Source: a virus. From it: 64,000 bases of DNA. Made by a program: the position numbers and the translations under genes. A model generated the notes under the pieces. That model searched no databases. It saw only the letters and a list, made by a program, of their open reading frames with translations, and had not been told where the DNA came from. The stretch covers positions 1 through 64,000 of IMG/VR virus record IMGVR_UViG_3300049793_000099; one strand, 5' to 3'. Positions 1 to 64,000 of this stretch are shown here, piece after piece. How positions within the stretch are numbered: the first letter of the stretch is position 1; every line of letters begins with the position of its first letter.

Positions 1-773
1 AGAACAAACGTTTCAAGCTTTCTAAGAGTTTGTTCATGAATATCTTCAACAATTATTAATAATGAATTATTAGATTGTTGTGTTAATTCTAATATATTTC
101 TAAAGTTTTCTAATTTTTCTAATTTACCATCAATAACTAAAGTATTGACATTTGTAAATTCACAAGTTCCTTTAGATTGGTTTGTAATAAAATGTTTAGA
201 AAAATAACTTATTGGAAGCGACATTCCTGGTAAAGTATCTAATACATCTTCAGTATTAGAACTTTCTTCAATTTTAACTATATCAGAATGGTTATAAGCT
301 TGTTGAATAAGTTCACCAATCTGTAAATCGTTATTAGCAGATATACTAGCAACATGTTTAATATCCTCATGTTTTAATTCTCGTGAATTGAGTTTTAATT
401 GTTTAATTACTTTAGGTATAATTTCATCAAAAGCTTTATTAATATCTATAGATTTAAAATCTTTTAAATTATTAACAAATGCTGTAGCTAATACTATTGA
501 AGTTGTTGTACCATCCCCAGCATCTTCTACAGTCTTTTTAGCAACCTGTTTAATTAAATTTGCACCAATATTCTGTAATGGATCTTTAAATGTAATTTGT
601 TCCGCAACAGATACACCATCTTTAGTTATAATATATTCTCCATATTTATTTTTATTAGGTATAATGACAGTAGCTCCATTAGGTCCCATCGTGCTAGAAA
701 CCGCTTTATTTAAATCATTAATACCTTCTATAATCTTATTTCTTGCTTCTTTTCCAAAATGTAATTCTTCCAT
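1..773 (-). CDS. groL: GroEL-like chaperonin, N-terminal part (runs off the window)
   Basis: This is the first 257 residues of a phage-encoded group I chaperonin, an ATP-driven folding chamber. Reading the minus strand from the ATG at 773 shows the hallmark equatorial segments: TMGPNGATVII near residue 28, ITKDGVSVAEQI near residue 48, and the nucleotide-binding EDAGDGTTTS near residue 83. The start overlaps the stop of the upstream endonuclease gene as TAATG. The reading frame is still open at position 1, so the rest of the gene lies outside the window. A possible GroES-like gene sits 1.4 kb upstream in the same orientation. Its likely job is folding phage virion proteins, but substrate choice is inference. 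Confidence 0.9.
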   Translation of the reverse strand, partial: MEELHFGKEARNKIIEGINDLNKAVSSTMGPNGATVIIPNKNKYGEYIITKDGVSVAEQITFKDPLQNIGANLIKQVAKKTVEDAGDGTTTSIVLATAFVNNLKDFKSIDINKAFDEIIPKVIKQLKLNSRELKHEDIKHVASISANNDLQIGELIQQAYNHSDIVKIEESSNTEDVLDTLPGMSLPISYFSKHFITNQSKGTCEFTNVNTLVIDGKLEKLENFRNILELTQQSNNSLLIIVEDIHEQTLRKLETFV

Positions 774-1336
774 TATAAATATTTAAAATTAAAATTTTTT
801 GCATGTTTCAATGACCAAGTAAAAGATCCATATATTTTATTAATACTTAATGAAGCTTCTTTAACACTATTAAATATATCACCTGTAATTGTGTTAATAA
901 CTTTTTTAGAATTTGGATTATCTGATAAAAAGAATTTACCTTCCTTAGCTTTTCTCATTTTTTCTTTACTTTCATTAGAAACAAATTTATTTCTATGAAA
1001 ATTACCTATTTTATTTCTAGTTTCTTTTGATGGACTACATCCTTTTGAACCATCACCACCATTAGTTAAATTAGCAAGAGGTCCAGTTTTTAAATCAATT
1101 CTACCATATTCAGAAATTAATAATATTTCTAATTCACAAGCATCTTCCCAGGTTAAATTTTCTGCTAATATTTCTACTTGATAACTTGTTTTATTTACAA
1201 TATCGTTCCATATTTTATTTCTTTTAGCTGTGTCTTTAGAATAAGCTCTTTTTAAATAACCCATTCCTATATAAAATATTTCATTATTATCTAACCTTTT
1301 ATGTCTATAAACAACTTTATTATTTTCTTTTCTCAT
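773..1336 (-). CDS. Free-standing GIY-YIG homing endonuclease
   Basis: The 187-residue protein starts with a GIY-YIG-type core (VYRHKRLDNNEIFYIGMG, residues 9-26). Two short NUMOD3-like DNA-binding repeats follow (SKETRNKIGN and SNESKEKMRKAKEG), then a NUMOD1-like C-terminus (KKVINTITGDIFNSVKEA). This layout is that of Seg-type mobile endonucleases of phages, which cut related genomes and spread by repair. It lies between groEL and an unknown gene, overlapping both by single-base or TAATG junctions, so it is not inside a visible intron. It may be a selfish insertion into the operon. Target site unknown. Confidence 0.85.
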   Translation of the reverse strand: MRKENNKVVYRHKRLDNNEIFYIGMGYLKRAYSKDTAKRNKIWNDIVNKTSYQVEILAENLTWEDACELEILLISEYGRIDLKTGPLANLTNGGDGSKGCSPSKETRNKIGNFHRNKFVSNESKEKMRKAKEGKFFLSDNPNSKKVINTITGDIFNSVKEASLSINKIYGSFTWSLKHAKNFNFKYL

Positions 1337-1899
1337 TATTCAAATTTCAAACCTCCTTCGTAAATTCCCATAGCCTGTTGACCTTTCATACGTCCTTCAG
1401 TTTCTATTTTCTCTTTAATTAATTCTTTTTCAGCAGCTTTTAAATCCTGCATTACAACTTTAATTTTACTAATACCACCTACAATAGTTGTCAATGTAGT
1501 TACTGGTTTATTTCGATCATCACGTTCTTCTAATAGTTCTTTAGTCTTAGTTAAGTATTCCGATATATCATTAGCTGCTAATAAAGCATTTTTATATAAT
1601 TTACCAATTACTGTTAAACTTCTTTCTTCATAGAAGTTAATTGCATCTTGCATTATAGAATCTATTTTCCAATTATCAGGAAGTTGTAAATCTTTTATAA
1701 TTTCCTCTGTTCTAAATTTAATATCTATAATTAAATAGTCAGATTTAATATCTGTATAGTAATATATAAATAACATTTCTTTTAATGCTAAATCTTTATT
1801 ACGACTCTTATCACGTTTAAGTATTTTTTTAAAGGGTTCTAATCCCCATAAATTATCTTCTACGGTTAGAACTCCATCACGAAGTATGAATCCATTCAT
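1336..1899 (-). CDS. Conserved-looking hypothetical protein, 187 aa
   Basis: I do not recognise this family. The product is soluble, with a helical C-terminal half rich in Lys and Glu (residues about 110-175, coiled-coil-like, including KAAEKELIKEKIETEGRMKG) and a glycine-containing tail. The gene overlaps the downstream endonuclease start by one base, so the genes are translationally linked. Its place upstream of groEL in the minus-strand operon suggests a virion or assembly role, but nothing in the sequence fixes this. Confidence 0.75.
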   Translation of the reverse strand: MNGFILRDGVLTVEDNLWGLEPFKKILKRDKSRNKDLALKEMLFIYYYTDIKSDYLIIDIKFRTEEIIKDLQLPDNWKIDSIMQDAINFYEERSLTVIGKLYKNALLAANDISEYLTKTKELLEERDDRNKPVTTLTTIVGGISKIKVVMQDLKAAEKELIKEKIETEGRMKGQQAMGIYEGGLKFE

Positions 1900-1904
1900 A
1901 TTTT

Positions 1905-2069
1905 TTAGTTTTGAAATGGAGCATTTCCATCCATTGTGATTTTTACTGTCGAACCTTCTTCATAAACTTTACCAATATTATCCCAACCAATACCATCAAG
2001 TTCAGTTAATACTACAATTTTATCTTTTGGTAATTTTTCCAATATATTAATTAATTCTTTTACTGACAT
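1905..2069 (-). CDS. Small hypothetical protein, 54 aa
   Basis: An ATG at 2069 opens a 54-codon frame ending in TAA at 1905. The product begins MSVKELINILEKLPKDKIVV and continues with an acidic, beta-rich stretch (LTELDGIGWDNIGKVYEEG). It lies between a terminator and the 187-aa gene with no other frame in the gap. The N-terminus resembles small phage proteins that start with an amphipathic helix followed by a conserved D-x-x-G-W pattern. Function unknown. Confidence 0.6.
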   Translation of the reverse strand: MSVKELINILEKLPKDKIVVLTELDGIGWDNIGKVYEEGSTVKITMDGNAPFQN

Positions 2070-2108
2070 TTTATTTTATTTATATGATTACAAATATATT
2101 ATACCTAT

Positions 2109-2138
2109 AAAACCCGACTAGATTTCTCAGGTCGGGTT
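2109..2138 (-). terminator. Intrinsic terminator, minus strand
   Basis: The arms AACCCGAC (2111-2118) and GTCGGGTT (2131-2138) form an 8-bp stem followed on the minus strand by a short T-run (complement of 2109-2112). It sits just after the stop of the 126-aa gene and before the next start at 2069, so it likely ends or attenuates that transcript. Confidence 0.6.
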
Positions 2139-2143
2139 ATAGT

Positions 2144-2524
2144 TTATTCGTTTGTTTGTAAATCTTTAGAATTTATAAATCTCGTTTTGATTAGTCTATC
2201 TTCAATGATAGCAAATATTTTACCATCAAATTCAATAGGGTCTAATTTAATTGTTGAAAAATCTTCATGCGTATTATTTGGATTAATTTGTTTATTTAAC
2301 ATCTTCTCTAAATCCAATCTAACTTTATCACCTACTTCAACATTGTGACAATGTGAACCTTTTGCAACAATATATTGAAATTGACTCATTGCATTATCAG
2401 ATAAATCTAAACTATTTAATGTATTTTCTGTATTTAAAGTAATTACTACTTTGTTAAACATTGGTTGTTCTAACCATTCCTTACTAATCTCTAACGCGTC
2501 ATATGCTGTTACATTCTCTTTCAT
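2144..2524 (-). CDS. Possible GroES-like co-chaperonin, 126 aa
   Basis: Residues about 50-70 read YIVAKGSHCHNVEVGDKVRL, and a C-terminal segment reads FDGKIFAIIEDRLIKTRF. This matches the order of the GroES barrel: a glycine turn, a vGDkV strand, then a y-x-i-x-E-D-x-I strand. GroES and T4 gp31 cap GroEL, and a groEL gene lies 1.4 kb downstream on the same strand. The match is short and the mobile-loop region is not obvious, so this is a fold-level guess. A virion or other small-barrel protein is the alternative. It overlaps the upstream gene by 26 bases. Confidence 0.45.
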   Translation of the reverse strand: MKENVTAYDALEISKEWLEQPMFNKVVITLNTENTLNSLDLSDNAMSQFQYIVAKGSHCHNVEVGDKVRLDLEKMLNKQINPNNTHEDFSTIKLDPIEFDGKIFAIIEDRLIKTRFINSKDLQTNE

Positions 2525-2798
2525 CCTTTTCTTCTTTATTTTTTTGTAATCTGTATTTATGTTTATCTACTATTTCTCCTGATGTATATACTTTACCCAA
2601 GTATTTAAAAAAGAAGTTTGTTTTTGAATTATCAATTTCTTCACTTGTCAGTGTATCTAATAACATTTTTCTAATTTCTTCATACATGAATCTAAACTGC
2701 GATTCAACTATTTCTCTTATTTCACAATCTCTAAGATTGTTATTTAAACCTATTGTATGAATAATGTCATTTACTTTTTTCTCTTGAATTTTATCCAT
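2499..2798 (-). CDS. Hypothetical protein, 99 aa
   Basis: The protein is soluble and mostly helical with a very charged C-terminus (KNKEEKDERECNSI). It overlaps the next gene by 26 bases, which fixes both as a translationally coupled pair. No family recognised. Confidence 0.65.
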   Translation of the reverse strand: MDKIQEKKVNDIIHTIGLNNNLRDCEIREIVESQFRFMYEEIRKMLLDTLTSEEIDNSKTNFFFKYLGKVYTSGEIVDKHKYRLQKNKEEKDERECNSI

Positions 2799-2804
2799 TT
2801 ACAA

Positions 2805-3059
2805 TTATATTTTTGATATATCTAAAAAAGTGAATCTATAAGATTCTGTTGCTTTTGAATGTTTAATAGATTCGTCATATAAAGGATCATATTGTATTTT
2901 AAAATTAACTTTATACTCTTTACCATATTCTCCACTTTCTTTTAATCTCTTTACATAAACATCCCAATCAACCCAATCACTTTCTGTCCACCATTCAGTA
3001 GCAAAATCTCCTAAATATCCTTTAAAACAAGTTGTACTATATTCTTTAAATTTATCCAT
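2805..3059 (-). CDS. Hypothetical protein, 84 aa, aromatic-rich
   Basis: The product is rich in Trp and Tyr in its first half (TEWWTESDWVDWDVYVKRL) and has a beta-rich second half. It overlaps the upstream gene by 8 bases and is part of the compact minus-strand run. No family recognised. Confidence 0.6.
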   Translation of the reverse strand: MDKFKEYSTTCFKGYLGDFATEWWTESDWVDWDVYVKRLKESGEYGKEYKVNFKIQYDPLYDESIKHSKATESYRFTFLDISKI

Positions 3060-3432
3060 CTATAATTTTAAAATTAATATTAATAGTAAATGTTTTATTT
3101 TTTTTATCCATTTGAGGAATATATACAGATGATATTTCATTATTGATTATAACATTAGCTTTTCTAAGCTGACTATATATATTTTCTAAACCTTGTGCTG
3201 TAATACCCAATTCATCTGTAATTAGAATTTTAGTATCATAATCAAATACTGTTTTCCATAATATTTTATTATTAGTAATCTCTTTAGAAAATTGATAATG
3301 ATAATATAATAATAAAGCAACTACTGTATAATGTTGTTTCTGAAGTTTATGAAAAGGTTTTAAAAATTCAATATATCTAAAAAAGAAATTCTTAACTTTT
3401 ACATTTATAACTGCATTTTTAACATTATCCAT
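3052..3432 (-). CDS. Putative winged-helix DNA-binding protein, 126 aa
   Basis: The central part (residues about 30-105) has the layout of a winged helix: helices around KQHYTVVALLLYYHY, then ITDELGITAQGLENIYSQLR as helix-turn-recognition helix, then KANVI and a beta wing (SSVYIPQM). This organisation is seen in phage transcription regulators and replication proteins. No partner domain is present. It overlaps the next gene by 8 bases. DNA binding is inferred from pattern only. Confidence 0.45.
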   Translation of the reverse strand: MDNVKNAVINVKVKNFFFRYIEFLKPFHKLQKQHYTVVALLLYYHYQFSKEITNNKILWKTVFDYDTKILITDELGITAQGLENIYSQLRKANVIINNEISSVYIPQMDKKNKTFTININFKIIDG

Positions 3433-3434
3433 AA

Positions 3435-3764
3435 TTAATATTTAGGTTTAATCTTCCGTTCTTTATTGTATTCAAATATATTAGCAAAAGTTTGTACCTC
3501 GTTCACACTATTACATCTTTGACATATTTCATTACCATCATCATCTACTTCATATTGATTTGGTACAACTAATGTACCACAATGCTTACAAGCAAAGACT
3601 GGTTCTTTATCGTAGTCTTTTGTTTTATTATTCATAATTTCATTTATTTTATCTTTTATATTTTGTACCCATTCGGAATCATAATATGGGAACACGTGCA
3701 TTCTATTTACATACTCAACATGTTTATACAGTTTGTTGAGCTGTTTGAGTATTTCTTTGCTCAT
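3435..3764 (-). CDS. Zinc-ribbon protein, 109 aa
   Basis: Two CxxC knuckles, CKHC near residue 63 and CQRC near residue 85, are separated by about 20 residues with an acidic turn (EVDDDGNE). This is a classic zinc ribbon. The N-terminal part is helical and the C-terminus is basic. Such small ribbons in phages often bind nucleic acid or host RNA polymerase, but no specific role can be read here. The gene start overlaps the preceding gene by 41 bases. Confidence 0.6.
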   Translation of the reverse strand: MSKEILKQLNKLYKHVEYVNRMHVFPYYDSEWVQNIKDKINEIMNNKTKDYDKEPVFACKHCGTLVVPNQYEVDDDGNEICQRCNSVNEVQTFANIFEYNKERKIKPKY

Positions 3765-3939
3765 CTTTAGTTTTAATATTTAAAAGTATTAACCAACCTT
3801 CATTTTGTTTATTAACATTTACAGTATAACTAAATCTTGGATATTTACCTGTAAACAATTCTATTTTAGTTTGAAATGTATCTAATTGATCTAATGCTTT
3901 CTTTAAATCTTTTTCATATATAGTATATTCTTTTTGCAT
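3724..3939 (-). CDS. Hypothetical protein, 71 aa
   Basis: A small soluble protein, helical at the N-terminus (KDLKKALDQLDTFQTKIE), then a beta hairpin. The frame lies between two well supported neighbours and abuts the upstream stop. It overlaps the zinc-ribbon gene by 41 bases. No family recognised. Confidence 0.55.
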   Translation of the reverse strand: MQKEYTIYEKDLKKALDQLDTFQTKIELFTGKYPRFSYTVNVNKQNEGWLILLNIKTKDEQRNTQTAQQTV

Positions 3940-4218
3940 TTATTTGATTTCATTTTTAATTTTAAATTCTTCCCATTCAACTCTTGATAACAAATTGGGA
4001 AAACGTTCTTGGTTACAAGATTGAGATGTGTAAATTCTTGCAGGATAATCACAACCACACTTAATGCATTTTTTAGTTTTAGCACAATCATTCTCACATA
4101 ATAACATTCTGTAAGCAAATTGTTCTTTAAGATGGCTTACTTGAAACTTCTCAGTAAATAATCTAGTATTACCTTCTATAAAATTATAAATATTAGATAA
4201 TGTTATTTCTTTACTCAT
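3940..4218 (-). CDS. Small cysteine-rich (zinc-finger-like) protein, 92 aa
   Basis: A cluster of cysteines between residues about 41 and 68 (C-x3-C, then CIKCGC, then C) suggests a zinc-binding module. It is flanked by an N-terminal helix and a charged C-terminal helix. It overlaps the upstream gene by 8 bases. The residue order C-x-x-C-G-C-D-Y-P is typical of small phage zinc fingers. No function assigned. Confidence 0.6.
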   Translation of the reverse strand: MSKEITLSNIYNFIEGNTRLFTEKFQVSHLKEQFAYRMLLCENDCAKTKKCIKCGCDYPARIYTSQSCNQERFPNLLSRVEWEEFKIKNEIK

Positions 4219-4453
4219 TACCTAATCTACTAAGTATTAAACTTTTCTCCATTGAATCTAAATCTCTACCAATTAACTCTGGTACAATAGAATCAATGTT
4301 ATCTTCTGTTACTTTATCTTCTAATGTTTTAAGATAATCAGATAATTCATTAATCTGCCTTAACTTAGTATAAAATGTTTTAACTTGTTTCTTAGTATTA
4401 AGTTTATCTAAAACATTTTTCTTTCTAATTCCATTTTTGTTATATGTACGCAT
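4211..4453 (-). CDS. Hypothetical helical protein, 80 aa
   Basis: The product has a basic N-terminus (KNGIRKKNVLDKL) and two long amphipathic helices. It overlaps the downstream gene by 8 bases. No family recognised. Confidence 0.6.
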   Translation of the reverse strand: MRTYNKNGIRKKNVLDKLNTKKQVKTFYTKLRQINELSDYLKTLEDKVTEDNIDSIVPELIGRDLDSMEKSLILSRLGNE

Positions 4454-4455
4454 TT

Positions 4456-4662
4456 TTATAAATTCTTAAATTTTAAATATTTAGGATTCTCCTTACTCCA
4501 CTTGGTTCTATACCCTTCTAATTCATTGTCTGTTTTAGTTGGGAATATATTTCTCCAATATTCTAATTCTTTGGGATTATTTTTACTATTCATATATACT
4601 GTATTTTTTTCAATATTAATATCTTCTTCAGTTCTTAAATCTATAAGTTCTCCGTTTTTCAT
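4456..4662 (-). CDS. Hypothetical protein, 68 aa
   Basis: A small charged protein containing the pattern ELEYWRNIFPTKTDNELEGY, which could be a short helix-turn-helix but is too short to assign. Its start overlaps the stop of the upstream gene by one base. Confidence 0.55.
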   Translation of the reverse strand: MKNGELIDLRTEEDINIEKNTVYMNSKNNPKELEYWRNIFPTKTDNELEGYRTKWSKENPKYLKFKNL

Positions 4663-4934
4663 TAAAAAGTAGTATTTAAAATTTTAGTATCTATTATCGT
4701 ATCTCCAGTTTTATTAAATAATATATGTTTCTTAATGTAACCTGTCTTATTTCTAGCAAAAATTTGAACTGTTGGTATATTACCATCACCTAGAAATAAT
4801 CCGACGTTTAGATCATTGATTCTACAACCTCTCCACTTCTTAGTATAATGGTTACACATATTAAAAATATCTTTTTGATTATCTATAATATGATTTTCTA
4901 TTTCTGTAACTTTATTTTGTATATTTATCAGCAT
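4662..4934 (-). CDS. Hypothetical protein, 90 aa
   Basis: A soluble protein with an N-terminal helix and a C-terminal beta-rich half that includes YTKKWRGCRINDLNVGLFLG. The start overlaps the upstream gene by 23 bases. No family recognised. Confidence 0.55.
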   Translation of the reverse strand: MLINIQNKVTEIENHIIDNQKDIFNMCNHYTKKWRGCRINDLNVGLFLGDGNIPTVQIFARNKTGYIKKHILFNKTGDTIIDTKILNTTF

Positions 4935-5109
4935 CTTTTGTGTTTTGTTTATATCTATTTACGCAATGTATTATTTCTTCTTTTGTTAATTTTGGCATAT
5001 AATAAGATTTGTCTATTGTACCTATATTAATTTGTTCAATTCCATTTATAAAAACTGGGTTTTCAATATTCCATTCATCACAATAATATTGTGTATTATC
5101 TTCTTCCAT
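4912..5109 (-). CDS. Hypothetical acidic protein, 65 aa
   Basis: A small acidic protein beginning MEEDNTQYYCDEW. It is coupled to both neighbours by overlaps (one base upstream, 23 bases downstream). No family recognised. Confidence 0.5.
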   Translation of the reverse strand: MEEDNTQYYCDEWNIENPVFINGIEQINIGTIDKSYYMPKLTKEEIIHCVNRYKQNTKDADKYTK

Positions 5110-5351
5110 TATAGTGTTTCATTATATCTATTTAATAGAAAGTTAGTAAAATCATAATTATTAAATACTCCATTTAAATCAATATACATTCTAATATCTA
5201 TTGATGATTTATCTGGTAAAGTTACTCTACATTTTTCATATGTTATTAACTGTGACCAATTTTCAAATCCAATAGGTTGTTGATCATTATAAATAACTTC
5301 TATAGGAAAACAACATTCTGTTTCTAACTTATTATATTTTACACCTGTCAT
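5109..5351 (-). CDS. Hypothetical beta-rich protein, 80 aa
   Basis: The predicted strands alternate with acidic turns (for example CRVTLPDKSSIDIRMYIDL). It is the first gene after a possible host-type promoter at 5375-5382, so it may begin a separate transcript for the small-gene run at 2.1-5.3 kb. Confidence 0.55.
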   Translation of the reverse strand: MTGVKYNKLETECCFPIEVIYNDQQPIGFENWSQLITYEKCRVTLPDKSSIDIRMYIDLNGVFNNYDFTNFLLNRYNETL

Positions 5352-5374
5352 TAAGCTTATTTTTAAATTCTATA

Positions 5375-5382
5375 CAAAGGTA
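5375..5382 (-). promoter_or_regulatory. Possible Bacteroidota-type -7 promoter element
   Basis: On the minus strand the bases read TACCTTTG, a full match to TAnnTTTG, 24 bases before the ATG at 5351. No clear -33 TTTG is visible at the expected distance. A 37-codon membrane-type frame (5332-5445, minus) overlaps this spot. The promoter reading makes that frame less likely, but both stay open. Confidence 0.4.
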
Positions 5383-5434
5383 ATCAATTAAAATGACAAT
5401 TCCTAATAAAATTACAATTAATTTTATTTTTATT

Positions 5435-6085
5435 TTATTTCCCATAAATAAAATCTAATATTTTACCTACTAAACCACTTCTATGATTTTCTTTCAATTT
5501 TATATGAGCAATTCCTTCTATACTTTTAGATAGTTCTATAGCAAAATCTAATCCTGTAACACCTTCATTAATATCTCTTTGAGATTGATCCCCATTAATA
5601 ATAATTTTACCTGTATTACCTAGCCTAGTTAAGATTGCCTCCATCTCTTTAACTGTAAGATTCTGAGCTTCTTCAACAATTAAAACATCATCAATAGTTT
5701 TACCTCTAATAAACTGTATAGGTAATGCTTGTATTTTACCATTTTTAACAAAATCGTCAATCTTTAATCTATCCATACACTTATATAAATTTTCAATTAA
5801 AGCTTCCATATATGGATTAAACTTATCTTTTAAATCTCCAGGTAAAAACCCTAATGATTTACCTACCTCAACTGCACTTCTAGCAACTAAAAGTTTATCT
5901 ATTTGTTTAGTATTTAAAAAATCTAATGCTGTTACAGCTCCAACAAGTGATTTACCAGAACCAGCTCTTCCTGTAATAATTGTAACCTGATTTTCAATAA
6001 TTGTCTGTTTAGCTAATTTTTGTTCTTCATTAAGTTGAACATTATATTTTATATCACTCTTACGTACTCTGTTTGCTTGATGCAT
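5435..6085 (-). CDS. phoH: PhoH-like ATPase
   Basis: A 216-residue P-loop ATPase of the PhoH family. Walker A GRAGSGKS lies at residues 39-46 and Walker B VLIVEEAQN at about 134-142. The family signature LLVARSAVEVGKSLGFLPGD, the NGDQSQRD sensor region and a C-terminal ENHRSGLV arginine segment are all present. PhoH proteins are common in phages. Their role is uncertain, with RNA-related helicase or nuclease-coupled activity proposed. It lies one base after the ClpP-like gene and shares its promoter at 6660-6690. Confidence 0.93.
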   Translation of the reverse strand: MHQANRVRKSDIKYNVQLNEEQKLAKQTIIENQVTIITGRAGSGKSLVGAVTALDFLNTKQIDKLLVARSAVEVGKSLGFLPGDLKDKFNPYMEALIENLYKCMDRLKIDDFVKNGKIQALPIQFIRGKTIDDVLIVEEAQNLTVKEMEAILTRLGNTGKIIINGDQSQRDINEGVTGLDFAIELSKSIEGIAHIKLKENHRSGLVGKILDFIYGK

Positions 6086-6086
6086 A

Positions 6087-6635
6087 TTATTTATTTAAAT
6101 TGTTAATTTTCAATCTTTCGAAATCTTTTCTATATAAAACTACATCATCTCCTTCTAATATTCTTTTAATTTCTTTAGGATTGAGACCTAGTTCTTTATA
6201 TTTAGAAACCCAGTTATCATTTTGCTTTTTAAGTTGTTCTATTAAAATAGTATAATCTAACATAGTTTTTCTAAAACTACCTTCGATAGATCTATCACCT
6301 AAATGAAATAATATCCAATCCAAATCTTCACACAATATAATCTCTTTCTTACATTCAAATAAAAGAAAAGTTCCTGCTGATGCAATATAACCAGTTAGAT
6401 ATATTTTAATATCTGGATGATTATTAATAAAATGCAATAGTATTCTCATTGCATGTGGATTACCACCAATAGTTGTAAAAAATAAATCAATTGCTTTATA
6501 TTCAGTTAATTTATCAATTAATTCTTGTACTGTTTCAGAATCTATTTCGTTTTCGAAATGATGTACATATCTTTGAATTTCTTCTGATGATTCTAATTCA
6601 TCTAACAAAGCATTTATTAAATCTTCCTTCACCAT
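6087..6635 (-). CDS. ClpP/S49-like serine protease
   Basis: A 182-residue protein of the ClpP fold. Residues 53-60 (FTTIGGNP) match the oxyanion strand, GYIASAGTF places the nucleophile at Ser86, and WILFHLGD gives His111. The order and spacing are those of ClpP-type peptidases. In phages such proteins act as head-maturation proteases or as free proteolytic chambers. Being next to phoH and near the chaperonin, rather than beside a portal gene, favours a quality-control or takeover role here, but that is inference. Translation begins 25 bases after a strong host-type promoter. Confidence 0.85.
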   Translation of the reverse strand: MVKEDLINALLDELESSEEIQRYVHHFENEIDSETVQELIDKLTEYKAIDLFFTTIGGNPHAMRILLHFINNHPDIKIYLTGYIASAGTFLLFECKKEIILCEDLDWILFHLGDRSIEGSFRKTMLDYTILIEQLKKQNDNWVSKYKELGLNPKEIKRILEGDDVVLYRKDFERLKINNLNK

Positions 6636-6659
6636 ATATCTTATATTTTAATTATAATA

Positions 6660-6690
6660 CAAAGATAATAAATTATTTTGACATACGCAA
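6660..6690 (-). promoter_or_regulatory. Bacteroidota-type promoter for the clpP-like/phoH operon
   Basis: On the minus strand TATCTTTG (6660-6667) matches the -7 consensus TAnnTTTG exactly. CTTG, ending near 6690, sits 20 bases upstream in the place of the -33 TTTG. The ATG of the protease gene follows 25 bases downstream. The intergenic gap to the convergent terminator side is otherwise empty. Confidence 0.65.
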
Positions 6691-6753
6691 GTTTTTTATC
6701 AATTATTTTTCAATAAAATGTTAAAATAACTTAATTTAGGTGGTAATTAGACA

Positions 6754-6785
6754 TAAAAAAACCTACTACAGTTAAGTAGTAGGTT
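6754..6785 (-). terminator. Intrinsic terminator, minus strand
   Basis: AACCTACTAC (6760-6769) and GTAGTAGGTT (6776-6785) form a perfect 10-bp stem with a 6-base loop. It is followed on the minus strand by seven T residues (complement of 6754-6760). The stem overlaps the last codons of the 72-aa gene and ends its transcript. Confidence 0.85.
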
Positions 6786-6990
6786 GTAAATTATTATATT
6801 CATTTAGTTTATTCAGTAATTTCTTCTCTTTAAGAATATTTACTAATTGGGATTTATTTAAATTATAAGATTTAGTATAGTTGTGTAATTCAATATATCC
6901 AACATTACTTTGGATTTGAAATTGAATCACTTTAATGAATTCATTCACCCTTTTTTGATATGATCTCATATCTTTATCATTTTTCACCAT
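6772..6990 (-). CDS. Hypothetical small protein, possible helix-turn-helix, 72 aa
   Basis: A basic, helical protein. Residues about 36-60 (YTKSYNLNKSQLVNILKEKK) could form a helix-turn-helix. It has its own perfect terminator and follows the structured RNA at 7020-7322 on the same strand, so both may be on one transcript. No family recognised. Confidence 0.5.
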   Translation of the reverse strand: MVKNDKDMRSYQKRVNEFIKVIQFQIQSNVGYIELHNYTKSYNLNKSQLVNILKEKKLLNKLNEYNNLQPTT

Positions 6991-7019
6991 ATTATTTAAA
7001 TTTGGACTTAAATTAAAGC

Positions 7020-7322
7020 TAAGAATCCCCTAGACAAAAATTTTCTTAAATTTTCAAACGATATATCACTATTCGCTTTAACTTAATAACCTTATATGAT
7101 TGCCGTTCGTCTGCTATTAAGCTTCACCTTCATGATACCCCAGTATTATATCATCCAATCAATTTCAGTTCCTTCTCTTGAAGTTTAAAGTCTGTTTTGT
7201 AACTACCGGAGAAACCTCATCCATTATATTTGTATATTATTTCAATACTATAGATTACTATCCGATGTCTAGTGGACTAATACTTTCGCCTCATCCACGG
7301 TATTCTATTTTCTAGAATGTTA
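7020..7322 (-). ncRNA. Structured non-coding RNA of unknown family, about 300 nt
   Basis: This stretch has no open frame and is richer in G and C than its surroundings. It starts right after a perfect TATCTTTG promoter element (7328-7335, minus). Reading the minus strand, the 5' end folds as ATTCTA-GAAA-ATAGAAT. Later come GGATGAGGCGAAAG, a GGATAG/CTATAG pairing, and the purine-rich segments GGTGAAGCTTAATAG and GCAGACGAACGGCAATC that look like conserved RNA core. I compared it by eye with RNase P, tmRNA, 6S, SRP and group I introns and none fits well. The 3' end is uncertain. Confidence 0.5.
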
Positions 7323-7327
7323 CAGTG

Positions 7328-7335
7328 CAAAGATA
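7328..7335 (-). promoter_or_regulatory. Bacteroidota-type -7 promoter element upstream of the 7.0-7.3 kb RNA
   Basis: The minus strand reads TTG-TATCTTTG-CACTG, an exact TAnnTTTG. Transcription would begin near 7320, at the left edge of the structured RNA. The -33 box is not obvious. Confidence 0.55.
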
Positions 7336-7411
7336 CAACATTTATTTGATAATTCCTAGTAAAAAGTGATTTATTTTACATAAAATGTTACTCATCTATA
7401 GCGTTTAGGTA

Positions 7412-7681
7412 TTATTTAATATCATTTAAATTATAATATCTATTATCAATTTCCTCAGGTAAAACTTCATCTAGCCATTTCCTACCATAATCTTTTGTTT
7501 GCACAGATGGTTTTCTAATCCATATATTATCAATTAGTTTACTATAATCTCCGTTATTATGAAGAATATTTTTACTTTTAAATACTTCAGCAATTGATTG
7601 TGTTATAATTTCATCAAAATCTTTCATAAATTTATTATTTAATATTTTATGCAATATACGAAATATATTTGACAATTCCAA
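7412..7681 (-). CDS. Hypothetical protein, 71-89 aa
   Basis: The frame can start at TTG 7681 (89 aa) or at ATG 7627 (71 aa). The ATG is the more ordinary choice and keeps the acidic body (KDFDEIITQSIAEVFKSKN, ending RYYNLNDIK). The product is soluble, with a Trp-rich middle. No family recognised. Confidence 0.5.
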   Translation of the reverse strand: MELSNIFRILHKILNNKFMKDFDEIITQSIAEVFKSKNILHNNGDYSKLIDNIWIRKPSVQTKDYGRKWLDEVLPEEIDNRYYNLNDIK

Positions 7682-7846
7682 ATTTTTTGGGAAATTTTTT
7701 TAAAAATTTTATTGATCGTGATTGATAAATAACCTAAAACCTAACCCCCACTCTTTTCAAACTTTGGGAGGTACTCCGTACTTCATTATACTAATCAGAA
7801 TTGTAAATGTCATGACTCGACAGCAATTCATAATACATATCATACT

Positions 7847-8221
7847 ATGTCTACAATTTTCAAACCAGTTGCAAACGAAGCTACTGGAAAAACAGATTTC
7901 AACTTTCCTGCTGAGTTAGTATCCATCTCTGATAAAGTTATGGAAAACTCTAATGGTACTAAGTATGTACTAGGTAATGTGAGCTTCACATATCCTAATG
8001 GTACACCAGCTAAGGCTGTTACTACACAGATATTTGCTAAGTCATTAGCACATGGTATCAAAGTAGGCTCTACATTATTATCTACATTATCTAAAGATGA
8101 TGAGGGTAGAATGTGGATTAGAACATCACACTTACCTGCTGGTAACAACATCGATACAGATGCATTTGGGTCTATGTTTGACGAAGTTGTTGCTCAACCT
8201 GCTGTTGCAGTAGAAGCATAA
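7847..8221 (+). CDS. Small beta-rich protein, 124 aa, possible OB-fold or structural protein
   Basis: This gene stands alone between RNA regions, has its own perfect terminator, and is noticeably richer in G+C and in favoured codons than its neighbours, which suggests high expression. The predicted strands (TKYVLGNVSFTYPNGTPAK, KVGSTLLSTL, MWIRTSHL) would suit a small barrel such as a single-stranded DNA-binding protein. The C-terminus is acidic then Ala/Val-rich (FDEVVAQPAVAVEA). The barrel idea is a guess from strand pattern. A decoration-type virion protein is an alternative. Confidence 0.75.
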   Translation: MSTIFKPVANEATGKTDFNFPAELVSISDKVMENSNGTKYVLGNVSFTYPNGTPAKAVTTQIFAKSLAHGIKVGSTLLSTLSKDDEGRMWIRTSHLPAGNNIDTDAFGSMFDEVVAQPAVAVEA

Positions 8222-8226
8222 TCTAT

Positions 8227-8256
8227 AGGGACTCTTCGGAGTCCTTATATTTTTTT
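8227..8256 (+). terminator. Intrinsic terminator, plus strand
   Basis: GGACTC (8229-8234) and GAGTCC (8239-8244) close a stable TTCG tetraloop and are followed by TTATATTTTTTT. It directly follows the stop of the 124-aa gene. Confidence 0.92.
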
Positions 8257-8259
8257 AAC

Positions 8260-8925
8260 CTAGAATAACTTATTATGTGTAATGATTAATTAGCCAATAT
8301 AGCATGTGATTGTTTAAACCTTTGAAAAGAATTAAATGTCTAAGTAAATCATATAATCTTTATAATAGTGTTAAATGTTATCAATTAAATTTTAGTTAAT
8401 AATAATGTCGAGGGTAACACACCGTAGAGACAGTTAATAGACTTATAATTGCTAAAATTTTAATTGGTGACTATTGCAATAATTCTACATATATATTAAG
8501 GTAGAATTTTAATATAATTTTAAATGGAATATTTAGGATTAAAACTTTAATATTGTATAAACTCGCTAAACATTGATGAGTATAAATAGATACTAATAGT
8601 AATATTAGATGTGTTGATACCGTGAGAAAGTATAAAAATGATAGTATATTATGTTATACCAACACAAATGAGTTCTCAGCAAGTAGTTAAATAATTAAAT
8701 TGTCTTTCATGATTTGGACTTATTTAGTAAGTCAGTTAGACCTTAGAACCAGAACATGATTTATGGTAATAAATTATTAACTACATGACCCTACTCTTAC
8801 ATACAGCTTTAAACTGTACTAGAATATTAATTGTAAGATAAGAGGGTGCTAATATTAAGATAACCAATTGAGTTATCGCAATTTATAACCTATAGATTTA
8901 ATTATTTATAGGTTATTTATTTATA
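8260..8925 (+). ncRNA. Large structured non-coding region, about 650 nt, family unknown
   Basis: No frame longer than a few codons is present in this 830-base gap between genes. The sequence holds many possible helices: GTGTTG (8610s) with CAACAC (about 8660), TACAG/CTGTA around 8815-8831 enclosing a 7-base loop, and CCCT..CTTAC with GTAAG..AGAGGG (8789-8846). It ends in ATAACCTATA/TATAGGTTAT (8884-8916), which may be a terminator. Size, position among tmRNA and tRNA-like genes, and lack of coding recall the large ornate phage RNAs such as GOLLD and ROOL. I could not match a consensus. Confidence 0.4.
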
Positions 8926-9072
8926 ACTTGTTGATAGTGAGGTCTTTGTTAATTAATCACCACCAATATCAACTCTCAAACTACAACTCTAGTTACACAA
9001 CTATAAATATAGTTATAGCTTTTACATTAACAATACAACCGATTTAACAACACATTTCAAATCAATATTAAC

Positions 9073-9093
9073 AACTAAATTATACAAATTATG
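9073..9093 (+). repeat. Leader repeat, first copy (second at 9632-9652)
   Basis: The 21 bases leading into and including the ATG at 9091 are identical to those at 9632-9652 leading into the ATG at 9650. Similar A-rich leaders ending in AAATTATG precede many genes in this block. Because no Shine-Dalgarno is present, this A-rich leader probably works as the ribosome entry context in a Bacteroidota host. Confidence 0.7.
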
Positions 9094-9324
9094 TCTTTAA
9101 AACTAACATTATTTACAAAAGATGCCAATTGTACTGATATAATATCTGTAGAAATAGCACATTTTACAAACTTTGATAACAAAAACAGCTATCATTGTCA
9201 TCTAATTGATGAACAAATTAAACTTGTTACAGCATTAACAATTAATAAAATATCATTTACTGTAGAATTTGGAAAAGTATTTATTGATGAAACTAGTATT
9301 AAAGTTAGACTTGATTCAAAATAA
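9091..9324 (+). CDS. Hypothetical beta-rich protein, 77 aa
   Basis: A small protein of alternating strands (LKLTLFTKDANCTDIISVEI, then KISFTVEFGKVFIDE). It shares its leader with the gene at 9650. No family recognised. Confidence 0.6.
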   Translation: MSLKLTLFTKDANCTDIISVEIAHFTNFDNKNSYHCHLIDEQIKLVTALTINKISFTVEFGKVFIDETSIKVRLDSK

Positions 9325-9410
9325 CCAATTCAATTAAGTTATTCTACATATATTTACACACAATTTATTACAAATTTAAACTAATTACTAACTGACTAAA
9401 TAACAAAATT

Positions 9411-9572
9411 ATGGAAACAAATTATATTCCACATTCATTAATTATTAATATTGTCCCTGGAAACATCGCAAGTTTTATAATATGGATTAATACCACAGAA
9501 GGAACTTATGGTTCTAATAATAGCTTTACTACTAATAGTAATGGTATTACAGGAATTTTCATTAAAATATAA
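9411..9572 (+). CDS. Hypothetical Asn/Thr/Ser-rich peptide, 53 aa
   Basis: The ATG at 9411 follows the usual A-rich leader (ACAAAATTATG). The product is rich in Ile, Asn, Thr and Ser (TYGSNNSFTTNSNGITG) and ends in TAA. The start context is what supports it. No function known. Confidence 0.45.
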   Translation: METNYIPHSLIINIVPGNIASFIIWINTTEGTYGSNNSFTTNSNGITGIFIKI

Positions 9573-9649
9573 CAACACTTTAGTCAGTCAATTACAGATA
9601 ATGCTGGGTTGACTGATTATATTAAACTAATAACTAAATTATACAAATT

Positions 9650-9730
9650 ATGAAAAACTTAGACAAATTTATTATCTATATATCCATTAAATTATATGGT
9701 AAACGACAACTAATGTGGACATTTCAATAA
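9650..9730 (+). CDS. Small basic peptide, 26 aa
   Basis: A short frame with the repeated 21-base leader, which is the main reason to call it. The product is hydrophobic then basic. It may be translated as a leader peptide for the next gene, 15 bases downstream. Confidence 0.35.
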   Translation: MKNLDKFIIYISIKLYGKRQLMWTFQ

Positions 9731-9745
9731 CTAAAATATATAACT

Positions 9746-9943
9746 ATGAAAAAATATATAATTTATACAATAATATCTGGACATACTTATATAATCTGTT
9801 TAATAAATGGCAAACCATCTGTAAAAAATAATCCATCAGATGATCAAATTATGACATTTGATGATTATGATAAAGCTAACACTATTGCTAAAAAAAATAA
9901 TAATAATGATGTAACTTATAAAGTTAAAGAAATCAATACGTAA
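9746..9943 (+). CDS. Hypothetical protein, 65 aa
   Basis: The N-terminus is strand-rich and hydrophobic (YIIYTIISGHTYIICL), followed by NGKPSVKNNP and a Lys/Asn-rich tail. The layout DDYDKANTIAKKNNNN resembles small phage proteins in which residues are read from a display-type beta sheet. No family assigned. Confidence 0.55.
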   Translation: MKKYIIYTIISGHTYIICLINGKPSVKNNPSDDQIMTFDDYDKANTIAKKNNNNDVTYKVKEINT

Positions 9944-9947
9944 CATT

Positions 9948-10142
9948 ATGTCAACATATTCAAATAATCCACAACAAAATAAATGGGAAATATGGTTTTT
10001 ATCATCAGTAACTATATTTATAGTAATATTAATAATAATAACATCTATACCATTAGAACAATTACCTATATGGTATGATGCACTAACATTAGCATCCTTT
10101 ATTAATTTAATATATTGTATAATAATAGGTTCAAGAAAATGA
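9948..10142 (+). CDS. Two-pass small membrane protein, 64 aa
   Basis: Two hydrophobic segments, residues about 14-32 (IWFLSSVTIFIVILIIITS) and 44-60 (DALTLASFINLIYCIII), flank a short loop. The gene ends TGA inside the next start (ATGATAA), so the pair is coupled. Possible membrane or superinfection-related role, inferred only from topology. Confidence 0.6.
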   Translation: MSTYSNNPQQNKWEIWFLSSVTIFIVILIIITSIPLEQLPIWYDALTLASFINLIYCIIIGSRK

Positions 10143-10387
10143 TAACTGAATCATTTCAAAATTATAAAGGTTACACAATTAGATTAAGAGCAGTAACTAA
10201 TAATGGTTTTACATATGATATTATTAAACAAAGACCTAATATAACATCACCAAATGGTATTAAAAATATCTATTTAAAAAAAGTATCATATTGGTATATT
10301 AAACCTGATGAATTATTAAATAAAGCTAAAAATTATATTGATAATTTTGAAAATAATTTAATTAATAAATATAATAAATCTAATTAA
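10139..10387 (+). CDS. Hypothetical basic protein, 82 aa
   Basis: The most plausible start is the ATG at 10139, which overlaps the previous stop by four bases. An in-frame ATG at 10115 would lie inside the upstream gene. The product is strand-rich early (YKGYTIRLRAV) and helical late, with many Asn and Lys. No family recognised. Confidence 0.55.
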   Translation: MITESFQNYKGYTIRLRAVTNNGFTYDIIKQRPNITSPNGIKNIYLKKVSYWYIKPDELLNKAKNYIDNFENNLINKYNKSN

Positions 10388-10398
10388 ATAATAATATT

Positions 10399-10536
10399 AT
10401 GATAAGAAATAAAATAGAAAGATATATTTTTTCAGAACATCATTTAAAACATCCAACATTAGTATTTATATTAACCTTAAGTTGTTCACTTATTATTGTA
10501 ACTGCAATGCTATTATATATTAAATATGTTAATTAA
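10399..10536 (+). CDS. Small single-pass membrane protein, 45 aa
   Basis: Residues about 21-42 (TLVFILTLSCSLIIVTAMLL) form one membrane helix after a short basic N-terminus. The ATG at 10399 sits 12 bases after the previous stop in the standard A-rich context. Function unknown. Confidence 0.5.
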   Translation: MIRNKIERYIFSEHHLKHPTLVFILTLSCSLIIVTAMLLYIKYVN

Positions 10537-10567
10537 AGTAACTAACAAACTTAAAAAAACAAATAAT

Positions 10568-11218
10568 ATGAATCAATTTAAAAGAGCACAGATAATAATG
10601 TTACAATCAGTAATAAAATCACATATTTTATTATATCATAACCCAAATGGAGCTATAACATTAAAAAGATATACTTCGGCATTACTATCTAACGAAATTA
10701 GATATGCAAAACATTTATATGTTATTTCAAATGATGAAATAAAAGAAGGTGATTGGATATATGAAGATGAATTTAAAACTATTAGTGTTGCTAAATACAA
10801 TAATTCAGTTTTAGATGAGAAATTTAAAAAGATTATAACTACAACAGATACTTCATTAGAAATAATATCTAAAGGTATTAATCCTGTATATGAAAAATTA
10901 CCTCAACCATCACAACAATTCATTAAAAAATATATTGAATCTTATAATAAAGGAGTTGTTTTATCTGATATACTAGTCGAATATGAACAAAAATATGAAA
11001 CTATGTATAAAGGACAAATTGGATTTCCTGAAGATGATGTTAATTGGTGGATTAATAAAATTAAAATCAATCCTAAAGACAACACTATTAATATTAAACC
11101 ATTGAAAGATAGTTGGAATAAAGAAGAAATTATTAATTTAATTAAATCATTTGCTAATAATTACCAATATGCATCAAATAATATTGGTTATAATAAATGG
11201 ATTGAAGAAAATTTATAA
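10568..11218 (+). CDS. Hypothetical protein, 216 aa
   Basis: The ATG at 10568 has a better leader (ACAAATAATATG) than the in-frame ATG at 10526, which overlaps the preceding membrane gene. The protein is mixed alpha/beta and ends in a helical segment with several Asn/Tyr. The centre holds YEKLPQPSQQFIKKYIES and a DVNWWINKIK motif. I do not recognise the family. It is the last gene before the RNA region. Confidence 0.65.
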   Translation: MNQFKRAQIIMLQSVIKSHILLYHNPNGAITLKRYTSALLSNEIRYAKHLYVISNDEIKEGDWIYEDEFKTISVAKYNNSVLDEKFKKIITTTDTSLEIISKGINPVYEKLPQPSQQFIKKYIESYNKGVVLSDILVEYEQKYETMYKGQIGFPEDDVNWWINKIKINPKDNTINIKPLKDSWNKEEIINLIKSFANNYQYASNNIGYNKWIEENL

Positions 11219-11296
11219 AATAAAATAACTACGGACGTGGATAGAAATCCTAGCAGAAAGTCACATTATAGTAAGTCTTCGTTATGTGAGAAAATA

Positions 11297-11331
11297 AACC
11301 ACTGGAATTAATAATTAGTTCTAGTGGTTTT
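11297..11331 (+). terminator. Hairpin terminator before the tmRNA
   Basis: AACCACT and AGTGGTT arms (about 11297-11303 and 11323-11329) with a short extension pair around a 14-base loop and are followed by TTTATAAT. A second hairpin, TCACAT/ATGTGA (11260-11290), precedes it. Together they separate the 216-aa gene from the tmRNA. Confidence 0.6.
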
Positions 11332-11347
11332 ATAATAAAATAAATAA

Positions 11348-11710
11348 GGGGGTGACAGGTATTGATACGTGCATAATAATTATATAATTCAGCAGAAATA
11401 GGTGAAAGTTCATTAAATTGAACATTGTTGAAATGACAAAAATCAAATAGTTGCCAATATGCAAGTAGTTCATAACATCTTAAACGGTGGAACTATTGAA
11501 GCTAAATCTGATATTATCTTAGATAAATTAGAATTAGCAGCATAATTAAATAGATTAGAGTAATCTAATCGAACTCAAACTATAGAGTAATTTAGTATTT
11601 CTCCACATTTAGTATTATTTAAGGGAGATTAAAGATTAAAATATACAATAAGCTGTATAAAATTATATATTAAAAGTAAAGTAGACCGGACTTCAATGTC
11701 CGCACCTCCA
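11348..11710 (+). ncRNA. ssrA: tmRNA with a 30-residue tag frame
   Basis: This RNA rescues stalled ribosomes. The 5' end GGGGGTG (11348-11354) pairs with CACCTCC (11703-11709) to make the tRNA-like acceptor stem. GACAGGTATTGATACG follows in the place of the conserved D-loop region, and a T-arm with TTCAAT lies at about 11690-11700. The expected ATAGTTGCC resume context appears at 11448-11455. The tag read from GCC at 11453 to TAA at 11545 has 30 residues, starting ANMQVVHN and ending KLELAA, a ClpXP-type degradation end. Total length (363 nt) is normal, the tag is long. The 3' CCA is not encoded exactly (ACTA). Confidence 0.85.
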
Positions 11711-11713
11711 CTA

Positions 11714-12400
11714 ACTAACTAATTATTAATTAGTTATAAAGAAAGCTGTTACTTGAGTTAGCACTAGGACAGTAACTATTATCAGAGGAAGCTAATCTCT
11801 TGGATAATCCTGCAGGTTGTGACCAGTACACATAAAAAGACTTCTACCAGTTAGAATAAGTATACACCGTTATGGTTAAGTTCTGACATTTTTTTAAATA
11901 AATAAAATCAAAAATAAAACAGTCCGTGTAAACTGTGAATAAATAATACTTAGTGCAAATGTCTAGCACCCTTATCAATAGATGTAACAATTATAAGCAT
12001 TTATAATCAAGTATTAGAGATGTTTCAGAAATGAATTATAACAAATCGAGAAATAGATTATAATGTAAGCATAAAACTTATAATTGGGGAAATATAAATT
12101 GACAACTTACAGTGTTATTTTATAAAAATTATAAATAAAAAATTAAATTCCAATTATTAATATGCGAAATAAAGTGTCCTTAAATGGTCAATAACTGAAT
12201 AATAATTATATAATGTTGCTAGGCTTGTAACCTAGAAATGGAGGTTTAAATCCTCGTGCTACAACTCAGAAATAGTGAGCATTAACATAATAATATAATT
12301 ATTGAAAAGGTTAAATATTACATAAGTAAAACTAAATCTGATATTCTTAAATGAATACAAAACCTATTGTGGAATAATAGTAAGCAATAGTTATAAATAT
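11714..12400 (+). ncRNA. Non-coding region with several hairpins, no gene recognised
   Basis: No credible coding frame is present in these 690 bases between the tmRNA and a strong terminator. Visible helices include AACTAATT/AATTAGTT (11719-11744), GTTACT/AGTAAC (about 11761-11788), and ATTATC..AGAG/CTCT..GATAAT (about 11790-11816). A compact tRNA-like hairpin pair lies at 12212-12262. GACT near 11840 and AGTCC near 11938 could pair like group I intron P7, but the rest of the core is not clear. One or two structured RNAs are likely. Confidence 0.4.
12212..12262 (+). tRNA. tRNA-like element (anticodon and T arms only)
   Basis: CTAGG-CTTGTAA-CCTAG (12219-12235) is a perfect 5-bp anticodon arm with U33 and anticodon UGU (Thr). 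A 5-base spacer and a T arm GAGG-TTTAAAT-CCTC (12241-12255) follow. What should be the D arm and a matching 7-bp acceptor are missing: upstream is plain AT sequence, and only AATGTTGC could pair weakly with GTGCTACA. It may be a degraded tRNA-Thr, an element of a larger RNA, or a D-armless tRNA. Confidence 0.35.
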
Positions 12401-12440
12401 AAAAAAAAGGTTTTTAATATATTAATTAAAAACCTTTTTT
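12401..12440 (+). terminator. Strong hairpin terminator (works in both directions)
   Basis: The A-rich arm ending AAAGGTTTTTAAT (to 12418) pairs with ATTAAAAACCTTTTTT (12425-12440), leaving a small loop and T-runs on both strands. It closes the RNA region before the gene at 12469. Confidence 0.8.
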
Positions 12441-12468
12441 AAATTAAAAACAACTAAATATTAAAATT

Positions 12469-12858
12469 ATGAACACAGAAAAATTTACAACAGTTACTTA
12501 TACATTAGAAAATGATACAAAAATTGTACAACCCATTAACAAACAAGCTTTTATTAATGAAAAAGGTCGTAAAAGAACAGAAGGAGAATTTCATAAATTA
12601 TTTACAGACACCGCTTGGGATAAAAGAGCTATTTCATATACAATTGATTCTGAAACAAATGAATCGTTGTCAAAAGAAAAAGAAATTCATTTCACTAAAA
12701 ATGAAAAAAAAGTAACTAAAAGAGATTATAATGATTTCAAACAATCAAATCCAAACGGATTTAAACAATCATTGAAATCTTTTCAAAAACAATTTGTTGA
12801 TTCAATTACAAATTGTAAAAGAATCAGAATAAATATTGGTAATATAATTTTACAATAG
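12469..12858 (+). CDS. Hypothetical basic protein, 129 aa
   Basis: A Lys/Thr/Asn-rich soluble protein, strand-rich at first (TTVTYTLENDTKIVQPI) and helical near FKQSLKSFQKQFVDS. It starts a new run after the strong terminator. No family recognised. Confidence 0.65.
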   Translation: MNTEKFTTVTYTLENDTKIVQPINKQAFINEKGRKRTEGEFHKLFTDTAWDKRAISYTIDSETNESLSKEKEIHFTKNEKKVTKRDYNDFKQSNPNGFKQSLKSFQKQFVDSITNCKRIRINIGNIILQ

Positions 12859-12859
12859 T

Positions 12860-12997
12860 ATGATAACAATGTTTATAATTATATGGTTGTTACTAGGTGT
12901 AATATCTGTATGGAGAAATTATCATAGGTGGTTAAAATTTTGGTATATTACATTTAATGAAAATTATTGGAAATATGCTAAAACAGAAAAATGGTAA
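12860..12997 (+). CDS. Small membrane protein, 45 aa
   Basis: An N-terminal membrane helix (MITMFIIIWLLLGVISVW) is followed by a Trp/Tyr-rich basic tail. The ATG lies one base after the previous TAG. It overlaps the next frame by 23 bases. Confidence 0.5.
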   Translation: MITMFIIIWLLLGVISVWRNYHRWLKFWYITFNENYWKYAKTEKW

Positions 12998-13118
12998 GGT
13001 ATTTAAAATATTATTTTGGGGATCTCCCATACTTATATTAGGAGGCTTGATTACTTTATTATTATCTGAATGTTTTTTAGAAGAAAATTGTTGGTGGTTT
13101 ACTACTAAAAAAAAATAA
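12975..13118 (+). CDS. Small membrane protein, 47 aa
   Basis: Residues about 10-31 (FKILFWGSPILILGGLITLL) form a membrane helix, followed by two Cys, two Trp and a Lys tail. The frame overlaps the upstream membrane gene, as do many short membrane genes here. About 280 bases downstream (13119-13402) I see no gene, only AT-rich sequence and a possible 22-codon frame. Confidence 0.45.
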   Translation: MLKQKNGKVFKILFWGSPILILGGLITLLLSECFLEENCWWFTTKKK

Positions 13119-13402
13119 ATAAAATTTTAAATTAAATCACTTAATCCTTAAAATGGCTAGGAATGCATTATTGTATGTATATATTGAACAATTCAAGAGA
13201 TTTATTTTAAATCAAATGTAGTAGTAAATATTAATATAATAACAAAATTTGTAAGAGTTAATTTTTTTATTTAGAATATTAAAACTTTTATTTCTAGTAC
13301 TCCATATATGGACGAAGTAAATAATATTACATTTTAATACAATAAATATATTAATTAGCGCCACTTACTTAGGTGATTTAATTAAATTTAAAAATATAGA
13401 AA

Positions 13403-13738
13403 ATGCGAAAAGATATAATATTACCTAAAAATCCAACAAATCAAGATGTTGAGGATTATTATAAATTGAGTCAAAATTATACAAATTTTTTTGAAAAAAG
13501 AAATTATAATATTGGTGATAAAATAATAATTAGTGATAATCCTTGTTCAATGGCATGTGGATGTTATTGGAAAAATAATGAACATGATAATTTTATAAAT
13601 CCAAATGAAATATACACGATTAAACATATTCATTATTTTGGAGGAGGTTGTCCACCAACATTATTAGAAATTAAAGAATTGCCTCAAACACATTCTTATG
13701 ATACTGCAATTAATGCAAATATATTTAAGGTGATTTAA
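13403..13738 (+). CDS. Hypothetical Cys/Gly-rich protein, 111 aa
   Basis: The central part has clustered cysteines (CSMACGCYW near residue 49 and GGGCPP near residue 82) that could bind metal. It is flanked by beta-rich segments such as YNIGDKIIISDNP, which resembles an SH3-like barrel entry. The C-terminus lacks charge clusters. No family recognised. Confidence 0.6.
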   Translation: MRKDIILPKNPTNQDVEDYYKLSQNYTNFFEKRNYNIGDKIIISDNPCSMACGCYWKNNEHDNFINPNEIYTIKHIHYFGGGCPPTLLEIKELPQTHSYDTAINANIFKVI

Positions 13739-13761
13739 TTTAATTAAAACTAAAAAATATT

Positions 13762-13902
13762 ATGAATCAAAATAAATTTTCAATCTATATAATTTGTGCT
13801 TTTACACATTTTATGTGGTTTTATATAATGGAATTAACAACTCCATTTCAAGTAAGAAATTCAGTAACTATAAACGGAAATTTTATTGAATTAATAAGAT
13901 AA
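13762..13902 (+). CDS. Small hydrophobic protein, 46 aa
   Basis: One membrane-like segment (FSIYIICAFTHFMWFYIM) precedes a polar tail. The start has the usual ATATTATG leader. Function unknown. Confidence 0.45.
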   Translation: MNQNKFSIYIICAFTHFMWFYIMELTTPFQVRNSVTINGNFIELIR

Positions 13903-13925
13903 AAAAACTAACAAAACTAAAAATT

Positions 13926-14243
13926 ATGACAACAATTACAACATTACAAAAAGCAGGTTATAAAGGAGCTAAAATAACTTCTATGGTTAAAGCTATTGAA
14001 TCTCAAGAGATATTTAAATATTTGAGATTAGTTCAACAAAATGAATTTAGTAAATTAAAAAATACTTATAATAAAGTTGGTTATTTAACTCAACCTTATT
14101 ATAGTTATCTTTGGCAACTTTATTGGAATTTTGTATTAAATGATTTTAGATTTGATAATAAATCTAAAGATTGGTCAATTCCTACTAAAATTAAAAAAGT
14201 TGAACATCAACATATTGGTATGAAAATATTACATAATGTGTAG
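13926..14243 (+). CDS. Hypothetical protein, 105 aa
   Basis: A helical basic protein with aromatic-rich middle (YYSYLWQLYWNFVLNDFRF). The start context AAAAATTATG is typical for this genome. No family recognised. Confidence 0.6.
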   Translation: MTTITTLQKAGYKGAKITSMVKAIESQEIFKYLRLVQQNEFSKLKNTYNKVGYLTQPYYSYLWQLYWNFVLNDFRFDNKSKDWSIPTKIKKVEHQHIGMKILHNV

Positions 14244-14325
14244 TTTACAATTCCCTAATAGTGAAATAGTTTATACTCATCTTTGGAATAGAATAGATTT
14301 AAATAACAGTTTAAAAAATAACTAA
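14236..14325 (+). CDS. Short peptide, 29 aa
   Basis: A 29-codon frame overlapping the previous stop (ATGTGTAG). The product MCSLQFPNSEIVYTHLWNR and a polar tail has no recognised match. Supported only by filling the gap and by the overlap style common here. Confidence 0.3.
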   Translation: MCSLQFPNSEIVYTHLWNRIDLNNSLKNN

Positions 14326-14328
14326 ATT

Positions 14329-14505
14329 ATGGAAATAGATAAATTAGTAGAAGAATGTAAAGAATTTTTTAAAAAAAGTTACATTAGAAAAACTAATTTT
14401 GAAAATGATTTAATGGAATTATTAGATGAAGAAATTATTACATTTGAAGAATATAAACAAATAACTAAAAATAAAGAATTATGGAAACATTTATTACAAT
14501 ATTGA
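14329..14505 (+). CDS. Small acidic helical protein, 58 aa
   Basis: An all-helical acidic protein (VEECKEFFKKSYI, then ENDLMELLDEEIITFEEYK). Typical AAATTATG start. Its end overlaps the next gene by 25 bases. No family recognised. Confidence 0.5.
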   Translation: MEIDKLVEECKEFFKKSYIRKTNFENDLMELLDEEIITFEEYKQITKNKELWKHLLQY

Positions 14506-14705
14506 TAGTATTAGCAACTATAATTATCTGTTATTATATTAATAGATATATAGTAAAAGTTGTTAATAAAACTAATTACAGTTGGGAAGAAGTTAAAACA
14601 AATTTATTAATGAGTATATTTATACCAGTATCATTTATATATTGGATAATATATTTAGTAAATATTATACCTTCATTACCAGAGAAGCCACCAAGATGGT
14701 TATAA
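14481..14705 (+). CDS. Membrane protein, 74 aa, two hydrophobic segments
   Basis: Hydrophobic segments at about residues 4-25 (FITILIVLATIIICYYINRY) and 42-65 flank a basic loop, followed by a Pro-rich tail (SLPEKPPRWL). Possibly holin-like in size and topology, but there is no lysis gene nearby in support. Confidence 0.55.
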   Translation: METFITILIVLATIIICYYINRYIVKVVNKTNYSWEEVKTNLLMSIFIPVSFIYWIIYLVNIIPSLPEKPPRWL

Positions 14706-14720
14706 ACTAATTAAAAAAAT

Positions 14721-14790
14721 AGAACGGAAGTGTATTGGTAGCACAGGTTAAATACTTAACAAAGTGGAAGGTCGATTCTTTCACGTTCTC
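14721..14790 (+). tRNA. Degenerate tRNA gene or tRNA-like RNA
   Basis: Acceptor AGAACG pairs with CGTTCT, D arm GTGT-ATTGGTA-GCAC is intact, and T arm GGAAG-GTCGATT-CTTTC is intact. Length to the acceptor end is 69 nt. The anticodon arm is wrong: GTTAAATACTTAAC is nearly self-complementary and gives either a 4-base loop or a 3-bp stem, with no U33. It has its own strong terminator 43 bases downstream. It may be a decayed tRNA or a tRNA mimic. CCA is not encoded. Confidence 0.5.
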
Positions 14791-14832
14791 AAACTATGTT
14801 TCATAATATGTAGTTTTTAGTTAGTTAATTTG

Positions 14833-14863
14833 AACCCTATCAGAAATGATGGGGTTTATTTTT
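14833..14863 (+). terminator. Intrinsic terminator after the tRNA-like gene
   Basis: AACCCTATCA (14833-14842) and TGATGGGGTT (14847-14856) pair over 10 bp with a GAAA tetraloop and are followed by TATTTTTT. Confidence 0.9.
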
Positions 14864-14919
14864 TAACAAACTATATTATGAATAATAAAATAATAAATAA
14901 TAACTAATTAATAAAAATT

Positions 14920-15018
14920 ATGGAATATATTAAAAAAGAAGATTTAAAAGATAGTGAAATTTATAAAACATCAAATGGTTATATATTTAAATATTTAGAT
15001 AAAAATGATAAAATATAA
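14920..15018 (+). CDS. Small acidic/basic peptide, 32 aa
   Basis: A 32-codon frame with the usual leader (AAAAATTATG). The product MEYIKKEDLKDSEIYKTSNG continues into a short strand. It resembles small phage proteins that consist of one KEDLKxG-like module. No function known. Confidence 0.4.
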   Translation: MEYIKKEDLKDSEIYKTSNGYIFKYLDKNDKI

Positions 15019-15106
15019 TAATAATTTAAAATCTAAAACCTCATATAAAGGATGGTTAGATCATTGTAACAGTATAAATTTAAAAAGAAAATATGAAAAC
15101 TATTAA
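15005..15106 (+). CDS. Small basic peptide, 33 aa
   Basis: A 33-codon frame overlapping both neighbours by 14 bases. The product is basic and polar with a conserved-looking core SYKGWLDHCNS. Support is weak and rests on gap filling. Confidence 0.3.
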   Translation: MIKYNNNLKSKTSYKGWLDHCNSINLKRKYENY

Positions 15107-15353
15107 AATTAAAAAAAAAGAATTTCAAAAATTATATGATATTGCATGTAATCAATGGCAACCAATATTTCAAGAAAAATTTAAAGAATTTTTATTTGAA
15201 GATTATATTGAATTTGATGAATCATTTTTATTAAAAATGCAAAAAGCTTGTACAGATCCACAATTAAAAGTATTTAATGTAATATTTAAACCTTATTTGG
15301 AAGAAGTTATAGATTTATTTAGTATAAATACTTATAAAAAAGTTTGTAAATAA
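15093..15353 (+). CDS. Hypothetical protein, 86 aa
   Basis: A helical protein (KKKEFQKLYDIACNQW, then FEDYIEFDESFLLKMQKAC). It lies 12 bases upstream of the variable-repeat gene, so it may be part of the same unit. It does not look like the accessory protein Avd of diversity-generating retroelements, although size and helical content are in the right range. Confidence 0.6.
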   Translation: MKTIKIKKKEFQKLYDIACNQWQPIFQEKFKEFLFEDYIEFDESFLLKMQKACTDPQLKVFNVIFKPYLEEVIDLFSINTYKKVCK

Positions 15354-15365
15354 TTAAAAGAAAAA

Positions 15366-15629
15366 ATGGAAATTTGTCCATTTAGAAAAATTAAACAAAT
15401 TGAGAAATTATTTAATGATAATTGGAAAGTAAACCTTACAGATCCAAATCAAGCAAAATATTATCCTTATTTTGAAATAAAAAGTTCTGGTTTGGTGTTC
15501 GGTGGTTCTAGCTACAGCTACTGCAGCTTTTTTGGGCGGGTTGCCTTTTACAAAGATAGTAAAACCTCTGATTTTGTTGGTAAAACATTCTTAAAAGAAT
15601 ACGAAGAATTTGGAAATTACAAAGGTTAA
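15366..15629 (+). CDS. Putative diversified protein carrying a variable repeat, 87 aa
   Basis: Residues 40-60 are encoded by a variable repeat (15483-15546) whose adenine-rich partner lies 94 bases downstream of the repeat end. In the partner the same codons read mostly Asn (AAC/AAT), and here they read Gly, Ser, Tyr, Cys, Phe and Arg, changing twelve residues. The N-terminal part (EKLFNDNWKVNLTDPNQ, then KYYPYFEI) and the tail (DFVGKTFLKEYEEF) look like a small scaffold holding a variable strand-loop, and the repeat codons stand out as G-rich in an AT-rich gene. Usual targets have longer binding domains with the repeat at the very C-terminus. Here 27 residues follow it. Ligand and function unknown. 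Confidence 0.75.
   Translation: MEICPFRKIKQIEKLFNDNWKVNLTDPNQAKYYPYFEIKSSGLVFGGSSYSYCSFFGRVAFYKDSKTSDFVGKTFLKEYEEFGNYKG
15483..15546 (+). repeat. Variable repeat (VR) of a DGR-type pair
   Basis: These 64 bases align without gaps to 15641-15704. They differ at 16 positions (15489, 15494, 15501, 15502, 15504, 15511, 15517, 15519, 15523, 15526, 15531, 15532, 15535, 15538, 15539, 15543). At every one the partner has A, and this copy has G (13 times) or T (3 times). No non-A position differs. This is the adenine-specific mutagenesis signature of diversity-generating retroelements. Confidence 0.85.
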
Positions 15630-15640
15630 TATTATAAACT

Positions 15641-15704
15641 AGTTCTAGTTTAGTGTTCAATAGTTCTAACTACAACAACTACAACTTTAATGAGCAAGTT
15701 ACCT
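15641..15704 (+). repeat. Template repeat (TR) of a DGR-type pair
   Basis: This non-coding copy holds all the adenines, including the AAC-rich run typical of template repeats (around 15668-15685). 16 of its 22 adenines are changed in the partner and none of its 42 other bases. It sits downstream of the target gene in the same orientation, in a gap without open frames (15630-15839). No reverse transcriptase is encoded anywhere in this window, so the enzyme must lie elsewhere or be absent. Confidence 0.82.
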
Positions 15705-15839
15705 CTACTTTAATAATATTAATATTAACATTAACTCTTGCTAAAAAATATAAAAATTGAAATAATTCTTAGTAATGAAAATGAAAAGTATTATTGAAAA
15801 GTAAACAATTAATAAAATAATAACAAATAAATAATAATT

Positions 15840-16118
15840 ATGAAAACAGATAAAACAAAAGTATTTTTTAGATACTCAGAAGATAGAACTATTACAGCAG
15901 TTGCTAAAAATGTTCAAACAAATGAAGAAATTGCAACTAGAGAAGTAAAACTTCGTCATGGTGATACACCAAATAAAGTTGTTGGTAGAAAATATGCTTT
16001 TAAAAAATTAATGGATTATAGTTTAGTTAACAATTTATTACCAAAACTTGAAATTGGTGCATTATGGAAATTATTTGGATCAATTTGTAAACAACCTAAT
16101 TATAAATTAGCTTATTAA
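15840..16118 (+). CDS. Hypothetical basic protein, 92 aa
   Basis: A Lys/Arg-rich protein with an N-terminal strand region (KVFFRYSEDRTITAVAKNV) and a helical C-terminus. The N-terminal pattern (xFFRYSxDxTITAV) recalls small phage proteins of unknown function. A 21-codon frame (16118-16183) follows its stop as TAATG and may be translated. Confidence 0.6.
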   Translation: MKTDKTKVFFRYSEDRTITAVAKNVQTNEEIATREVKLRHGDTPNKVVGRKYAFKKLMDYSLVNNLLPKLEIGALWKLFGSICKQPNYKLAY

Positions 16119-16302
16119 TGAAATATTTAGTAATGCTTTATAATTATCTTTTTGATTTTGTAAAATTTAAAAAAGGATGTTAAATCTTTTAATTTAGATT
16201 CCGAAGAAAGACAAAATATAGAATTTATTGAAATAAAAAAGGATGAAATAGATAATTAACTATCATATAGTTTTAAAATATGACTCATTTTAAAACGTAA
16301 AT

Positions 16303-18282
16303 ATGAATAAAAAATTATATGTTTTTGATTTGGAGACATACCCTAATTTCTTTCTAGCAGTATTTAAATGTATTATTACGAGTGAGTATCATTACTTTGA
16401 AATAAGTGATAGAAAAAGTAATCAAATCAATTTAAAAAAATTTCTCAATGAGCAAGTTAAAGGTTTAATAGGTTTTAATAATCTTAATTTTGATTATCCA
16501 GTATTACATAATACTATATTAAAATCAAATAAACTTTTAACTGCTCAAGAAATTTATAAAGAAGTTGAAACTATTATCAATACTAAATATTCAGCTATTT
16601 GGGATAATCAAATTAAGATACCTCAATTGGATTTATATCGTATTTGGCACTATGATAACAAAAATAAAAGTACATCACTTAAATGGCTTGAATTTGCTAT
16701 GAGATTACCTAATGTTGAAGATTTACCATATAAACCTGGTACAATTTTAACATTTGATCAAATGGATGAAATTATTAGTTATTGTAAAAATGATATTGAA
16801 GCTACTGAGAAATTTTATAATCTTAGTTCTAAACATATTGAAATTAGAAAATTTTATACTCAATTAGAAGATATGAATTTAATTAATGCTTCTGAGATTA
16901 AAATGTCTAAAGAAATCTTTGGTAAATATTTATCAAAAGAAATGAAAATAGACATTAAAACTCTTTCTAAATTAAGAACAGAACGTTCTGAAGTAATTAT
17001 TAAAGATATAACATTCGATTATTTAAAATTTGATGATCCACTTAATCAAGAAATATTAGAAAAATTCAATTCATATAAATGGATTGATACATCTAATATA
17101 TCTAAAGAACAAGCTAAAAAATATTCAATCTCTTTTAGTAGAAATTATAAAAATGTAATTAGAGAATATGCTGAAGGTGGATTACATTCATTTGGTAAAG
17201 CTGGTATATATGAATCAGATAATGATTATGTTTTAGTTGATGTAGATTTTGCATCATATTATCCTCATATATCATTTAGAAATAAATTACATCCAGAACA
17301 TATTCCAGAACCAATTTTTAGTAACATTTATGAAGGATTCTATAAAGATCGTAAATTATATGATAAAAAAGATCCTCGTAATTATGTATTAAAAATTATT
17401 CTTAATGGTAGTTATGGATTATCTAAAGATAAATACGCATTTTTATATGATCCGAAATGGCAATTAGCAATTTGTATTAATGGTCAATTAATGTTAACAT
17501 TATTAACAGAAAGGGTATTTGAATATTGTAAAATAGAACCAACTATTATATTTGAAAATACAGATGGAGCAATGTATAAAATATATAAATCAGATTATGA
17601 TAATTTAACTAAAGCTTGTAAAGAAGTTGAAGAAATAGTTAATATTCCTTTAGAAACACAAACTTGTGAAAAAATTATAATTAGAGACGTTAATAATTAT
17701 ATAAACATTATTAACTCTGATAGTATTAAATTTAAAGGTTGTTTTGAAATAGATAGAGACTATCATAAAAATCATTCTAAAAGAATTGTATCAATTGCAT
17801 TAGCTAATTATTTTATTAATAATATATCAGTTGAAGATACTATTTATAATCATTTAAAAAAAACTAAATATTCATTTTGTGAAAATTATGGAATATATGA
17901 TTTTTGTTTAGGTGCTAAAATGAAAGGTAAAAATGAATTAATTCAAAGGTATTGGAAAGCTTATGATTTAATTGAAGAATCTTTATCTAAAATGAATAGA
18001 TATTATGTATCTAATATTGGTGTTGAATTGATTAAAAAATTACCACCATTAGAAAAACATTATCTAACAGAAACTGATAAATATAAACTAAAATTTGATC
18101 CAAATCAAATAAATATATTTGATATTATTGAAGATATTAAAATTGATGCTGAAGATAGAGATGAAAATCTAGAAGCTGGTTACAAATGTACATTATTTAA
18201 TAAATATAAAGAATATGATTATGATTTAAATTATGATTATTATATTAAAGAATGTTACAATATTATTGATAAACTTAAATAA
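16303..18282 (+). CDS. Family B DNA polymerase with 3'-5' exonuclease
   Basis: The replicative polymerase, 659 aa. The exonuclease domain shows Exo I FDLET (residues 8-12), Exo II FNNLNFDYP (58-66) and Exo III YCKNDIEAT (160-168). The polymerase domain shows motif A DVDFASYYP (313-321), motif B KIILNGSYG (364-372) and motif C ENTDG (418-422). In motif C the usual first Asp of DTD is Asn, while the second Asp is kept, a form also seen in other phage polymerases. Length is short for cellular enzymes and normal for phage ones. No intron or intein interrupts it. It opens the replication module. Confidence 0.96.
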   Translation: MNKKLYVFDLETYPNFFLAVFKCIITSEYHYFEISDRKSNQINLKKFLNEQVKGLIGFNNLNFDYPVLHNTILKSNKLLTAQEIYKEVETIINTKYSAIWDNQIKIPQLDLYRIWHYDNKNKSTSLKWLEFAMRLPNVEDLPYKPGTILTFDQMDEIISYCKNDIEATEKFYNLSSKHIEIRKFYTQLEDMNLINASEIKMSKEIFGKYLSKEMKIDIKTLSKLRTERSEVIIKDITFDYLKFDDPLNQEILEKFNSYKWIDTSNISKEQAKKYSISFSRNYKNVIREYAEGGLHSFGKAGIYESDNDYVLVDVDFASYYPHISFRNKLHPEHIPEPIFSNIYEGFYKDRKLYDKKDPRNYVLKIILNGSYGLSKDKYAFLYDPKWQLAICINGQLMLTLLTERVFEYCKIEPTIIFENTDGAMYKIYKSDYDNLTKACKEVEEIVNIPLETQTCEKIIIRDVNNYINIINSDSIKFKGCFEIDRDYHKNHSKRIVSIALANYFINNISVEDTIYNHLKKTKYSFCENYGIYDFCLGAKMKGKNELIQRYWKAYDLIEESLSKMNRYYVSNIGVELIKKLPPLEKHYLTETDKYKLKFDPNQINIFDIIEDIKIDAEDRDENLEAGYKCTLFNKYKEYDYDLNYDYYIKECYNIIDKLK

Positions 18283-18288
18283 TTAAAA

Positions 18289-18474
18289 ATGAAACATAAA
18301 TTTAAAATTAATAGACATTGGGATTTAAATTACAAAGATTGTATTTTTATATCTATATCTCCAATGTTAGATTTAAATTATGAAAACCACAAAAGCTTAC
18401 ATAACTTTTCAATATCTATAGGTTGGTTATGGTTTAGTATTAATTTTGAATATACTTATTATAAAAACAATTAA
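18289..18474 (+). CDS. Hypothetical protein, 61 aa
   Basis: A small aromatic-rich, beta-rich protein (FSISIGWLWFSINFEYTYY near the end). It begins six bases after the polymerase stop. The C-terminal SIxxGWLWxSxNxE pattern looks like a recurring phage motif, but I cannot name it. Confidence 0.55.
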   Translation: MKHKFKINRHWDLNYKDCIFISISPMLDLNYENHKSLHNFSISIGWLWFSINFEYTYYKNN

Positions 18475-18476
18475 TT

Positions 18477-18680
18477 ATGAATAAACCAGAATATATTTTT
18501 GCTATAGATCTTATAATTGAAGAATTTAAATTATCTAATCCTATATTAATTTCTGAAAAGATTCAAGAAGAATTACATATGGAAGTAAGTATATTTCAAA
18601 TAGTTGATTATTTAGAAATTAATAAAGAAAATTGGGAAATTGAATCACAAAAAATAGAATATTATGAAAACAATTATTAA
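18477..18680 (+). CDS. Hypothetical acidic protein, possible helix-turn-helix, 67 aa
   Basis: An acidic helical protein. Residues about 22-50 (ISEKIQEELHMEVSIFQIVDYL) have helix-turn-helix spacing. The gene follows its neighbour after two bases. No family recognised. Confidence 0.5.
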   Translation: MNKPEYIFAIDLIIEEFKLSNPILISEKIQEELHMEVSIFQIVDYLEINKENWEIESQKIEYYENNY

Positions 18681-18682
18681 AT

Positions 18683-18868
18683 ATGAAAAATAAATTATGT
18701 CCCAAATGTATAGGAGCCACAAATGTAATGGTTCCTAAAATTAGCGGTAAAAAAGGATTTGAATATCAAATTTGTACATTGTGTAATGGTACAGGTGTAA
18801 TATCTGAAGAAATTGAAGAAGATTATTTACTGTCTTTAAATGAAGATTTAATTGATGATTATGATTAA
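18683..18868 (+). CDS. Small zinc-finger protein with DnaJ-like cysteine repeats, 61 aa
   Basis: CPKCIG near residue 6 and CTLCNGTG near residue 32 form the two knuckles of a DnaJ-type CxxCxG zinc module. The acidic C-terminus (SEEIEEDYLLSLNEDLIDD) is long for the size. In DnaJ such modules bind unfolded protein, and in phages they are often free-standing adaptors. The partner is unknown. Confidence 0.6.
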   Translation: MKNKLCPKCIGATNVMVPKISGKKGFEYQICTLCNGTGVISEEIEEDYLLSLNEDLIDDYD

Positions 18869-18944
18869 AAATAATATAGATACAATATTATTAATTTTTT
18901 TCTGTATATTTATGATTTTAATTAATTTAACTAAAAGAAAATAA
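18861..18944 (+). CDS. Small membrane peptide, 27 aa
   Basis: A 27-codon frame that overlaps the previous stop by eight bases. After MIKNNID it is one membrane helix (TILLIFFCIFMILINL) with a basic end (TKRK), a plausible single-pass peptide. Confidence 0.35.
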   Translation: MIKNNIDTILLIFFCIFMILINLTKRK

Positions 18945-18945
18945 T

Positions 18946-19266
18946 ATGAAAGAACAAATTGAAGAATTAGAAGAGTTAAAATTAAAAATAACTGCTAATT
19001 TAAGAGAATGGGTTAAAGATAAATCTATTTCTTTAGATGAAAGATGGAATCTGTTTTTTAAATCTGATTTAGGTGATCATAAAACCTATCATGAAAATTT
19101 TGTAAATTTTAAAAGTGATGAGTATTGTAATAATTTAAATAGATATAAAATTATTGATTTAAGTAATGCGATTAATTATAAAAATTTTTCAGATGAAATT
19201 CAATATGATGATTTTAGAGAAAATGTTTTAAATAAATTTATTAAATCTTTTAAATGGGATTGGTAA
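18946..19266 (+). CDS. Hypothetical protein, 106 aa
   Basis: A charged helical protein beginning MKEQIEELEELKLKITANL, then RWNLFFKSDLGDHKTYHENF. It lies between polymerase-associated genes and the putative replisome organizer. No family recognised. Confidence 0.6.
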   Translation: MKEQIEELEELKLKITANLREWVKDKSISLDERWNLFFKSDLGDHKTYHENFVNFKSDEYCNNLNRYKIIDLSNAINYKNFSDEIQYDDFRENVLNKFIKSFKWDW

Positions 19267-19279
19267 TAAATAATAAATT

Positions 19280-19870
19280 ATGAAAGAAGCTTTTATATTA
19301 GATATAAATTTTTTAAAAGAACAAAATCTTTCTATTATTGAGTTTATAACATTGTTAAAATTAAATGAAGTTGATATTGATTTAGTTTTAAATGATTCTA
19401 TATTAAAACGTTTACAAGAAAAACAATTTATTAAATTAATAGATCAAGATTTTATTATTCGTGAAAAAGGTAAATTATTATTAGATTTTTTATCAATAGA
19501 AAGTAACTATTCGAATTATAAAGATAAAAAAATTATTAAAAAATCTAATCGTGTTATAAATGAAGGTTTTGATGAATTTATAGAAGAATATAGAAAACTA
19601 TGGAAAGGTTTAAAACTCGGCAGTATGGGGTCTTCAAATGCTTGTAAAGAGAAAATGGAGAGATGGATGAAAGAAAATCCTAATTATTCTAAAGAAGATA
19701 TTCTCAAAGCTGCCAGAATTTATATAAAATCTGTAGATAATTATCAATTTCTTCAAGCAGCTCATTATTTTATTTATAAAAAAGAGGGTAAAGAAGAAGA
19801 TTCTAGATTATCTGCATTTATTGAAGAGAAGGAAATTGATAATACTGATTGGACTACAAAATTGTCATAA
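19280..19870 (+). CDS. Putative replisome organizer / helicase-loader-like protein, 196 aa
   Basis: The N-terminal 75 residues look like a winged helix (IEFITLLKLNEVDIDLVLND, then QEKQFIKLIDQDFIIREKGK). The C-terminal part (FIEEYRKLWKGLK, KEKMERWMKENPNYSKEDIL and YQFLQAAHYFIYK) resembles the last domain of phage replication initiators and loaders, with its short-chain W-x-x-x-N-P and Q-x-A-x-x-F-I motifs. The gene lies between PolB and DnaB, as expected. No ATPase domain is present, so it would load helicase without ATP hydrolysis. Confidence 0.5.
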   Translation: MKEAFILDINFLKEQNLSIIEFITLLKLNEVDIDLVLNDSILKRLQEKQFIKLIDQDFIIREKGKLLLDFLSIESNYSNYKDKKIIKKSNRVINEGFDEFIEEYRKLWKGLKLGSMGSSNACKEKMERWMKENPNYSKEDILKAARIYIKSVDNYQFLQAAHYFIYKKEGKEEDSRLSAFIEEKEIDNTDWTTKLS

Positions 19871-19873
19871 ATT

Positions 19874-20008
19874 ATGAAAATTACATATGAACAAATATTA
19901 AAAATTATAGGAGATAATTGTGAAGAAATACCTTATGAAGGTACAGAAGTTGATAAAGATTCAATGGCTGCGGAATTATTTAACTTAATAAATAATCAAA
20001 ATGATTAG
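19874..20008 (+). CDS. Small acidic protein, 44 aa
   Basis: A 44-codon frame with standard leader (AAATTATG). It begins MKITYEQILKIIGDN and is acidic. It ends TAG overlapping the next ATG (ATGATTAG). No family recognised. Confidence 0.5.
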   Translation: MKITYEQILKIIGDNCEEIPYEGTEVDKDSMAAELFNLINNQND

Positions 20009-20177
20009 TTTTGAAGAATTTGAAAAAACTTGTTATCATACACAATATAGTATTGTATTACCTTTAGTTGATAGAATGAGAATTAATAAATTGGAACTTA
20101 TGACTAAAGGTAAATTAGATAACAATAAATTAAAAAGTAAATTAATGGAAATTTATGAAGAAAAATTTAAAAAATAG
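20001..20177 (+). CDS. Small basic helical protein, 58 aa
   Basis: A 58-codon frame that starts inside the previous gene's end. The product is basic and helical at its end (KLKSKLMEIYEEKFKK). No family recognised. Confidence 0.5.
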   Translation: MISFEEFEKTCYHTQYSIVLPLVDRMRINKLELMTKGKLDNNKLKSKLMEIYEEKFKK

Positions 20178-20183
20178 TAAAAA

Positions 20184-20609
20184 ATGATACATGTTAAAAT
20201 AGAAGACGTTTCTAAAACTAAAACACGTAAGAACTTTATTAAAAAGTTTTTAATAGGTAAAAGAATTCCTTCTTATGAAGATCCAGAATTTACTAAAGTT
20301 CAATGTAATGGTAAAGGTGAAAATATTGATGGAGCTAGTCGTAGTATTACAGAATTATGGGAATTAACTAAATCTAGATTTCCTGCTACATCAATGAAAG
20401 CAATGATTCAAATCTTATTTGAATTAATTGAAGAAGATAAATCAGTGATATTAGTATGGTGTGATAAAATTCAAAAAGTAGTTGTAAAATATGTCCCAAA
20501 TACTTCTGCAGAATGGATTTCTAGTTATAGTATGAAAAATCATTATACTAAGAAAGGTGTAGATGGTTATAGTTTAGCTGATTATAATGAAATTAAAGAT
20601 AATTTATAA
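20184..20609 (+). CDS. Hypothetical protein, 141 aa, paralogue of the gene at 21370
   Basis: The protein aligns end to end with the product of 21370-21834: shared FTKxQC, a GK..RS segment, VxxxWCDxxxKxxxxxxxN in place of VFCDSAKKWILN, and a Gly-Tyr-Ser / Gly-Glu-Tyr-Ser ending. The two are ancient tandem duplicates separated by one gene. Mixed alpha/beta with several Cys. No function recognised. Confidence 0.65.
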   Translation: MIHVKIEDVSKTKTRKNFIKKFLIGKRIPSYEDPEFTKVQCNGKGENIDGASRSITELWELTKSRFPATSMKAMIQILFELIEEDKSVILVWCDKIQKVVVKYVPNTSAEWISSYSMKNHYTKKGVDGYSLADYNEIKDNL

Positions 20610-21370
20610 TGTTTGACGATACTATTTATATTCCTGGAAATGAATATTATAATAAATATTGGAGCGATTATATAGATGGTGAAAATAAAATAGAAAATTT
20701 AAAAAACGAAATAAAAATGAAAGAATTGATTTGTATAAATCCAAAGAATTATAAACTTACATTAAATAATAAATATCTTGTTGTTATTGATGAAGGTGAT
20801 ACAATTAAAATTATTAACGATAGTAATAAAACTGTTAGATATTATAAAGACTTATTTCAAGAAGTTGAAGAAGAAGTAATTCATGAACCAGAACCAGTTA
20901 TTGTTAGAACAGAACAAGATTTAATTGATAGTATTGCTAGTGAGGGTTCATCTACAATATATATTGATTTTGATAATAAATTAGTTAAAATTACTAATAA
21001 CTTATCTATTATAAATAATAATACAGATTTTAGTTGTGGTATTAATAATATAACTAATATTGGTAGTCAAATAGAAGAAATTTATGAATCTATTGAAGAA
21101 ACTGCATCTCAAAATGAAGAAGATTTACCATTATTAACAAAGGCTGTAATTAAACATCACTTTAAGAATTATATTAAATATAAATCAAATAATGGTATGA
21201 ATGCAGGAATTTATTTAATGTCTTGTAATATTGATGGAGACGGTTTAGATGAAGAAATTGTTGATATTTTAAATGAAATTTCAGATTTTAATACAGAACC
21301 TGAAATTAATCCTAATAGTAATAATGAAATTAAATTATGGGGATTTTATAAATCTAATTTGAATAATTAA
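20609..21370 (+). CDS. Hypothetical acidic protein, 253 aa
   Basis: The ATG overlaps the previous stop (TAATG). The N-terminal half is beta-rich (KYLVVIDEGDTIKIINDSNK), the middle is very acidic (QEVEEEVIHEPEPVIV), and the C-terminal half is helical. The N-terminal strand run resembles an SH3-like fold. No family recognised. Confidence 0.6.
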   Translation: MFDDTIYIPGNEYYNKYWSDYIDGENKIENLKNEIKMKELICINPKNYKLTLNNKYLVVIDEGDTIKIINDSNKTVRYYKDLFQEVEEEVIHEPEPVIVRTEQDLIDSIASEGSSTIYIDFDNKLVKITNNLSIINNNTDFSCGINNITNIGSQIEEIYESIEETASQNEEDLPLLTKAVIKHHFKNYIKYKSNNGMNAGIYLMSCNIDGDGLDEEIVDILNEISDFNTEPEINPNSNNEIKLWGFYKSNLNN

Positions 21371-21834
21371 TGAAATTATATGTAAAAGATATTGTTCGAA
21401 AACCTAATGATACCTTATATACTTTTTTATATAAAGTATTAAGATTAGATTGTAACTTTTATAAACAATGCACTGTTGATGCGACATATTTAAATCTTGA
21501 TTTTACAAAATTACAATGTATTGCTGGAAAAAATAGAAGTTTCGATGATTTAGTATTTATAAGTAAAACTTATTTTAAAGTATCTGATAAATCTGTTGCT
21601 AAAGTTATTAAAAAACTTTTAGATGAAAATAATGGGTGGTTGTTTGTATTTTGTGATAGTGCTAAAAAATGGATTTTAAATCGAGGTTTAAATAGGAGTC
21701 TTAGGTTTAAATATTGTGCTATATATGATAAATCAGATTATAAAACAGAGAAATATGGAGAAGGTGAATATTCATTTGATAATATTATAAACTTAATGGG
21801 ATTAACAAAAGAAGATATTAAATTAAATTATTAA
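21370..21834 (+). CDS. Hypothetical protein, 154 aa, paralogue of the gene at 20184
   Basis: Shares FTKLQC, the LVFISKTYF / LWELTKSRF position, and the FVFCDSAKKWILN core with the product of 20184. The ATG overlaps the previous stop. A repeat-rich AT leader (21835-21910, several TTAAAAA steps) separates it from dnaB. Confidence 0.65.
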   Translation: MKLYVKDIVRKPNDTLYTFLYKVLRLDCNFYKQCTVDATYLNLDFTKLQCIAGKNRSFDDLVFISKTYFKVSDKSVAKVIKKLLDENNGWLFVFCDSAKKWILNRGLNRSLRFKYCAIYDKSDYKTEKYGEGEYSFDNIINLMGLTKEDIKLNY

Positions 21835-21910
21835 AAATCTTAAAAAATTATTAAAAATTACAAAAATATTAAAAACTTAAAGATTATTAGTAAACAATAC
21901 TGATAAATTA

Positions 21911-24090
21911 ATGAGTGAAAATAAAATAAGTCTTTTTGAAAGAGCTTATAAAAATATTGTAGAAAAGAGAAAAAGAGTATTATTAGGAAAAATAAATTGT
22001 ATTCCTTTAGGATTTCCTAGATTTGAAAATGAATTACCTGGTATTGAACAAGGTAAAAATTATTTGATAACTGCTAACAGTAAGGTAACTCTTTAAAATA
22101 ATTAAAAAAATAATATAAAATAAGCGTTAAATAGTTGGGATTTTAAATAAAAAAATAGTTTATCTTTGTGGTAAATTAAAAAATTATTTATATGCAAATT
22201 ATTAAACCAAAAGAAAATTCAGGAATTTATTGTATTATTAATACTTTCAATAACAAACGTTATGTCGGAAGTTCAATTAATTTATATATGAGATTACAAG
22301 TACATAGAAGTATGTTAAGAAAAAATTATCATCAAAATAGAAAACTTCAAAATTCTTGGAATAAATATTCTGAAGAAAGATTTGATTGTTATATATTAGA
22401 ATATTGTTCTGAAGAATTATTGATAACTCGAGAACAATATTATATTGATAATTTAAAACCTGAATATAATTTAGTTTTACAAGTAGAACGAAATATATTA
22501 AGTAAAGAATCTAGATTATTGCAATCAGAAACTCGTAAAAGAAGAATTAAATCAGGAGAAATAAAACTTTCTTGTGAAAAAATAATTTATCAATATGATT
22601 TAGAAGGTACTTTTTTAGAAAAATACGATAGTATTACAAAAGCATGTATTATAAATAATATTCATCAATCTACAATTTGTAGATTTTTAAATAATACTTA
22701 TAGAAAAGGAGGAAATTATTTATGGTCGTTAGAATATAAAGAAAAATTAGACCCTTATATTAGACTTAGACATGATACAGGTAAATTACACAAACCTGTT
22801 CAAATTTTAGAAGACGGAATCATTGTTTTAGAATTTGGATCTTTTAAAGAATGTGCTAAATATTTTAATACTTATTCAACATGTATTTCTTATGCGATTA
22901 AAATTAACGCTGTTTTTAGAAAAAAATATAAAATTATTTTAAAACCTGCCTAGGACAATGGTAACATTGTACCATGCACATCTGAATATCGGTGAAGCCT
23001 TATCGTAAAGACGATGGTAATACCGAGGCATAGGGAGTAAAGTTCCAGCCGTAGAGACTAGATGCAGATGCTCCTATAGAAATATAGGATGAAGATATAG
23101 TCCAGACCACAAAACATTAAATTGGTAATGAAAATTATAGTGGTATGAGGAAAAAGTCAAATTACAGATTGGATATTTCTTTATAATACAATACAACAAG
23201 TTATTGATAAAGGTTTAGATATTAGATTAAAAATCTTCTATTTTACTTTAGAAATGACCGCTGAACAGAAGATGTTATCCGCATTTTCAAATATTCTTTA
23301 TGTTAAAGAAGGTATTCGCATATCTCCTAAAGATTTAAGATCTACTAAAGCAGACAATGTATTATCTCAAGAAATATTAAATATTATAAGTAAATACGAA
23401 CCTTATTTTAAAAAAATAGAAGAAGTTGTTGAATTTATTGATGATATTCGCACAGGATATGGAATTTATATAACAATAAGAGATTATGCTTTAGCTAATG
23501 GTACAATCCATAAACGAAAAATTGAAACTAAACCAGGAGTGTTTATTGAAGTTGAAGACTATTATGAAGCAAATGATCCTGAAGAATATGTAATGATAAT
23601 TATCGATCACTGTTCTTTAATAAGTCCTGCTAAAAATTATGAAACAGGTTTACCTATGACTTTACATGAATCAATAGGAAAACTTAGTTCCGATCATCTT
23701 ATTAAACTTAGAAATAGATTTAAATATATTTGTGTAGTAGTTCAACAACAAATGGCAGGACAAGAAAGTGTTGAAAATAAAAAGTATAATAAACTTAAAC
23801 CTTCTTTAGATGGTCTAGCAGATAATAAAACTACACAAAGGGATTTTGACTATATACTTGGACTTTTTAGTCCTTTTAGGCATGAAATTCCTGAATATAT
23901 GGGTTATGATATTCATAAGTTTAAAGATCAAATTAGATTTCTTGAAATATTAGGAGGTCGTGAAGGCGGTGGCGGAACAATTTGTCCATTATATTTTGAT
24001 GGAGCAGTAAATTATTTCAAAGAATTACCTTTACCAAACGATCCAGAATTAAATAAAGTTTATGAGTTTATGAAAAATATTAAAAAATAG
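21911..24090 (+). CDS. dnaB: DnaB-type replicative helicase, split by a group I intron
   Basis: Exon 1 is 21911-22086 and exon 2 is 23148-24090. Joining them gives a 372-residue protein and restores the Walker A motif, ANSKVGKS at residues 55-62, with the split codon GT|A for Val59. Exon 2 then gives FYFTLEMT (helicase H2), MIIIDHCSLI (Walker B) and VVVQQQM (H3). The RecA-like C-terminal domain is present but no full N-terminal DnaB domain, a shortened form common in phages. The helicase would unwind DNA ahead of PolB with the primase at 27329. Without splicing the product stops three codons past residue 58. Confidence 0.9.
22161..22168 (+). promoter_or_regulatory. Bacteroidota-type -7 promoter inside the intron
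   Basis: TATCTTTG matches TAnnTTTG exactly and lies 23 bases before the endonuclease ATG. TTG at about 22137 lies near but slightly far for a -33 box. It would let the endonuclease be made independently of dnaB transcription. Confidence 0.5.
22192..22953 (+). CDS. Intron-encoded GIY-YIG homing endonuclease
   Basis: A 253-residue endonuclease with GIY at residues 11-13, YVGSS at 24-28 and the catalytic Arg at 34, followed by the helical part of the GIY-YIG domain ending in NLKPEYN. The middle and C-terminal parts contain NUMOD1-like repeats that include IYQYDLEGTFLEKYDSITKA and VQILEDGIIVLEFGSFKE. It would cut intronless dnaB alleles and drive intron spread. It lies wholly inside the intron, between the 5' end and the catalytic core, with its own promoter. 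Confidence 0.9.
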   Translation: MQIIKPKENSGIYCIINTFNNKRYVGSSINLYMRLQVHRSMLRKNYHQNRKLQNSWNKYSEERFDCYILEYCSEELLITREQYYIDNLKPEYNLVLQVERNILSKESRLLQSETRKRRIKSGEIKLSCEKIIYQYDLEGTFLEKYDSITKACIINNIHQSTICRFLNNTYRKGGNYLWSLEYKEKLDPYIRLRHDTGKLHKPVQILEDGIIVLEFGSFKECAKYFNTYSTCISYAIKINAVFRKKYKIILKPA

Positions 24091-24096
24091 TGAAAA

Positions 24097-24654
24097 ATGA
24101 AAAAAAATTATAGTTGGGGAAGCTCTAGTCCTGTAACATGGAGTTATACAATAAATAATGTAGAAAAGTTATTTAAAAAAGAAAACTGTTATAGTTCTAT
24201 GATTAGTAAAGCAGATTTTATAACTTTATATAATTTAGATTGTGAAAAAACAATAAAATACAAAATGTTTTATTTACAATATGTTTCAAATATGTATGAC
24301 TTGAATGCTAAAATAACAGAAGAATATTTTAAATTTAAATGTCAAGATTGTAGATATAAAAATATGTTAATTTGCGCAACTATTAGATTGTTATGGGAAA
24401 ATATAAATACTATTACTCCAGCTATCCCAATGCATGATGTATTTTTTGAAAAAAAATTACAAAACAATAAGTCTAAATATGAAAATAAGTTAGAACGTTT
24501 TTATGATTTTTATTCTCAAATTAATATAGGTAGTTATTTTAGTGATGGTCATTCTTGGAGACCTTCTAAAACATTAATTAAACCTACTTTAGATTTTAAA
24601 AAAAAAATTATAATAGATCGTCAGTTAATGAATTTTTTTTATAATAAATCTTAA
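24097..24654 (+). CDS. Hypothetical protein, 185 aa
   Basis: A basic, Tyr/Asn-rich helical protein. It shares a loose pattern (I-R-x-L-W in a helix, then a short-spaced H-x-W or N-N-S-W region) with its downstream neighbour, so they may be diverged duplicates. A CQDC pair near residue 87 could bind metal. No family recognised. Confidence 0.6.
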   Translation: MKKNYSWGSSSPVTWSYTINNVEKLFKKENCYSSMISKADFITLYNLDCEKTIKYKMFYLQYVSNMYDLNAKITEEYFKFKCQDCRYKNMLICATIRLLWENINTITPAIPMHDVFFEKKLQNNKSKYENKLERFYDFYSQINIGSYFSDGHSWRPSKTLIKPTLDFKKKIIIDRQLMNFFYNKS

Positions 24655-24657
24655 ATT

Positions 24658-25206
24658 ATGAGAAACTATAACTGCTATATTTATCATTTAAAAAATAACA
24701 AATTAATTGAAAATTCAAACACTGCATGTTGGGCAGGATTAAACAAAAGTCAATATTTAGGTAAAGATATTTATATTGATAAATATATTGAATCTGAAAT
24801 TACAGATAAACAACGTAAAAGAATTGTATATTTAATAAATAAAATTACGCTTTGTAAATTTACAATTATCAAAGATAAAACTTATATTCAAACTAAGTTA
24901 TTAAAAAATCATTATTCAAATTTATTATTACTTAATTTTATTAGAATATTATGGTATAAAAATGGAGCTTTTAATAATGAACAATTTTTTATAGATATTT
25001 GTAAACCTAAATCAAGAAATTTAGATTATCTGGAATTTATAATGATTTGTATTAAAAATAATGTTATTTATAATAATTCCTGGCATTACGGTAATCATAG
25101 TTTTGTATATGATAATATAATTCCAAAAACTAAAGAAATGTTGTTAAAATATACTGGAGACAGTATGCGAACATTTTTACAATGTAAAATAAACGATATA
25201 AATTAA
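24658..25206 (+). CDS. Hypothetical protein, 182 aa
   Basis: A basic helical protein with FIRILWYKNG near residue 97, matching the IRLLWEN position of the upstream gene. It starts after a TAA-ATTATG junction and is followed by a repeat-rich leader and promoter. No family recognised. Confidence 0.6.
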   Translation: MRNYNCYIYHLKNNKLIENSNTACWAGLNKSQYLGKDIYIDKYIESEITDKQRKRIVYLINKITLCKFTIIKDKTYIQTKLLKNHYSNLLLLNFIRILWYKNGAFNNEQFFIDICKPKSRNLDYLEFIMICIKNNVIYNNSWHYGNHSFVYDNIIPKTKEMLLKYTGDSMRTFLQCKINDIN

Positions 25207-25208
25207 AA

Positions 25209-25253
25209 ATATCTAAAAAAATATCTAAAAAATAATAAAAAATATCTAAAAAA
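25209..25253 (+). repeat. Three direct repeats of a 12-mer upstream of the ATPase gene
   Basis: ATATCTAAAAAA occurs exactly at 25209-25220, 25221-25232 and 25242-25253. The third copy ends 8 bases before a perfect promoter element. The position suits an operator or an UP-like element, or a simple AT slippage product. Confidence 0.6.
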
Positions 25254-25260
25254 CGATTTA

Positions 25261-25268
25261 TATCTTTG
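25261..25268 (+). promoter_or_regulatory. Bacteroidota-type -7 promoter for the recombination genes
   Basis: TATCTTTG matches the consensus exactly, 37 bases before the ATG at 25305. The -33 region is occupied by the repeated ATATCTAAAAAA rather than TTTG, so another factor may replace that contact. Confidence 0.5.
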
Positions 25269-25304
25269 TTAATAATTAACAAATAAATAAATTAAAAAAA
25301 ATTA

Positions 25305-26072
25305 ATGATAGATTTACCAACAAAACCTATTAAACCAGAACAAATAAATCCAAAAAGATTAATATTATTTGGAAATCCAAAATGTGGAAAAAGTGAAAGT
25401 CTTAGTCGACTTGAAAATAATTTAATATTAGATTTAGAAAGTGGTTCTGGTTTTATAACAGGTTTAAAAATAGATGTTTTAAAAATAGCATCTGATAATG
25501 AAATTACCCCTATTAATGCTTTAAAAACAGTAATAAATAAAATTAAAGAAGGTAATCAACAAAATAAAGGATTTTTATATAAATACATAACAGTGGATAC
25601 TGTGTCAATGTTAGAAGAAAAATATGCTTTAGAATTAGCTTTAAAATTGTATTTAAATACTACTGTAGGTAGAAATTTTCAAGGTACAGATGTGAGAACA
25701 TTACCTAATGGAGCGGGGTGGCAATATTTAAAAGATGCTGTACAAATTGTTTTAGATGAATTAGAAACTCTTTGTGAAACTTTAATTGTTTCGGGGCATA
25801 CGAAAGAAAAATTATACGAAAAAGATGGAAAAGAAGGTTCTGCAAGATGTTTGGATTTAGCAGGAAAATTACCTGCGATTTTATGCGCAAAAGCAGATGC
25901 AATTGCATTTATCTATCGTAAAGGAAATCAAACAATTGCAAACTTTAAATCATCAGAAGATCTTATAGTAGGTGCCAGACCAGAACATCTTAAAAATCAA
26001 GAAATTGTTTTATTAGAATCTGATGAAAATGGTAAATTTACATCACATTGGGATAAGATTTTTATTGAATAA
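25305..26072 (+). CDS. Sak4-like RecA-fold ATPase
   Basis: A 255-residue ATPase. Walker A GNPKCGKS is at residues 23-30 and ILDLESGSGF follows at about 42-51. KYITVDTVSML gives Walker B near residue 92, and a Q-rich helix is followed by LIVSGHTKEKL. This order matches the phage Sak4 family, single-strand annealing or RecA-like recombinases that work with a single-stranded DNA-binding protein. The next gene is a candidate for that partner. Confidence 0.8.
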   Translation: MIDLPTKPIKPEQINPKRLILFGNPKCGKSESLSRLENNLILDLESGSGFITGLKIDVLKIASDNEITPINALKTVINKIKEGNQQNKGFLYKYITVDTVSMLEEKYALELALKLYLNTTVGRNFQGTDVRTLPNGAGWQYLKDAVQIVLDELETLCETLIVSGHTKEKLYEKDGKEGSARCLDLAGKLPAILCAKADAIAFIYRKGNQTIANFKSSEDLIVGARPEHLKNQEIVLLESDENGKFTSHWDKIFIE

Positions 26073-26168
26073 TAAAACTTTATTAAAAATTATAGAGTTT
26101 TATAAGTTTCTCTAATAAAAAACTTATAGCATATAAGCCAATAAATTAATAAATAAAAGAAAAAAAAG

Positions 26169-26723
26169 ATGTTCGATTTAAACGAGAAAGTAGCAGGGTC
26201 AAGTGTATTCAATAATGGAGTAGCAGGAAAAGCGATAGGAGTTAATGTAACTGTTGAGAAAAGAAAAGTGGATGAACCTGATAGTTATCCAGATTATAAA
26301 TTAGTAGTATCTGATGAATCAGGTGGTATGGCGATTAATCAAGGGTTTTATATTAATTCAGAAGATGATGAAAAACGTCAACAAATGACATATCAACGTG
26401 TTAAATCTATTGCAGATGCAGTAGTTCCTGAAGATTTTGTATATCCTGAAGTAAACGGATATATTGATGCCTTAAATACATTATTCAAAGTTATTAAAGA
26501 AAATGCAGATGGTAAAAAAGTAGATGTATTTGTATCTTATGGGTATGCTGCAAAACCATCTAAATACTTAGGTTTGAGAATGTTTAATTTCATTCAAAAA
26601 CAAAATACTAGTTTTGATAGATTGAAACCAAGTAATACAGATATTTTAGAACGTCCTGAAGCAGATATTCCAAAAGCAGATGGTCAAGGTACAGAAGTTA
26701 AAAAATCTGCTGATATTTGGTAA
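26169..26723 (+). CDS. Putative single-stranded DNA-binding protein, 184 aa
   Basis: A beta-rich soluble protein (NVTVEKRKVDEPDSYPDYKL and VDVFVSYGYAAKPSKYLGLR) that follows a Sak4-like ATPase, the usual place for a phage SSB. The C-terminus is flexible and polar and ends KKSADIW, not the acidic tail typical of SSB. The gene has relatively G+C-rich codons, like the 124-aa gene at 7847, suggesting high expression. Function inferred mainly from position. Confidence 0.45.
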   Translation: MFDLNEKVAGSSVFNNGVAGKAIGVNVTVEKRKVDEPDSYPDYKLVVSDESGGMAINQGFYINSEDDEKRQQMTYQRVKSIADAVVPEDFVYPEVNGYIDALNTLFKVIKENADGKKVDVFVSYGYAAKPSKYLGLRMFNFIQKQNTSFDRLKPSNTDILERPEADIPKADGQGTEVKKSADIW

Positions 26724-26750
26724 TAATAAATTAGAGATTCAATCTCTGGT

Positions 26751-26922
26751 GGTTGAGTGACTGAAAGGGTAAGGTTAATCAGTAGAAGGAGAGCTTACAC
26801 GACAAGTGTTGTGGGAACTACTTAGGACAGTGTTGTAAGAATAGCCAATAAATAGGTATTAAAACGAGGCGTACATGTCACGCCTATCCTCTACAGTACA
26901 GGTTCGAATCCTGTCTCAACCT
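26751..26922 (+). ncRNA. tRNA-like RNA with about 100 extra bases in the anticodon arm
   Basis: GGTTGAG (26751-26757) pairs perfectly with CTCAACC (26915-26921). The D arm is CTGA..TCAG with a GG-containing loop, and the T arm ACAGG-TTCGAAT-CCTGT (26898-26914) is perfect. Between them, where an anticodon arm belongs, GTAGAAGGA pairs with TCCTCTAC around roughly 95 bases that hold two more hairpins (GCTTACA/TGTAAG and AGGCGT/ACGCCT). The outer parts have standard tRNA spacing, with a 5-base variable region. It could be a tRNA with an intron or an expanded mimic comparable to tmRNA. No tag frame ending in LAA is visible. Confidence 0.6.
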
Positions 26923-26953
26923 CAATATTAACTAAAATTAAAAAATTATAAAA

Positions 26954-27316
26954 ATGATAGATTTACAACAATTAGGTTTAGAAATAATTAAAAATAATAT
27001 ATCTCAAAAATGTAGAATTTCATTTAAAGATACTTGGTTTACATTTTATACAGATTGTTCAGGACAAAGAGGTCATTATGTAATGACTTATAAACCTTAC
27101 GATCATAAAATTATAGAAAATCATTATATTATAAAAAGACATTTATCCTTTACAAATGAAATAGATATTGGTAAAGACAAAGCTATATTAGGAATACTTA
27201 ATTTAGAAAAATGTAAAATTATTAATATACAGAAAGATAAAATAGAATTTGAAAATTTTATCTTTCATTTATATGATAATAATAGTACGCAAGAAATTAA
27301 TTTTGAATATATTTAA
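26954..27316 (+). CDS. Hypothetical protein, 120 aa
   Basis: A beta-rich protein (CRISFKDTWFTFYTDCSGQR, then KIEFENFIFHLYDNN). It lies between the tRNA-like RNA and the primase. No family recognised. Confidence 0.6.
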   Translation: MIDLQQLGLEIIKNNISQKCRISFKDTWFTFYTDCSGQRGHYVMTYKPYDHKIIENHYIIKRHLSFTNEIDIGKDKAILGILNLEKCKIINIQKDKIEFENFIFHLYDNNSTQEINFEYI

Positions 27317-27328
27317 AAGTAAAAATAA

Positions 27329-28354
27329 ATGTTTAATCTAAATAAAGAAAAACAATTAATATCTAAATCTGAAATTTTAAAATATTTTAATGAATTAGAA
27401 ATATTTCAACATTATATAGACGATGAAGTAATGTTAAGTAAATTAATATTATCGCCTTTAAGAAAGGAAAATAAAGCTTCCTTTGGATTCTTTGTTGGAG
27501 AAGGTAATGAAATATGTTTTAATGATTTTAAGCTTGGAAAAGGTGATTTTATACAGTTTTTAAGATTAAGAGATGGTTTAACATATTTTGAAGCTTTAAG
27601 TAAAATTGCAAATGATTTTAATCTTCAAGATGATTATATTTGTAAAATATATCCTAAAAGTAGTGATAATACATCTAAAGTTAGAATTATTAAAGATGAT
27701 ATGTTATCTAAATATACAGGTTATTATTTAGGTAAAAAAGCTAGAGAATGGCAATCACACGATGTATTATTTTGGAGACAATTTGGCATTGGTAAAAAAA
27801 CATTAGAATTCTTTAATGTGCAACCAATAAGTTTTATATTTATTGGAAATAATTGTTTTCCTGCTGATAAATATGCATATTGTTTTATAGAAATGAAAGA
27901 TGGTTATGAAACATATAAGATTTATCAACCTTTTAGTGAAAATTATAAATGGATTAATAATCATAATAATTCTGTATGGCAAGGTTGGACACAATTACCT
28001 GAATCTGGAGATGATTTAATTATAACTAAATCACTAAAAGATGTAATGTGTTTGTATGAAGTTTTAAAATTACCATCAATTGCAATGCAATCTGAAAATG
28101 TATTACCAAAAAGACATATATTTCAACAATTGGAATCTAGATTTAAAAATATTGAATTATTATATGATAATGATTTTGATAAAAATCCTAATTGGGGAAG
28201 AATCTTTGCAGATAAATTTGCTAAAGAATATGGATTGATAGATAGTTTTATTCCAAATAAATATCAATCTAAAGATCCTTCAGATTTAGTGAAAAATTAT
28301 GGTAAAGAAAGAGCAGAGCATATATTATTATATGAAACATTGTTACCTTTTTAA
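27329..28354 (+). CDS. dnaG: DnaG-type primase (Toprim)
   Basis: A 341-residue primase that makes RNA primers for lagging-strand synthesis. The N-terminal part resembles the CHC2-like domain (LSPLRKENKASFGFFVGEGN, then CFNDFKLGKGDFIQFL) but without the four zinc ligands. The Toprim part has LIITKSLKDVMCLYE (K234), AMQSENV and LLYDNDFDKN (D280, D282, D284). This short form without helicase is usual in crAss-like and other phages. It works with the DnaB encoded upstream. Confidence 0.88.
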   Translation: MFNLNKEKQLISKSEILKYFNELEIFQHYIDDEVMLSKLILSPLRKENKASFGFFVGEGNEICFNDFKLGKGDFIQFLRLRDGLTYFEALSKIANDFNLQDDYICKIYPKSSDNTSKVRIIKDDMLSKYTGYYLGKKAREWQSHDVLFWRQFGIGKKTLEFFNVQPISFIFIGNNCFPADKYAYCFIEMKDGYETYKIYQPFSENYKWINNHNNSVWQGWTQLPESGDDLIITKSLKDVMCLYEVLKLPSIAMQSENVLPKRHIFQQLESRFKNIELLYDNDFDKNPNWGRIFADKFAKEYGLIDSFIPNKYQSKDPSDLVKNYGKERAEHILLYETLLPF

Positions 28355-28369
28355 AAATATAAAAAAATT

Positions 28370-28675
28370 ATGAAAAATATAGAATTAACAAAAGATCACA
28401 AATGTAAATTATTAGAAATGTGTAAAGTATTGTTTCCTGAAATTGATTGGAAATGGTGGACTATTGAAGGACCAAATGGAGAAGTTGAAGAGTTAGAATT
28501 ATTAGAATGTTCTACAATAGAACAATTTTTAACAATTCATTGGTTTGAATTTTGTATGACACATTTAGCTAAAAAATTATTAAATCCGAATGATTTAATA
28601 TATTATCAAACAACAGGATATTTTTTATATGAACACCCAATAGATTATTTTTATGTAAAATTTAAACAAAAATGA
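28370..28675 (+). CDS. Hypothetical protein, 101 aa
   Basis: An acidic protein rich in Trp and Phe (WKWWTIEGPNGEVEELELLE, then HWFEFCMTHLAKKL). Small phage proteins with this WKWW..HWFEFC pattern recur but have no known role. It ends TGA overlapping the next ATG, so it is coupled to the amide cassette. Confidence 0.6.
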   Translation: MKNIELTKDHKCKLLEMCKVLFPEIDWKWWTIEGPNGEVEELELLECSTIEQFLTIHWFEFCMTHLAKKLLNPNDLIYYQTTGYFLYEHPIDYFYVKFKQK

Positions 28676-29190
28676 GAAAAGTTAATAAACAATCTGAAGG
28701 TTATCAAACAAGAGCTCAGAAAAAAAAAGAAAGAAAAGAACTTAGAAGAAAATCACAAATGGAAAAGAAAATTTTAATTGGGATATATGATGATTATAGA
28801 CACGAAGGTTGTTTAAATGGAATACTAAATAAAATAAGCTGTAAATTAATAGGAGCGTATTCTACAGAACCTATTTATATAATGTATGATTTAAATGATG
28901 AAGGTTTAAACTGCGCTGTTCAAATCAATGGAAATAATTCTATTAAAGTAGAAGTTTGGGAAGTAAATGAAATATTTTTAGACAGAATAGAAAGAAGTTA
29001 TAATTATTATTCAGATTTTGATGAATACCTACAAGATTATATAAAAGAAAAAACATTATCTCCATTTGGTGAAATTTCAATGTATTTTATAAATGAAATT
29101 AAACCTGAAGATAAAATTGTAATTAGTGGAGATTGGATTGAATATTTGAACTATAAAAAAGTAATGGGAAATAAATCGTTAACATTATAA
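28672..29190 (+). CDS. Degenerate gamma-glutamylcyclotransferase-like protein, 172 aa
   Basis: After a basic N-terminal extension of about 35 residues the protein follows the layout of the next gene: KKILIGIYDDYR in place of YGSLR, then AYSTEPIYIMYDL, a NGNNSIKVEVWEV strand, and IERSY in place of LEGY. It ends IVISGDWIEYL, matching its neighbour. The glycine-rich YGSL loop is lost, so either activity or substrate is changed. It is a tandem duplicate of the GGCT-like gene at 29190. Confidence 0.65.
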   Translation: MRKVNKQSEGYQTRAQKKKERKELRRKSQMEKKILIGIYDDYRHEGCLNGILNKISCKLIGAYSTEPIYIMYDLNDEGLNCAVQINGNNSIKVEVWEVNEIFLDRIERSYNYYSDFDEYLQDYIKEKTLSPFGEISMYFINEIKPEDKIVISGDWIEYLNYKKVMGNKSLTL

Positions 29191-29606
29191 TGGAAAAAAA
29201 TAAATATTTAGTTGGGGTATACGGAAGTCTTCGTAAAACAATGTCTAATCATCAATATTATTTATCAGATTCTGAGTATAAAGGTACATTTTCAACAGAA
29301 CCAGAATATACTTTACATTCCCTATCTGCTTATCCAGGTTTAAAATTAAATGGAAACACTTCTATTATAATGGAAGTTTATGAAGTAGGTGAAGATACTT
29401 TAAGAAGTTTAAATCATTTAGAAGGTTATGATCCTAGAAAAATATCAAATTTTTACGATAGAATTGAAATTGATACTCCTTGGGGTAAAGCTTTTACATA
29501 TATTTATATAAGTGAATTATCAAAAGACTCTATTGTAGAATCTGGTGATTGGTGTGAATATAAAAAAGAAGAATTAAATGAGTGGTCAAATGTTACAAAT
29601 AATTAA
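29190..29606 (+). CDS. Gamma-glutamylcyclotransferase-like (GGCT/AIG2) protein
   Basis: A 138-residue GGCT-fold protein. YGSLR is at residues 11-15, STEPEYTLHSLSAYPGL is the second conserved strand, and the catalytic Glu lies in LEGYD (E78). GGCT enzymes split gamma-glutamyl amides, releasing 5-oxoproline. In phages they cluster with amidoligases. The ATG overlaps the previous stop. With two hydrolases and three ligases nearby, it likely trims or recycles a gamma-glutamyl conjugate. Confidence 0.85.
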   Translation: MEKNKYLVGVYGSLRKTMSNHQYYLSDSEYKGTFSTEPEYTLHSLSAYPGLKLNGNTSIIMEVYEVGEDTLRSLNHLEGYDPRKISNFYDRIEIDTPWGKAFTYIYISELSKDSIVESGDWCEYKKEELNEWSNVTNN

Positions 29607-29623
29607 AAATAATAATAAAAATA

Positions 29624-30331
29624 ATGAATAATATAAAAAAGATCGCCATTGTGGGACATTTCACAGGTGAAAATAGTTTTGGAATTTCTAAACCATATTT
29701 ATTCTTTTGGCAACAATTTGGAGAAGTTTCTTTAATTTCACCATTTGAAACACATGTAAGAGATGTGGACTTATTAGTAATGCCAGGTGGTCAAGATATA
29801 GATCCATGTCGATATTTATCATCAGATGAAGATACTCATATATTTACAGGTTCTCCTTGTATGCAAAAAGAAAGATTTGATAGATTTCTATTACCTAAGT
29901 ATATCGAAGCTAAAATTCCCATATTCGGAATTTGTCGTGGACATCAAAGTTTAGCTGTTTATTTTAAAGCTAAATTAGTTCAACATATGTATCATGAAAC
30001 CAATCCATCTAATGATGGAGTTAAAACAATGCATAAAGTTATTGCTCCTGATTTTATTAAATATACAATTCCTACAATGCACAATTATGTTGATTTTAAT
30101 TTTGATGTAAATAGTAGACATCATCAAGTAGTTATGAATTGTCCTGAAAATGCAACAGTGATTGGTAGATATAACGGTGAAGAAAAACAACATTGGGAAG
30201 AAGGTTGTATTGAAGCATTATCTTATTTTCCAAATTATCCTGCACATACAGTTCAGTGGCATCCAGAAGATAAACAAGATGATTTTAGTATTAGATTAAT
30301 TAATCATTTATTAAATTTAAACAATGAATAA
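29624..30331 (+). CDS. Class I glutamine amidotransferase-fold hydrolase (peptidase C26-like), copy 1
   Basis: A 235-residue protein with LLVMPGGQDIDP (51-61), the nucleophile elbow GICRGHQ with Cys104, SRHHQVVMN, and the His/Glu pair QWHPED (H213, E215). The triad Cys-His-Glu is complete. The GGxDxxP motif and C26 layout resemble gamma-glutamyl-GABA hydrolase (PuuD) and gamma-glutamyl hydrolase. The predicted reaction is hydrolysis of a gamma-glutamyl bond. Part of the amide cassette. Confidence 0.88.
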   Translation: MNNIKKIAIVGHFTGENSFGISKPYLFFWQQFGEVSLISPFETHVRDVDLLVMPGGQDIDPCRYLSSDEDTHIFTGSPCMQKERFDRFLLPKYIEAKIPIFGICRGHQSLAVYFKAKLVQHMYHETNPSNDGVKTMHKVIAPDFIKYTIPTMHNYVDFNFDVNSRHHQVVMNCPENATVIGRYNGEEKQHWEEGCIEALSYFPNYPAHTVQWHPEDKQDDFSIRLINHLLNLNNE

Positions 30332-30717
30332 TGGAAGAGATTTTAATAAATTTTGAAACAGCTAAATTAGCTAAAGAAAAAGGTTTTAATGAAAAAGTTT
30401 ATAGAGAATATGATAAATTTGGATATTTAAGATGTACTTCTAAATCAGCAAATGTTGTATTAGGTCCTTATGAAGAATTGTTAAAAAGTACAGAATATTC
30501 AGCATCAACTCAATCCTTATTACAAAAATGGTTGAGAGAAGTTCATAAAATACATATTGATATTAGAACTAATGGCGCAAGTGGAGGTTGTTACTTTTTC
30601 TATTTATTTCAAACTAAAGTTCCTTTTTATACTTTATTTATATCTGAAAAAAATTCCGATACTTATGAAGAAGCGTTAGAATATGCATTAAAAGAATCTT
30701 TAAAATTAATAAAATAA
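30331..30717 (+). CDS. Conserved phage hypothetical protein, 128 aa
   Basis: The protein contains STQSLLQKWLREVHKIHIDI and ends with YEEALEYALKESLKLIK, a pattern I have often seen in small phage proteins without known function. It lies inside the amide cassette but need not take part, because this family also occurs alone. Start overlaps the previous stop (TAATGG). Confidence 0.7.
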   Translation: MEEILINFETAKLAKEKGFNEKVYREYDKFGYLRCTSKSANVVLGPYEELLKSTEYSASTQSLLQKWLREVHKIHIDIRTNGASGGCYFFYLFQTKVPFYTLFISEKNSDTYEEALEYALKESLKLIK

Positions 30718-30718
30718 T

Positions 30719-31537
30719 ATGAATAAATTAAAAAAATATAAACTATATCGTCCTTTAATACTAAGTCGTCATGGAACACACTCTATTTTAAGGGCTAAAA
30801 ATCAAACACTTCCATTATTACCATTTAGATCTGTAATACGTCTTGGATCGACAACAGAGAATACAGATGATAGATTGGAAATTAATACAGTTCAGGCAGT
30901 TAAAAACTCAGCTTCTAAATTATTAATGAAACAAAAATTTACTGAAGCTGGTGTTAAAACTGCTAATTGGACTTGTTATGTAGATTATCAATTGTGGAAA
31001 GAATTTATAGGAGAAAATGAATACCCTGTAGTAGCAAAATCTCATTTTGGTTCAAGAGGTATGGGAAACACTAAATTTAATACTGAAGAAGAATTTTTAA
31101 CTTGGTTACCAAATAAAAATCTTAATAATTATATATTTGAAAAGTTTGTTAAAATGACTAGAGAATATAGATTACATATAACTAAATTTGGTTGTTTTTA
31201 TACTTGTAGAAAATTAGTTAAAAGTGATGCACCTGAAGATACTTGGCAAAAACACGATGATGTTTGTAATTGGGTATTAGAAGAAAATCCATCATTTAAG
31301 AAACCTAAAAATTGGAATGATATTGTAGCAGATTGTGTTAAAGCAAAAGAAGTTTTAGGGTTAGATATTTGCGCATTTGATGTAGGTGTTCAAGGTGCTA
31401 TAGATGGAGTTGAAAGAGAAAATCCAGAATGGGTTATATTTGAGTCATGTTCAGCACCAAGCTTCGGAAATGTTACAAGTCAAAAATATATAGAAATTTT
31501 ACCAAAATTATTAATAGATAAATATAATAATAAATGA
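30719..31537 (+). CDS. ATP-grasp ligase (glutamate-ligase-like, phage type)
   Basis: A 272-residue ATP-grasp enzyme. NSASKLLMKQKFTEAGVKT opens the fold, YPVVAKSHFGSRGMGN is the grasp loop with the ATP-binding Lys, IFEKFVKMTREYRLHI holds the acidic and Arg residues, and LDICAFDVGV and WVIFESCSAPSF give the Mg-binding Asp and Glu. The family joins a carboxylate to an amine through an acyl phosphate (RimK and related). It ends TGA overlapping the next ATG. Together with two COOH-NH2 ligases it builds an amide or peptide-like product. Confidence 0.88.
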   Translation: MNKLKKYKLYRPLILSRHGTHSILRAKNQTLPLLPFRSVIRLGSTTENTDDRLEINTVQAVKNSASKLLMKQKFTEAGVKTANWTCYVDYQLWKEFIGENEYPVVAKSHFGSRGMGNTKFNTEEEFLTWLPNKNLNNYIFEKFVKMTREYRLHITKFGCFYTCRKLVKSDAPEDTWQKHDDVCNWVLEENPSFKKPKNWNDIVADCVKAKEVLGLDICAFDVGVQGAIDGVERENPEWVIFESCSAPSFGNVTSQKYIEILPKLLIDKYNNK

Positions 31538-32475
31538 ATCCAGAATTAATAGAAAAAATAAAATCATATCAATTAGATAAAGATACTTTAAAATCGACGA
31601 TTAAAGTATTTTTAAATGGTTATATATCTACAATATTGTATGCTGAAATTGAGGGTGAACAAATTGTAGAAAAAGTAGAAACAATTTACAATTATTTACA
31701 AAATATTATTAAAGAACCTGAAATAAAACAAACTTTAAATATCGTAATTGCAGACAATACTTCATCTTTAGACTATGTATCATATTTAAATCAAAAATAT
31801 GAAGTTACTGTTCATAAAACAGTAGATGTAAAAAATCCAAAAGATATTGATTTAGTATTGTTTACAGGTGGAGAAGATGTTAATCCCGCATATTATTGTG
31901 AAAATATTGGTAAATTTACAAGTATTAATAAATCTAGAGATGATAAAGAAATAGATACTTTTCATAAATTTAAAGGATATTCCTTTTTATTTGGTGTATG
32001 TCGAGGGTCACAATTATTGACAGTTTTAAGTGGAGGAAAATTAATCCAACACGTGGAAGGTCATTGTAAAGATCATTCAATGGTTTTAAATAATAGATCA
32101 AGTTATAACATAACATCATCACATCATCAAATGTTATATCCATTTGATCTAAATGAAAAAAATTATGAATTAATTGCTTATTCTGAATATTTTCAAAGTA
32201 AAACTTATCTTAATGGAGATAATGAGGAAATTGAATTACCAAAAAACTTTTTAGAACCTGAAATTATTTATTATAAAAGTACAAATGCTTTAGTAATTCA
32301 AGGACACCCTGAATGGAGTCATTGTGAAAAAAGAACCTCTTCGATGTGTTTAAATTTAATTGATAAATATTTAAAAGAATTTAAAAACAATAAAAAAACT
32401 ATCAATCCTCTTTATCATATTCCATCAAATATTAATGATTTAAAATATGGTGATAATTATTATGAAAAAAAATGA
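31534..32475 (+). CDS. Class I glutamine amidotransferase-fold hydrolase (peptidase C26-like), copy 2
   Basis: A 313-residue protein whose first 65 residues are an extra domain without a clear match. The C26 part shows LVLFTGGEDVNPAYY (108-121), GVCRGSQ with Cys156, SSHHQM and IQGHPEW (H258, E260). The triad is complete. It is only distantly similar to copy 1, so the two probably act on different bonds. Confidence 0.85.
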   Translation: MNPELIEKIKSYQLDKDTLKSTIKVFLNGYISTILYAEIEGEQIVEKVETIYNYLQNIIKEPEIKQTLNIVIADNTSSLDYVSYLNQKYEVTVHKTVDVKNPKDIDLVLFTGGEDVNPAYYCENIGKFTSINKSRDDKEIDTFHKFKGYSFLFGVCRGSQLLTVLSGGKLIQHVEGHCKDHSMVLNNRSSYNITSSHHQMLYPFDLNEKNYELIAYSEYFQSKTYLNGDNEEIELPKNFLEPEIIYYKSTNALVIQGHPEWSHCEKRTSSMCLNLIDKYLKEFKNNKKTINPLYHIPSNINDLKYGDNYYEKK

Positions 32476-32536
32476 AGAAGAATGGGGAGATGATTATAAT
32501 TGGGAAATCATTGAAAAAGAACCAGAACAAGTTTAA
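32462..32536 (+). CDS. Possible 24-aa acidic peptide
   Basis: A short frame starting before the previous stop in another reading frame and ending TAA eleven bases before the amidoligase ATG. The product (MKKNEEEWGDDYNWEIIEK and on) is acidic with two Trp. It may be a real coupling peptide or chance. Confidence 0.3.
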   Translation: MKKNEEEWGDDYNWEIIEKEPEQV

Positions 32537-32546
32537 TAAAAAAAAT

Positions 32547-33353
32547 ATGAAAATTAAAAATATCACTTTAGGTACAGATCCAGAATTATTTCTACAAAAA
32601 GATAATAAAATTATTTCAGCAATTGGTAAAATTGGGGGTTCTAAATCGGAACCCCAACCGATTTCAGAAGATGGTCATTTTATTCAAGAAGACAATGTTG
32701 CAATTGAATATAACATTCCACCTTGTAAAACACTTATTGACTGGATATATCATAATAATTTTGTTAAGGATTATTTAGAAGTATTAGTTTCAGGAATGGG
32801 TTGTACATTAGCAATTAATGCTTCTGCAATATTAGATGAATCTGAGTTAAACAATGATATTGCGCGTCTTGCAGGTTGTGAACCAGATTTTGATGTATGG
32901 AATGAATGTATTAATGAACCTGCAGATTTAAGTGCTACAAGTATGAGAAGTGCTGGAGGACATATTTCAATTGGTTGGGATGAACCTACACAAGATCAAC
33001 AAATTGATATGGTTAAAGCTATGGATGCTATAATTGGATTAGAATCTATATTATTAGATACCGATACAGAACGTAAAAAACTTTATGGTAAAGCAGGTTG
33101 TTTTAGATTTAGGGAGTATGGAATTGAATATAGAAGTTTATCAAATTTCTGGATTAAAACTGATGAATCTTTACAATGGGCTTGGAATACAACAATGAAA
33201 GCTATCGATTTAGTTAATTCTGGTAAAATTGAAAAAGTTAAAAAACACGGAAATAGAATTGTTGAAGCAATTAATACTAATAATAAAGATTTAGCATTAG
33301 AGTTATTAAATGAATTTTCAAAAATTCAAGAAAAAGAATTACAAATAAATTAA
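32547..33353 (+). CDS. COOH-NH2 ligase, type 2 (phage amidoligase)
   Basis: The likely start is ATG 32547 (268 aa), preceded by an A-rich leader. An in-frame ATG at 32472 would add a poor-quality 25-residue extension. Motifs include LGTDPELFL at the N-terminus, IEYNIPP, AGGHISIGWDEPT with the catalytic His, and a final FREYGIEYRSLSNFW. This is the glutamine-synthetase-like COOH-NH2 ligase family found in phages, which forms an amide from a carboxylate and an amine using ATP. Substrates unknown. Confidence 0.87.
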   Translation: MKIKNITLGTDPELFLQKDNKIISAIGKIGGSKSEPQPISEDGHFIQEDNVAIEYNIPPCKTLIDWIYHNNFVKDYLEVLVSGMGCTLAINASAILDESELNNDIARLAGCEPDFDVWNECINEPADLSATSMRSAGGHISIGWDEPTQDQQIDMVKAMDAIIGLESILLDTDTERKKLYGKAGCFRFREYGIEYRSLSNFWIKTDESLQWAWNTTMKAIDLVNSGKIEKVKKHGNRIVEAINTNNKDLALELLNEFSKIQEKELQIN

Positions 33354-33366
33354 AAAAATAAAACAT

Positions 33367-35217
33367 ATGTGTGGAATTTTTGGAATGTCTACAAATAAAC
33401 CTGAAAATTTAGATGTTAATGGTGTACATATTTTAGGTATTTATAATATAGAAAGAGGTAGAATGTCTTGTGGATTATCATGGGATGGTGATGTACAATA
33501 TGGACTTGGTTTTGATAAATTATATACAGATTTTATTGTAGATAGGGAAATTAAACCTATTAAAATACCTATTATGATTGGTCATACTAGACAACCTAGT
33601 TATGGTTTCGCAATTACAGAAGATAATGCTCATCCATTTGGATTTGGTACAAGTAAAAATAAGGAAGGATATGAGATGATTTTCTGTCATAATGGAACTT
33701 TAAAAAATCATAAAGAATTAGCTAAAAAATATAATATTGATTTAACTGAAAAAATTCAAAAATTATCGTACGATGGTCATTGTTATGAAACAACTCGTGA
33801 TAAAATTGATAGTGAAGTATTAGGTGAAATATTATATAAAACAAAAAAATTTCATGTTTTAAGTGAATATATTGGAGCTGCTGCTTTAGCTTGGACTTGG
33901 ATTGATGAACCAAATAAATTATATTTATGGTCAGGTGCTTCTAAAACAACACAAGGTTCTTTTACAGTTACAGAAGTAGAAGAAAGACCAATGAATGTTT
34001 ATTGTAAAAATGAAAACAGCATGTTCTTTTCATCTTTAAAAGATAGTTTGACTGTTTTAGGTGCATCAAAAAAAGATGATTTACAAATAGATTATAATAC
34101 TGTTTATATTATTACAGATGGTGATTTTGTAAGTGCTGAAAAACATAAAGTTAGTCGGCTGCAAGCAGGACAAAATGAAAATATCACGTATAATCAAAAA
34201 TATAGTAGATATGATTATGGAAATGAAAATTATTGTGATTGGGAAGATGTGAGATCTCAAAATTTAAATAAAATTTCAACTGATGTTAATACAGCAAAAA
34301 ATTCAATGATTAATTTACAAAATGATAAACTAATTCACCCTATTACATATTATAAAAATAAAGTTTATTGTAAAAGTTTAAGATATTGGGAAAATGATTC
34401 TCTTATAAATGGAGTTTATCTCTATATTAAAAATTGGGGTTTCAAGTTTGCAGGGATTGACACTTTTACAGCAAACGCTTATGTTAAAATTATAAAAGGT
34501 TTAGCTTTTGATTATAAAGAAGGAACTTTTAATTTTAATATGTCAAATAAAGAAGGTTTTATACCATTTGAAAAAGATGTTAAAAATATACAATTTCATT
34601 ATTTTACAGATGGTGTTTTATTAAAAACTTTAGAAGATTACAATAGATCTGTAATTTTAAATAAAGATTTAAAAAATTCTGTAAAATGTATTGATTATCA
34701 AATGTTATCTTATATTTCTAAACATCCTATAATTGATATAAATTCTACAAAAACACCTTCTGTTGCAATGTTTGATGGTAAATCTTTTACTGGAAATATA
34801 ACAGAACTAGGATTTGAAAAAATATATTATTTTAATAACGGCATATTTGTAAAATGGGTAAAAAGAGAAGACTTAATAACTAAAATTGAAACACCTGTTA
34901 TAATATTACCTAGTGTTATAGAGTCAAGTAAGTTTGATAAAGAATTAATTAATAATTCTATTAAATCTATTAAAGATTTTGAAAAAAATAATGAAAAAGT
35001 TTTTAATTCAGAAATAATTACTAAAGAATTAGAGGATGAAGTTTTTATTTCAGAGTTAATTTTAGAATGTTTTGAAAAACATGCTGAAGAAGTATCTGAA
35101 ACAATTATTGAACTTTCTGATTGGAAAGATAATGAAAATGTTAAAACCGCAATAAATACACTAAATCTAATAAATCATACTTTAAAAGATTTTGTCGAAA
35201 AACCTAATACAAAATAA
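33367..35217 (+). CDS. Class II (Ntn) glutamine amidotransferase with long C-terminal extension
   Basis: After Met removal Cys2 is the N-terminal nucleophile (MCGIFGMS). GHTRQPSYG (72-80) and CHNGT (107-111) supply Arg and the Asn-Gly oxyanion hole, and DSEVL follows. This domain takes ammonia from glutamine. The remaining 400 residues have no synthetase domain I recognise and may bind the acceptor or the ligases. The enzyme would feed ammonia, or a glutamyl group, to the neighbouring ligases. 616 aa in all. Confidence 0.87.
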   Translation: MCGIFGMSTNKPENLDVNGVHILGIYNIERGRMSCGLSWDGDVQYGLGFDKLYTDFIVDREIKPIKIPIMIGHTRQPSYGFAITEDNAHPFGFGTSKNKEGYEMIFCHNGTLKNHKELAKKYNIDLTEKIQKLSYDGHCYETTRDKIDSEVLGEILYKTKKFHVLSEYIGAAALAWTWIDEPNKLYLWSGASKTTQGSFTVTEVEERPMNVYCKNENSMFFSSLKDSLTVLGASKKDDLQIDYNTVYIITDGDFVSAEKHKVSRLQAGQNENITYNQKYSRYDYGNENYCDWEDVRSQNLNKISTDVNTAKNSMINLQNDKLIHPITYYKNKVYCKSLRYWENDSLINGVYLYIKNWGFKFAGIDTFTANAYVKIIKGLAFDYKEGTFNFNMSNKEGFIPFEKDVKNIQFHYFTDGVLLKTLEDYNRSVILNKDLKNSVKCIDYQMLSYISKHPIIDINSTKTPSVAMFDGKSFTGNITELGFEKIYYFNNGIFVKWVKREDLITKIETPVIILPSVIESSKFDKELINNSIKSIKDFEKNNEKVFNSEIITKELEDEVFISELILECFEKHAEEVSETIIELSDWKDNENVKTAINTLNLINHTLKDFVEKPNTK

Positions 35218-35219
35218 AA

Positions 35220-37013
35220 ATGAGTGCTGAAAAAAAAGTAATTACAATAAAAAGTGAGGAATTACCTATTTCTAAATGTAGAAAATTTAATACTCTTTAT
35301 TATAAAATAGGAGATATTAATATTAAAAATTCAGGGGATTGTTATCTAATTAATGGTAAATGTTATAGAGAAGAAACTGGTTTAATTGTTTATAATCATA
35401 GTATAAATAAATATGTTATTTTAGATAATACTTTAATTAGAGGTGTTGTTGATATACTAGAAGATGAATTAATTATAGGTTATTTTAATAATAATTTAAA
35501 ATATTCAAAAGTTATAGATAAAGAAGATAATTCTTTTTATTTATATAATTCAAAAATTTTTAAAAATAATAAAGAATATAGGGAAAAATTATCTAGTGGA
35601 GATTTTTATCACATATCAAAACTTTCCGCGTCTAAATTTAATATAATATATTTTCCAAATAAAGATTATAAACATAGTTTACCATATGACTCAAAGGGAA
35701 TTATCGAACATCATTTAAAAGGGTATAAAGAGTATAATCCTGAAATTTCAAACAATATTAAAAATTATGCACCTTTATTAGAAACTTTATCGTTTGGTTT
35801 AGAATTTGAAACATCAAAAGGTTTTATTCCAAATAGAATACTTGATCAATACGGATTAATTCCTTTAAGAGATGGTTCTATATCAGGTATTGAATATGTT
35901 ACTATCCCTATGGAAGGTGAAAAAGGTTTACAATGTACTGTAGATATTCTTAAGGTATTGAAAGAAAGAACTGAGTATGAGGATAATACTTGTTCATTGC
36001 ATTTACATTTAGGTAATATTCCAAGAACAAAAGAATTCATATTGGCATTTTTTAAAGTTGGTATGAAAATACAAGATGAAATGTTTCAAATGTTTCCTTT
36101 ATATAAAAAATATAATTATCATATTAAAAATAAAAATTATTCTGCACCATTACCAACATTTGAAATTTTATCTCAATTAGATCCTATTATCACTTCTGAT
36201 AATATTGATTTTAATTTTGGAATATTGTACAAATATTTATCTATGGGTCAAGATTTCAAATCTGTTGGTAATGATCTTAATAATGTTGTGGCACATCCAG
36301 CAGATCCTAATGGTAATCAAAAATGGTTAGTCAAATGTCGTTATTTTTTATATAATGTAGTTCCATTAATCTTTGGTAATAAACAAACTATAGAATTTAG
36401 AATTCACACTCCTACTTATGATATAAATAAAATATTACCTTTTATTTTCATGAATAGTTTGATAGTTAATTTTACGATAAAGCACCAAGAAAGAATTTTG
36501 AGAAACAAAGATTTTTTAAATCAATTTGATTTATTTGGTATTTTAAGTAATCAAACGGAAGAGTATGATATTTTATGTGGAAGTAAATTTAGAGATTTAA
36601 TGTATAATTATATTGAAAAAAGAAAAAATTATTGTGAAAGTCAAATATTAAAAGGTAATATTTTAGGTACTGAATCTGAAATACCTGCACCAATGGATAT
36701 TAATTGGATAAGTAATCAAGAAGAAAAAAAGAATTCTTTTTTTAAACAACACAGTCCAAAACCTTTACCAAAACTGAAAGTGCAAAATAATTACGATAAA
36801 GGTATGGACACTATAAGAAAACCTATAGTTGTTTCTGAACATCAAGAATTATATAATTGGGAGAATAATATAAAACCTATACTTTTTAATAATTCAAGTT
36901 TTAAAGATGCAACGGAAACCAAAATTAATGTAGGTATTAAATCTCAAATAGAAAAATTAGAACAATCTCTAATAGCAGAGTTTAAAACACAAGCCTATGA
37001 CCTCCCTTACTAA
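35220..37013 (+). CDS. Amidoligase (second COOH-NH2 ligase) with N-terminal extension
   Basis: A 597-residue protein. The first 185 residues are beta-rich and not assigned. The catalytic part begins LETLSFGLEFETSKG (E195, E197), continues with LRDGSISGIEYVTIP and SLHLHLG (H261, H263), and includes the late Arg in IEFRIHTPTYD. This is the Amidoligase_2 layout, in which Glu, His and Arg bind Mg-ATP as in glutamine synthetase. It directly follows the amidotransferase after two bases. Likely partner of that gene and of the ligase at 32547. Confidence 0.83.
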   Translation: MSAEKKVITIKSEELPISKCRKFNTLYYKIGDINIKNSGDCYLINGKCYREETGLIVYNHSINKYVILDNTLIRGVVDILEDELIIGYFNNNLKYSKVIDKEDNSFYLYNSKIFKNNKEYREKLSSGDFYHISKLSASKFNIIYFPNKDYKHSLPYDSKGIIEHHLKGYKEYNPEISNNIKNYAPLLETLSFGLEFETSKGFIPNRILDQYGLIPLRDGSISGIEYVTIPMEGEKGLQCTVDILKVLKERTEYEDNTCSLHLHLGNIPRTKEFILAFFKVGMKIQDEMFQMFPLYKKYNYHIKNKNYSAPLPTFEILSQLDPIITSDNIDFNFGILYKYLSMGQDFKSVGNDLNNVVAHPADPNGNQKWLVKCRYFLYNVVPLIFGNKQTIEFRIHTPTYDINKILPFIFMNSLIVNFTIKHQERILRNKDFLNQFDLFGILSNQTEEYDILCGSKFRDLMYNYIEKRKNYCESQILKGNILGTESEIPAPMDINWISNQEEKKNSFFKQHSPKPLPKLKVQNNYDKGMDTIRKPIVVSEHQELYNWENNIKPILFNNSSFKDATETKINVGIKSQIEKLEQSLIAEFKTQAYDLPY

Positions 37014-37698
37014 AAATATAAATGGTTTTAATTGGAAAAAAGAATTAAATTTAGAATGGTCAACAGCTTTATCTGATTTATTAGAATCTGATTATTCAAA
37101 ACATCTAAGTAATTTTATAGAACAAGTTTATCTATCTGATAAAGAAATTTATCCTATAAAAAATAGATTATTTATACCTTTTAAAAGATGTTCTTTAAAA
37201 GATGTTAAAATTGTGGTAATTGATAATAGACCTGTTAAAGATATTAGATCATCAGGTATAGGTAGAGGTATGCAAGAATCTTCAATATTAATTAAAGATT
37301 TACCTAGAGAATTAAGAGAATTTAGAGATTGTATTTATGAAACAATATATGGAAATCAATATAGTATAACTAATTTTGATAATAGTCTTGATGATTATTG
37401 TGATGAAGATATGTTATTTTTAAATTGTTCGATGTGTGTTGAAAAAGATAAAGATTATACAATTATTTGGAAACATTTTATTCGTAATGTAATTCAAGAA
37501 ATTAATAAAAAAAAAGAAAATGTTGTATATTTATTTTTAACAGGTGATAATTTAGATTTATGTGAGTATATTAATGGAGATAAAAACAAAATTATAATAA
37601 ATCCATTTTCAATATTAATGAGTTATTCAACTATTTTTACAGAATTAGATGAATATATAGAAGAAAATTATCCACAATTTAATAGGATTTCATGGTAG
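36997..37698 (+). CDS. UDG-superfamily protein with altered catalytic motif
   Basis: The 233-residue protein keeps the family-1 uracil-DNA glycosylase frame: W21, LSNFIEQVYLSDKEIYP, then VKIVVIDNRP where active enzymes have VVILGQDPYH, later LFLNCSMCVEKD in place of LLLNTxLTV, and VVYLFLTGDN in place of VVFLLWG. The water-activating Asp and the following Pro-Tyr are gone (DNRPV at 76-80). It is unlikely to cut uracil. Poxvirus D4 shows that a UDG fold can serve as a polymerase processivity factor, and a family-B polymerase is present here. The role is inference. Confidence 0.7.
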   Translation: MTSLTKNINGFNWKKELNLEWSTALSDLLESDYSKHLSNFIEQVYLSDKEIYPIKNRLFIPFKRCSLKDVKIVVIDNRPVKDIRSSGIGRGMQESSILIKDLPRELREFRDCIYETIYGNQYSITNFDNSLDDYCDEDMLFLNCSMCVEKDKDYTIIWKHFIRNVIQEINKKKENVVYLFLTGDNLDLCEYINGDKNKIIINPFSILMSYSTIFTELDEYIEENYPQFNRISW

Positions 37699-38168
37699 AA
37701 AATGAATTAATTTGGATTCCTTACAATACTCCAGCACTTAAAAACTCAAAAGTTAAAACAAGTAGAGGTATATTTAGTTCTCCAACTGTTAAAAAGTATT
37801 TAAGAAAATTAGGAATCCAAAGTTATTCTTCTAATAGAAAAACAGTATTAGGATATGTTACAAGACCAAATCGATTTGAACAACTTCGAAAACAATTTGA
37901 AAAAGCATTATTAAATAAAGGATTTCCTATATTAATATGTTTTCATTTTATTCGAGATAGTAAAAGATTATTTGATTTTGGTAATGCAACAGAAATTATA
38001 TTCGATTTACTTACAGCACACGATATTATTCCTGACGACAATGTATCATTTATATTCCCATCAATCATGACAGTTGATGGGATTTTACCAAATGAAAACA
38101 ATATTAGAGAATTGGAATGGTATTCGATTAATAAAGAAGAAAGTGGAGTTTGGATTAAAATAATTTAA
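37692..38168 (+). CDS. RusA-like Holliday junction resolvase
   Basis: A 158-residue protein with FIRDSKRLFDFGNATEIIFD followed by LLTAHDIIPDDNV, the RusA layout in which D-x-x-N/K-x-x-x-D and D-D form the metal site. The N-terminus (NTPALKNSKVKTSRG) matches the RusA opening loop P-x-x-K-x-R. It would resolve branched DNA before packaging. It overlaps the UDG-like gene by seven bases. Confidence 0.75.
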   Translation: MVENELIWIPYNTPALKNSKVKTSRGIFSSPTVKKYLRKLGIQSYSSNRKTVLGYVTRPNRFEQLRKQFEKALLNKGFPILICFHFIRDSKRLFDFGNATEIIFDLLTAHDIIPDDNVSFIFPSIMTVDGILPNENNIRELEWYSINKEESGVWIKII

Positions 38169-38178
38169 TTAAATAAAA

Positions 38179-38469
38179 ATGAAAAAAGAACTATTACAAA
38201 AAATTAGTAGATTATGTTGTTTTGCTTTAAGTGATAAAGAATGTATTAAATTACAATCGTATTTAATTGTAGAAGATTACGCATCTGCTAGATTATATTT
38301 AGATAAACTTATTGAAAATATTGAATGGACTTTAGCATTTGATGAAAATGATGAAGTTATTAAAAAACAATTAATAGATAGTAATTCACTAATGGATTTA
38401 GTAATAGAACTAACAATTGTAAATGAAAGAGATGAAGGAAACGAACAAGTTGGAACAATTACTCAATGA
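38179..38469 (+). CDS. Hypothetical acidic helical protein, 96 aa
   Basis: The protein has an N-terminal helix with two Cys (SRLCCFALSDKECIK) and a repeated helix-turn pattern. It overlaps the nuclease gene by 47 bases. No family recognised. Confidence 0.6.
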   Translation: MKKELLQKISRLCCFALSDKECIKLQSYLIVEDYASARLYLDKLIENIEWTLAFDENDEVIKKQLIDSNSLMDLVIELTIVNERDEGNEQVGTITQ

Positions 38470-39454
38470 TGAGGAAGTTATAGATTTAAAGCTTAGTTAT
38501 AGCAGAATTTCTGACTTTTCAAGAAATGGACCAAAAGCATTAATTAGACCTTCAAATCCTGAGGGAGAAGGTCTAAGATTCGGTTCTTATGTAGATGATT
38601 TATTAGTAGATAAAGTTACAAACAACAATTTATGTAAAAATTTATATGTTGTTTATGATGATAATAAACCAACTGCAACATTAGGTACATTATGTGATAT
38701 TATTATAGATAATTACGATAAAATTCCAGATAAGAATACAGTTTTAAAAATTATAGATCATAATGGATTTTGGAGTAAAATGAAAGAAGAAACTAAGATT
38801 AAACAATTTGATATTGGTGAATTTTGGGATTATGTTAAAATTAAACTTGAAACAAAAGATAAATTAGTGGTTACTCAAAAAGAATCACAAGATGCTGAAG
38901 AATGTATAAGTTTATTATTAAATCATAAACATACTTATCATTTATTTAATAGCGATTTTGATCATCATTATCAATATAAATTTGAATATTATTATAAAGG
39001 ATTTCATTTAAGAGGGATGATTGATAAAATGTCAATTGATCATTATAATAATATTATTTATATGGAAGATATTAAAACAGGTTCGTCGAGAGCAGATGAA
39101 TTTACAAAAAGTTTTATTAAATATTGTTATTATTTTCAAGAAGCAGTTTATGTAAAAGCATTTGATAGTATTTGTAAACAATTAGAATTAGTTGGTTATA
39201 CATTAGCACCATTTAAATTCATATTTGTAGGTAGAGGTGAAAAAGTTCCTCACATATTTGAAATAAGTGATAAATGGCATAATGCAGCAATTAAAGGTTT
39301 TACAACAAAAGCTGGTTATAAATATAAAGGTTTAGATGAAAATTTAGATTTAATTTATTATCATTGGAAAAATAAACTTTATGATTTTAGTCAAGAAGTT
39401 TATGAAAATAACGGAAGTTTAATATTAAATGATGATTTTATAGAAGTAAACTAA
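38423..39454 (+). CDS. PD-(D/E)XK (RecB-like) nuclease
   Basis: A 343-residue nuclease. LRFGSYVDDLLVD gives the first conserved helix, FHLRGMIDKMSID the Asp strand, IYMEDIKTG the D/E-x-K strand, and YYFQEAVYVKAF the Q-x-x-x-Y helix. This is the RecB/Cas4-like arrangement used by phage exonucleases in recombination, and is consistent with the Sak4-like ATPase. The start may be ATG 38423 or 38432. Confidence 0.83.
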   Translation: MKEMKETNKLEQLLNDEEVIDLKLSYSRISDFSRNGPKALIRPSNPEGEGLRFGSYVDDLLVDKVTNNNLCKNLYVVYDDNKPTATLGTLCDIIIDNYDKIPDKNTVLKIIDHNGFWSKMKEETKIKQFDIGEFWDYVKIKLETKDKLVVTQKESQDAEECISLLLNHKHTYHLFNSDFDHHYQYKFEYYYKGFHLRGMIDKMSIDHYNNIIYMEDIKTGSSRADEFTKSFIKYCYYFQEAVYVKAFDSICKQLELVGYTLAPFKFIFVGRGEKVPHIFEISDKWHNAAIKGFTTKAGYKYKGLDENLDLIYYHWKNKLYDFSQEVYENNGSLILNDDFIEVN

Positions 39455-39762
39455 TGGAAGAAAATAATAAAATTATCGCAGAGTTTATGGGTGCAAAATT
39501 AACTAAAGATTTACAAATAGTATATCCTATTTATGAAGGAGATAGTAGTTATGTAAAAAATCTTAAATATCACTCAGATTGGAATTGGTTAATGGAAGTT
39601 GTTGAAAAAATATATCAAACTAATTTATATTATGATAAATATATTGATTATAATAGTTCAATGTTTACAAATGGTAAAATAGAATTATCAACCAATAAAG
39701 AATCTGTTTATAATCAATGTATAGATTTCATTAATTTTTATAATAAACGGAAAGAGAAATAA
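39454..39762 (+). CDS. Hypothetical protein, 102 aa
   Basis: A Tyr/Asn-rich protein (LKYHSDWNWLMEVVEKIYQ). The pattern YHSDWNWLMEVVEKI recurs in small phage proteins of unknown function. ATG overlaps the previous stop (TAATGG). Confidence 0.65.
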   Translation: MEENNKIIAEFMGAKLTKDLQIVYPIYEGDSSYVKNLKYHSDWNWLMEVVEKIYQTNLYYDKYIDYNSSMFTNGKIELSTNKESVYNQCIDFINFYNKRKEK

Positions 39763-39766
39763 ATTA

Positions 39767-40354
39767 ATGAGTAGAGAAATAGAAAACACTAAAAATAAGT
39801 TAAGATTTAATAAATCTAAGACTTACTTATTACCATTATTATCAGAAGTGCTAGATTTAAATATAAAATTTTTACCATATCTTATTAATACATATTTATT
39901 TGATGAAAATAATGAATATGAAAATTGTATATTTATATTACATGAATTCAATTTTAAAAATCCTGAATTCACTAAATATGAACATAAACTTACAAATAAT
40001 GAATTGTTTGTAAAACATATTGATATAGATAATAAAGTAGTATATATATTTAAATTCCCAGAAGAATATCTTAATGAATATAATTGTTTATTAAATAGTC
40101 AATACTCTAAATTTGGAGATGATGCTAAACAATTAATTTTAAGATTTTGGGCTGAAGTATATTCTGGTAATTCTGCAGGTGTAAACTTTCTACTAAAAGT
40201 TAAACAAATTTTATATAAAGAAGAAAAATTAAAAGAGAGATTACAAAAAGAATTAGGTGTTATATTAGATAGTAACCAAGAGTTAGGAGATTACGTTAAT
40301 CCTCATAATGAAGTACTAATACTAACAGAAGTTGGAGGGAAAGTATGGAAATAA
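39767..40354 (+). CDS. Hypothetical protein, 195 aa
   Basis: A soluble alpha/beta protein. Residues about 35-130 alternate strands (CIFILHEFNFKN, VVYIFKFPEEYL), and the C-terminus is helical. It overlaps nrdB by ten bases. No family recognised. Confidence 0.65.
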   Translation: MSREIENTKNKLRFNKSKTYLLPLLSEVLDLNIKFLPYLINTYLFDENNEYENCIFILHEFNFKNPEFTKYEHKLTNNELFVKHIDIDNKVVYIFKFPEEYLNEYNCLLNSQYSKFGDDAKQLILRFWAEVYSGNSAGVNFLLKVKQILYKEEKLKERLQKELGVILDSNQELGDYVNPHNEVLILTEVGGKVWK

Positions 40355-41352
40355 ATAATAATAATTTAATGATAAAAAAAAGTTTGTTTAATAAACGAAT
40401 AAATATATTACCTTACGAATATCCGCAGTTATTAGCATATAAAGATGCAATACGTCATTCTTATTGGATAGATAGTGAATTTAATTTTACAGAAGATATT
40501 CAAAATTTTAAAGTTGATGTAACTGAAAATGAAAGAGATGTTATAAAGAAAACAATGCTTGCTATTGCACAAATCGAAGTAAATGTTAAAACATTTTGGG
40601 CAGATATGTATAAAAGAATGCCAATTGCTGAAATTGGAGATGTTGGTATGACATTTGCTGAAAGTGAAGTGCGTCATAAAGATGCATATGCTAAGTTACT
40701 GACAATCTTAGGATTACAAGAAGAATTTGAACATGTTATAGAAGTTCCCGCAATTAAAAACCGTATTAGTTATTTAAATAAATACCTAGATGGTACTAGA
40801 AGTAAAGATAATAAAATGTACACAAAAAGTATATTATTATTTTCACTATTTGTAGAACATGTTTCATTATTTAGTCAATTTTTAATAATGATGTCTTTCA
40901 ATAAAGATAGAAATTTATTTAAAGGTATTTCAAATGTTGTAGAAGCGACATCAAAAGAGGAAGAAATTCATGGTAATTTTGGAGTTGAAATAATCAATAT
41001 AATTAAATCAGAAAATCCAGAATGGTTTGATAAAGAATTTGAAGAACTAATAATTTCTGCGTGCATTAAAGCATATGAGGCAGAGTGTCAAATATTAGAT
41101 TGGATATTTGAAAAAGGTGAATTAGAATTCTTATCAATATCTACAATTAAAGAATTTATTAAAAATAGATTTAATAACTCTTTAAATAATATTGGAATAA
41201 ATAATATTTTTGAAATTGATATAAATTTAATTGAAAAAACATTATGGTTCGATGTGGAAATTAAATCAACAAAAGAAGGTGATTTCTTTTATAAAAAATC
41301 AATTGATTATTCAAAAAAAACTAAATCTGTAACAGAAGACGATCTGTTTTAA
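40345..41352 (+). CDS. nrdB: Class I ribonucleotide reductase, small subunit
   Basis: 335 residues. Metal ligands are visible at E78 (AIAQIE), E108 and H111 of ESEVRHKDAY, E171 (FVEH), and E207/H209 in EEEIHG. Tyr115 lies in the E-x-x-H-x-x-x-Y position of the radical tyrosine. The subunit makes the radical that NrdA uses to reduce ribonucleotides to deoxyribonucleotides. It stands directly upstream of nrdA with three bases between them. Confidence 0.93.
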   Translation: MEINNNNLMIKKSLFNKRINILPYEYPQLLAYKDAIRHSYWIDSEFNFTEDIQNFKVDVTENERDVIKKTMLAIAQIEVNVKTFWADMYKRMPIAEIGDVGMTFAESEVRHKDAYAKLLTILGLQEEFEHVIEVPAIKNRISYLNKYLDGTRSKDNKMYTKSILLFSLFVEHVSLFSQFLIMMSFNKDRNLFKGISNVVEATSKEEEIHGNFGVEIINIIKSENPEWFDKEFEELIISACIKAYEAECQILDWIFEKGELEFLSISTIKEFIKNRFNNSLNNIGINNIFEIDINLIEKTLWFDVEIKSTKEGDFFYKKSIDYSKKTKSVTEDDLF

Positions 41353-41355
41353 TAT

Positions 41356-42981
41356 ATGGAATATAAAAAAAATTATTGGTTAAATAATGATTCAAGAGAA
41401 TTTTTATCAAGAGGTTATATTAATGAATCACCTGAACAAAGAATTAAAGATATATCTAATTATGCTGAAAACATTTTGAATGTTAAAGGATTTGCTTTAA
41501 AATTTGAAGAATATATGAATAAGGGTTTTTATTCATTATCAACACCTGTATGGATTAATTTTGGTAAAAATAAAGGACTTTCAATTAGTTGTTATGGTTC
41601 TAATGTAGATGATACATTGGATAGTATTTTAAATGCAGGTAGAGAAATTGGTATGATGTCCAAATATGCTGGAGGTACTTCTATATACTTAGGTAATATT
41701 AGAAGTAGAGGGGAGTCTATTTCAACAGGTGGATTTGCTGATGGACCAATCCATTATGCAAGCATATATGATACAGTTGTAACTGTATGTAAACAAGCTG
41801 AAGCTAGAAGAGGTTCTTGTGCAGTATATTTACCAATTGAACATTCAGATATTGATGAATTTTTAAATATTGGTACAGAAGGTAATCCTATTCAAAATTT
41901 ACAATATGGAATTACTGTTACAGATAAATGGATGAAAGATATGATTTCTGGAGATTCTGATAAACGTAAAATTTGGGCAAAAGTAATTCAAAGAAGAGGT
42001 GAATTAGGTTTTCCATATATAATGTTTAAAGATACTTGTAATAATAATACACCATATAAAGAATTAGGATTAGAAATTACTGCAAGTAATCTTTGTTCCG
42101 AAATCCAATTACCTACAGATAGTTATCATTCATTTGTATGTTGTCTAGGTTCAATTAATTTACTTCATTGGGATGAAATTGAAAAAACTGACGCAATTGA
42201 AACATATATTTTATTCTTAAACGCAGTAATGGAAGATTTTATTAATAAATCTGAACATTTACCAGGAATGAAACGCGCTTGGAGATTTGCAAAAGAACAT
42301 CGAGCTTTAGGTTTAGGTGTTTTAGGTTATCATTCATATTTACAATCAAAATTAATTGAATTTGAATCATTGCAAGCTAAACAAGAGAATTATAAAATAT
42401 TTAAAATTTTAAATAAACGTTCTCAAGAAGCATCTAAATGGTGTCATGATATATTAAAAATCACATCATTACGTAATGGACATGCAAATACAACCGTTTT
42501 AGCAATAGCTCCAACTAAATCGAGTAGTTTTATTTTAGGACAAGTTTCAATGGGAATTGAACCAATTAAATCTAATTACTTTATTAAAGATTTAGCTAAA
42601 TCTAAAACAATTTATAAAAATCCATTTCTAATTGCAGAATTGGAAAAGTATGAATTAAATACACCAAATATTTGGAAAAGTATTTTAGATATGGATGGTT
42701 CTGTACAACATTTAGATTTTCCAACTAAAGAAGTATTTAAATCATTTATTGAAATATCGCCAAAAGAAATTATATTACAAGCAGCTCAAAGACAACAATT
42801 TATTGACCAATCACAATCATTGAATTTAACAATTCACCCATCTATTCCAATAAAAGAAATTAATAAATTATATATTTATGCTTGGGAAGAAGGTGTTAAA
42901 ACATTGTATTATCAATTTAGTCAAAGTGCAGTGCAGTCGTTTGCAAGAGAAATTAATGAATGTAAATCTTGTGAAGGATAA
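41356..42981 (+). CDS. nrdA: Class I ribonucleotide reductase, large subunit
   Basis: 541 residues, without an N-terminal ATP-cone, so overall activity is probably not inhibited by dATP. The catalytic site is visible as SISCYG (C79), ASNLCSEIQL (N245, C247, E249) and FVCCLGS. GGTSIYLGNIR and RRGSCAVYLP are typical of the glycyl fold. The C-terminus ends ECKSCEG, a redox CxxC pair. It supplies deoxynucleotides together with ThyX. Confidence 0.94.
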   Translation: MEYKKNYWLNNDSREFLSRGYINESPEQRIKDISNYAENILNVKGFALKFEEYMNKGFYSLSTPVWINFGKNKGLSISCYGSNVDDTLDSILNAGREIGMMSKYAGGTSIYLGNIRSRGESISTGGFADGPIHYASIYDTVVTVCKQAEARRGSCAVYLPIEHSDIDEFLNIGTEGNPIQNLQYGITVTDKWMKDMISGDSDKRKIWAKVIQRRGELGFPYIMFKDTCNNNTPYKELGLEITASNLCSEIQLPTDSYHSFVCCLGSINLLHWDEIEKTDAIETYILFLNAVMEDFINKSEHLPGMKRAWRFAKEHRALGLGVLGYHSYLQSKLIEFESLQAKQENYKIFKILNKRSQEASKWCHDILKITSLRNGHANTTVLAIAPTKSSSFILGQVSMGIEPIKSNYFIKDLAKSKTIYKNPFLIAELEKYELNTPNIWKSILDMDGSVQHLDFPTKEVFKSFIEISPKEIILQAAQRQQFIDQSQSLNLTIHPSIPIKEINKLYIYAWEEGVKTLYYQFSQSAVQSFAREINECKSCEG

Positions 42982-42984
42982 ATT

Positions 42985-43270
42985 AACAAAGTGTGAAAAA
43001 AGGTTTGTAGTAGCACAAATTTAAGATACCTCAGAAACCTTGAAATATTTATAATAACGTAACTGAATAGTTTAAAATGCGTTAGTAAAGCCTCTTATTT
43101 AAATATATAGATCCGAATAGGACCATAACTGATAATTTGGTATCCTTGAGTGAAGCTGTAAGGTATCTTTTAATAATGGAGAGAAGTGACTGAAAATAAA
43201 GTAGTGAAGACGTACACACTGTCCTATAGACAGCTTCTTAGTGTTGTGGGAAAACCCCACATTCTCTCTT
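42985..43270 (+). ncRNA. Structured non-coding RNA after nrdA, about 280 nt
   Basis: The gap between nrdA and the next gene has no frame. It ends with GTGGG-AAAAC-CCCAC (43246-43260), itself enclosed by GAGAGAA/TTCTCTC (43180-43268), followed by a T-rich tail that can terminate transcription. It shares two exact segments in the same order with the tRNA-like RNA at 26.75 kb: GTGACTGAAA (43186 here, 26757 there) and AGTGTTGTGGGAA (43240 here, 26805 there). Family unknown. A group I core is not evident. Confidence 0.5.
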
Positions 43271-43288
43271 TATTTTAATAAATAACAT

Positions 43289-43576
43289 ATGAAACAAAAA
43301 CTAAGAAAAGGTTATATTAATAAATCTGAATTTTGTAAAATTAATAACATTTCAATTTCTGATTTTAATAATTATTTATTAAAAAATAATTATTTTAAAA
43401 TTTATCAAAAACAAAGAATGAGTTTTTTTAATGGTAAAATTGGAAAAAAATATGAAGTTTTTGTGTTAGGAAATAATGATGCAGGTATGAAAATTTTAAA
43501 TTTACACGGTAATAATCAATCTGGAAGTTACCAATATAGTATTAAATTTTTAAATGAGTTATTTAATATTAAATGA
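43289..43576 (+). CDS. Hypothetical basic protein, possibly DNA-binding, 95 aa
   Basis: The N-terminal part (RKGYINKSEFCKINNISISD and FNNYLLKNNYF) looks like a helix-turn-helix of the MerR/Xis type with a short beta extension. It overlaps the helicase by four bases. No family recognised. Confidence 0.6.
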   Translation: MKQKLRKGYINKSEFCKINNISISDFNNYLLKNNYFKIYQKQRMSFFNGKIGKKYEVFVLGNNDAGMKILNLHGNNQSGSYQYSIKFLNELFNIK

Positions 43577-44661
43577 TGACAAAAAATGAAATTCAGAAAA
43601 TAATAATTGATAAAATTAAAAATGCTTTATTTAGAGGAATCGTCTTAGTTTCTGTCAGAGTTGGGAAAACCAGAATTATTTTAGAAACCATTAAAGAAAT
43701 ATCTAATAATGACTTAAATATTAAAGTTTTAATTGGTTATCCAAATATTGATATAAAAAATTCATGGATTTCAGAAACTGAAAAATTAAATTATTATCCT
43801 AATATTGAATATTCAACATTTAAATCTTTAAAAAAAGTTCAAGATAATAAATATGACTTCGTAATTTTTGACGAAGGACATGCGATACCTCCTGATAATA
43901 TATTACCAACTGTATCTAAAATTGTTAAAAATAATAATAAGTGTATTATTATGTCTGGCACATATAGTGAAGATACTTTACTAAATTTAAAGTTTTCAAC
44001 AGGTTTACAACAAATTGTAGATTATAGTACAGATGATGCTATTAATGATAGAATTGTTAATGATTTTAAAGTAAAAGTTCATTTATTTAAATTAGATAAT
44101 GTTAAATCTATACAATTTGGAGGAATAAAAAAATGGTATTCTACAGATTACAAAGAATGTTTAAGAATGTCTAAAAAATTAGATGAGTCATTTGGAAAAG
44201 ATAAAATGATGATAGCTTTATTTAGAATGAAAATGATAAATAGTTGTCAATCGTTAATAAAGGTTGTGAAACAGTGGATTGAAAATAATCCTAATAAACG
44301 ATTTATATTATTTACAGGTGATGAGAAAGTTGGTATGAATTATAATATTCCAATGTTTAATTCTAAGAGTAAAAATAACGATGTTTTAAAAGACTTTCAA
44401 GAATATCGTAGTAATAGTTTATGTCTTATTAAAAAAGGTGGAACAGGGGTGACATACGAAGGTCTAGATACTATATTAATTACAGATATTAATTCTAACT
44501 CTGAAACATTAGAACAAAGATGTGGTAGAAGTTTATTATTTGAAGAAGATAAAGAATCTGTAGTACATATTTTTTGTAGTACAGAAGATTTTCAAATAAG
44601 GTGGTTAGAATCAAGTTTAAAATCTATTAATTCCAATAGAATAAGTTATAAATATATATAA
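43573..44661 (+). CDS. SF2 (SNF2/DEAD-like) helicase
   Basis: A 362-residue helicase with Walker A SVRVGKT near residue 30, DEGH box VIFDEGHAI near residue 98, motif III MSGTYS, and C-terminal GGTGVTYEGLDTILITD and QRCGRSL as motifs V and VI. Two RecA domains are present and little else. Phage proteins of this kind remodel replication or transcription complexes. Which substrate is acted on is unknown. Confidence 0.87.
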   Translation: MMTKNEIQKIIIDKIKNALFRGIVLVSVRVGKTRIILETIKEISNNDLNIKVLIGYPNIDIKNSWISETEKLNYYPNIEYSTFKSLKKVQDNKYDFVIFDEGHAIPPDNILPTVSKIVKNNNKCIIMSGTYSEDTLLNLKFSTGLQQIVDYSTDDAINDRIVNDFKVKVHLFKLDNVKSIQFGGIKKWYSTDYKECLRMSKKLDESFGKDKMMIALFRMKMINSCQSLIKVVKQWIENNPNKRFILFTGDEKVGMNYNIPMFNSKSKNNDVLKDFQEYRSNSLCLIKKGGTGVTYEGLDTILITDINSNSETLEQRCGRSLLFEEDKESVVHIFCSTEDFQIRWLESSLKSINSNRISYKYI

Positions 44662-44663
44662 AA

Positions 44664-44843
44664 ATGAAAAAAATTATAAAAATTAAAAATACTGTAAATT
44701 CAAAGAGATTTTGGATGATATGTGGATTATTAACAATTTTAGATGGTTTGATAAAAGTATTATCTTTTGGACGATATATCGGTCAATTTAATATAAATTA
44801 TTTAACTAATTCAAAAAATAAGAGATTTAATGAAAAAAATTAA
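44664..44843 (+). CDS. Small single-pass membrane protein, 59 aa
   Basis: A 59-codon frame with a membrane segment (FWMICGLLTILDGLIKVLSF, residues about 21-40) between basic ends. It overlaps the next gene by 14 bases. Topology is suited to a single-pass protein. Function unknown. Confidence 0.5.
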   Translation: MKKIIKIKNTVNSKRFWMICGLLTILDGLIKVLSFGRYIGQFNINYLTNSKNKRFNEKN

Positions 44844-45552
44844 AGAATTGCAAGAAAGATCTAAACTTAATGAAGGTAGAAATTATGGTGTAGGATTTAC
44901 TATCTTAAATAAAATAGGTAATAAATTTGAAACCTATTTACCATTTACAGCTTGTAGAGATTATTTAAATGATTTTGCTTATGTAGAATCTACTAAGAAA
45001 GAAATCGGATCAATTCACGGATATAATCATGAATTATTAAATTGTTTTGATAATAAAAAAATTGTATATTTTGGAGTAAAAGCTTTAGATTATAATAAAA
45101 ATTATGGTAAATATAATGAATTTGAAAAACTCCAAAATATATTAATTAATAATTATAAAAATCTACAATTATTTTTAAATAGAATTGAAGATGAATTAGA
45201 TATTAAAATTAAAACCTCTGTAGAATTAGATGAAGAAACTTTAATTATAAAGTGTTCTAAATTTTGGGTTAAATCAACACCATTAATTAGTGTTTATACA
45301 TTATTAATTAGATGTCATCTTAATACTGATTTAATAGAAGGCTCTATTATAGACATTCTTAAAAATAATAATCCTTTTATCAATGCTGACTCTATGATGA
45401 AAAAACCTTGTGTTGATTTTTATGAATTATATTTAAATAATAAAAGTAAATTTATTAATCCTGATTATAAAGGTTATAATTTAGTAAAAGAAAATAATCC
45501 TAATTTAATTCATAACTTTGGAATTGATGGATTTATTAAAAAACTTACATAA
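44830..45552 (+). CDS. Hypothetical protein, 240 aa
   Basis: A soluble alpha/beta protein starting MKKIKELQERSKLNEGRNYG. The middle has FEKLQNILINNYKNLQLF and a long loop. I do not recognise the family. It is similar in style to phage proteins that pair with the SF2 helicase. Confidence 0.65.
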   Translation: MKKIKELQERSKLNEGRNYGVGFTILNKIGNKFETYLPFTACRDYLNDFAYVESTKKEIGSIHGYNHELLNCFDNKKIVYFGVKALDYNKNYGKYNEFEKLQNILINNYKNLQLFLNRIEDELDIKIKTSVELDEETLIIKCSKFWVKSTPLISVYTLLIRCHLNTDLIEGSIIDILKNNNPFINADSMMKKPCVDFYELYLNNKSKFINPDYKGYNLVKENNPNLIHNFGIDGFIKKLT

Positions 45553-45553
45553 T

Positions 45554-45745
45554 ATGATAACAGCAATAAATTTTCTAAAAAGAGATGAAAGCGGTATTTA
45601 TAATGAACAAGATATGATGTATATGATGATTGAATTTGCAAAAATGCACGCTGTTGAAATTCTTAAAAAATTAAGTAAAACAGAAATGGAATATCAAAGA
45701 AATATTCAATATATATATATCCTTTATCAAATATTAAATAAATGA
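45554..45745 (+). CDS. Hypothetical helical protein, 63 aa
   Basis: The ATG at 45554 (leader CATAATATG) is preferred over an in-frame ATG at 45518 that lies inside the upstream gene. The product is a Met-rich helix pair (NEQDMMYMMIEFAKMHA). It ends TGA-overlapping with the next ATG. Confidence 0.6.
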   Translation: MITAINFLKRDESGIYNEQDMMYMMIEFAKMHAVEILKKLSKTEMEYQRNIQYIYILYQILNK

Positions 45746-46005
45746 GTTTAAAAGATAAAATAGAATTAGTAGCTTCTGAAAGAGATTTATCATATTGTTA
45801 TTTAAAAACAGCAGAGGAATTATTCGAACTTGGAGAAATATTACTTAAACAAGTTACTAAACCTCAAGGAAGTGAAGAAAGAATACCACATTTAATTGAA
45901 GAATGTGGAGATGTGATAATGAATATTAAAATTTTAGCTTCTAAATTGTATATTGAAGATGAAGTTAAGAAAAGAGTTGAATATAAATTACAAACATTAT
46001 TATGA
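45742..46005 (+). CDS. MazG-like nucleotide pyrophosphohydrolase
   Basis: 87 residues with KTAEELFELGEILLKQV and HLIEECGDVIMNIKIL, the E-E-x-x-E and E-x-x-D helices that bind Mg and the triphosphate in the MazG/dUTPase all-alpha superfamily. It would hydrolyse a nucleotide triphosphate or an alarmone, next to RNR and ThyX. Starts inside the previous stop. Confidence 0.75.
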   Translation: MSLKDKIELVASERDLSYCYLKTAEELFELGEILLKQVTKPQGSEERIPHLIEECGDVIMNIKILASKLYIEDEVKKRVEYKLQTLL

Positions 46006-46469
46006 GAAATCCAAATAGAATATTAATTGTTTTAGAAATATTTGAAAATAATGATAAAATATTATCAAAATTTTTAGGTACCAAAAATAGTGAATTAATT
46101 CATAATATTTATGATAATTGGGAATTAATTGAAAAAGAATGGATCGAATATCCCGATTCAAGATTTGGTCAATTGTTATCAAATTTAGAATTGGTTACAA
46201 AAGAAATTGAAAATCATATTTGGAATATTGAAGAAGATGATTGGTTATTTAAAAATAATCATTGTAATATCGAAGATGTTAAATTTTGGGGAATTAATTT
46301 CTATAAGAATGGTAAAAAACGTAAAACAGTTAAATATAAATTATTAAAAGATTTAAAAACAGATCATATTAATAATATAATTAAATTTTTTGAAGATCAA
46401 AACATATTAGATAAATTAAATAAAGAATATTTAGAATATTTTAATAAACGAATAAATGACGGAAAATAG
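46002..46469 (+). CDS. Hypothetical protein, 155 aa
   Basis: A helical protein with NPNRILIVLEIFENNDKILSK at the N-terminus and several conserved-looking aspartates (YPDSRFGQLLSNLE). The opening pattern recalls small phage proteins whose first helix is followed by a P-D-x-R-F-G-Q-L motif. ATG overlaps the previous TGA. Function unknown. Confidence 0.65.
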   Translation: MRNPNRILIVLEIFENNDKILSKFLGTKNSELIHNIYDNWELIEKEWIEYPDSRFGQLLSNLELVTKEIENHIWNIEEDDWLFKNNHCNIEDVKFWGINFYKNGKKRKTVKYKLLKDLKTDHINNIIKFFEDQNILDKLNKEYLEYFNKRINDGK

Positions 46470-46782
46470 ATTCGGAGAAATAGTTGATGAAACGTTAAAT
46501 CAAATTAAAGATGTTTTGATCATAAAAGCAAAAGAATACCGCCGTAATAACAATGTTTTTCATATTTTTGATGAAGGAAGTAAACGTTCTGGATTAATTA
46601 GAGAAAAAGTATTAGATGGAATGTTATTAAAACATGAAATATCTATTGCTGATATGACTAATGATTTAGAAAAAGGTATTTTACCTAAAATTGAAACAGT
46701 TGAAGAAAAGTTTGGAGATAATTTAATATATTTAATATTGAAAAAAGCTTCTATAATTGATAAAATTGAACAAAATGGATAA
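46456..46782 (+). CDS. Hypothetical protein, 108 aa
   Basis: An all-helical protein. LIIKAKEYRRNNNVFHIFD and MLLKHEISIADM and KFGDNLIYLILKKASI are laid out like phage proteins near nucleotide metabolism genes (MazG-like helical bundles), but no acidic metal site is evident. Overlaps its neighbours by 14 and 8 bases. Confidence 0.6.
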   Translation: MTENRFGEIVDETLNQIKDVLIIKAKEYRRNNNVFHIFDEGSKRSGLIREKVLDGMLLKHEISIADMTNDLEKGILPKIETVEEKFGDNLIYLILKKASIIDKIEQNG

Positions 46783-46999
46783 ACTTACTTTACAATTAAA
46801 AACTGCATTAGTTAGATCATTTCTTAATTGTAAAATGGATAAATTAGATGAATCTTATATCCATACATCTAAAGGTAATTTCACTAGAAGAGAAATGAGT
46901 AATGAAATTGAAAATGAAACTGAAATAGGTTTACAACAAATGGAAAGTATATTAAAGTTAACAATTCATTTATTAGAACATAAAAAAGAAACTATATAA
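46775..46999 (+). CDS. Hypothetical protein, 74 aa
   Basis: The start at ATG 46775 overlaps the previous gene's end by eight bases. An in-frame ATG at 46757 is also possible. The product is a helix-rich protein (TSKGNFTRREMSNEIENETE). Stop TAA overlaps the next ATG as TAATG. Confidence 0.6.
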   Translation: MDKLTLQLKTALVRSFLNCKMDKLDESYIHTSKGNFTRREMSNEIENETEIGLQQMESILKLTIHLLEHKKETI

Positions 47000-47733
47000 T
47001 GAAACTAATTAAATTTTTTAAAAGTTTATTTTTTAAAAAAGAAATTAAACTTAAAAGAATTTGACATATTTCTGATACTCACGCATATCATAGATTATTA
47101 ACAATTCCTGAAAATATAGACATTGTGATTCATAGTGGTGATGAATCTAATTATAAAGATCAATATACTAATGAACCTGAATTTAGAGATTTTATAATTT
47201 GGTTTGCTAATTTATCTATTAAATATAAAGTGCTTATTGCAGGGAATCATAGTTCATTTATTTTTCACAATACTAAAGAAGTTAGAAAGATATGTAAAGA
47301 TTTAAATATTATATATTTAGAAAATGAATCTGTAGAAATTGAAGGAATTAAAATATGGGGAAGTCCTATAACTCCTAATTTTGGAAATTGGTGGTTTATG
47401 AAAAATAGAAGTAAAATGGATAAATTATGTTTATCTATACCAGAAGATACAGATATAGTTATTTCCCACGGTCCACCTAAAGGATTTTTAGATTTTTCTT
47501 ATAATAGAGATAATATTCTTGAATCTTGTGGTTGTAGAAGTCTTAGAAATCATATGTTAAATAGAGTGAAACCAAAACTTTGTTTGTTTGGACACATTCA
47601 CAATACAGAAGATATTATAAATGCAGGAACATTAAAGTTATCTGGTTATGATACTATTTTTAGTAATGGTTCTGTAGTTACAGATGGTAAATTTGGTAAA
47701 TTAAGTAGCAATGGTAATATATTTGAAATATAA
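46999..47733 (+). pseudogene. Metallophosphoesterase with an in-frame TGA near the active-site start
   Basis: From ATG 46999 the frame reads 21 codons to TGA at 47062-47064, then continues HISDTHAYHRLL without another stop to 47733. The part after TGA has the full calcineurin-like metallophosphatase set: SDTH (metal ligands), VIHSGDESN (GD), IAGNHSS (GNH), ISHGPPK and LFGHIHN. TGA falls directly before the HISDTH strand, where related enzymes usually have Trp or Cys. Read as Trp the gene would be intact at 244 aa. Many neighbours end in TGA, so global recoding is excluded. Mutation, readthrough, a rare ATT start at 47068 or a sequencing error remain possible. Confidence 0.8.
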
Positions 47734-47734
47734 T

Positions 47735-47899
47735 ATGGAAAAGATATTAACGAATAGATTAAATGAACTTAAATCTAAATTTAGTAATTATAGAAGACCT
47801 AAATTAGATAAATATTTAGGTCAAGATGACTTCATACTTCAAGATTTTAGAAGTAGAATTGATGAAGTTACACAACTTTTAAAAAAATTGAATGAATAA
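47735..47899 (+). CDS. Small helical protein, 54 aa
   Basis: The ATG at 47735 (leader TATAATATG) is preferred to an in-frame ATG at 47711 inside the upstream gene. A basic helical protein (TNRLNELKSKFSNYRRPKLD). Overlaps thyX by eight bases. Confidence 0.55.
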   Translation: MEKILTNRLNELKSKFSNYRRPKLDKYLGQDDFILQDFRSRIDEVTQLLKKLNE

Positions 47900-48617
47900 A
47901 AATAAAGTAGAATTAATTGGATTTTATGGGAGCGATGAGGTAGTTGCTTTAAGTGCATGGACATCTACTTCTAGGGATTTAGATGATGATAAACGAAGAA
48001 GAATTCCTAAAATGTTAGATGTTTTATGGAGTAATCGACATGAAACTCCATTTGAAAAAGCTACAGTTCATTTTTTAGTAGATACTGAGATTGCTTCTCA
48101 TATACATCTTTTAAAACATAGAATTTCGTCACTAAATGGCGAATCAGCTAGATATAAAGAATTAAAAGAAGATAAATATTATTTACCTGAAGATTGGAAA
48201 GGAGTTATATCTACTGGAGATGTTTCTAAAACTAAAAAAGGAACTGAAATTAATTGGTATAGTATATTAGAAAGTTATACTAAAACAGGTAATATGTTAT
48301 ATCACCAATGTTTAGAAGATTTAACACCTGTTTTAGGTCGTAAGAGAGCTAAAGAAAGTGCTAGATTTTTTAAAACATATAATTCTCAAATTCAAGCAGA
48401 TGTAACTTTTAATATGAGAAGTTTTGCTAATTTTATTAAATTAAGAGATAGTGAACATGCTCAATTAGAAATTAGAGAAATTGCACAACAAATGTGGAAT
48501 TTAGTTCAAAATGAAACTGATAGTAAATTTGAAAACATACTTAAAGTTATTGATGATCGAATTAAATTTGAAGAGAAGTGTGAAAAATATAAAAATTTAA
48601 TACTGAATCTAGAATAA
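47892..48617 (+). CDS. thyX: Flavin-dependent thymidylate synthase ThyX
   Basis: A 241-residue enzyme that converts dUMP to dTMP with FAD and methylene-tetrahydrofolate. NRHETPFEKATVHFLV and the signature HRISSLNGESARY (a variant of RHRxxSxNxxSxRY, with Lys in the first position) are visible, and LRDSEHAQLEIREIAQQMW gives the C-terminal dUMP site. Together with NrdA/B and the MazG-like enzyme it rounds off deoxynucleotide supply. Confidence 0.95.
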   Translation: MNKNKVELIGFYGSDEVVALSAWTSTSRDLDDDKRRRIPKMLDVLWSNRHETPFEKATVHFLVDTEIASHIHLLKHRISSLNGESARYKELKEDKYYLPEDWKGVISTGDVSKTKKGTEINWYSILESYTKTGNMLYHQCLEDLTPVLGRKRAKESARFFKTYNSQIQADVTFNMRSFANFIKLRDSEHAQLEIREIAQQMWNLVQNETDSKFENILKVIDDRIKFEEKCEKYKNLILNLE

Positions 48618-48932
48618 ATGATTATACAAATTTTAATAATGTTAGGATTAACTATCCTACAAAATGCAAGTTTTACTTTAGTTAGTAGAGCAAGAAATAG
48701 TAATAGTATTTTATATCACACAGTTGCTTCAGTATTATCAAATGGAATTTGGTTACTTGTTATTAGACAAGTAGTTACTAATTTTGATAATTGGATATTA
48801 ATGGTTACTTATTTAGTAGGTGCTGTTATTGGAAGTATTAGTATGCGTTATATTGCTATGAAATATTTTGAGAAACCTAAGAATATAACAACTATTGTTA
48901 AAAAAATAATTAATATGAAAAAATCAAATTGA
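48618..48932 (+). CDS. Three-segment membrane protein, 104 aa
   Basis: Hydrophobic segments at about residues 2-20, 34-51 and 60-80 with the polar motif VSRARNSNSILYHTVAS. This small integral protein recurs in phages of many kinds with the RARN...YH pattern, with no known function. It begins directly after the thyX stop. A basic C-terminal tail follows the last segment. Confidence 0.7.
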   Translation: MIIQILIMLGLTILQNASFTLVSRARNSNSILYHTVASVLSNGIWLLVIRQVVTNFDNWILMVTYLVGAVIGSISMRYIAMKYFEKPKNITTIVKKIINMKKSN

Positions 48933-48998
48933 TAGTGAAAATAATGATGAATCAGACTATGATTTTTATCATAGATAATTTAAAAAATTAAAAAAATT

Positions 48999-49088
48999 AT
49001 GAGTAGATGTACAGATACTGACAAAGACGAAGTTTGCACACAGCATCCTGAAACTTGTAGTAATCCAAATTGCACAAAACATAACTAA
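48999..49088 (+). CDS. Cysteine-rich peptide, 29 aa
   Basis: The frame MSRCTDTDKDEVCTQHPETC and on to CTKHN has five Cys in 24 residues, enough to bind zinc or form disulfides. A leader ending AAAATTATG and the terminator right after the stop support it as the last gene of the plus block. Confidence 0.5.
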   Translation: MSRCTDTDKDEVCTQHPETCSNPNCTKHN

Positions 49089-49094
49089 ATACAA

Positions 49095-49140
49095 AAAGCC
49101 ACATACGACCTTTTACGGTTATATGTGGCTTTATTTTTTT
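49095..49140 (+). terminator. Bidirectional terminator between the plus and minus blocks
   Basis: AAAGCCACATA (49095-49105) pairs perfectly with TATGTGGCTTT (49122-49132), with TTATTTTTTT after it on the plus strand and A-rich sequence on the other side. It separates converging transcripts of the 48.9-kb and 49.15-kb genes. Confidence 0.92.
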
Positions 49141-49151
49141 AGACCCTTTAA

Positions 49152-52100
49152 TTATTTCCCCCAACGACTATTAAAAGAATTATAAAGCTCTTCTGATGTT
49201 ACTCCTACTTTACTTAATATTGGAACTAATTTTTCAGTTTTTCTTTGAATTTTTAATTTACCTTTATTTTTACCACTTTCATATCTGTCATTAATTTCAG
49301 ACCAATTCCAAGGTAAAATATATTCAAGTACATCTAATGTTTGTTCAATAATTCTTAATGATGGAATAGGTGATTTAGTAATTTTAGTAGCTTCACGAGG
49401 ATCTCTAAATTGACTAAGTTCTGATTCTAATCTTCTTGCTAAAAATGCAACAGTCCATAACCATTTTTTATCATCATCATCTCCTGCAGCACCAGCAGCT
49501 AACATACCAATTAATGGTAATATTGCACCAGTTAAAGCTAATTCCATTACAGATTTTTTAATACCTGCTTTTTTATTATCAGATAATTCATTCCAATTGC
49601 TACTTATAATATCAAATTTAAGTTGTTTTAAAGCAGGGTAAATCGTATGACGTATAAATCTTACAGTTGATACATAAGAACCCTCTTCTGTTGTTCTAAG
49701 TGCATTATTAAAGTGTATATCATCCTCAGTTAAATCTTCTTCTTTAACTAAAGCTTTTGTTAAACCTCTAAATCTAGCTACAGCTTGTGGTATTAAATAT
49801 CTTCTAAATAATAAAATCATCTTACCCCACCAATGTCTATAAGCTTCAGGTTGCATATTAGAATCATAATTACCCATTGTATCAAAAAGTTTTCTTTTTA
49901 CAAATAACATAATTTGTTCTTTACCACCTTCTTTAATTTTAGAATTAAAACTTCTATTGGTATAAACAACTTTATTATCTAATCTAACAATTCCATCTTC
50001 ATCTTTAAATAACATATCTAATACTGAAACAGCTTTATCTTTCTCTACAATCTTACCGTTTTTATCAATATAATTATTACTATCATTCATAACTTTAATA
50101 GAATCTAATGTTGCCATTACCATTATAGATTGAACATAATGTTCACCACCTTCATGCATAAATTGTAAAGACTCAAAATTAACTGCTGTTTTAGCAATTG
50201 TATTTTTAATATAATCTTGTTGTTTAACGGTAAATCCACCAAAAGTATCAAACATTTGATTAATTTGATTTACAAAAGATTGTTTAATTGGTCTAGAATA
50301 ATCTCCAGCAATATTAGCTAAATCTTTAGTATAAATAGAATGTGCTTTTGAAACAGAACCTTTAGTTAAATGATTACCTGCAACTCTTTCTAAAAATATT
50401 TGAGCTTGTGCGTTTATAATATTTGCTGCTGCTGAAAATGTATTTAAAGATAAACCTACAGATGCAATCCAACCATTAGCAGTACTAATTGCTTTATTAA
50501 CATCTAATGGACCTAATTTATCATATTGAACATGTAAAATATCATAAAGATTTTTTTCAATAATATTCTCAATCATTTTAGCTTCGTTGGAAGTACCGTT
50601 AGAAGTTGTAGCTTCTTTTACTCTAGTTGCGTATTTATTAAGAATTGACTCACCACCTTTAGTTTTAATATAATATTCTTTATTTTTAGCAATCATTTTA
50701 ATAGCTTCAACTTTTATTGCAATTGCTTCTTTTTCTTGATAATTAATACCGTTAATTCTATTTAATCTATTAATAGTAAATAAATCTAAAGATTGTTGAT
50801 CTGATGATAATTTACCTCTGTAATGAACTCTTAAATAATGTATAGAATTACCTTTACTGTCTAAACGTTGTTCTTGATAACCAATGTCATCAGGTCTAAT
50901 TTCAGTTAAATCTTTAATTTTATCTTTAAGAATACCTTTTAAATTACCTTCAATAACTCTTTCTTCATCAGATTTAGTTACAGCTGGTAAATCATAATAA
51001 ATAGCTCCTACAAATTCACTAACTAAAGATTGTATTCCGTGAGTTTGTTCATCAGTTTTTTTAATAGTTTCAATAAAATAATTAAGAACTTCTTTTTCAG
51101 TTTTACTTAATTTAGATAAATCATTTTTCCATTTAAAAGTAGGTATTCTTATACCATCTTTAACCGTAGTATTTTCTTTTCTAAATTTAGCAAAATCATT
51201 TTTAGCCTTAATGTAATTTTTATCTTTGAAATTTTGAGAGTCTTTAATTTTAATATAAGACTCTTCTTTAGCGGCTTTAAACTTTTTATACTCTTCTTTA
51301 AATTTAATAGAGTATTCGCCTTTTAATATAGAATAACCAGTTGAATCAGTATCTAGGATATTTTTATATATCTCACCAGGTTTACTTGAATTTTTTTCTT
51401 TAACTAATTGTTCAAATAATTTAGATTCTTTAAAATCACCTTCTCTGGTTTGTTCAATAATTTTTTCTCTAGCTTGAGTAACTAAATTAGCTACAATACT
51501 TACTAATCTTGAATTATTATTAATAATATCACCAAACATTTGACCTGCCCAAGATATATCTGTACCAATACCAGTTAATAGATTGCCAACTTCGTTATCT
51601 AAATCAATTTGAATTTCTTCTAATCTTGGACCATTCATTTGTTTAGAAATCCATTCATCTTGACCTATATTAACCAAACCTCTTTGTTTGTATTCAATTG
51701 CTAATTGTTTACGCCATTTATCTTCAACTTGAGGCAAATAATTAAGATTGTTTAATTGATTTTTAAGAATATCTGCTAATTTAGCATTAAAATCACTTTC
51801 TAAAACGGAATTTCTACCAATAGCTTCTGTAATAGTGTCTTTAATTTCTTTAACAATATCTTCACCTATTTCATCTACTTTATCTTTTTGTAATGAAGAT
51901 ATTAATGTTTTAACATCGTCTACTAAATCATAAGAAGATAAATAAGTTCTATATAAATCAATTATTTCTAAACCATTATTAGCAGTTAAATCTTCCTTAA
52001 TAAGCCTATCATCTAATTGTTTAATTGTAGATAACATTGATTTAACATAAACGGCAATACCTTTCCATTGATTTAAACCATCAACCTTATTTATTTCTGA

Positions 52101-53240
52101 TATTAAATCTTGAATATGTGCTTCAAATTTAGCACCTTTAGCCTCATTTTGTTTCTTATATTTTTTACTAAGATTTAGTAAATTATCTAAATTATCTTTA
52201 GCTTTATTTAAAGTTCTAGTAAGCCTATCTTCAACTGTTTCAATTTTAGTTTTAGATAAAGGTTTCTTATTTGCAAACATTGTTTTTTGAAGATTCATAC
52301 CTCTATAATCCCTTCTATCTTGTTGAACATAATTAATAATTTCTTCAACAAGATTATCTGTTTCTTTAGTTTTAACTAACCTAAATAAACGTCTCACAGC
52401 ATCAATAAATTGTTTCCAATACGAAGTGTTATTTTCTTTATCTAAGCTTTTTAATTCATCTCTAAATGCTTTATTTGCATATATTTCAGCTACAAACTCT
52501 TTTTCATTAGTAAAACCATAACTTTCCATATCTGTAGAAAAATTACCAGTATTTTTAGCATGTTGATTAACTTGTAAATTCCAATATTTTTCATACATGT
52601 CTTTAACTAATTTGGAAAATTCTTTTTCTTCAAAAGTAATAGGATTTAATAAAGCTTGTAATGATTGAGCATGAGCTAATTCATGAATAAAAGATTCGAT
52701 TATAATATTTATTGAATATTTTTTAAGTCTATCTTTACTAATTTGAATTGTATTAGTATCTCTACCAATTTGCATTACAGTGTTATCACTAACTAACGTA
52801 GACTCATTTACAAGTTGAATTTTAGCTCCAGTTCTACCAATCAATCTTCTAGATTTTTCTAATAATTCAATACCAATAGGGGATAAATTCTTATAATTAT
52901 TAAGAATATTTTCAAGAATTTCATCTACAGTAATTTTACCTTCCTCATCATTAAATAAAACTCTTATATTTTCATTAGAATAATTGACTGATTCATCACT
53001 AATAATTTTAGTATTTTTATTCCAATCTAATTCATTTTTTTTAGACCCTTTAAAATTGTTAAAAATATTTTTAACCTCTTCAACTTGTTCAGATTGAATA
53101 ACATCTTCAACTTTAGGATATGAATCTAAACCATTTTTATCTTGATATTGACTTATTCTCATTTCTAATAAGAGTGAAGGAAGCTTTGTAGCTTCCAACA
53201 ACTCTTGAAATTCTTTAATATCTGTTCTAATACAATTCAT
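49152..53240 (-). CDS. Giant virion protein with zincin-like metallopeptidase domain, 1362 aa
   Basis: The N-terminal third contains IESFIHELAHAQSL (His about 186 and 190, Glu 187) and, about 65 residues later, EKEFVAEIYAN, giving an HExxH-plus-Glu gluzincin-like site. The rest is helical, coiled-coil-rich, with hydrophobic segments near residues 900-940 and 1270-1290 (LALTGAILPLIGMLAAGAAG) that could insert in membranes. In crAss-like phages a zincin domain is found in the giant protein next to the vRNAP, thought to be ejected with DNA. Its substrate may be the virion proteins themselves or the host envelope. Its start touches the RNAP stop. Confidence 0.8.
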   Translation of the reverse strand: MNCIRTDIKEFQELLEATKLPSLLLEMRISQYQDKNGLDSYPKVEDVIQSEQVEEVKNIFNNFKGSKKNELDWNKNTKIISDESVNYSNENIRVLFNDEEGKITVDEILENILNNYKNLSPIGIELLEKSRRLIGRTGAKIQLVNESTLVSDNTVMQIGRDTNTIQISKDRLKKYSINIIIESFIHELAHAQSLQALLNPITFEEKEFSKLVKDMYEKYWNLQVNQHAKNTGNFSTDMESYGFTNEKEFVAEIYANKAFRDELKSLDKENNTSYWKQFIDAVRRLFRLVKTKETDNLVEEIINYVQQDRRDYRGMNLQKTMFANKKPLSKTKIETVEDRLTRTLNKAKDNLDNLLNLSKKYKKQNEAKGAKFEAHIQDLISEINKVDGLNQWKGIAVYVKSMLSTIKQLDDRLIKEDLTANNGLEIIDLYRTYLSSYDLVDDVKTLISSLQKDKVDEIGEDIVKEIKDTITEAIGRNSVLESDFNAKLADILKNQLNNLNYLPQVEDKWRKQLAIEYKQRGLVNIGQDEWISKQMNGPRLEEIQIDLDNEVGNLLTGIGTDISWAGQMFGDIINNNSRLVSIVANLVTQAREKIIEQTREGDFKESKLFEQLVKEKNSSKPGEIYKNILDTDSTGYSILKGEYSIKFKEEYKKFKAAKEESYIKIKDSQNFKDKNYIKAKNDFAKFRKENTTVKDGIRIPTFKWKNDLSKLSKTEKEVLNYFIETIKKTDEQTHGIQSLVSEFVGAIYYDLPAVTKSDEERVIEGNLKGILKDKIKDLTEIRPDDIGYQEQRLDSKGNSIHYLRVHYRGKLSSDQQSLDLFTINRLNRINGINYQEKEAIAIKVEAIKMIAKNKEYYIKTKGGESILNKYATRVKEATTSNGTSNEAKMIENIIEKNLYDILHVQYDKLGPLDVNKAISTANGWIASVGLSLNTFSAAANIINAQAQIFLERVAGNHLTKGSVSKAHSIYTKDLANIAGDYSRPIKQSFVNQINQMFDTFGGFTVKQQDYIKNTIAKTAVNFESLQFMHEGGEHYVQSIMVMATLDSIKVMNDSNNYIDKNGKIVEKDKAVSVLDMLFKDEDGIVRLDNKVVYTNRSFNSKIKEGGKEQIMLFVKRKLFDTMGNYDSNMQPEAYRHWWGKMILLFRRYLIPQAVARFRGLTKALVKEEDLTEDDIHFNNALRTTEEGSYVSTVRFIRHTIYPALKQLKFDIISSNWNELSDNKKAGIKKSVMELALTGAILPLIGMLAAGAAGDDDDKKWLWTVAFLARRLESELSQFRDPREATKITKSPIPSLRIIEQTLDVLEYILPWNWSEINDRYESGKNKGKLKIQRKTEKLVPILSKVGVTSEELYNSFNSRWGK

Positions 53241-56200
53241 TATGATTTACATTTTTTAATATACTCTTTAACATAATCTTCTCCAAATTCTCGAATCATA
53301 TCGTTAAATTGCTCTTCATTAATAATATTCTCTCCCATTACTTCTTTATTTTGAATCCATAAATCATTTTCTAATTCAGATTCTTTCTTAATTATAACAT
53401 TTTCTCTATAAAATATATCTCTAGGGTAGATAACCTCATTATTAAAAAACTCTAATTGTTGTTTATTTATAATTTCAACAACACCTTTACTAGGTTCTTT
53501 AAGGTTAATACCGTTAGTATCAAAGTTAATGATTCTATTACCTTTCTTATCCTTCACATTAAGATTTTTAATATCAGTATATTCACCATTAATATTAAGG
53601 ATAAATCTAGTATAAATACCTTGATAATTTGAATTATACCCAACTAATTTGTAATAAATTGGTGGATTTATACCATTAGAATCTTTTTTAATTCTAAAAT
53701 ATCCAACTTTTCCAGGTTTTTTAACTAAAAATCCATTAATATTTCTTAATTCTTTTTGAATTTGACTATCTGTAATATTTTTAACAAGTTTAGCATCTTC
53801 TAAATTAGATAAATAAAATTGATCTATAAATATATCATCATTAACTTCTTCATAATTATCATATTCAAACGAGGTATCAATTATATATCTATTGATATTA
53901 TTTCTATTAAACCATTGTGTAGGAATCATAGTGAAGAATTGACTCATATGAGTGTTAAATCCAGATGTTAAATATGAATATTGAATAAGTTTATTAGCAA
54001 ATTCTTCATCATCATTTAATAAATCTAAAAATGAATTAATCATACTATCTTCAAATTCTTTAGATTTCTTTCTATTATTCAAACCTACAAATTCTAAAAT
54101 ATCCCCTTGTTTAACAGTCATTTGATCTATAATAGAATATAAACCTTCATTATTTTCTTTAAACAATTTAAATTCTTTAGGAAAATTCAAAGATAAATCT
54201 CTTCTTTCTTGATTAGTCATTTTAAGAGGTTGAAAACCTGACATAACATAACTATAAAAAGTCTTATCTAATTGTTTACTTAAATCCTCATTTAATAATA
54301 TTTCATTATTAACATTGTGAGATATTTCATTAAAAGTATCTTGAATAGTATCATTAGCAACTAAGAATAATTTAGGATTGGATTTAACTATTTGTTCAGA
54401 CTTAATGATTATGTTTTTATAATATTTACTAAACATACTTTCAGAACCATTTGGATTTGTAAATTTAGAACTAAATCCTAATATAATATTTTTTTTAAAT
54501 TTAACTTTATCATCATAATCTAAACTATTATATTTTTCTTCAGCATCTAATATAGAATCTACAGCATTTTTAGATATAATTAATGAATTAACACTACCAC
54601 CAATACCATTTACCATAAATTTAGATGCATCAATATTAATTTTAATAGCTTTAGATGCAGATTGATATTGTAAAAAAGTATTAAAAGCATTCATTTGAAA
54701 AGAATCTTCATTTTCAATAACACCCTCTCTCAATTCTTTTAGACTTCTATTAAAAATATTAGTTTTATAAGAATTATCATAATTATCTTTACCAAACTTT
54801 TGTTCAATAAAAGTATCTTGTGTACTAATACCCTGATTTTGAGAACTTTCATATTGTTCAGAAAATTCTACATATTCTTTAATAACTGGTTGAGCTAAGA
54901 AAGCATTTACATAAAATGGATGTACACCTTTACGAAGTAATAAATTACCTGTATTAGTTGTCATAGTTACCCAATTACCTTCTGTAATATATGGGTCTTT
55001 AGCTATATCAACAAATGCATTGAGAATTGCAGATAATGAATTACTAAGTTTAATAGATTTCAAACTATTAACATCTTTTTTAGAAAGACTTATTTCTTTA
55101 GCATAATAATTTAAATCAGATTGGGATAATTCTTGTGAATATTCTTGGTCTAATTTGTCATTACTTTTAGGAACTTCAAAATTAGTTATACTTAAATCAG
55201 CTAAACTTCCTAATACATAATCCATTAATGAATTAGCTTGTTGTCCTACACCAGCCTTACCAGCTAAGAAACTATATTTAACATCTATATCTTTCAATTG
55301 ATTAAATGTAGATAAATTAGTTGTAGATGCTACTTTAGCAATACTTCTGATATCATTTTTAATATAATCAAAATCTACAGGTGTCATTACTTCACCAATA
55401 ACATTTTCATTAAGTAAAACAGATTTATATAATTCAATTAATCTATTTTGTAAAGCTTCTTTAGTTTGTTCTGATTCAGGTTTATCATTATCATAATTTT
55501 GATAAACTAATTTATTATCTTCAACTTTATAAGCTGGAAACATTAAATACATTTTATCAATATCATAATCAGAACCAGTTTTAGTAGTAATACCTGTATA
55601 AGCTACAACAGTATCGCCATTTTCTTCTGGAAGAATACCAACTATTTCCAAAGCATCATTAGATGATAAACCTTGATTAGGAATTCTATATCCAATAATA
55701 TTTTCTAATATTTTTCTATTTATAACACCATTTATAAACTCACCATTTTCATTTATATAACCAAATAATTTATCAGTATTACCGTTTTTATCTATATAAT
55801 CTCTATAATTAGGAATATATTTAGCTATAAAACTACCTGATAACAATACACCACCTGGTCTAATTATTTTCTTACCGTTTTCAGATAATATAAATTCACC
55901 ACTTTCATCTTTAAGAAATTGTGGTTCATGAGTAGTAGATAATGCTCTAGGACTCCACATAACTCCTTGTTTATCAGCATTTTCTTTATTAAGTCCAAAG
56001 TTACTCATCTGAATAAATGATCCACCATTAGTCTTAATTTTAAGAATTCTTTTAGTTAAGATAGAACTGAATATATTTTGTAATTTATCTTTAGCTTGAG
56101 CTACTCCATAAATACTAATTTCAGATTCTAAAGCATTAATAACATTTTGTGAACCACCTCTAGATTTTAATTCAGATATAATAGAATTGTAAAAACCTTC

Positions 56201-59200
56201 AATATTAGTTATAGTTCCATCTTCAGCAACTCCAAATTCCTTTAATACTGATTCATAACCTAAGTTTGATAGTTCACCAATTACATTAGCGATATTTTCA
56301 ACAATTTGATTACCTGAAATTTCTTCATTATCTAAAATAAAATCTTTATCTAAATTAAAAGCTAAACCTTGGAATATATTCTTTTGAATTTGAGAACCTA
56401 CTTCAGTATCGTGCATACCTTTAACAGGTAAATCTTGTTGAAGTTTCCATCCATTAGATGGGATTATAAAAGGTTTAAATGTAAAATTATCTAAAAGTTG
56501 ACCATTATCATTATGAATTTTAGTTGGTTTATTAGAACCTACTTTAATTGCATCAAATGTAACTAATTCATCAACTTTTTGAGTAATCATTTGATTGTAT
56601 ATTTTTTCAAGTTCATTGCCTTTACGCAATCTAGGAGATAATACAGCTTGTGAATATTTAAGAAATATTGGAACTCCGTTAACTGTTTGAAAATAAACTC
56701 CTTTTAATGGTGGGGCTACAGCTTTTAATTCTTCAGCAGTAAATGGTTCATTATTATTACCAAGTAATTTTTCATATACAGAATTATAAATATTATTCCA
56801 TTTCCCAATTGATTGAACTAAAGTTTTCCATCTAGCTGGAGTAATCCAAGCTTGAGCATCTGCAGAATTAATCTTTTTGTATTTATTAGCTAAATCTTCA
56901 CCTAATAATTCAATTAATTCTGGTAAGAATGGACTATCTATTTCAACACTTTCAATCGAAGCTATTGTATAATCTTTATTAACATTATCTAATCTTTGAT
57001 ATAAACCATCTGTATATGTAGCAGGTACACGCTTTTTATAATCTACTGCATTTTTATAATATGCAACATCTCCTGCAAACATTTTAGAATATTCAACATG
57101 AGATATTAATGAGTTAATAAAGAAATCTGAAGAAGCTTTTAATGCATTATCAGATTTATATGAACCCCATATTTTAGTATCTAATTCTTTATTAATTATA
57201 CCTTCAGAAGTTTTTTCAAATATTTTGTTTTTAACTAAATTATCTAAAGTTTCTTGAATACCATTTGATAATTCATTTGCAATATAAGATTTAATATCTA
57301 ATTCAAATTGTGAATTTTTTAATGTACTTAGATAAGCATTACCTTCAGCATCATATATATTTTTGAAATTTAAATTAGAATCTTTAATTTTATCAGACGA
57401 TAAAGATGGAAATAATTGTGATTTAAATGCATGACCTGCTCCCAAATGATAATAAACTCTTAATTTATCAGCATTTTTAGGATCGTTCATAAACTCACGT
57501 TCAAACTTCATTCTTTTATATTCCGCATCAAAATAATTGAAAATTATATCAATAACTTCTTCATTAACAATAACATCTCTATTACCATTATCATATCTAG
57601 CATTAGTAGATATATTTCTACCAATTGCTAATTCATATTGAGTTCCTTTATCTGCAGGAGTTGTAGTTCTATAAAAAGATTGTACTCCTTTAGTAAAACC
57701 TAATATCTTATTAATAGTATCTGAAATATATTCCTGTTTGGAAATAGTTTTATTATCTTTACCTTCTATTGAATTTTCATCTGTTTGATAAGTATTAAAA
57801 GAAAATAATTCTAATTCATTAATACGCTTTTGAGATTCTTTAACTCTCTCCTGCTCTTGAACAGGTAGAGGTAAGAAATCTATAACTTGATATGTATCAT
57901 CTAAAGCTAGTAAATATTTCATCCAATCCGAACCTTCATTATATTTAGAAATTTCATAATGTTTTAAAAGAATATTTCTATCTTTCTTCCAAGTTTTAAT
58001 TGTATTAGATAAATATGAAGGGTATGAATATACCCATTTTTGTTTACCTGCTGTAAATACAGAAGCATCTGAACCTTCAGATATATAAAAAGCTTCAGCT
58101 TTGGCTAATTGTTTAAATATAGTTTGATCTGATAAAATATTATCATAATTATTATTTTTATTATCAACAATATTTTTAATAAAATAACTTATATTATTGA
58201 TTGTTTTATTGAATTTTTCTTCAGATAACTCATTATCATTATTAATTAATTTAAAATCATCTAAAAAATGTTGAAATCCTTTAATGGTATTTTCAACACC
58301 TAATTTTCTAAGTATATTAATAATATTTTGAACACTATCTAATTGATTATATTTAATCTTATTTAAATCACTTTTAATAATATTTAAGTAATCTTTATCT
58401 TCTTTAGATATAGTAATACCATCTTTAGTTTCAGTGATAAATCTATCTTTAAAATTCTTATTCCATTCGTTAAATACATCAGATTCTTTCTTACCAGTTT
58501 CAGATATATTAATATTAGTTACCTCTTTAGTACCATCTTCATTATATTTATTAATGGTAGTATTATAATTATTAGTATCTAAATTAAATGCTTGACTAAA
58601 TTCATTTTTAATCTCATTACTTAAATCTGGTTGAGATAAAATTCTATATAATTCTTTAAAATAAGGTTTTTTATTCTCAAATTTTAATATCTCAGCTTTA
58701 AATATTTCAAACACATCTTCTTGAACACCATCTTTAACAATTGCAATTTGATTTGTCAATTGAGGTAATAATGAAGCATATATTTCATCAAAAGATTTAT
58801 AAATCGTATCATTTAAAAACTCATCTTCTGCAGTAGTATCTTCAATTAAAGATAATCTTAATTTAACATTTGCAGAAGTATTATTTTTAGTAGTTCTTTC
58901 ATTTGAAGCTATACCAAATCCTGGATCTTTTTCATTCTCATTAATTTGAATTTCAACTAAATCAGTATCTTCATCATTATTATTAAAATTTTCAGAATAT
59001 TTAATTTTATAAGTTTCTAATGAATTAACTACATTATTAACAATTTCATCTAAATTTTCATATAAAGCAATTTCTAATAATTCAGCAGTGTCTTCAAATA
59101 AATAATCACCACTATTTTTAAATACATTAATTCTTTCATTTAATTTATTAGCAATACTTTCTCTAATTGAAATAGTTTTACTATCTAAATTAATATTTTC

Positions 59201-59614
59201 AAAATCAATCTTTAAATTATTTTTAAAATAATTATTAACTAATACTTTAGTAATGCGTTCAATTTGTTCATTTGAAAATAAACCTTTTAATGATTTAGTA
59301 TTTTCAATAATCTCAACTTTATTTTTATCTTTATCTATATAATAATAGTTACCATTCTTTTCATTTTTATAAAGTTTAGGTTCACCATTTTCTTCAATAC
59401 GAGATTGTCCAGATTTATAATCATATTTTGCAGATTGTAACATTGGGTTTACTTCATAATCTTCAATCCAATTACCAAAATTAGTTAAAAAATCTTTATC
59501 ATTCTTAAAATAGGAATGAAGAGTTGCTGCTAACTCTTCATCTCCATTATAAGCCTCTAATATTGTATTGTATAAACTGGATTCTTGTCCATTTACTATA
59601 AATTTACACGCCAT
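53240..59614 (-). CDS. Virion-packaged RNA polymerase (crAss-like vRNAP), 2124 aa
   Basis: The metal-binding DxDxD motif appears as GSDYDIDKMYLMF with the aspartates at residues 1349, 1351 and 1353, the position and length expected for crAss-like vRNAPs, relatives of YonO and eukaryotic RNA-dependent polymerases. IMLKIKTNG-type strands and PNGW..LQQDLPVKGMHDTE upstream suit the double-psi barrel. The long N-terminal half is helical. The enzyme is expected to enter the cell with the DNA and transcribe early genes before host promoters are used. It abuts the giant genes on both sides. Confidence 0.85.
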   Translation of the reverse strand: MACKFIVNGQESSLYNTILEAYNGDEELAATLHSYFKNDKDFLTNFGNWIEDYEVNPMLQSAKYDYKSGQSRIEENGEPKLYKNEKNGNYYYIDKDKNKVEIIENTKSLKGLFSNEQIERITKVLVNNYFKNNLKIDFENINLDSKTISIRESIANKLNERINVFKNSGDYLFEDTAELLEIALYENLDEIVNNVVNSLETYKIKYSENFNNNDEDTDLVEIQINENEKDPGFGIASNERTTKNNTSANVKLRLSLIEDTTAEDEFLNDTIYKSFDEIYASLLPQLTNQIAIVKDGVQEDVFEIFKAEILKFENKKPYFKELYRILSQPDLSNEIKNEFSQAFNLDTNNYNTTINKYNEDGTKEVTNINISETGKKESDVFNEWNKNFKDRFITETKDGITISKEDKDYLNIIKSDLNKIKYNQLDSVQNIINILRKLGVENTIKGFQHFLDDFKLINNDNELSEEKFNKTINNISYFIKNIVDNKNNNYDNILSDQTIFKQLAKAEAFYISEGSDASVFTAGKQKWVYSYPSYLSNTIKTWKKDRNILLKHYEISKYNEGSDWMKYLLALDDTYQVIDFLPLPVQEQERVKESQKRINELELFSFNTYQTDENSIEGKDNKTISKQEYISDTINKILGFTKGVQSFYRTTTPADKGTQYELAIGRNISTNARYDNGNRDVIVNEEVIDIIFNYFDAEYKRMKFEREFMNDPKNADKLRVYYHLGAGHAFKSQLFPSLSSDKIKDSNLNFKNIYDAEGNAYLSTLKNSQFELDIKSYIANELSNGIQETLDNLVKNKIFEKTSEGIINKELDTKIWGSYKSDNALKASSDFFINSLISHVEYSKMFAGDVAYYKNAVDYKKRVPATYTDGLYQRLDNVNKDYTIASIESVEIDSPFLPELIELLGEDLANKYKKINSADAQAWITPARWKTLVQSIGKWNNIYNSVYEKLLGNNNEPFTAEELKAVAPPLKGVYFQTVNGVPIFLKYSQAVLSPRLRKGNELEKIYNQMITQKVDELVTFDAIKVGSNKPTKIHNDNGQLLDNFTFKPFIIPSNGWKLQQDLPVKGMHDTEVGSQIQKNIFQGLAFNLDKDFILDNEEISGNQIVENIANVIGELSNLGYESVLKEFGVAEDGTITNIEGFYNSIISELKSRGGSQNVINALESEISIYGVAQAKDKLQNIFSSILTKRILKIKTNGGSFIQMSNFGLNKENADKQGVMWSPRALSTTHEPQFLKDESGEFILSENGKKIIRPGGVLLSGSFIAKYIPNYRDYIDKNGNTDKLFGYINENGEFINGVINRKILENIIGYRIPNQGLSSNDALEIVGILPEENGDTVVAYTGITTKTGSDYDIDKMYLMFPAYKVEDNKLVYQNYDNDKPESEQTKEALQNRLIELYKSVLLNENVIGEVMTPVDFDYIKNDIRSIAKVASTTNLSTFNQLKDIDVKYSFLAGKAGVGQQANSLMDYVLGSLADLSITNFEVPKSNDKLDQEYSQELSQSDLNYYAKEISLSKKDVNSLKSIKLSNSLSAILNAFVDIAKDPYITEGNWVTMTTNTGNLLLRKGVHPFYVNAFLAQPVIKEYVEFSEQYESSQNQGISTQDTFIEQKFGKDNYDNSYKTNIFNRSLKELREGVIENEDSFQMNAFNTFLQYQSASKAIKINIDASKFMVNGIGGSVNSLIISKNAVDSILDAEEKYNSLDYDDKVKFKKNIILGFSSKFTNPNGSESMFSKYYKNIIIKSEQIVKSNPKLFLVANDTIQDTFNEISHNVNNEILLNEDLSKQLDKTFYSYVMSGFQPLKMTNQERRDLSLNFPKEFKLFKENNEGLYSIIDQMTVKQGDILEFVGLNNRKKSKEFEDSMINSFLDLLNDDEEFANKLIQYSYLTSGFNTHMSQFFTMIPTQWFNRNNINRYIIDTSFEYDNYEEVNDDIFIDQFYLSNLEDAKLVKNITDSQIQKELRNINGFLVKKPGKVGYFRIKKDSNGINPPIYYKLVGYNSNYQGIYTRFILNINGEYTDIKNLNVKDKKGNRIINFDTNGINLKEPSKGVVEIINKQQLEFFNNEVIYPRDIFYRENVIIKKESELENDLWIQNKEVMGENIINEEQFNDMIREFGEDYVKEYIKKCKS

Positions 59615-59616
59615 AA

Positions 59617-62600
59617 TTATTTACATCTTTTTTCGTATTCTTGAGGATACATTTGTTTAAACATTTCAAAATCTCTTAATTCTTTTTCAGAAGTTAAATT
59701 ACCTTCTTGTTTCTTTTTAAACAAAACATCCATTCTTCTAAAGTCAGTTTGTCTTTGTTTAGGATTTCTTTTCTCATTAAAAACTCTATCTTGAGTTTCT
59801 TTTATCTCAAAATTTTCCACAGTTCCAGGTATTTCTGACAAAGATAAGAAATTTTCCTGAGAATTCCTAATATTATTTAATAAATTATTTATTTCTATAT
59901 CTAATCTATTAAAATTACGTTCTTTTTTAAAAAGTTCATTTAATCTATTTAATATATTTTCAGATGCTTTTTTAGATATACTATAAAAATTTTTTATTAA
60001 ATCCTGTTCTGATAATTTACCATCATTTATATCACTTCTTAAAATATAACGAGCTAATATCAAAACATTATTAGTAGTTAAATTATTTTTTAAATATTCA
60101 ACTTCTATTTTTGACGCTTTAAATTTTTCTTGAACATCCTTAATAATTTCTTGATTATTTCCAAATAAACTATCGAATCCAGTATTATCAATTTTAACCT
60201 CAACACCTGATTCCGAAACTTTAGGTTGATTAGTTACTGTAATACTTGTATTTAAATAAATATTAGTGTAACCTTGAAATGTTGGTTCATTAACTACTGC
60301 ATTAGTAGATAATATATTGTTATCAACTAAATATTTAAGATAATCTGCAGAATTAGATTTAAGATTAGTTTTAGTATTATCAATTTCAGATTTAGGATTA
60401 ATCTTAATCTGATGTCTTTTTTGATTAATTAAGAAATCTATAATTTCATTTTGATCTTGTTCAATTGTATCTATTGTAGATTCTTTATCACCATAATATA
60501 GAATTCCATTAACAATTTGCATTTGAGATTTAATATTTGCTGATTGATATATTAATAAATCAATAATTTCTTGAAGTTTAATATCATTTTTATTACCCCC
60601 AATAATATTTAATTCAGCTTCAAAATTAGTTGTAATAGTTTCTTTTAAATCATTATTAACTTCAGAAATAGTTGTATCTAGTGATTTCTCATTAGTTATA
60701 ATTTCTTTATAAATTTCATAAAGTAAAACTGCTTCACTTTCACTAATTTTTTTAATATTAAGTTTTAAAGGAAAAAGTTTACCATTAGTTTGAGGAATAG
60801 TTAAATATATCTCACCTGCTGCATTTGGCTTAATCTTATCGTTATTAAATTCAAATATTTTATCATTTAATATATTTTGTAATTTACCAAATGAATTTAT
60901 AACATAAATATTTTCTCTAATATAATTTAAATCTTTAATTCCATTTAATTGAAGAATATTATTATTAGCAAATCTATTGCTATCTACTTTTAACAATCCT
61001 TTATATTGATCTTGTATTGTAGTTTTAATATCATTAATAGATATACCTTTAATTAAATTATTAACAATTTCAATTCTTAATAATTCTGTAGCAATATTTA
61101 TATCATTTGTAATCCTTCTAGTTTCAATTGGAGCTTTAACCTCATTTGTAAATTGTACATTAATAGGTAAGAAATCTATTAATAATTTAGGATTAGAAAA
61201 ATCTTTATTGTTAAACGCATTTAAAGCTACTATTACTTTAGGATTTTTACCAGGATTTTGATTAATTTCAAATCCAACTTCTTTACCAGATTTATTAACA
61301 GGTTCTCTTTCATATTCTAAATACAAAGGAAATTGTTCTGATATAAAATTTAAAGGTAAACCTGTATTTCTATCTGTACTAATAACTTTAACACCTAATC
61401 CATAATCTACTTCGCTATTCTGAATACTTTTAAGCTCTTCTGAGGTGTTATTTTCATTCTCTTGAGGTATAAGTTCATCTGTAACAATTGATCCTTCTGT
61501 AGCTGTTAAACCATCATACGTTGTTACATTATTAAAATCACTATCTTCTTGAGTAGCATTAACTCTTTCTTCATTATTAATAACTTCTTCTTTAGCGATG
61601 ATTTCAACTTTTTTCTCATTAGCTTTTTGTTGAAGAACTTTATCTACATTAGTATTTGTTTTAGGTAAATTATCTAATTCATCAGTAGTTGTAGCATTAT
61701 TAATTACTTGTGAAATTTCTTCTGCTTTAGCTACTATTTCTGGAGAAGTTGCTTCTTGAAGTTTCTTTTTAGCTACAACTTCATTATTAATCTTATTATT
61801 TAACCATTCATTATCCCAAATAGTACTATTTGTAGCTTCTTCAAAATCTTTAAGTTGTTCTTCAACTTTAATAATTTGAGAATTAACTAGATTTAATCTA
61901 GGATTATTTGTTTTAGTTTTAATAGTTTTAAAAATATCTTCTGTTTTACCTTCAATATAATTAGGATTTATAATTTCAATAATTGATGAATTAGTTTCTA
62001 AATCAGCTCTTTGTTTCTGTAATTTTTGTAATTTATCCTTAGCATCAAATTCTTCAGCTCTGTCAGATATAAATGTAGAACCAACTCTATTCATAAAGTC
62101 AACAAGATGTTCTTCTGTAACTTCTGGATTATCAATTCTAATAATTGAAGCAGCCGTATCTTTATAAGAACTTAAATCCTTTTGAAGAGATGTTGCTTTT
62201 TTCATTATTTTATCAACTCTTTCAATATTTTCTTTATTGATTTTAACTTGTTCTTCTGAAATATCTTTTGAAGTTTCTGTTGGAAATGCTACTTTTAAAT
62301 ATTCATGTAATCCATCTAATGTAACTTGATCTTCACCTATAAACTTTTGAATAAGATTGAACTCTGCTTGACCTTTTAAGTATTCAATAGTATTAGTATC
62401 ACTTTCTTGAATAGCTTTATCATAAATTTGAGAATGTTGTTCAGTTAAATCTAAAGCATTTTTAACTTTAACAACAGCTTCAGGAATAAATACTTTTTTA
62501 CCATTAACTAATTTATCTCTAGTTGAAACTTCACCAGTTTCAGGATTAGTATATTCCTCTTGTTTGTAAAGATTTGTTTTAACTACATCTTGATAAGCAG

Positions 62601-64000
62601 TAGATTCACCATTAATTTTATCACGAAGTCTTTCAGTTTGCTTTCTATCTGCAATATCTTGACCATGTCCTGTAATTACTGATATAGGAGAACCCATCAT
62701 CCCACCTAAAAAACCAGCAATTTGACCTTCTGTAGTACCTAAAGTTTTAATAAAATCTGAACCAAATGTAAGTGGATTGTAATCATTTAAACGACTATTA
62801 CCTAATTTACCTTTTATTGCAGAATCAACATTTCTATTTTCTGTAACTGTTTGAGCTATTTCTTCAGAACCTTCTGATAAAAATGTTTCTCCAATTCTTT
62901 CACCAGCTTTCTTTAAACTTTCTTTAAATCCTGTTTTTTCAATACTTCCAATTTTATCTAATAATACTTTAGATGGAGTTTTACCAAATAACATTTTAGA
63001 TTGAATATAATTAGGAACAGCTAAGATAGCAATATTTTTAATAAATGTGTTTTGCATCGCTAAAGCTTTTTGTTCTTTAAAAGCTTCTTCTACAGTCTTA
63101 TTACTTATATCGTTAGATAGTTTATTATATTCATCAATATTTATTTCACCATTTCTTCTACGAATATCTAATTCTTGCAATGCTTTCGATTGTTGAGCTG
63201 GATAATTTTGTATAAACTCACCTTTTCTAGAGTCTAAATCATCAGAAACACCTTTAGCTTCAGAACCTGCTTCCGCAATAGTATTAAATGCAGGAATCAT
63301 ATATTGATCTATTTTATCTATAGTAATACCCGCTTCCATTAAAGCTTTTCTACCAGCTTCCATCCCTTCACCATATTTAGCTAATTTAGCAGCTTTGATA
63401 GATGCTCCAAATAATGAATTAGCACCCCCCGCCAATTTAAATATTGCACCTGGAGCTAACATTCCTAACATGAATCCTGCACCATCAGCACCATCTTCTG
63501 CCCAAAATGCAGAGGATGATACTTTATCAAAAAAATCACCATTTTTAACTGATTCTTTAGTGTAAACAGGCAATGCTTCTTTAACTTTTTCATCTAATCC
63601 ATCAAAATATTTAACCCATTGATTGTTAAATGCTGTTTCAAAACCTTCATTTTTATCAGCAAATGGTGATATTGCAATACCTCCAATTACACCAGGAAGT
63701 TTAGCTACTTCTACTGCAGCTTTAGCTCCTGCTCTAGCTAAACCAATTCCTAAATGATCTAACCCAGATTGTTGTTCTGCACGATGTTCATTTATAGAAC
63801 CTTGTATATTATCAGGATTTATATCAGCACCCCAGTTTAAATTTTCATCATAAACAGAGTTTCCATAATCAGTATTGATAGCCAATACACCAGATGTATT
63901 TCTTCCAAACATTGTAGATGTTGGGCTTGGTTTACTTTGGGTAGTGTTATTTTTTTTATCTCGATCTTTAAAATAATCATCGTATGTTTTTCTTCCGTTT
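59617..64000 (-). CDS. Giant virion protein, 5' part outside the window (at least 1461 aa)
   Basis: The reading frame is open from the stop at 59617 to the window edge. An ATG at 63912 would give 1431 residues, but upstream codons continue without a stop (reading NGRKTYDDYFKDRDK before a Ser/Pro-rich linker), so the true start is probably beyond 64000. A Gly/Ala-rich hydrophobic part (GLARAGAKAAVEVAKLPGVI, then GFMLGMLAPGAIFKLAGGAN) could insert in membranes. The remainder is charged and helical with Asn/Thr-rich linkers. By position it is the third partner of the vRNAP and zincin proteins. No enzyme motif seen. Confidence 0.75.
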   Translation of the reverse strand, partial: NGRKTYDDYFKDRDKKNNTTQSKPSPTSTMFGRNTSGVLAINTDYGNSVYDENLNWGADINPDNIQGSINEHRAEQQSGLDHLGIGLARAGAKAAVEVAKLPGVIGGIAISPFADKNEGFETAFNNQWVKYFDGLDEKVKEALPVYTKESVKNGDFFDKVSSSAFWAEDGADGAGFMLGMLAPGAIFKLAGGANSLFGASIKAAKLAKYGEGMEAGRKALMEAGITIDKIDQYMIPAFNTIAEAGSEAKGVSDDLDSRKGEFIQNYPAQQSKALQELDIRRRNGEINIDEYNKLSNDISNKTVEEAFKEQKALAMQNTFIKNIAILAVPNYIQSKMLFGKTPSKVLLDKIGSIEKTGFKESLKKAGERIGETFLSEGSEEIAQTVTENRNVDSAIKGKLGNSRLNDYNPLTFGSDFIKTLGTTEGQIAGFLGGMMGSPISVITGHGQDIADRKQTERLRDKINGESTAYQDVVKTNLYKQEEYTNPETGEVSTRDKLVNGKKVFIPEAVVKVKNALDLTEQHSQIYDKAIQESDTNTIEYLKGQAEFNLIQKFIGEDQVTLDGLHEYLKVAFPTETSKDISEEQVKINKENIERVDKIMKKATSLQKDLSSYKDTAASIIRIDNPEVTEEHLVDFMNRVGSTFISDRAEEFDAKDKLQKLQKQRADLETNSSIIEIINPNYIEGKTEDIFKTIKTKTNNPRLNLVNSQIIKVEEQLKDFEEATNSTIWDNEWLNNKINNEVVAKKKLQEATSPEIVAKAEEISQVINNATTTDELDNLPKTNTNVDKVLQQKANEKKVEIIAKEEVINNEERVNATQEDSDFNNVTTYDGLTATEGSIVTDELIPQENENNTSEELKSIQNSEVDYGLGVKVISTDRNTGLPLNFISEQFPLYLEYEREPVNKSGKEVGFEINQNPGKNPKVIVALNAFNNKDFSNPKLLIDFLPINVQFTNEVKAPIETRRITNDINIATELLRIEIVNNLIKGISINDIKTTIQDQYKGLLKVDSNRFANNNILQLNGIKDLNYIRENIYVINSFGKLQNILNDKIFEFNNDKIKPNAAGEIYLTIPQTNGKLFPLKLNIKKISESEAVLLYEIYKEIITNEKSLDTTISEVNNDLKETITTNFEAELNIIGGNKNDIKLQEIIDLLIYQSANIKSQMQIVNGILYYGDKESTIDTIEQDQNEIIDFLINQKRHQIKINPKSEIDNTKTNLKSNSADYLKYLVDNNILSTNAVVNEPTFQGYTNIYLNTSITVTNQPKVSESGVEVKIDNTGFDSLFGNNQEIIKDVQEKFKASKIEVEYLKNNLTTNNVLILARYILRSDINDGKLSEQDLIKNFYSISKKASENILNRLNELFKKERNFNRLDIEINNLLNNIRNSQENFLSLSEIPGTVENFEIKETQDRVFNEKRNPKQRQTDFRRMDVLFKKKQEGNLTSEKELRDFEMFKQMYPQEYEKRCK

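Follow-up and report, generated by a model that had tools for sequence, protein, structure and literature searches.

A long-tag tmRNA family in flavobacterial phages, with a conserved tag core that may be read by a host factor

Phage-encoded tmRNAs are already known. One survey, covering 18,146 phage genomes, counted them in 402, and the methylophage Melnitz carries a tmRNA that is thought to act during infection, as is proposed here, although it is a two-piece, riboswitch-linked molecule for which the accessible text describes no long conserved tag (PMC9004378). According to the accessible text of the 2025 tmRNA database paper, the commonest tag length is 10 residues and phage origin applies to 79 of 97,179 unique sequences, with no long phage tag described there (PMC11915505). 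The tmRNA of phage Calle was annotated and counted by Bartlau et al., whose accessible text gives neither a full tag length nor a core (PMC8776804). In the literature searched, judged by titles and the starts of abstracts, nothing was found that describes long, conserved tags in phages. The gut crAss phages cr10_1, cr50_1, cr114_1, and cr125_1 (Suoliviridae) and Chryseobacterium phage MA9V-3 have tmRNA genes too, but these are permuted according to ARAGORN and have tags of 13–17 residues without the core described below. Since the Suoliviridae gut phages have short tags and permuted tmRNAs, a long tag is not needed by crAss-like phages generally.

Among bacteria, the closest described system is the one-piece tmRNA (ssrA; RF00023) of Flavobacteriaceae, which resembles the molecule described here in its acceptor with a G3-U70 pair, D-domain, P2 helix, and T-arm. 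That a protease may recognize a longer tag as a signal has a precedent in Mesoplasma and Mycoplasma; Ge and Karzai are said to have linked the extended Mesoplasma tag to Lon in 2009. As the accessible text on these bacteria has it, the extended tag is read by Lon and ends NYAFA (PMC9382460). That tag is bacterial, whereas ours is encoded by a phage and ends ELAA; an identity with the Lon-read Mycoplasma type was rejected because the NYAFA end is absent. In this work, we describe a tmRNA gene in a stretch of viral DNA of 64,000 nucleotides (hereafter, the window), which forms part of a 96,910-base virus record (IMGVR_UViG_3300049793_000099). What emerges is a family of phage tmRNAs with a long tag carrying a core conserved at the protein level.

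The virus has dozens of proteins in common with Cellulophaga phage phi14:2, which is placed in Crassvirales, Steigviridae, Asinivirinae; it is a phi14:2-like crAss phage, a virus of Bacteroidetes-type bacteria. The element at 11348–11710 of the window (plus strand) is a genuine one-piece tmRNA. The gene runs from the 5′ end of the acceptor to the discriminator A; CCA is not encoded, and CTA stands next. The 5′ strand of the acceptor stem, GGGGGTG (11348–11354), forms 7 of 7 pairs with CACCTCC at 11703–11709, to which the discriminator A at 11710 is attached. The stem includes a G3-U70 wobble, a mark of alanine tRNAs; the script that located the ends favoured this pair, and the acceptor position is nonetheless fixed by the pairing and the T-arm. 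Besides the D-domain, there is a long P2 helix, whose 5′ strand (11381–11393, ending CAGC) pairs in the joined fold with 11652–11655 and 11661–11669 of the 3′ strand (11652–11669, with a bulge in between). The T-arm, CGGAC-TTCAAT-GTCCG at 11687–11702, has a stem of 5 bp and a loop of 6 bases (TTCAAT) versus the usual 7-base TTCRA; 6-base loops are found in L012 and L046 too. An open tag frame ending LELAA lies between the two tRNA-like halves. A permuted (two-piece) tmRNA, in which the 3′ half of the tRNA-like domain would precede the 5′ half, was ruled out, as the order in the window is 5′ piece, tag, and 3′ piece. When joined, the halves fold at −28.7 kcal/mol; shuffling the 3′ half gave a mean of −15.4 (SD 3.1), and 0 of 200 shuffles were as low. 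Just 5′ of the gene (11299–11327, plus strand), a terminator-like hairpin is visible by eye (CCACTGGAA..TTCTAGTGG, then TTTTAT), and a similar stretch lies upstream of the tmRNA in L006, L016, and L027.

Standard tools largely overlook this gene. With default settings, ARAGORN reports no tRNA or tmRNA in the 64-kb window, and Rfam at gathering scores gives no match there. Under relaxed settings (-ps80, -ps90), ARAGORN calls a tmRNA at 11348–11710, while -ps50 gives 21 further candidates besides in the 4.5-kb stretch supplied. A covariance-model search, proposed as a check in a preliminary description made from the letters of the window, was thus negative at the Rfam gathering level, but a permissive RF00023 search aligned the element end to end (1–374) at 9.9 bits (E 0.44), below the gathering score of 47, which is a detection threshold and not a defining trait of tmRNA. 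On the window alone, with misses at default and matches under permissive settings, a tmRNA would therefore be plausible but not secure. The relatives change this picture. RF00023 passes its cut-off in 9 of the 21 related phage records searched, and a model of the 5′ module (R1), built from 35 relatives without the window, has a single match on both strands of the 64 kb, at 11348–11445 (30 bits, E 2.6e-8). R1 is a sequence-only model, because RNAalifold did not yield a single consensus pair when applied to this module. The acceptor, P2, T-stem, fold energy, and R1 match bear out the preliminary claim of a phage tmRNA at this place.

Within its family, the window copy stands out. Upstream of the tag, its relatives retain a small hairpin with compensating changes (CAG/CTG, AGAG/CTCT, CGG/CCG, GCAC/GTGC, CTAG/CTAG, and AGTCA/TGACT); the automatic hairpin scan often took chance TTC/GAG pairing, and the variants were read from alignment and scan together. 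The window is without the relatives' CAG..CTG hairpin, and alignment and scan place a different one, GTTCA-TTAAAT-TGAAC (11408–11423, plus strand), in its stead. A counterpart of it, GTTAC..GTAAC, occurs in L051 and L060 as an additional hairpin. In E. coli, a simple hairpin can replace pseudoknot 1. Plastid tmRNAs, according to the accessible text, have few or no pseudoknots (PMC3985003); since such an element is not universal, we did not count the upstream pseudoknot or hairpin as a defining trait of tmRNA. The loss of the relatives' hairpin, together with the 6-base T-loop, means that the window copy may be weakened. Its R1 score of 30 bits is also far under those of 20 other records (53.9–86.1 bits, these being themselves or near copies in the model), and the Rfam cut-off is not passed. 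Decay of this copy within a functional family nevertheless seems unlikely to us, as the acceptor forms all 7 of its pairs, P2 and the T-stem are present, and the tag frame is intact, with its core and AA end; moreover, 6-base T-loops recur in L012 and L046, and the replacement hairpin has its counterpart in L051 and L060. The window copy may work in a compact form, may be weakened, or may reflect a fault of the assembly.

The tag itself, DKNQIVANMQVVHNILNGGTIEAKSDIILDKLELAA, has 36 residues, and its frame with the stop codon TAA (11543–11545) spans 11435–11545 on the plus strand. The preliminary description had proposed a tag of 30 residues starting ANMQVVHN, with GCC at 11453–11455 as the resume codon. 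In the relatives, the frame stays open 5′ of ANM as far as a codon of the form G(G/A)N, which follows TAAAY, GAAAT, or TAATT, and the same resume contexts are found in host tmRNAs. From this comparison, we infer that translation resumes 18 bases further upstream, at GAC (11435–11437, plus strand), which stands directly after GAAAT, a context identical in L045 and L046. Resumption at GCC after ATAGTT (ATAGTTGCC) was rejected because this is in-frame internal coding sequence: GCC is an internal Ala codon of the conserved core QIVANMQVVHNIL (11444–11482, plus strand), I-V-A lies within the conserved QIVANM, and QIVANMQVV takes up codons 4–12 of the 36. The same QIVANM is encoded by other codons in L012, L022, and L028. 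The frame and LELAA end of the preliminary reading therefore stand, while its start and length give way to 36 residues from GAC. It had also been anticipated that a true resume codon elsewhere would shorten the frame; the codon does appear to lie elsewhere, but upstream, and the frame becomes longer. With the same frame and stop codon in either reading, the choice of start leaves the C-terminus unchanged, and the degradation-type end (ELAA) is retained as originally described.

Host tmRNAs offer the most direct comparison. A tmRNA was found at E 1e-20 in 113 of 120 Flavobacteriaceae genomes, and tags were read in 31 (the best 30 of a longer list by score, plus the Lacinutrix tmRNA). A tag of 9 residues, e.g., GENNYALAA, was present in 30 of these 31; in the exception, L103, ARAGORN had read the tmRNA elsewhere and there was no usual tag. 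The typical host resume contexts are TTTTAAAC or TTTTAATT, each followed by GGC. Host and phage molecules thus share the context TAAAY before GG(C) and a tag ending AA, but differ in the length of the tag, 9 residues versus 36 in the window, and in the core, which a search of 100 host genomes did not find. That the phage tag far exceeds host tags had been noted in the preliminary description, which also suggested that its N-terminal part, unlike host tags, might be a separate signal; the conservation described below makes this plausible.

We defined the family here as the long-tag tmRNA of flavobacterial phages, with hosts identified for a minority of the contigs. In the window, the 5′ module is matched by R1, and the tag exceeds 20 residues and contains the core QxxANMxxV. 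A first set of loci comprised 36 distinct tag DNAs of 27–50 residues. As some of these loci had been found by the tag itself, a second set was chosen by the RNA motif upstream of the tag. The motif scan gave at least 120 stretches, with 80 loci among the matches listed, and 39 further loci were read separately. Among the matches listed, 79 of 80 loci have a resume context and an open tag of 24–49 residues (median 35); the remaining one, L187, is apparently a chance match. In these independently selected relatives, again among the matches listed, the core Q-x-x-A-N-M-x-x-V is present in 77 of 79 tags, L148 and L179 being the two without it. An AA end is found in 75 of the 79, whereas the others end in VGV (two) or MVA (two). 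The 39 further loci include 35 complete tags, 34 of them with the core (L254 being the one without), and 4 tags truncated where the locus stops (L227, L230, L231, and L259). Because the tag-reading scripts required GGN or GAN as the first codon, the first residue is G or D (or E) by construction. Across these loci, the long tag presents itself as a trait of the family and not an oddity of the window.

The tmRNA lies near the left end of phi14:2 and is also found in Fipvunavirus phages of Flavobacterium psychrophilum and in many IMG/VR contigs. Among 12 records reached only via their DNA polymerase (G002–G013), a long-tag tmRNA is present in 8, which belong to the model by construction; 1 has a permuted tmRNA, and none was detected in 3 (G003, G009, and G012). 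The permuted molecule, in G008 (L133, 122–753), has a 15-residue tag, ANIFAINNEPLRMVA, and not the long-tag one-piece form, and the DNA polymerase of G008 is 72–73% identical to that of the window phage. L144 (cr128_1, a gut phage of Asinivirinae) contains an apparent tmRNA recognized by eye, with an 8-residue frame, GNTYRAAA, and no ARAGORN call; gut relatives may accordingly have short tags.

The long tag also crosses phage lineages. FpV4 and the window phage have terminase, portal, capsid, and polymerase relatives in common (by annotated phi14:2 gene positions), which makes FpV4 a distant cousin. The window phage and phi38:1 (Callevirus, Pervagoviridae), in turn, are nearly unrelated, with only GroEL and a 230-aa gene in common, and still the tmRNA of phi38:1 carries the core, within GNNTNAVNAQIEANMEAVNAILNLEVAVGV. 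The core of phi38:1 and Calle_1 is AQIEANMEAVNAILN, with the same resume context as in the window, although the tag there has 30 residues and ends VGV. The simplest inference is that the tmRNA was transferred between phages of the same hosts.

Group I introns were observed at the 3′ ends of two long-tag tmRNA genes, apparently in the T-loop (L047, 3241–3465, 95.3 bits; L064, 1868–2093, 82.8 bits), and similar interruptions are visible by eye in L135 near 525 and in L144 near 825. Two homing-endonuclease-like genes occur in the window: one at 773–1336 (minus strand), matching PHROG 314, and one at 22192–22953 (plus strand), matching an FpV4 gene annotated as a group I intron endonuclease. Conserved noncoding stretches lie 3′ of the tmRNA at 11745–11895 and 11922–12000, with no Rfam match at gathering; one is in common with L027 and the other (CAGTCCGTGTAAACTG...TTAGTGCAAATGTCTAGCACCC) with L006, L016, L027, and partly L133. 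A tRNA-like stretch at 12196–12264 scores 22.5 bits (gathering 29) and shows an anticodon loop CTTGTAA by eye, with no default ARAGORN call.

The core bears the marks of selection on a peptide. Its consensus is Q-[IV]-x-A-N-M-x-x-V-x-[NS]-[IL]-[IL], and in 53 distinct core DNAs encoding 41 peptides, among the matches listed, five residues never change: Q, A, N, M, and the later V. Met has a single codon, and the codons of other invariant residues vary (4 for A, 2 for N, and 3 for V among the 53). The pN/pS ratio of the core is 0.391 in the tag frame versus 0.923 and 1.524 in the other frames, compared with 0.323 for the last three codons of the tag and 0.649 for the last eight, all values being pairwise and uncorrected for shared ancestry. 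For 30 VV-type cores of the first set (15 codons), the ratio calculated in the same pairwise way is 0.274, below all 500 column shuffles. These patterns indicate that the core is conserved as protein.

Two alternatives are judged by this evidence. The coding stretch sits within a structured RNA and might be kept for a role of the RNA itself, in structure or pairing, with the peptide irrelevant; the use of several codons for invariant residues and a low pN/pS in the tag frame only make this hardly credible. The molecule could also be an ordinary rescue RNA, its extra tag length a tolerated spacer without specific function. The spread in length (24–50 residues), the variable segments flanking the core, and the fact that phage tmRNAs are known in general (PMC9004378, as far as its text is accessible) agree with this, but in a mere spacer one would not expect Q, A, N, M, and V to be fixed, nor protein-level constraint, nor a core kept in Callevirus phages that have almost nothing else in common with that of the window. 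We consider a mere spacer unlikely.

As to what the core might be, its hydrophobic positions 1, 5, 8, and 12 fit one face of a helix. AlphaFold2, applied to 26 tags, placed residues 2–18 in one helix, with pLDDT values of 83 and 73 for the blocks of the first 20 residues, 55–56 thereafter, and a mean of 68. Geometry and prediction weakly suggest an amphipathic helix. A search of 100 host genomes at E 0.05 gave no core-bearing host protein, and hence neither a receptor nor a mimic; in the positive control, 18 of 22 phage records were recovered. In bacterial contigs, 45 pattern matches to the tag gave 0 confirmed tags.

As to what reads the tag, the preliminary description had pointed to a ClpP-like protease and a chaperonin of the phage itself. 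Both genes exist in the phage. The ClpP-like gene at 6087–6635 (minus strand) matches PHROG 1827, 'ATP-dependent protease' (E 9.3e-7), and has no Pfam match. The GroEL (Cpn60) gene, common to phi14:2 and phi38:1, is present as two pieces on the minus strand (114–713 of the window and 96096–96887 of G000); being cut by both record ends, it suggests a circular genome opened inside GroEL. What failed is the link to the tmRNA. The closest family of the ClpP-like gene, phrog_32912, occurs in just one of the 27 related records, namely that of the window, and GroEL is uncorrelated: all 8 GroEL-negative records have a tmRNA, the GroEL-positive G003, G009, and G012 have none, and the GroEL-positive G008 has the permuted one. 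As neither is co-distributed with the tmRNA, both were rejected as a general reader. The adjoining 230-aa gene (phrog_15656), found in 17 of 29 records, was rejected as a partner as well, being present in the tmRNA-negative G003, G009, G140, and G141 and missing from several positives. Furthermore, a comparison of reading frames (phmmer, E 1e-4) found no protein common to the four long-tag phages, i.e., the window phage, phi14:2, phi38:1, and FpV4, although very diverged or very short proteins could be missed in this way. It is thus very unlikely that a phage-encoded protease or chaperone reads the tag, and with no common phage-encoded partner, a reader in the host is the simplest inference.

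The tmRNA gene and its family are well supported, and the mechanism is what we infer from them. The best explanation overall, to which we assign a probability of about one half, is a phage tmRNA whose helical tag core docks to a host factor. The phage tmRNA would receive its alanine from the alanyl-tRNA synthetase of the host, and delivery would fall to the host's SmpB, as is to be expected since the phage record encodes none. During infection, stalled ribosomes would take up the tmRNA, and translation would resume at GAC (11435), adding Ala and the 36-residue tag. This tag would consist of two parts, the conserved amphipathic helix of the core and the degradation-type C-terminal end (ELAA). 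The helix would most likely serve as a docking element for a host-encoded factor, such as an adaptor, protease, or chaperone of flavobacteria, and docking would change what becomes of rescued proteins relative to the 9-residue tag of the host.

What that fate would be can be read in more than one way. Because VGV forms the end of two Callevirus tags, the outcome common to the family may be something other than degradation. One could suppose that the tag gives protein fragments a fate other than degradation, or that it is released as a peptide and keeps a host factor occupied, as the core is steadier than the end and is kept in the two Callevirus tags ending VGV and the two others ending MVA. 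Against this, 75 of 79 tags (among the matches listed) have the AA end seen in degradation tags, and constraint is evident in the final three codons (pN/pS 0.32, pairwise); we regard such a fate as improbable. Docking to a host factor combined with a degradation-type end remains our preferred reading.

For the biology of these phages, the finding has several implications. Annotation tools misread long-tag tmRNA genes: of the 38 tag residues in phi14:2, ARAGORN reports only the C-terminal 11, and of the 36 in L006 only the C-terminal 10. Cultured carriers (phi14:2, phi38:1, Calle, and FpV4) make the use of the tmRNA by the phage and the identity of the tag reader directly testable, and proteomic data on phi38:1 infection have reportedly been published. 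Given its roughly 35 residues and a core under selection, the tag suggests that phages add a specific signal beyond rescue, and since the relatives keep the tag core while the host tail has nine residues, the virus may steer the fate of unfinished proteins. Tentatively, and with somewhat less assurance than for docking itself, we propose that ribosome rescue has become a protein-fusion device in several flavobacterial phage lineages, of which some are nearly unrelated. A portable helical docking module of about 15–20 residues, joined to a degradation-type end, would be appended to unfinished proteins in infected cells and read by a host factor. If that is true, selection would keep the tag, and not rescue itself.

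Follow-up and report, generated by a model that had tools for sequence, protein, structure and literature searches.

The question raised by this locus is whether a pair of repeats bearing the adenine-only signature of a diversity-generating retroelement (DGR), with no reverse transcriptase (RT) recognizable beside it, belongs to a dead element, to one served from elsewhere, or to no retroelement at all. Surveys of DGRs start from the RT, which makes cassettes without one invisible to them. The window analyzed here (the whole stretch of 64,000 nt, part of a 96,910-bp IMG/VR record, with an A+T content of about 76% by base counts) contains these elements of the cassette:

15366..15629, + strand: DGR target gene, 87 aa, matching phrog_11581 (profile positions 31-113)
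15483..15546, + strand: variable repeat (VR), in frame within the 87-aa target gene, where it spans codons 40-61; 16 of 22 template adenines and 0 of 42 other positions altered
15641..15704, + strand: template repeat (TR), noncoding, 12 nt past the target stop codon
15705..15839, + strand: noncoding spacer 3' of the TR; the RT gene begins here in relatives, and a lineage gene (15840-16118) is found here instead

The two 64-base repeats align without gaps, and every one of their 16 mismatches has an A in the downstream copy (13 A->G, 3 A->T and 0 A->C changes in the VR, 6 of the 22 adenines being kept), the 42 non-A sites being identical throughout, exactly as the earlier note on this DNA, made from the letters alone, had described them. 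The probability of all 16 differences landing on the 22 A sites is P = 1.5e-10 (hypergeometric test). Read in the VR frame, the TR gives S-S-S-L-V-F-N-S-S-N-Y-N-N-Y-N-F-N-E-Q-V-T, and the VR, which lies inside the coding region of the target gene, alters 12 of its residues; the same number had been counted before, with the slight overstatement that most of them are Asn in the template (6 of 12 are, the others being S, S, Y, E, Q and T). The end of the pair falls at the same protein position as in relatives, where a putative IMH/IMH* initiation element at the 3' end of VR and TR would lie. No third copy is found in the window (the runner-up segment has 19 non-A mismatches) or in the whole record, so that the search for further template copies, proposed in the earlier note, leaves the pair standing alone. 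Judged from the sequence, the pair is a product of DGR-type mutagenic homing, and as none of its 42 non-A sites differ, drift since the last homing amounts to at most about 7% (95% bound), which means that a loss of the RT must be recent or that the system is still acting.

The target gene belongs to a family named in the library only as phrog_11581: it matches the family profile built here with an E of 3.6e-22 (1.4e-26 in a further search), and has the KYYPxF motif before the VR, the aromatic/Arg motif after it and the C-terminal helix. Relatives are encoded by 446 candidate stretches in one IMG/VR scan (the best 80 of 446 were retained), and a scan for bacterial homologues with the window protein gave a sole match, Barnesiella sp. 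An55, which is the same 48,696-bp sequence as L005. The tiny size of the target and the 27 residues after the repeat had been thought unusual; both are normal traits of this family. Its usual layout has, on one strand, two or three target genes, the TR about 40-70 nt past the last of them, and then the RT, and the placement of the TR in the window agrees with it. The RT was present in 20 of the 23 virus records of a first set, and three scans gave 168 unique loci with a clean TR/VR pair, of which 159 contain RT sequence, a few of these RTs being partial or cut by contig ends. Template adenines in the relatives were changed to G 189 times, to T 99 times and to C 66 times and kept 181 times, against 13, 3, 0 and 6 here, a difference in spectrum (no A->C in the window) that is not significant (P = 0.06). 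Four further phages have the RT and TR tens of kb away, with the family member as a remote target. In the pairs L026/L030, L010/L031, L007/L034 and L009/L035, the RT-side TR matches a phrog_11581 gene tens of kb away at all non-adenine sites, one template serving two VR genes, an early one and a second close to the RT.

Where, then, is the RT of the window's cassette? RVT_1 has no match anywhere in the 96,910-bp record, which extends to the whole genome what had been said of the window. An HMM of 22 relatives' RTs, run over the whole record with all filters off, gives a single significant stretch, placed 260 bp upstream of the target gene and aligned to positions 295-327 of the 330 in the profile (E 6.5e-7, the best reversed-sequence control reaching E 0.15; 60% identity over 30 aa by tblastn). 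The features around it are:

14920..15018, + strand: 5' remnant of a lineage gene (MEYIKKEDLKD...), the full gene being a 506-aa ORF in L056 (7488-9008)
14999..15106, + strand: C-terminal stub of a DGR RT, IKMIKYNNNLKSKTSYKGWLDHCNSINLKRKYENY then stop, ~34 codons, catalytic core absent
15093..15353, + strand: 86-aa ORF between the stub and the target, with a match to the N-terminal domain found ahead of the DGR domain in relatives' first target genes

Beyond this stub, RVT_1, the unfiltered RT profile and tblastn reveal nothing elsewhere in the record, so the search of the rest of the genome that the earlier note had called for returns, in place of an RT domain, the last ~34 residues of a DGR-type RT alone. 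That note's reading, a DGR without a local RT, stands as regards the mutagenesis, the family having adenine-only pairs beside RTs, and was incomplete in overlooking the stub that adjoins the cassette: an RT remnant of ~34 codons upstream of the target means that the element had its RT and then lost it. The lineage-gene remnant overlaps the stub out of frame, and this overlap marks the deletion/insertion joint at ~14960-15000. The 86-aa ORF, the sole frame in the record to match the profile of that N-terminal domain (E 1.5e-4), probably formed one target gene with the 87-aa ORF before a split in two; it has no close relatives in IMG/VR. A search for Avd (PF05635) gave no match in the record, and the control genomes gave none either. 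Loss of the RT at a contig break is ruled out, as the record ends overlap by 127 identical bp inside the groEL gene, and the record thus closes into a circle.

The genome itself is that of a crAss-like phage (Crassvirus major capsid protein, PF23898, E 3e-171), and its PolB, encoded next to the cassette, shares 62% identity with the PolB of Cellulophaga phage phi14:2 (Steigviridae). Two relatives, L048 and L056, are colinear with it on both flanks and have no cassette at that site; among the 15 crAss-like relatives searched whole, no true member of the phrog_11581 family and no RT over the cut-off was found, a single weak partial family match, without a VR, being seen in L039. The nearest crAss-like relatives being without the target and without an RT over the cut-off, the cassette is a lineage-specific acquisition. 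No near-identical phage was found in IMG/VR, and the DNA of the cassette region has no match among annotated phages. Similar A-rich leaders at 14884-14919 and 15803-15839, each directly 5' of a gene start, flank the cassette; they coincide in L048, where the cassette is absent, and may have guided its gain or loss. The intergenic stretch at 14720-14800 is tRNA-like by eye, and ARAGORN finds no tRNA in the window.

The locus is an RT-deleted DGR cassette and does not merit the label of a functional DGR, the RT having been searched for and found missing. The explanation we consider probable is that of a recently disabled DGR, with the RT deleted and the TR and VR frozen since the last homing. 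In the order of events that we infer, the crAss-like phage would have gained a target-TR-RT unit of the phrog_11581 type at an accessory-gene slot next to its DNA polymerase gene; the RT, error-prone at adenines, would have reverse-transcribed the TR RNA into a cDNA that took the place of the VR in the target gene, altering 12 residues of a predicted exposed strand and loop. A deletion would then have stripped the RT down to its last ~34 codons, now the upstream stub, with the target and TR on the downstream side; the target is still an intact ORF. Counting against this is the position of the stub upstream of the target, the reverse of the usual target-TR-RT order, which calls for a further rearrangement or for a tandem unit that once existed.

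RT loss recurs in phrog_11581 cassettes, about 5% of the family's sampled cassettes having no intact local RT. Complete TRs with no RT in the contig are seen in L143 (3393-3482), L266 (4458-4554), L323 (1246-1346) and L276 (305 and 918), which we regard as candidate non-autonomous DGRs; in L099 (3597-4016), the RT core has been removed by an in-frame internal deletion joining profile positions 8-59 to 237-326, and the internally deleted RT adjoins a pristine TR and two VRs. The RT is truncated in L269 and partial in L155, whereas L315 and L167 have lost the RT together with the 3' part or half of the TR, the surviving part matching perfectly at non-A sites; drift is present at other bases in L172. 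Most of these contigs are fragments, which leaves the window's record as the strongest case, namely, an RT-less cassette in an apparently complete phage genome, and cassettes of this kind make the “dead or served in trans” question directly testable.

The main rival to a frozen cassette is a non-autonomous DGR still diversified in trans by the RT of the host chromosome, a prophage or a co-infecting phage, and we see it as a minor possibility. It would account for the pristine state of the pair (0/42) and for the recurrence of RT-free cassettes with complete TRs (the four contigs named above), other phages of the family do serve targets tens of kb from their RT and TR, and such action has been inferred for RT-less loci of Thiohalocapsa PB-PSB1, where trans action and very recent loss were both considered (PMC10907252). 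The pairs of L315 and L167, however, are pristine despite their truncated TRs, which shows that a clean pair needs no current activity, implying a recent last homing instead, and that purity alone is no sign of a working system; IMG/VR yielded no donor element with the same TR, the stub points to loss rather than design, and the putative RT acting in trans would have to recognize a foreign TR RNA. That Bacteroidota phages carry target and TR cassettes without an RT, diversifying via an RT acting in trans a small intracellular early protein whose fold would be new among DGR targets, is rather unlikely in our view.

Repeats and hypervariable sites disturb assembly, and the deletion could be an artefact of the assembly or the population, the contig being a minority variant or a mis-join and most of the phages keeping an intact RT. 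Intact and disrupted RT variants do coexist in the DGR loci of one population (PMC10907252), and a metagenomic consensus may mask same-sample phages with an intact RT; the joint, however, lies away from the TR/VR repeat and contains lineage-gene as well as RT sequence, and the contig closes into a circle, all of which makes an artefact improbable. A simple duplication followed by drift of the second copy towards A (by AT drift or strand-specific deamination) and involving no retroelement, to which the AT-richness of the phage (about 76%) and the 13 G/A pairs among the 16 differences might seem to lend themselves, has a negligible probability, as such drift would need C/T differences, of which there are none, while three T/A ones are present, RT-linked pairs with adenine-only differences occur at the same place throughout the protein family and the stub adjoins the cassette, so that chance and AT drift, the latter dismissed already in the earlier note, are ruled out by the hypergeometric test together with the family evidence.

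What the VR diversifies is less familiar. An AlphaFold2 model of the target (pLDDT 89) is a small alpha-beta-beta-alpha-alpha fold, with the VR mapping to the second strand and the following loop, a loop modelled with low confidence in a relative. Neither the fold nor the sequence has a match in the PDB, and the matches in the viral library BFVD are uncharacterised phage proteins only, several of them crAss-like, so no C-type-lectin fold is recognized by the model, the PDB or BFVD. A DGR survey found annotated VR regions to be systematically C-type-lectin and C-terminal, that fold being near-universal (PMC8144416); the phrog_11581 targets, a widespread family of the early/recombination region rather than the tail, with a predicted fold that has no solved-structure match, challenge the idea that what DGRs vary is almost always a C-type-lectin domain used in adsorption, and they point to a hypervariable intracellular function. 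The gene neighbourhood is an early or recombination region both here, where the target adjoins PolB, and in relatives: the family member of Bacteroides phage Versailles has NinB on one side and replisome genes on the other, that of LoVEphage has methyltransferases nearby, and a DGR target of the Quimbyviridae has been located in a defence-related island (PMC8008677). The target is probably an intracellular early protein binding a variable partner from the host or a rival phage. The Versailles member (ON453897.1, L089, 5863-6444) is annotated as a “tail protein” despite its recombination/replication neighbours, a label that probably comes from the shared VR.

Set beside known DGRs (type: Bordetella phage BPP-1; survey PMC8144416), the cassette has the same adenine-only TR/VR pair, a VR in a protein gene, a TR just downstream and a remnant of a DGR-type RT; it differs in its deleted RT catalytic core, in its predicted alpha/beta early-region target without a C-type-lectin match and in having conserved C-terminal helices after the VR rather than a VR that ends the protein. 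The phrog_11581 cassettes of Bacteroidota phages and prophages (for example, L024, L094-L173 and the Barnesiella sp. An55 contig L065) share the target family, the VR position and a TR after the last target, but there two or three targets are present and the TR is immediately followed by an intact RT, unlike the one (split) target, the upstream stub and the missing RT seen here. The incomplete loci of Thiohalocapsa PB-PSB1 likewise have TR/VR without an intact RT, although on a bacterial chromosome with intact RTs elsewhere in the genome and with a loss via transposons and MITEs (PMC10907252), whereas the genome here is that of a phage and lacks an RT altogether. The second DGR target of the Quimbyviridae/LoVEphage (PMC8008677) is comparable in that the LoVEphage family member lies outside the structural module (L086, 5869-6453), whereas the RT reading frames there are found elsewhere in the genome and here the RT is deleted. 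crAssphage LMMB is also a crAss-like phage with a DGR, albeit one with an RT and, reportedly, a tail-related target (PMC7290462).

Two minor observations may be added. The crAss-like phage cr60_1 (NC_055891.1, L091) encodes a member of the family within the early region (60995-61558), and its RT reading frame contains four in-frame TAG codons, suggesting TAG recoding. In the window, the stretch 21911-24090 resembles an intron-split helicase gene with a homing endonuclease: a GIY-YIG-like ORF (22192-22953) is found there together with a short ORF and one more ORF.

Follow-up and report, generated by a model that had tools for sequence, protein, structure and literature searches.

The nine open reading frames (ORFs) that span positions 28672–37013 of the window (the whole stretch of viral DNA analysed here, 64,000 nucleotides of record IMGVR_UViG_3300049793_000099) are, with near certainty, a member of a known phage amidoligase cassette, in a crAss-like version with additional C26 hydrolase and GGCT genes. 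Three predicted ATP-dependent amide-forming enzymes are kept together here with a glutamine amidotransferase (GAT), C26 hydrolases, and GGCT-like proteins, families whose known relatives cut or transfer gamma-glutamyl amides, and the amide or gamma-glutamyl chemistry proposed in the initial annotation holds. That annotation took the arrangement to be unknown; it is already in print. The same gene set has been described in podoviruses under the name 'peptidoglycan modification cassette' (PMC5498523), with a prediction concerning the cell wall and superinfection (PMC5498523, PMC11945000). The most likely use of the predicted gamma-glutamyl/amide remodelling appears to us to be on a cell-envelope precursor, a proposal on which belief and doubt are nearly balanced, with doubt slightly ahead.

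Gene content and layout of the cassette

The nine ORFs are co-directional, all on the plus strand, and nearly abutting. All eight enzymes of the initial annotation are confirmed in place, but it overlooked a ninth ORF (30331..30717), which encodes a small accessory protein (phrog_12005, 1.2e-26). The run opens with a degenerate GGCT-like protein (28672..29190; phrog_2520, 2.3e-7), in which the alignment shows YDDYR in place of YGSLR and a residue other than Glu at the catalytic-Glu position; we take both the motif and this position to have functional roles in GGCT-like proteins. The gene that follows (29190..29606) encodes an intact GGCT/AIG2-like or gamma-glutamylamine cyclotransferase-like protein (PF06094, 6.9e-17; YtfP structure 1xhs, 1.5e-13). 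Two C26 (gamma-glutamyl hydrolase-type) hydrolases, at 29624..30331 (PF07722, 1.1e-22) and 31534..32475 (PF07722, 3.8e-14; phrog_7218, 1.2e-32), had been credited with complete catalytic triads, and the alignment agrees, the nucleophile (CRG) and H-x-E motifs being intact in both. A counterpart of the second directly precedes the COOH.NH2 ligase in most relatives.

The core consists of four genes. The ATP-grasp ligase (30719..31537; phrog_2599, 2.8e-23) scores below the Pfam cut-off and is RimK/cyanophycin-synthase-like, with profile matches to cyanophycin synthase (3.2e-9) and alpha-L-glutamate ligase (7e-7). The COOH.NH2 ligase type 2 (32472..33353) exceeds its cut-off (PF14395, 28.6 bits against 25, E 1e-6; phrog_3815, 4e-71), the Amidoligase_2 protein (35220..37013) falls just under its own (PF12224, 21.1 bits against 22; phrog_2443, 2.5e-36), and the class II GAT (33367..35217) matches GATase_6 (PF13522, 1.4e-6). 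The start-stop overlaps noted earlier stand at 29190, 30331, and 31534, but relatives of the COOH.NH2 ligase begin at 32547 in the alignment, so that its start is probably 32547 rather than 32472 and the 4-nt overlap with the preceding C26 gene is therefore probably not real.

Outside the core lies a degenerate uracil-DNA-glycosylase (UDG)-like gene (36997..37698, plus strand; phrog_12143, 4.5e-15). This neighbour belongs to the crAss-type layout only and has lost its motif; its homologue in phage phi14:2 matches Pfam UDG (3.5e-12).

Distribution and expression among phages

The initial annotation regarded the genes as one cassette and suggested a comparison of gene neighbourhoods, which bears this out: they co-occur in related and unrelated phages, and all four core genes are present in 62 of 68 non-redundant viral loci seeded on the COOH.NH2 ligase, among which several gene orders are found. 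In loci of at least 18 kb the core ORFs are all on one strand (194/194). The 80 loci seeded in this way are the best of 533 viral contigs, so that they lean towards relatives of the window; 33 of the 80 are shorter than 18 kb, some of these ending inside the cassette. In L066 and L067 the seed search detected a ligase that ORF calling did not, and these two were counted as misses. Named phages with the cassette are phi14:2, cr108_1, Lbo-JY46, tf, 7-11, PA11, RIO-1, and PaP3, of which tf (Pseudomonas putida) and phi14:2 (Cellulophaga) are safe, culturable carriers. Phages of Bacteroidota, Pseudomonas, enterobacteria, and cyanobacteria retain the cassette, and the Arthrobacter phage Salgado has a reduced form of it: GGCT, amidoligase, and GAT are present in the stretch read, without the other core genes, so that a smaller minimal set is possible, perhaps with another substrate.

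The survey fixes the core as the ATP-grasp ligase, the COOH.NH2 ligase, the GAT, and the amidoligase, usually with C26 and often with GGCT, the remaining genes being optional. Among the 80 seeded loci, at least two C26 genes occur in 25, phrog_12005 (in varying positions) in 13, two GGCT-like genes in 11, and a degenerate GGCT-type gene in 10. The suggestion of a multi-step product with trimming consequently cannot draw on the extra C26 or the degenerate GGCT, additions that only some relatives have. A first count of 12 among 85 C26 proteins without catalytic motifs was rejected, as closer alignment of a chosen subset showed the search pattern to be too strict; fragments aside, clear motif loss in that subset is confined to L057, one copy in L094, and one copy in Lbo-JY46.

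Expression, which the initial annotation had also proposed to check, is documented in relatives. SU10 cassette proteins were detected by mass spectrometry and PaP3 ORF32-48 were transcribed as middle genes, orf42-48 being the cassette. The SU10 material was PEG-precipitated and not CsCl-purified, and its detection therefore says nothing about virions.

The amidotransferase, its membrane anchor, and candidate substrates

In the structure model the GAT comprises an Ntn domain (residues ~1–270), a beta domain (~315–500), and a helical C-terminus (525–615). The extension of about 400 residues seen by the initial annotation is real, but is a feature of the whole family and not peculiar to this phage. 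C2, R75, N109, G110, and D148 are invariant in 12/12 aligned rows, leaving the glutaminase site intact. The structural matches of the whole protein are filled by the Ntn domain, outside which there are only helical matches, to the C-terminus. They include PurF/GlmS (Z ~24) and EgtC (Z ~21), which we take to be a gamma-glutamyl-removing Ntn hydrolase; the folds alone cannot separate glutaminase from EgtC-type activity, and in sequence the GAT is nearer to the PurF/GlmS glutaminases.

The presence of EgtC among these matches is one of several observations consistent with a small diffusible or metabolic product, such as a gamma-glutamyl amine or peptide, a compound of nitrogen recycling, or a redox compound, with gamma-glutamyl serving as a temporary protecting group, in the way known from BtrJ/BtrG and EgtA/EgtC. 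The non-ligase enzymes of the cassette all have folds in which the known members use gamma-glutamyl amides as substrates, the GGCT of phage tf is annotated as BtrG-like, and the phi14:2 cassette has five genes only, all of them for enzymes, which leaves no gene for a dedicated carrier peptide. We nevertheless consider such a product rather unlikely, since a scan of 27 of the window's 55 ORFs of at least 100 aa turned up neither a transporter nor a tailoring gene, and since many GATs carry a membrane anchor, which is not expected in a soluble metabolite pathway.

This anchor, a new observation here, is an N-terminal hydrophobic segment ahead of the catalytic Cys in 29 of 86 non-redundant GAT rows. 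The anchored proteins have no start codon directly before the Cys, which suggests that they may be membrane-tethered pro-enzymes, and over the 29 distinct anchors the flanks carry a net charge of -1 before and +56 after the segment, as would be expected for a membrane-bound, cytosol-facing enzyme working on an envelope precursor. The window's GAT is without it, as are 20/20 rows of the podovirus-type clade, and on the GAT tree some 19 gains or losses are needed, at least 15 of them forced; the anchor is therefore not essential. The tree and the count exclude rows shorter than 330 aa, rows that lack a CG-type start motif, and loci L006–L014, which duplicate the same contigs. The anchor offers a concrete pointer, open to testing, towards a substrate at the inner membrane.

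For an envelope precursor, we picture the following course. In early to middle infection the enzymes would couple amino acids, by gamma-glutamyl or amide linkages, to a precursor in the cytosol or attached to the membrane, most likely of peptidoglycan or another part of the envelope; the precursor would then be amidated, or its gamma-glutamyl groups trimmed, and the altered envelope might hinder superinfection or tune lysis. We count in favour the match of the gene set to the published cassette, the joint occurrence of the core genes in several orders and on one strand, the conserved catalytic residues, the structural likenesses of the GAT and the amidoligase, the GAT anchors, the all-enzyme set of phi14:2, and the expression in relatives. 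We count against it the location of the cassette in the replication region and not beside lysis genes, the lack of an anchor in the window's GAT and the podovirus-type clade, the reduced set of Salgado, and the profiles of the COOH.NH2 ligase and the amidoligase, which gave no sequence-level match to solved structures. In open-licence literature, searched within a limited scope, we found no report of a measured cassette product or of a test of what the cassette makes. A more specific version, which is possible but doubtful, is a membrane-associated gamma-glutamyl add-and-remove pathway that rebuilds a lipid-linked envelope precursor, in which the anchored GAT pro-enzyme of many crAss-like phages would be cleaved at a conserved L-(N/S)-C, directly before the C, freeing the catalytic Cys. 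If true, phage genes would here be rewriting the wall chemistry of their host, by means of enzymes found mostly in viruses.

The ligases themselves raise the alternative that amino acids are added to a protein, whether of the host ribosome, of RNA polymerase, or of the virion, in the manner of RimK or of Pup ligase/Dop. The ATP-grasp ligase is nearest to cyanophycin synthase, RimK, and alpha-L-glutamate ligases. In the amidoligase, E195, E197, H261, H263, E392, and R394 are invariant in 12/12 aligned rows and in 38/38 rows, and residues 188–500 of its model, which follow an extra N-terminal domain of ~185 residues, have a glutamine-synthetase-type fold that matches Dop, YbdK, glutamine synthetase (GS), and glutamate-cysteine ligase (GCL) at Z 10–11, with Dop at the top, tied with YbdK and GS. 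Gamma-glutamyl-specific GGCT and C26 enzymes would be unusual for protein tagging, the five genes of phi14:2 include no tag protein, and the SU10 proteins are uninformative on virions; protein modification is in our judgement decidedly unlikely.

With the COOH.NH2 ligase profile, 533 contigs are found among viruses and 7 among the bacterial and archaeal genomes of the collection. This largely viral distribution would suit a role in counter-defence, by chemical neutralisation of a defence molecule or toxin of the host, as would the early or middle expression in relatives. We think this very unlikely: the ten proteins of the locus have no match in PADLOC, which lists defence and not counter-defence, and we know of no specific defence partner for the cassette.

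The location between primase and recombination genes in phi14:2 and cr108_1, together with the UDG-like protein adjoining the cassette in the crAss-type layout, could point to decoration of DNA bases, one of the uses offered by the initial annotation. Our survey gathers published data that speak against it, all of them from the relatives tf and U17. Native DNA of the cassette-bearing phage tf is cut by RsaI, HpaI, EcoRV, SmaI, and HaeIII and was sequenced with ordinary polymerases (PMC3517423), and DNA of the LUZ24-like U17 is cut by 11 of 16 enzymes, in the same test in which a preQ0-type phage resisted eight (PMC11945000). The UDG-like gene, moreover, was not seen in podovirus-type layouts, and no base-modification family was found among the scanned window ORFs (27 of 55, at least 100 aa). 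We give this use very little credence.

Relation to known systems

Hardies 2013 and Iyer 2009 are reportedly the works cited for the peptidoglycan modification cassette of RIO1-like, LUZ24-like, phiEco32-like, and PA11 phages. That cassette has a homologous COOH.NH2 ligase, class II GAT, RimK-like ATP-grasp ligase, and GGCT, plus an Amidoligase_2 gene, and its genes, like those of the window, are adjacent and lie in the replication region. The window differs in its crAss-type gene order, its two C26 genes, its degenerate second GGCT, its UDG-like neighbour, and a longer amidoligase with an N-terminal domain, while some of its relatives differ in the membrane anchor of the GAT. The podovirus cassette has a ~190-aa protein (phrog_4877) between the COOH.NH2 ligase and the amidoligase, without counterpart in the window. 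The idea that the N-terminal domain of crAss-type amidoligases is a fused phrog_4877 was rejected by profile comparison (probability 0.1%), which also found no relation to one another among the GAT beta domain, the amidoligase N-terminus, and the phrog_4877 protein.

With the Dop/YbdK/GCL/GS superfamily the amidoligase has its fold in common, but the identity is 7–14% in the rows listed and no Pup-like protein was identified in the cassette. In ergothioneine (EgtA/EgtC) and butirosin (BtrJ/BtrG) biosynthesis, a gamma-glutamyl group is put on and later taken off. Both systems pair a ligase with a gamma-glutamyl-removing enzyme, and EgtC has the Ntn fold of the GAT domain; the likeness is one of folds, while the GAT sequence is nearer to PurF/GlmS. 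In Cellulophaga phage phi14:2 (Crassvirales, Steigviridae), which differs from the window in having one GGCT, no C26, and a GAT with an N-terminal anchor, g037-g041 encode GGCT, ATP-grasp ligase, COOH.NH2 ligase, GAT, and amidoligase, followed by UDG and RusA, in the same order as in the window.

Gene content and integrity of the cassette

Positions 28672–37013 of the window, part of a 96,910-base IMG/VR record, hold nine consecutive plus-strand ORFs that by ORF calling are joined by short overlaps or by gaps mostly under 20 bases. Family scans label them, in order, GGCT-like (a weak match), GGACT, C26, phrog_12005 (of unknown function), ATP-grasp, C26, COOH.NH2 ligase, class II glutamine amidotransferase (GAT) and Amidoligase_2; the initial annotation had named all eight enzyme-like genes correctly and missed the phrog_12005 ORF. 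The COOH.NH2 ligase ORF probably begins at 32547. An ORF lies upstream of the cassette at 27329–28354, and in Cellulophaga phage phi14:2, a member of the Crassvirales, and gut phage cr108_1, which are among the nearest named relatives for the cassette genes, a primase gene immediately precedes the cassette region. Homing-endonuclease-like genes are found elsewhere in the window, at 22192–22953 and 773–1336.

On the 3' side lie a uracil-DNA glycosylase (UDG)-like protein (36997–37698), which likewise follows the amidoligase in many crAss-type loci (L002, L019–L125), and a RusA-like gene (from 37692), and neighbours of these two kinds accompany the crAss-type layout. The UDG-like protein may be catalytically dead, since its GQDPY-type motif is eroded to GKEPY or GREPY in relatives and to IDNRPV in the window; locus L106 carries an additional copy with GQDPY.

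The catalytic residues of the other enzymes are largely in place. In an alignment of the window with 11 relatives, GAT Cys2, Arg75, Asn109-Gly110 and Asp148 are invariant in every row, and alignments with relatives show acidic, His and Arg residues retained in the COOH.NH2 ligase and the amidoligase, and lysines, glutamates and one arginine conserved in ATP-grasp. Both window C26 proteins contain the nucleophile and His-x-Glu motifs. The first GGCT was fairly described earlier as degenerate, because YGSLR is gone and the catalytic-Glu position no longer holds Glu. In some relatives the ligase, C26 or amidoligase gene is interrupted by ~1 kb of inserted DNA that could be a group I intron, an intein or a homing endonuclease (L007 7035–8906, L009 4609–6369 and, in the amidoligase, L113).

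Retention of the core genes across viruses

A COOH.NH2 ligase profile matched 533 viral contigs versus only 7 in a bacterial and archaeal genome collection, and the best 80 of the 533 were examined as loci. GAT was present in 77 of these 80, amidoligase and ATP-grasp in 74 each, C26 in 69, and a GGCT or degenerate GGCT relative in 46. The complete core of ATP-grasp (ATPG), COOH.NH2 ligase (COOH), GAT and amidoligase (AMID) occurred in 68 of the 80, in 43 of the 47 loci that reach 18 kb, and in 62 of the 68 non-redundant loci left after collapsing those with GATs more than 95% identical, so the neighbourhood comparison proposed in the initial annotation finds the genes kept together, in several orders. 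Among non-redundant loci the order is ATPG-COOH-GAT-AMID in 41 and COOH-AMID-GAT-ATPG in 11, with rarer ones besides, and all 194 core ORFs in loci of at least 18 kb share a strand within their locus. That the set is retained although gene order varies argues, at the level of sequence, for a shared pathway.

Several variants were also seen. In one layout a second protein, starting MCLI or MCVI, lies 3' of the amidoligase (L050 13131, L055 6376, L059 7282, L071 14927, L095 14650); the L059, L071 and L095 copies score as GAT2-like, with a weak GATase_4 match for that of L071, which suggests a second class II GAT-like enzyme. ORFs of ~190–285 amino acids with no family label lie between ATP-grasp and COOH.NH2 ligase in L050, L055, L059, L069, L072 and L095, at one fixed position that C26 occupies in other layouts. 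Arthrobacter phage Salgado, an actinophage, carries GGCT, amidoligase and GAT (gp97–gp99, L137), possibly a minimal version of the cassette. In two bacterial MAG contigs (L131 and L136), which may represent phage fragments or a different arrangement, the COOH.NH2 ligase adjoins C26 with GGCT close by and the remaining core genes absent.

Predicted structures and a membrane anchor on the amidotransferase

The window GAT model (40 aligned sequences; mean pLDDT 85, pTM 0.50) has an Ntn domain to residue ~270, a low-confidence stretch at 275–312, a beta-rich domain at 315–500 and long helices at 525–615. In structure comparison PurF and GlmS, also the closest by sequence, align with the Ntn domain at Z ~24 over 210–260 residues, and EgtC does so at Z ~21. 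Residues ~170–500 of the amidoligase model (mean pLDDT 85, pTM 0.79) match Dop, YbdK, glutamine synthetases and glutamate-cysteine ligase at Z 10–11 and rmsd 3.6–4.9, values that show a common fold, not a function.

Among 94 distinct GATs, 31 are encoded by ORFs that open with a hydrophobic stretch and pass through charged residues to the catalytic Cys, which has no start codon immediately 5' of it; in a larger set 47 of 110 are anchored, or 29 of 86 with near-copies removed. Summed over 29 distinct anchors, net charge is −1 on the N-terminal and +56 on the C-terminal side of the hydrophobic stretch, Leu stands at Cys−2 in 25, and Asn or Ser at Cys−1 in 20. Class II GATs require an N-terminal Cys, and the arrangement therefore fits a membrane-tethered, cytosol-facing pro-enzyme with a conserved cleavage site. 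Across 15 pairs from six close loci the anchors show 52 synonymous and 55 non-synonymous codon differences in total (summed by hand), which hints no more than mildly at purifying selection, because unconstrained codons should show a clear non-synonymous excess; that the anchor is coding is better supported by its reappearance in distantly related rows. Over-reading the anchor is countered by its absence from the window GAT (the sister GAT of L021, 90% identical, has it) and from all 20 podovirus-type rows, and by the ~19 gains or losses needed on the GAT tree, at least 15 of them forced by well-supported branches.

Candidate substrates and the known phage cassette

Relatives of the non-ligase enzymes act on gamma-glutamyl amides and relatives of the ligases form them, so the simplest joint reading is that the cassette enzymes would together remodel a single precursor through gamma-glutamyl or amide bonds. 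We tentatively rank an envelope precursor first, at somewhat short of an even chance, because those GATs that carry the anchor point to a substrate linked to the membrane. A free metabolite comes second and is unlikely; a protein is a little less likely still, and against a dedicated tag the five-gene phi14:2 set contains no small carrier protein. Counter-defence, in fourth place, appears improbable. Modification of DNA is the least probable, since five ordinary restriction enzymes cut the DNA of cassette-bearing phage tf (PMC3517423) and 11 of 16 cut U17 DNA, the remaining ones perhaps lacking a site (PMC11945000).

An envelope target also agrees with published predictions. The homologous set is present in Pseudomonas phage tf, Salmonella phage 7-11, PA11, RIO-1 and PaP3, and PMC5498523 names it a seven-gene peptidoglycan modification cassette, listing RIO-1, phiEco32, 7-11, PA11, tf, MR299-2, LUZ24, PaP3 and CW02 as carriers. 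PMC11945000 takes up the idea that the peptide side chain would acquire three unusual linkages, serving superinfection prevention or lysis tuning, and PMC10580990 credits the same prediction to Iyer 2009; our search of open-licence papers found none testing the product. In phiEco32-like SU10, published mass spectrometry detected peptides for ATP-grasp (6), GAT (9), YtfP/GGCT (2) and hypothetical gp86 (1), classed as early gene products, from PEG-precipitated material without CsCl purification. PaP3 ORF32–48, a group that includes its cassette (orf42–48), are described as peaking at 10–30 minutes.

The window cassette is thus a real, well-conserved and already described phage cassette that is expressed in relatives. 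It is ordinary by identity, and its interest lies in the product, now open to direct test. Compared with the known phage cassette, the window version is a crAss-like form with additional hydrolase and GGCT genes.
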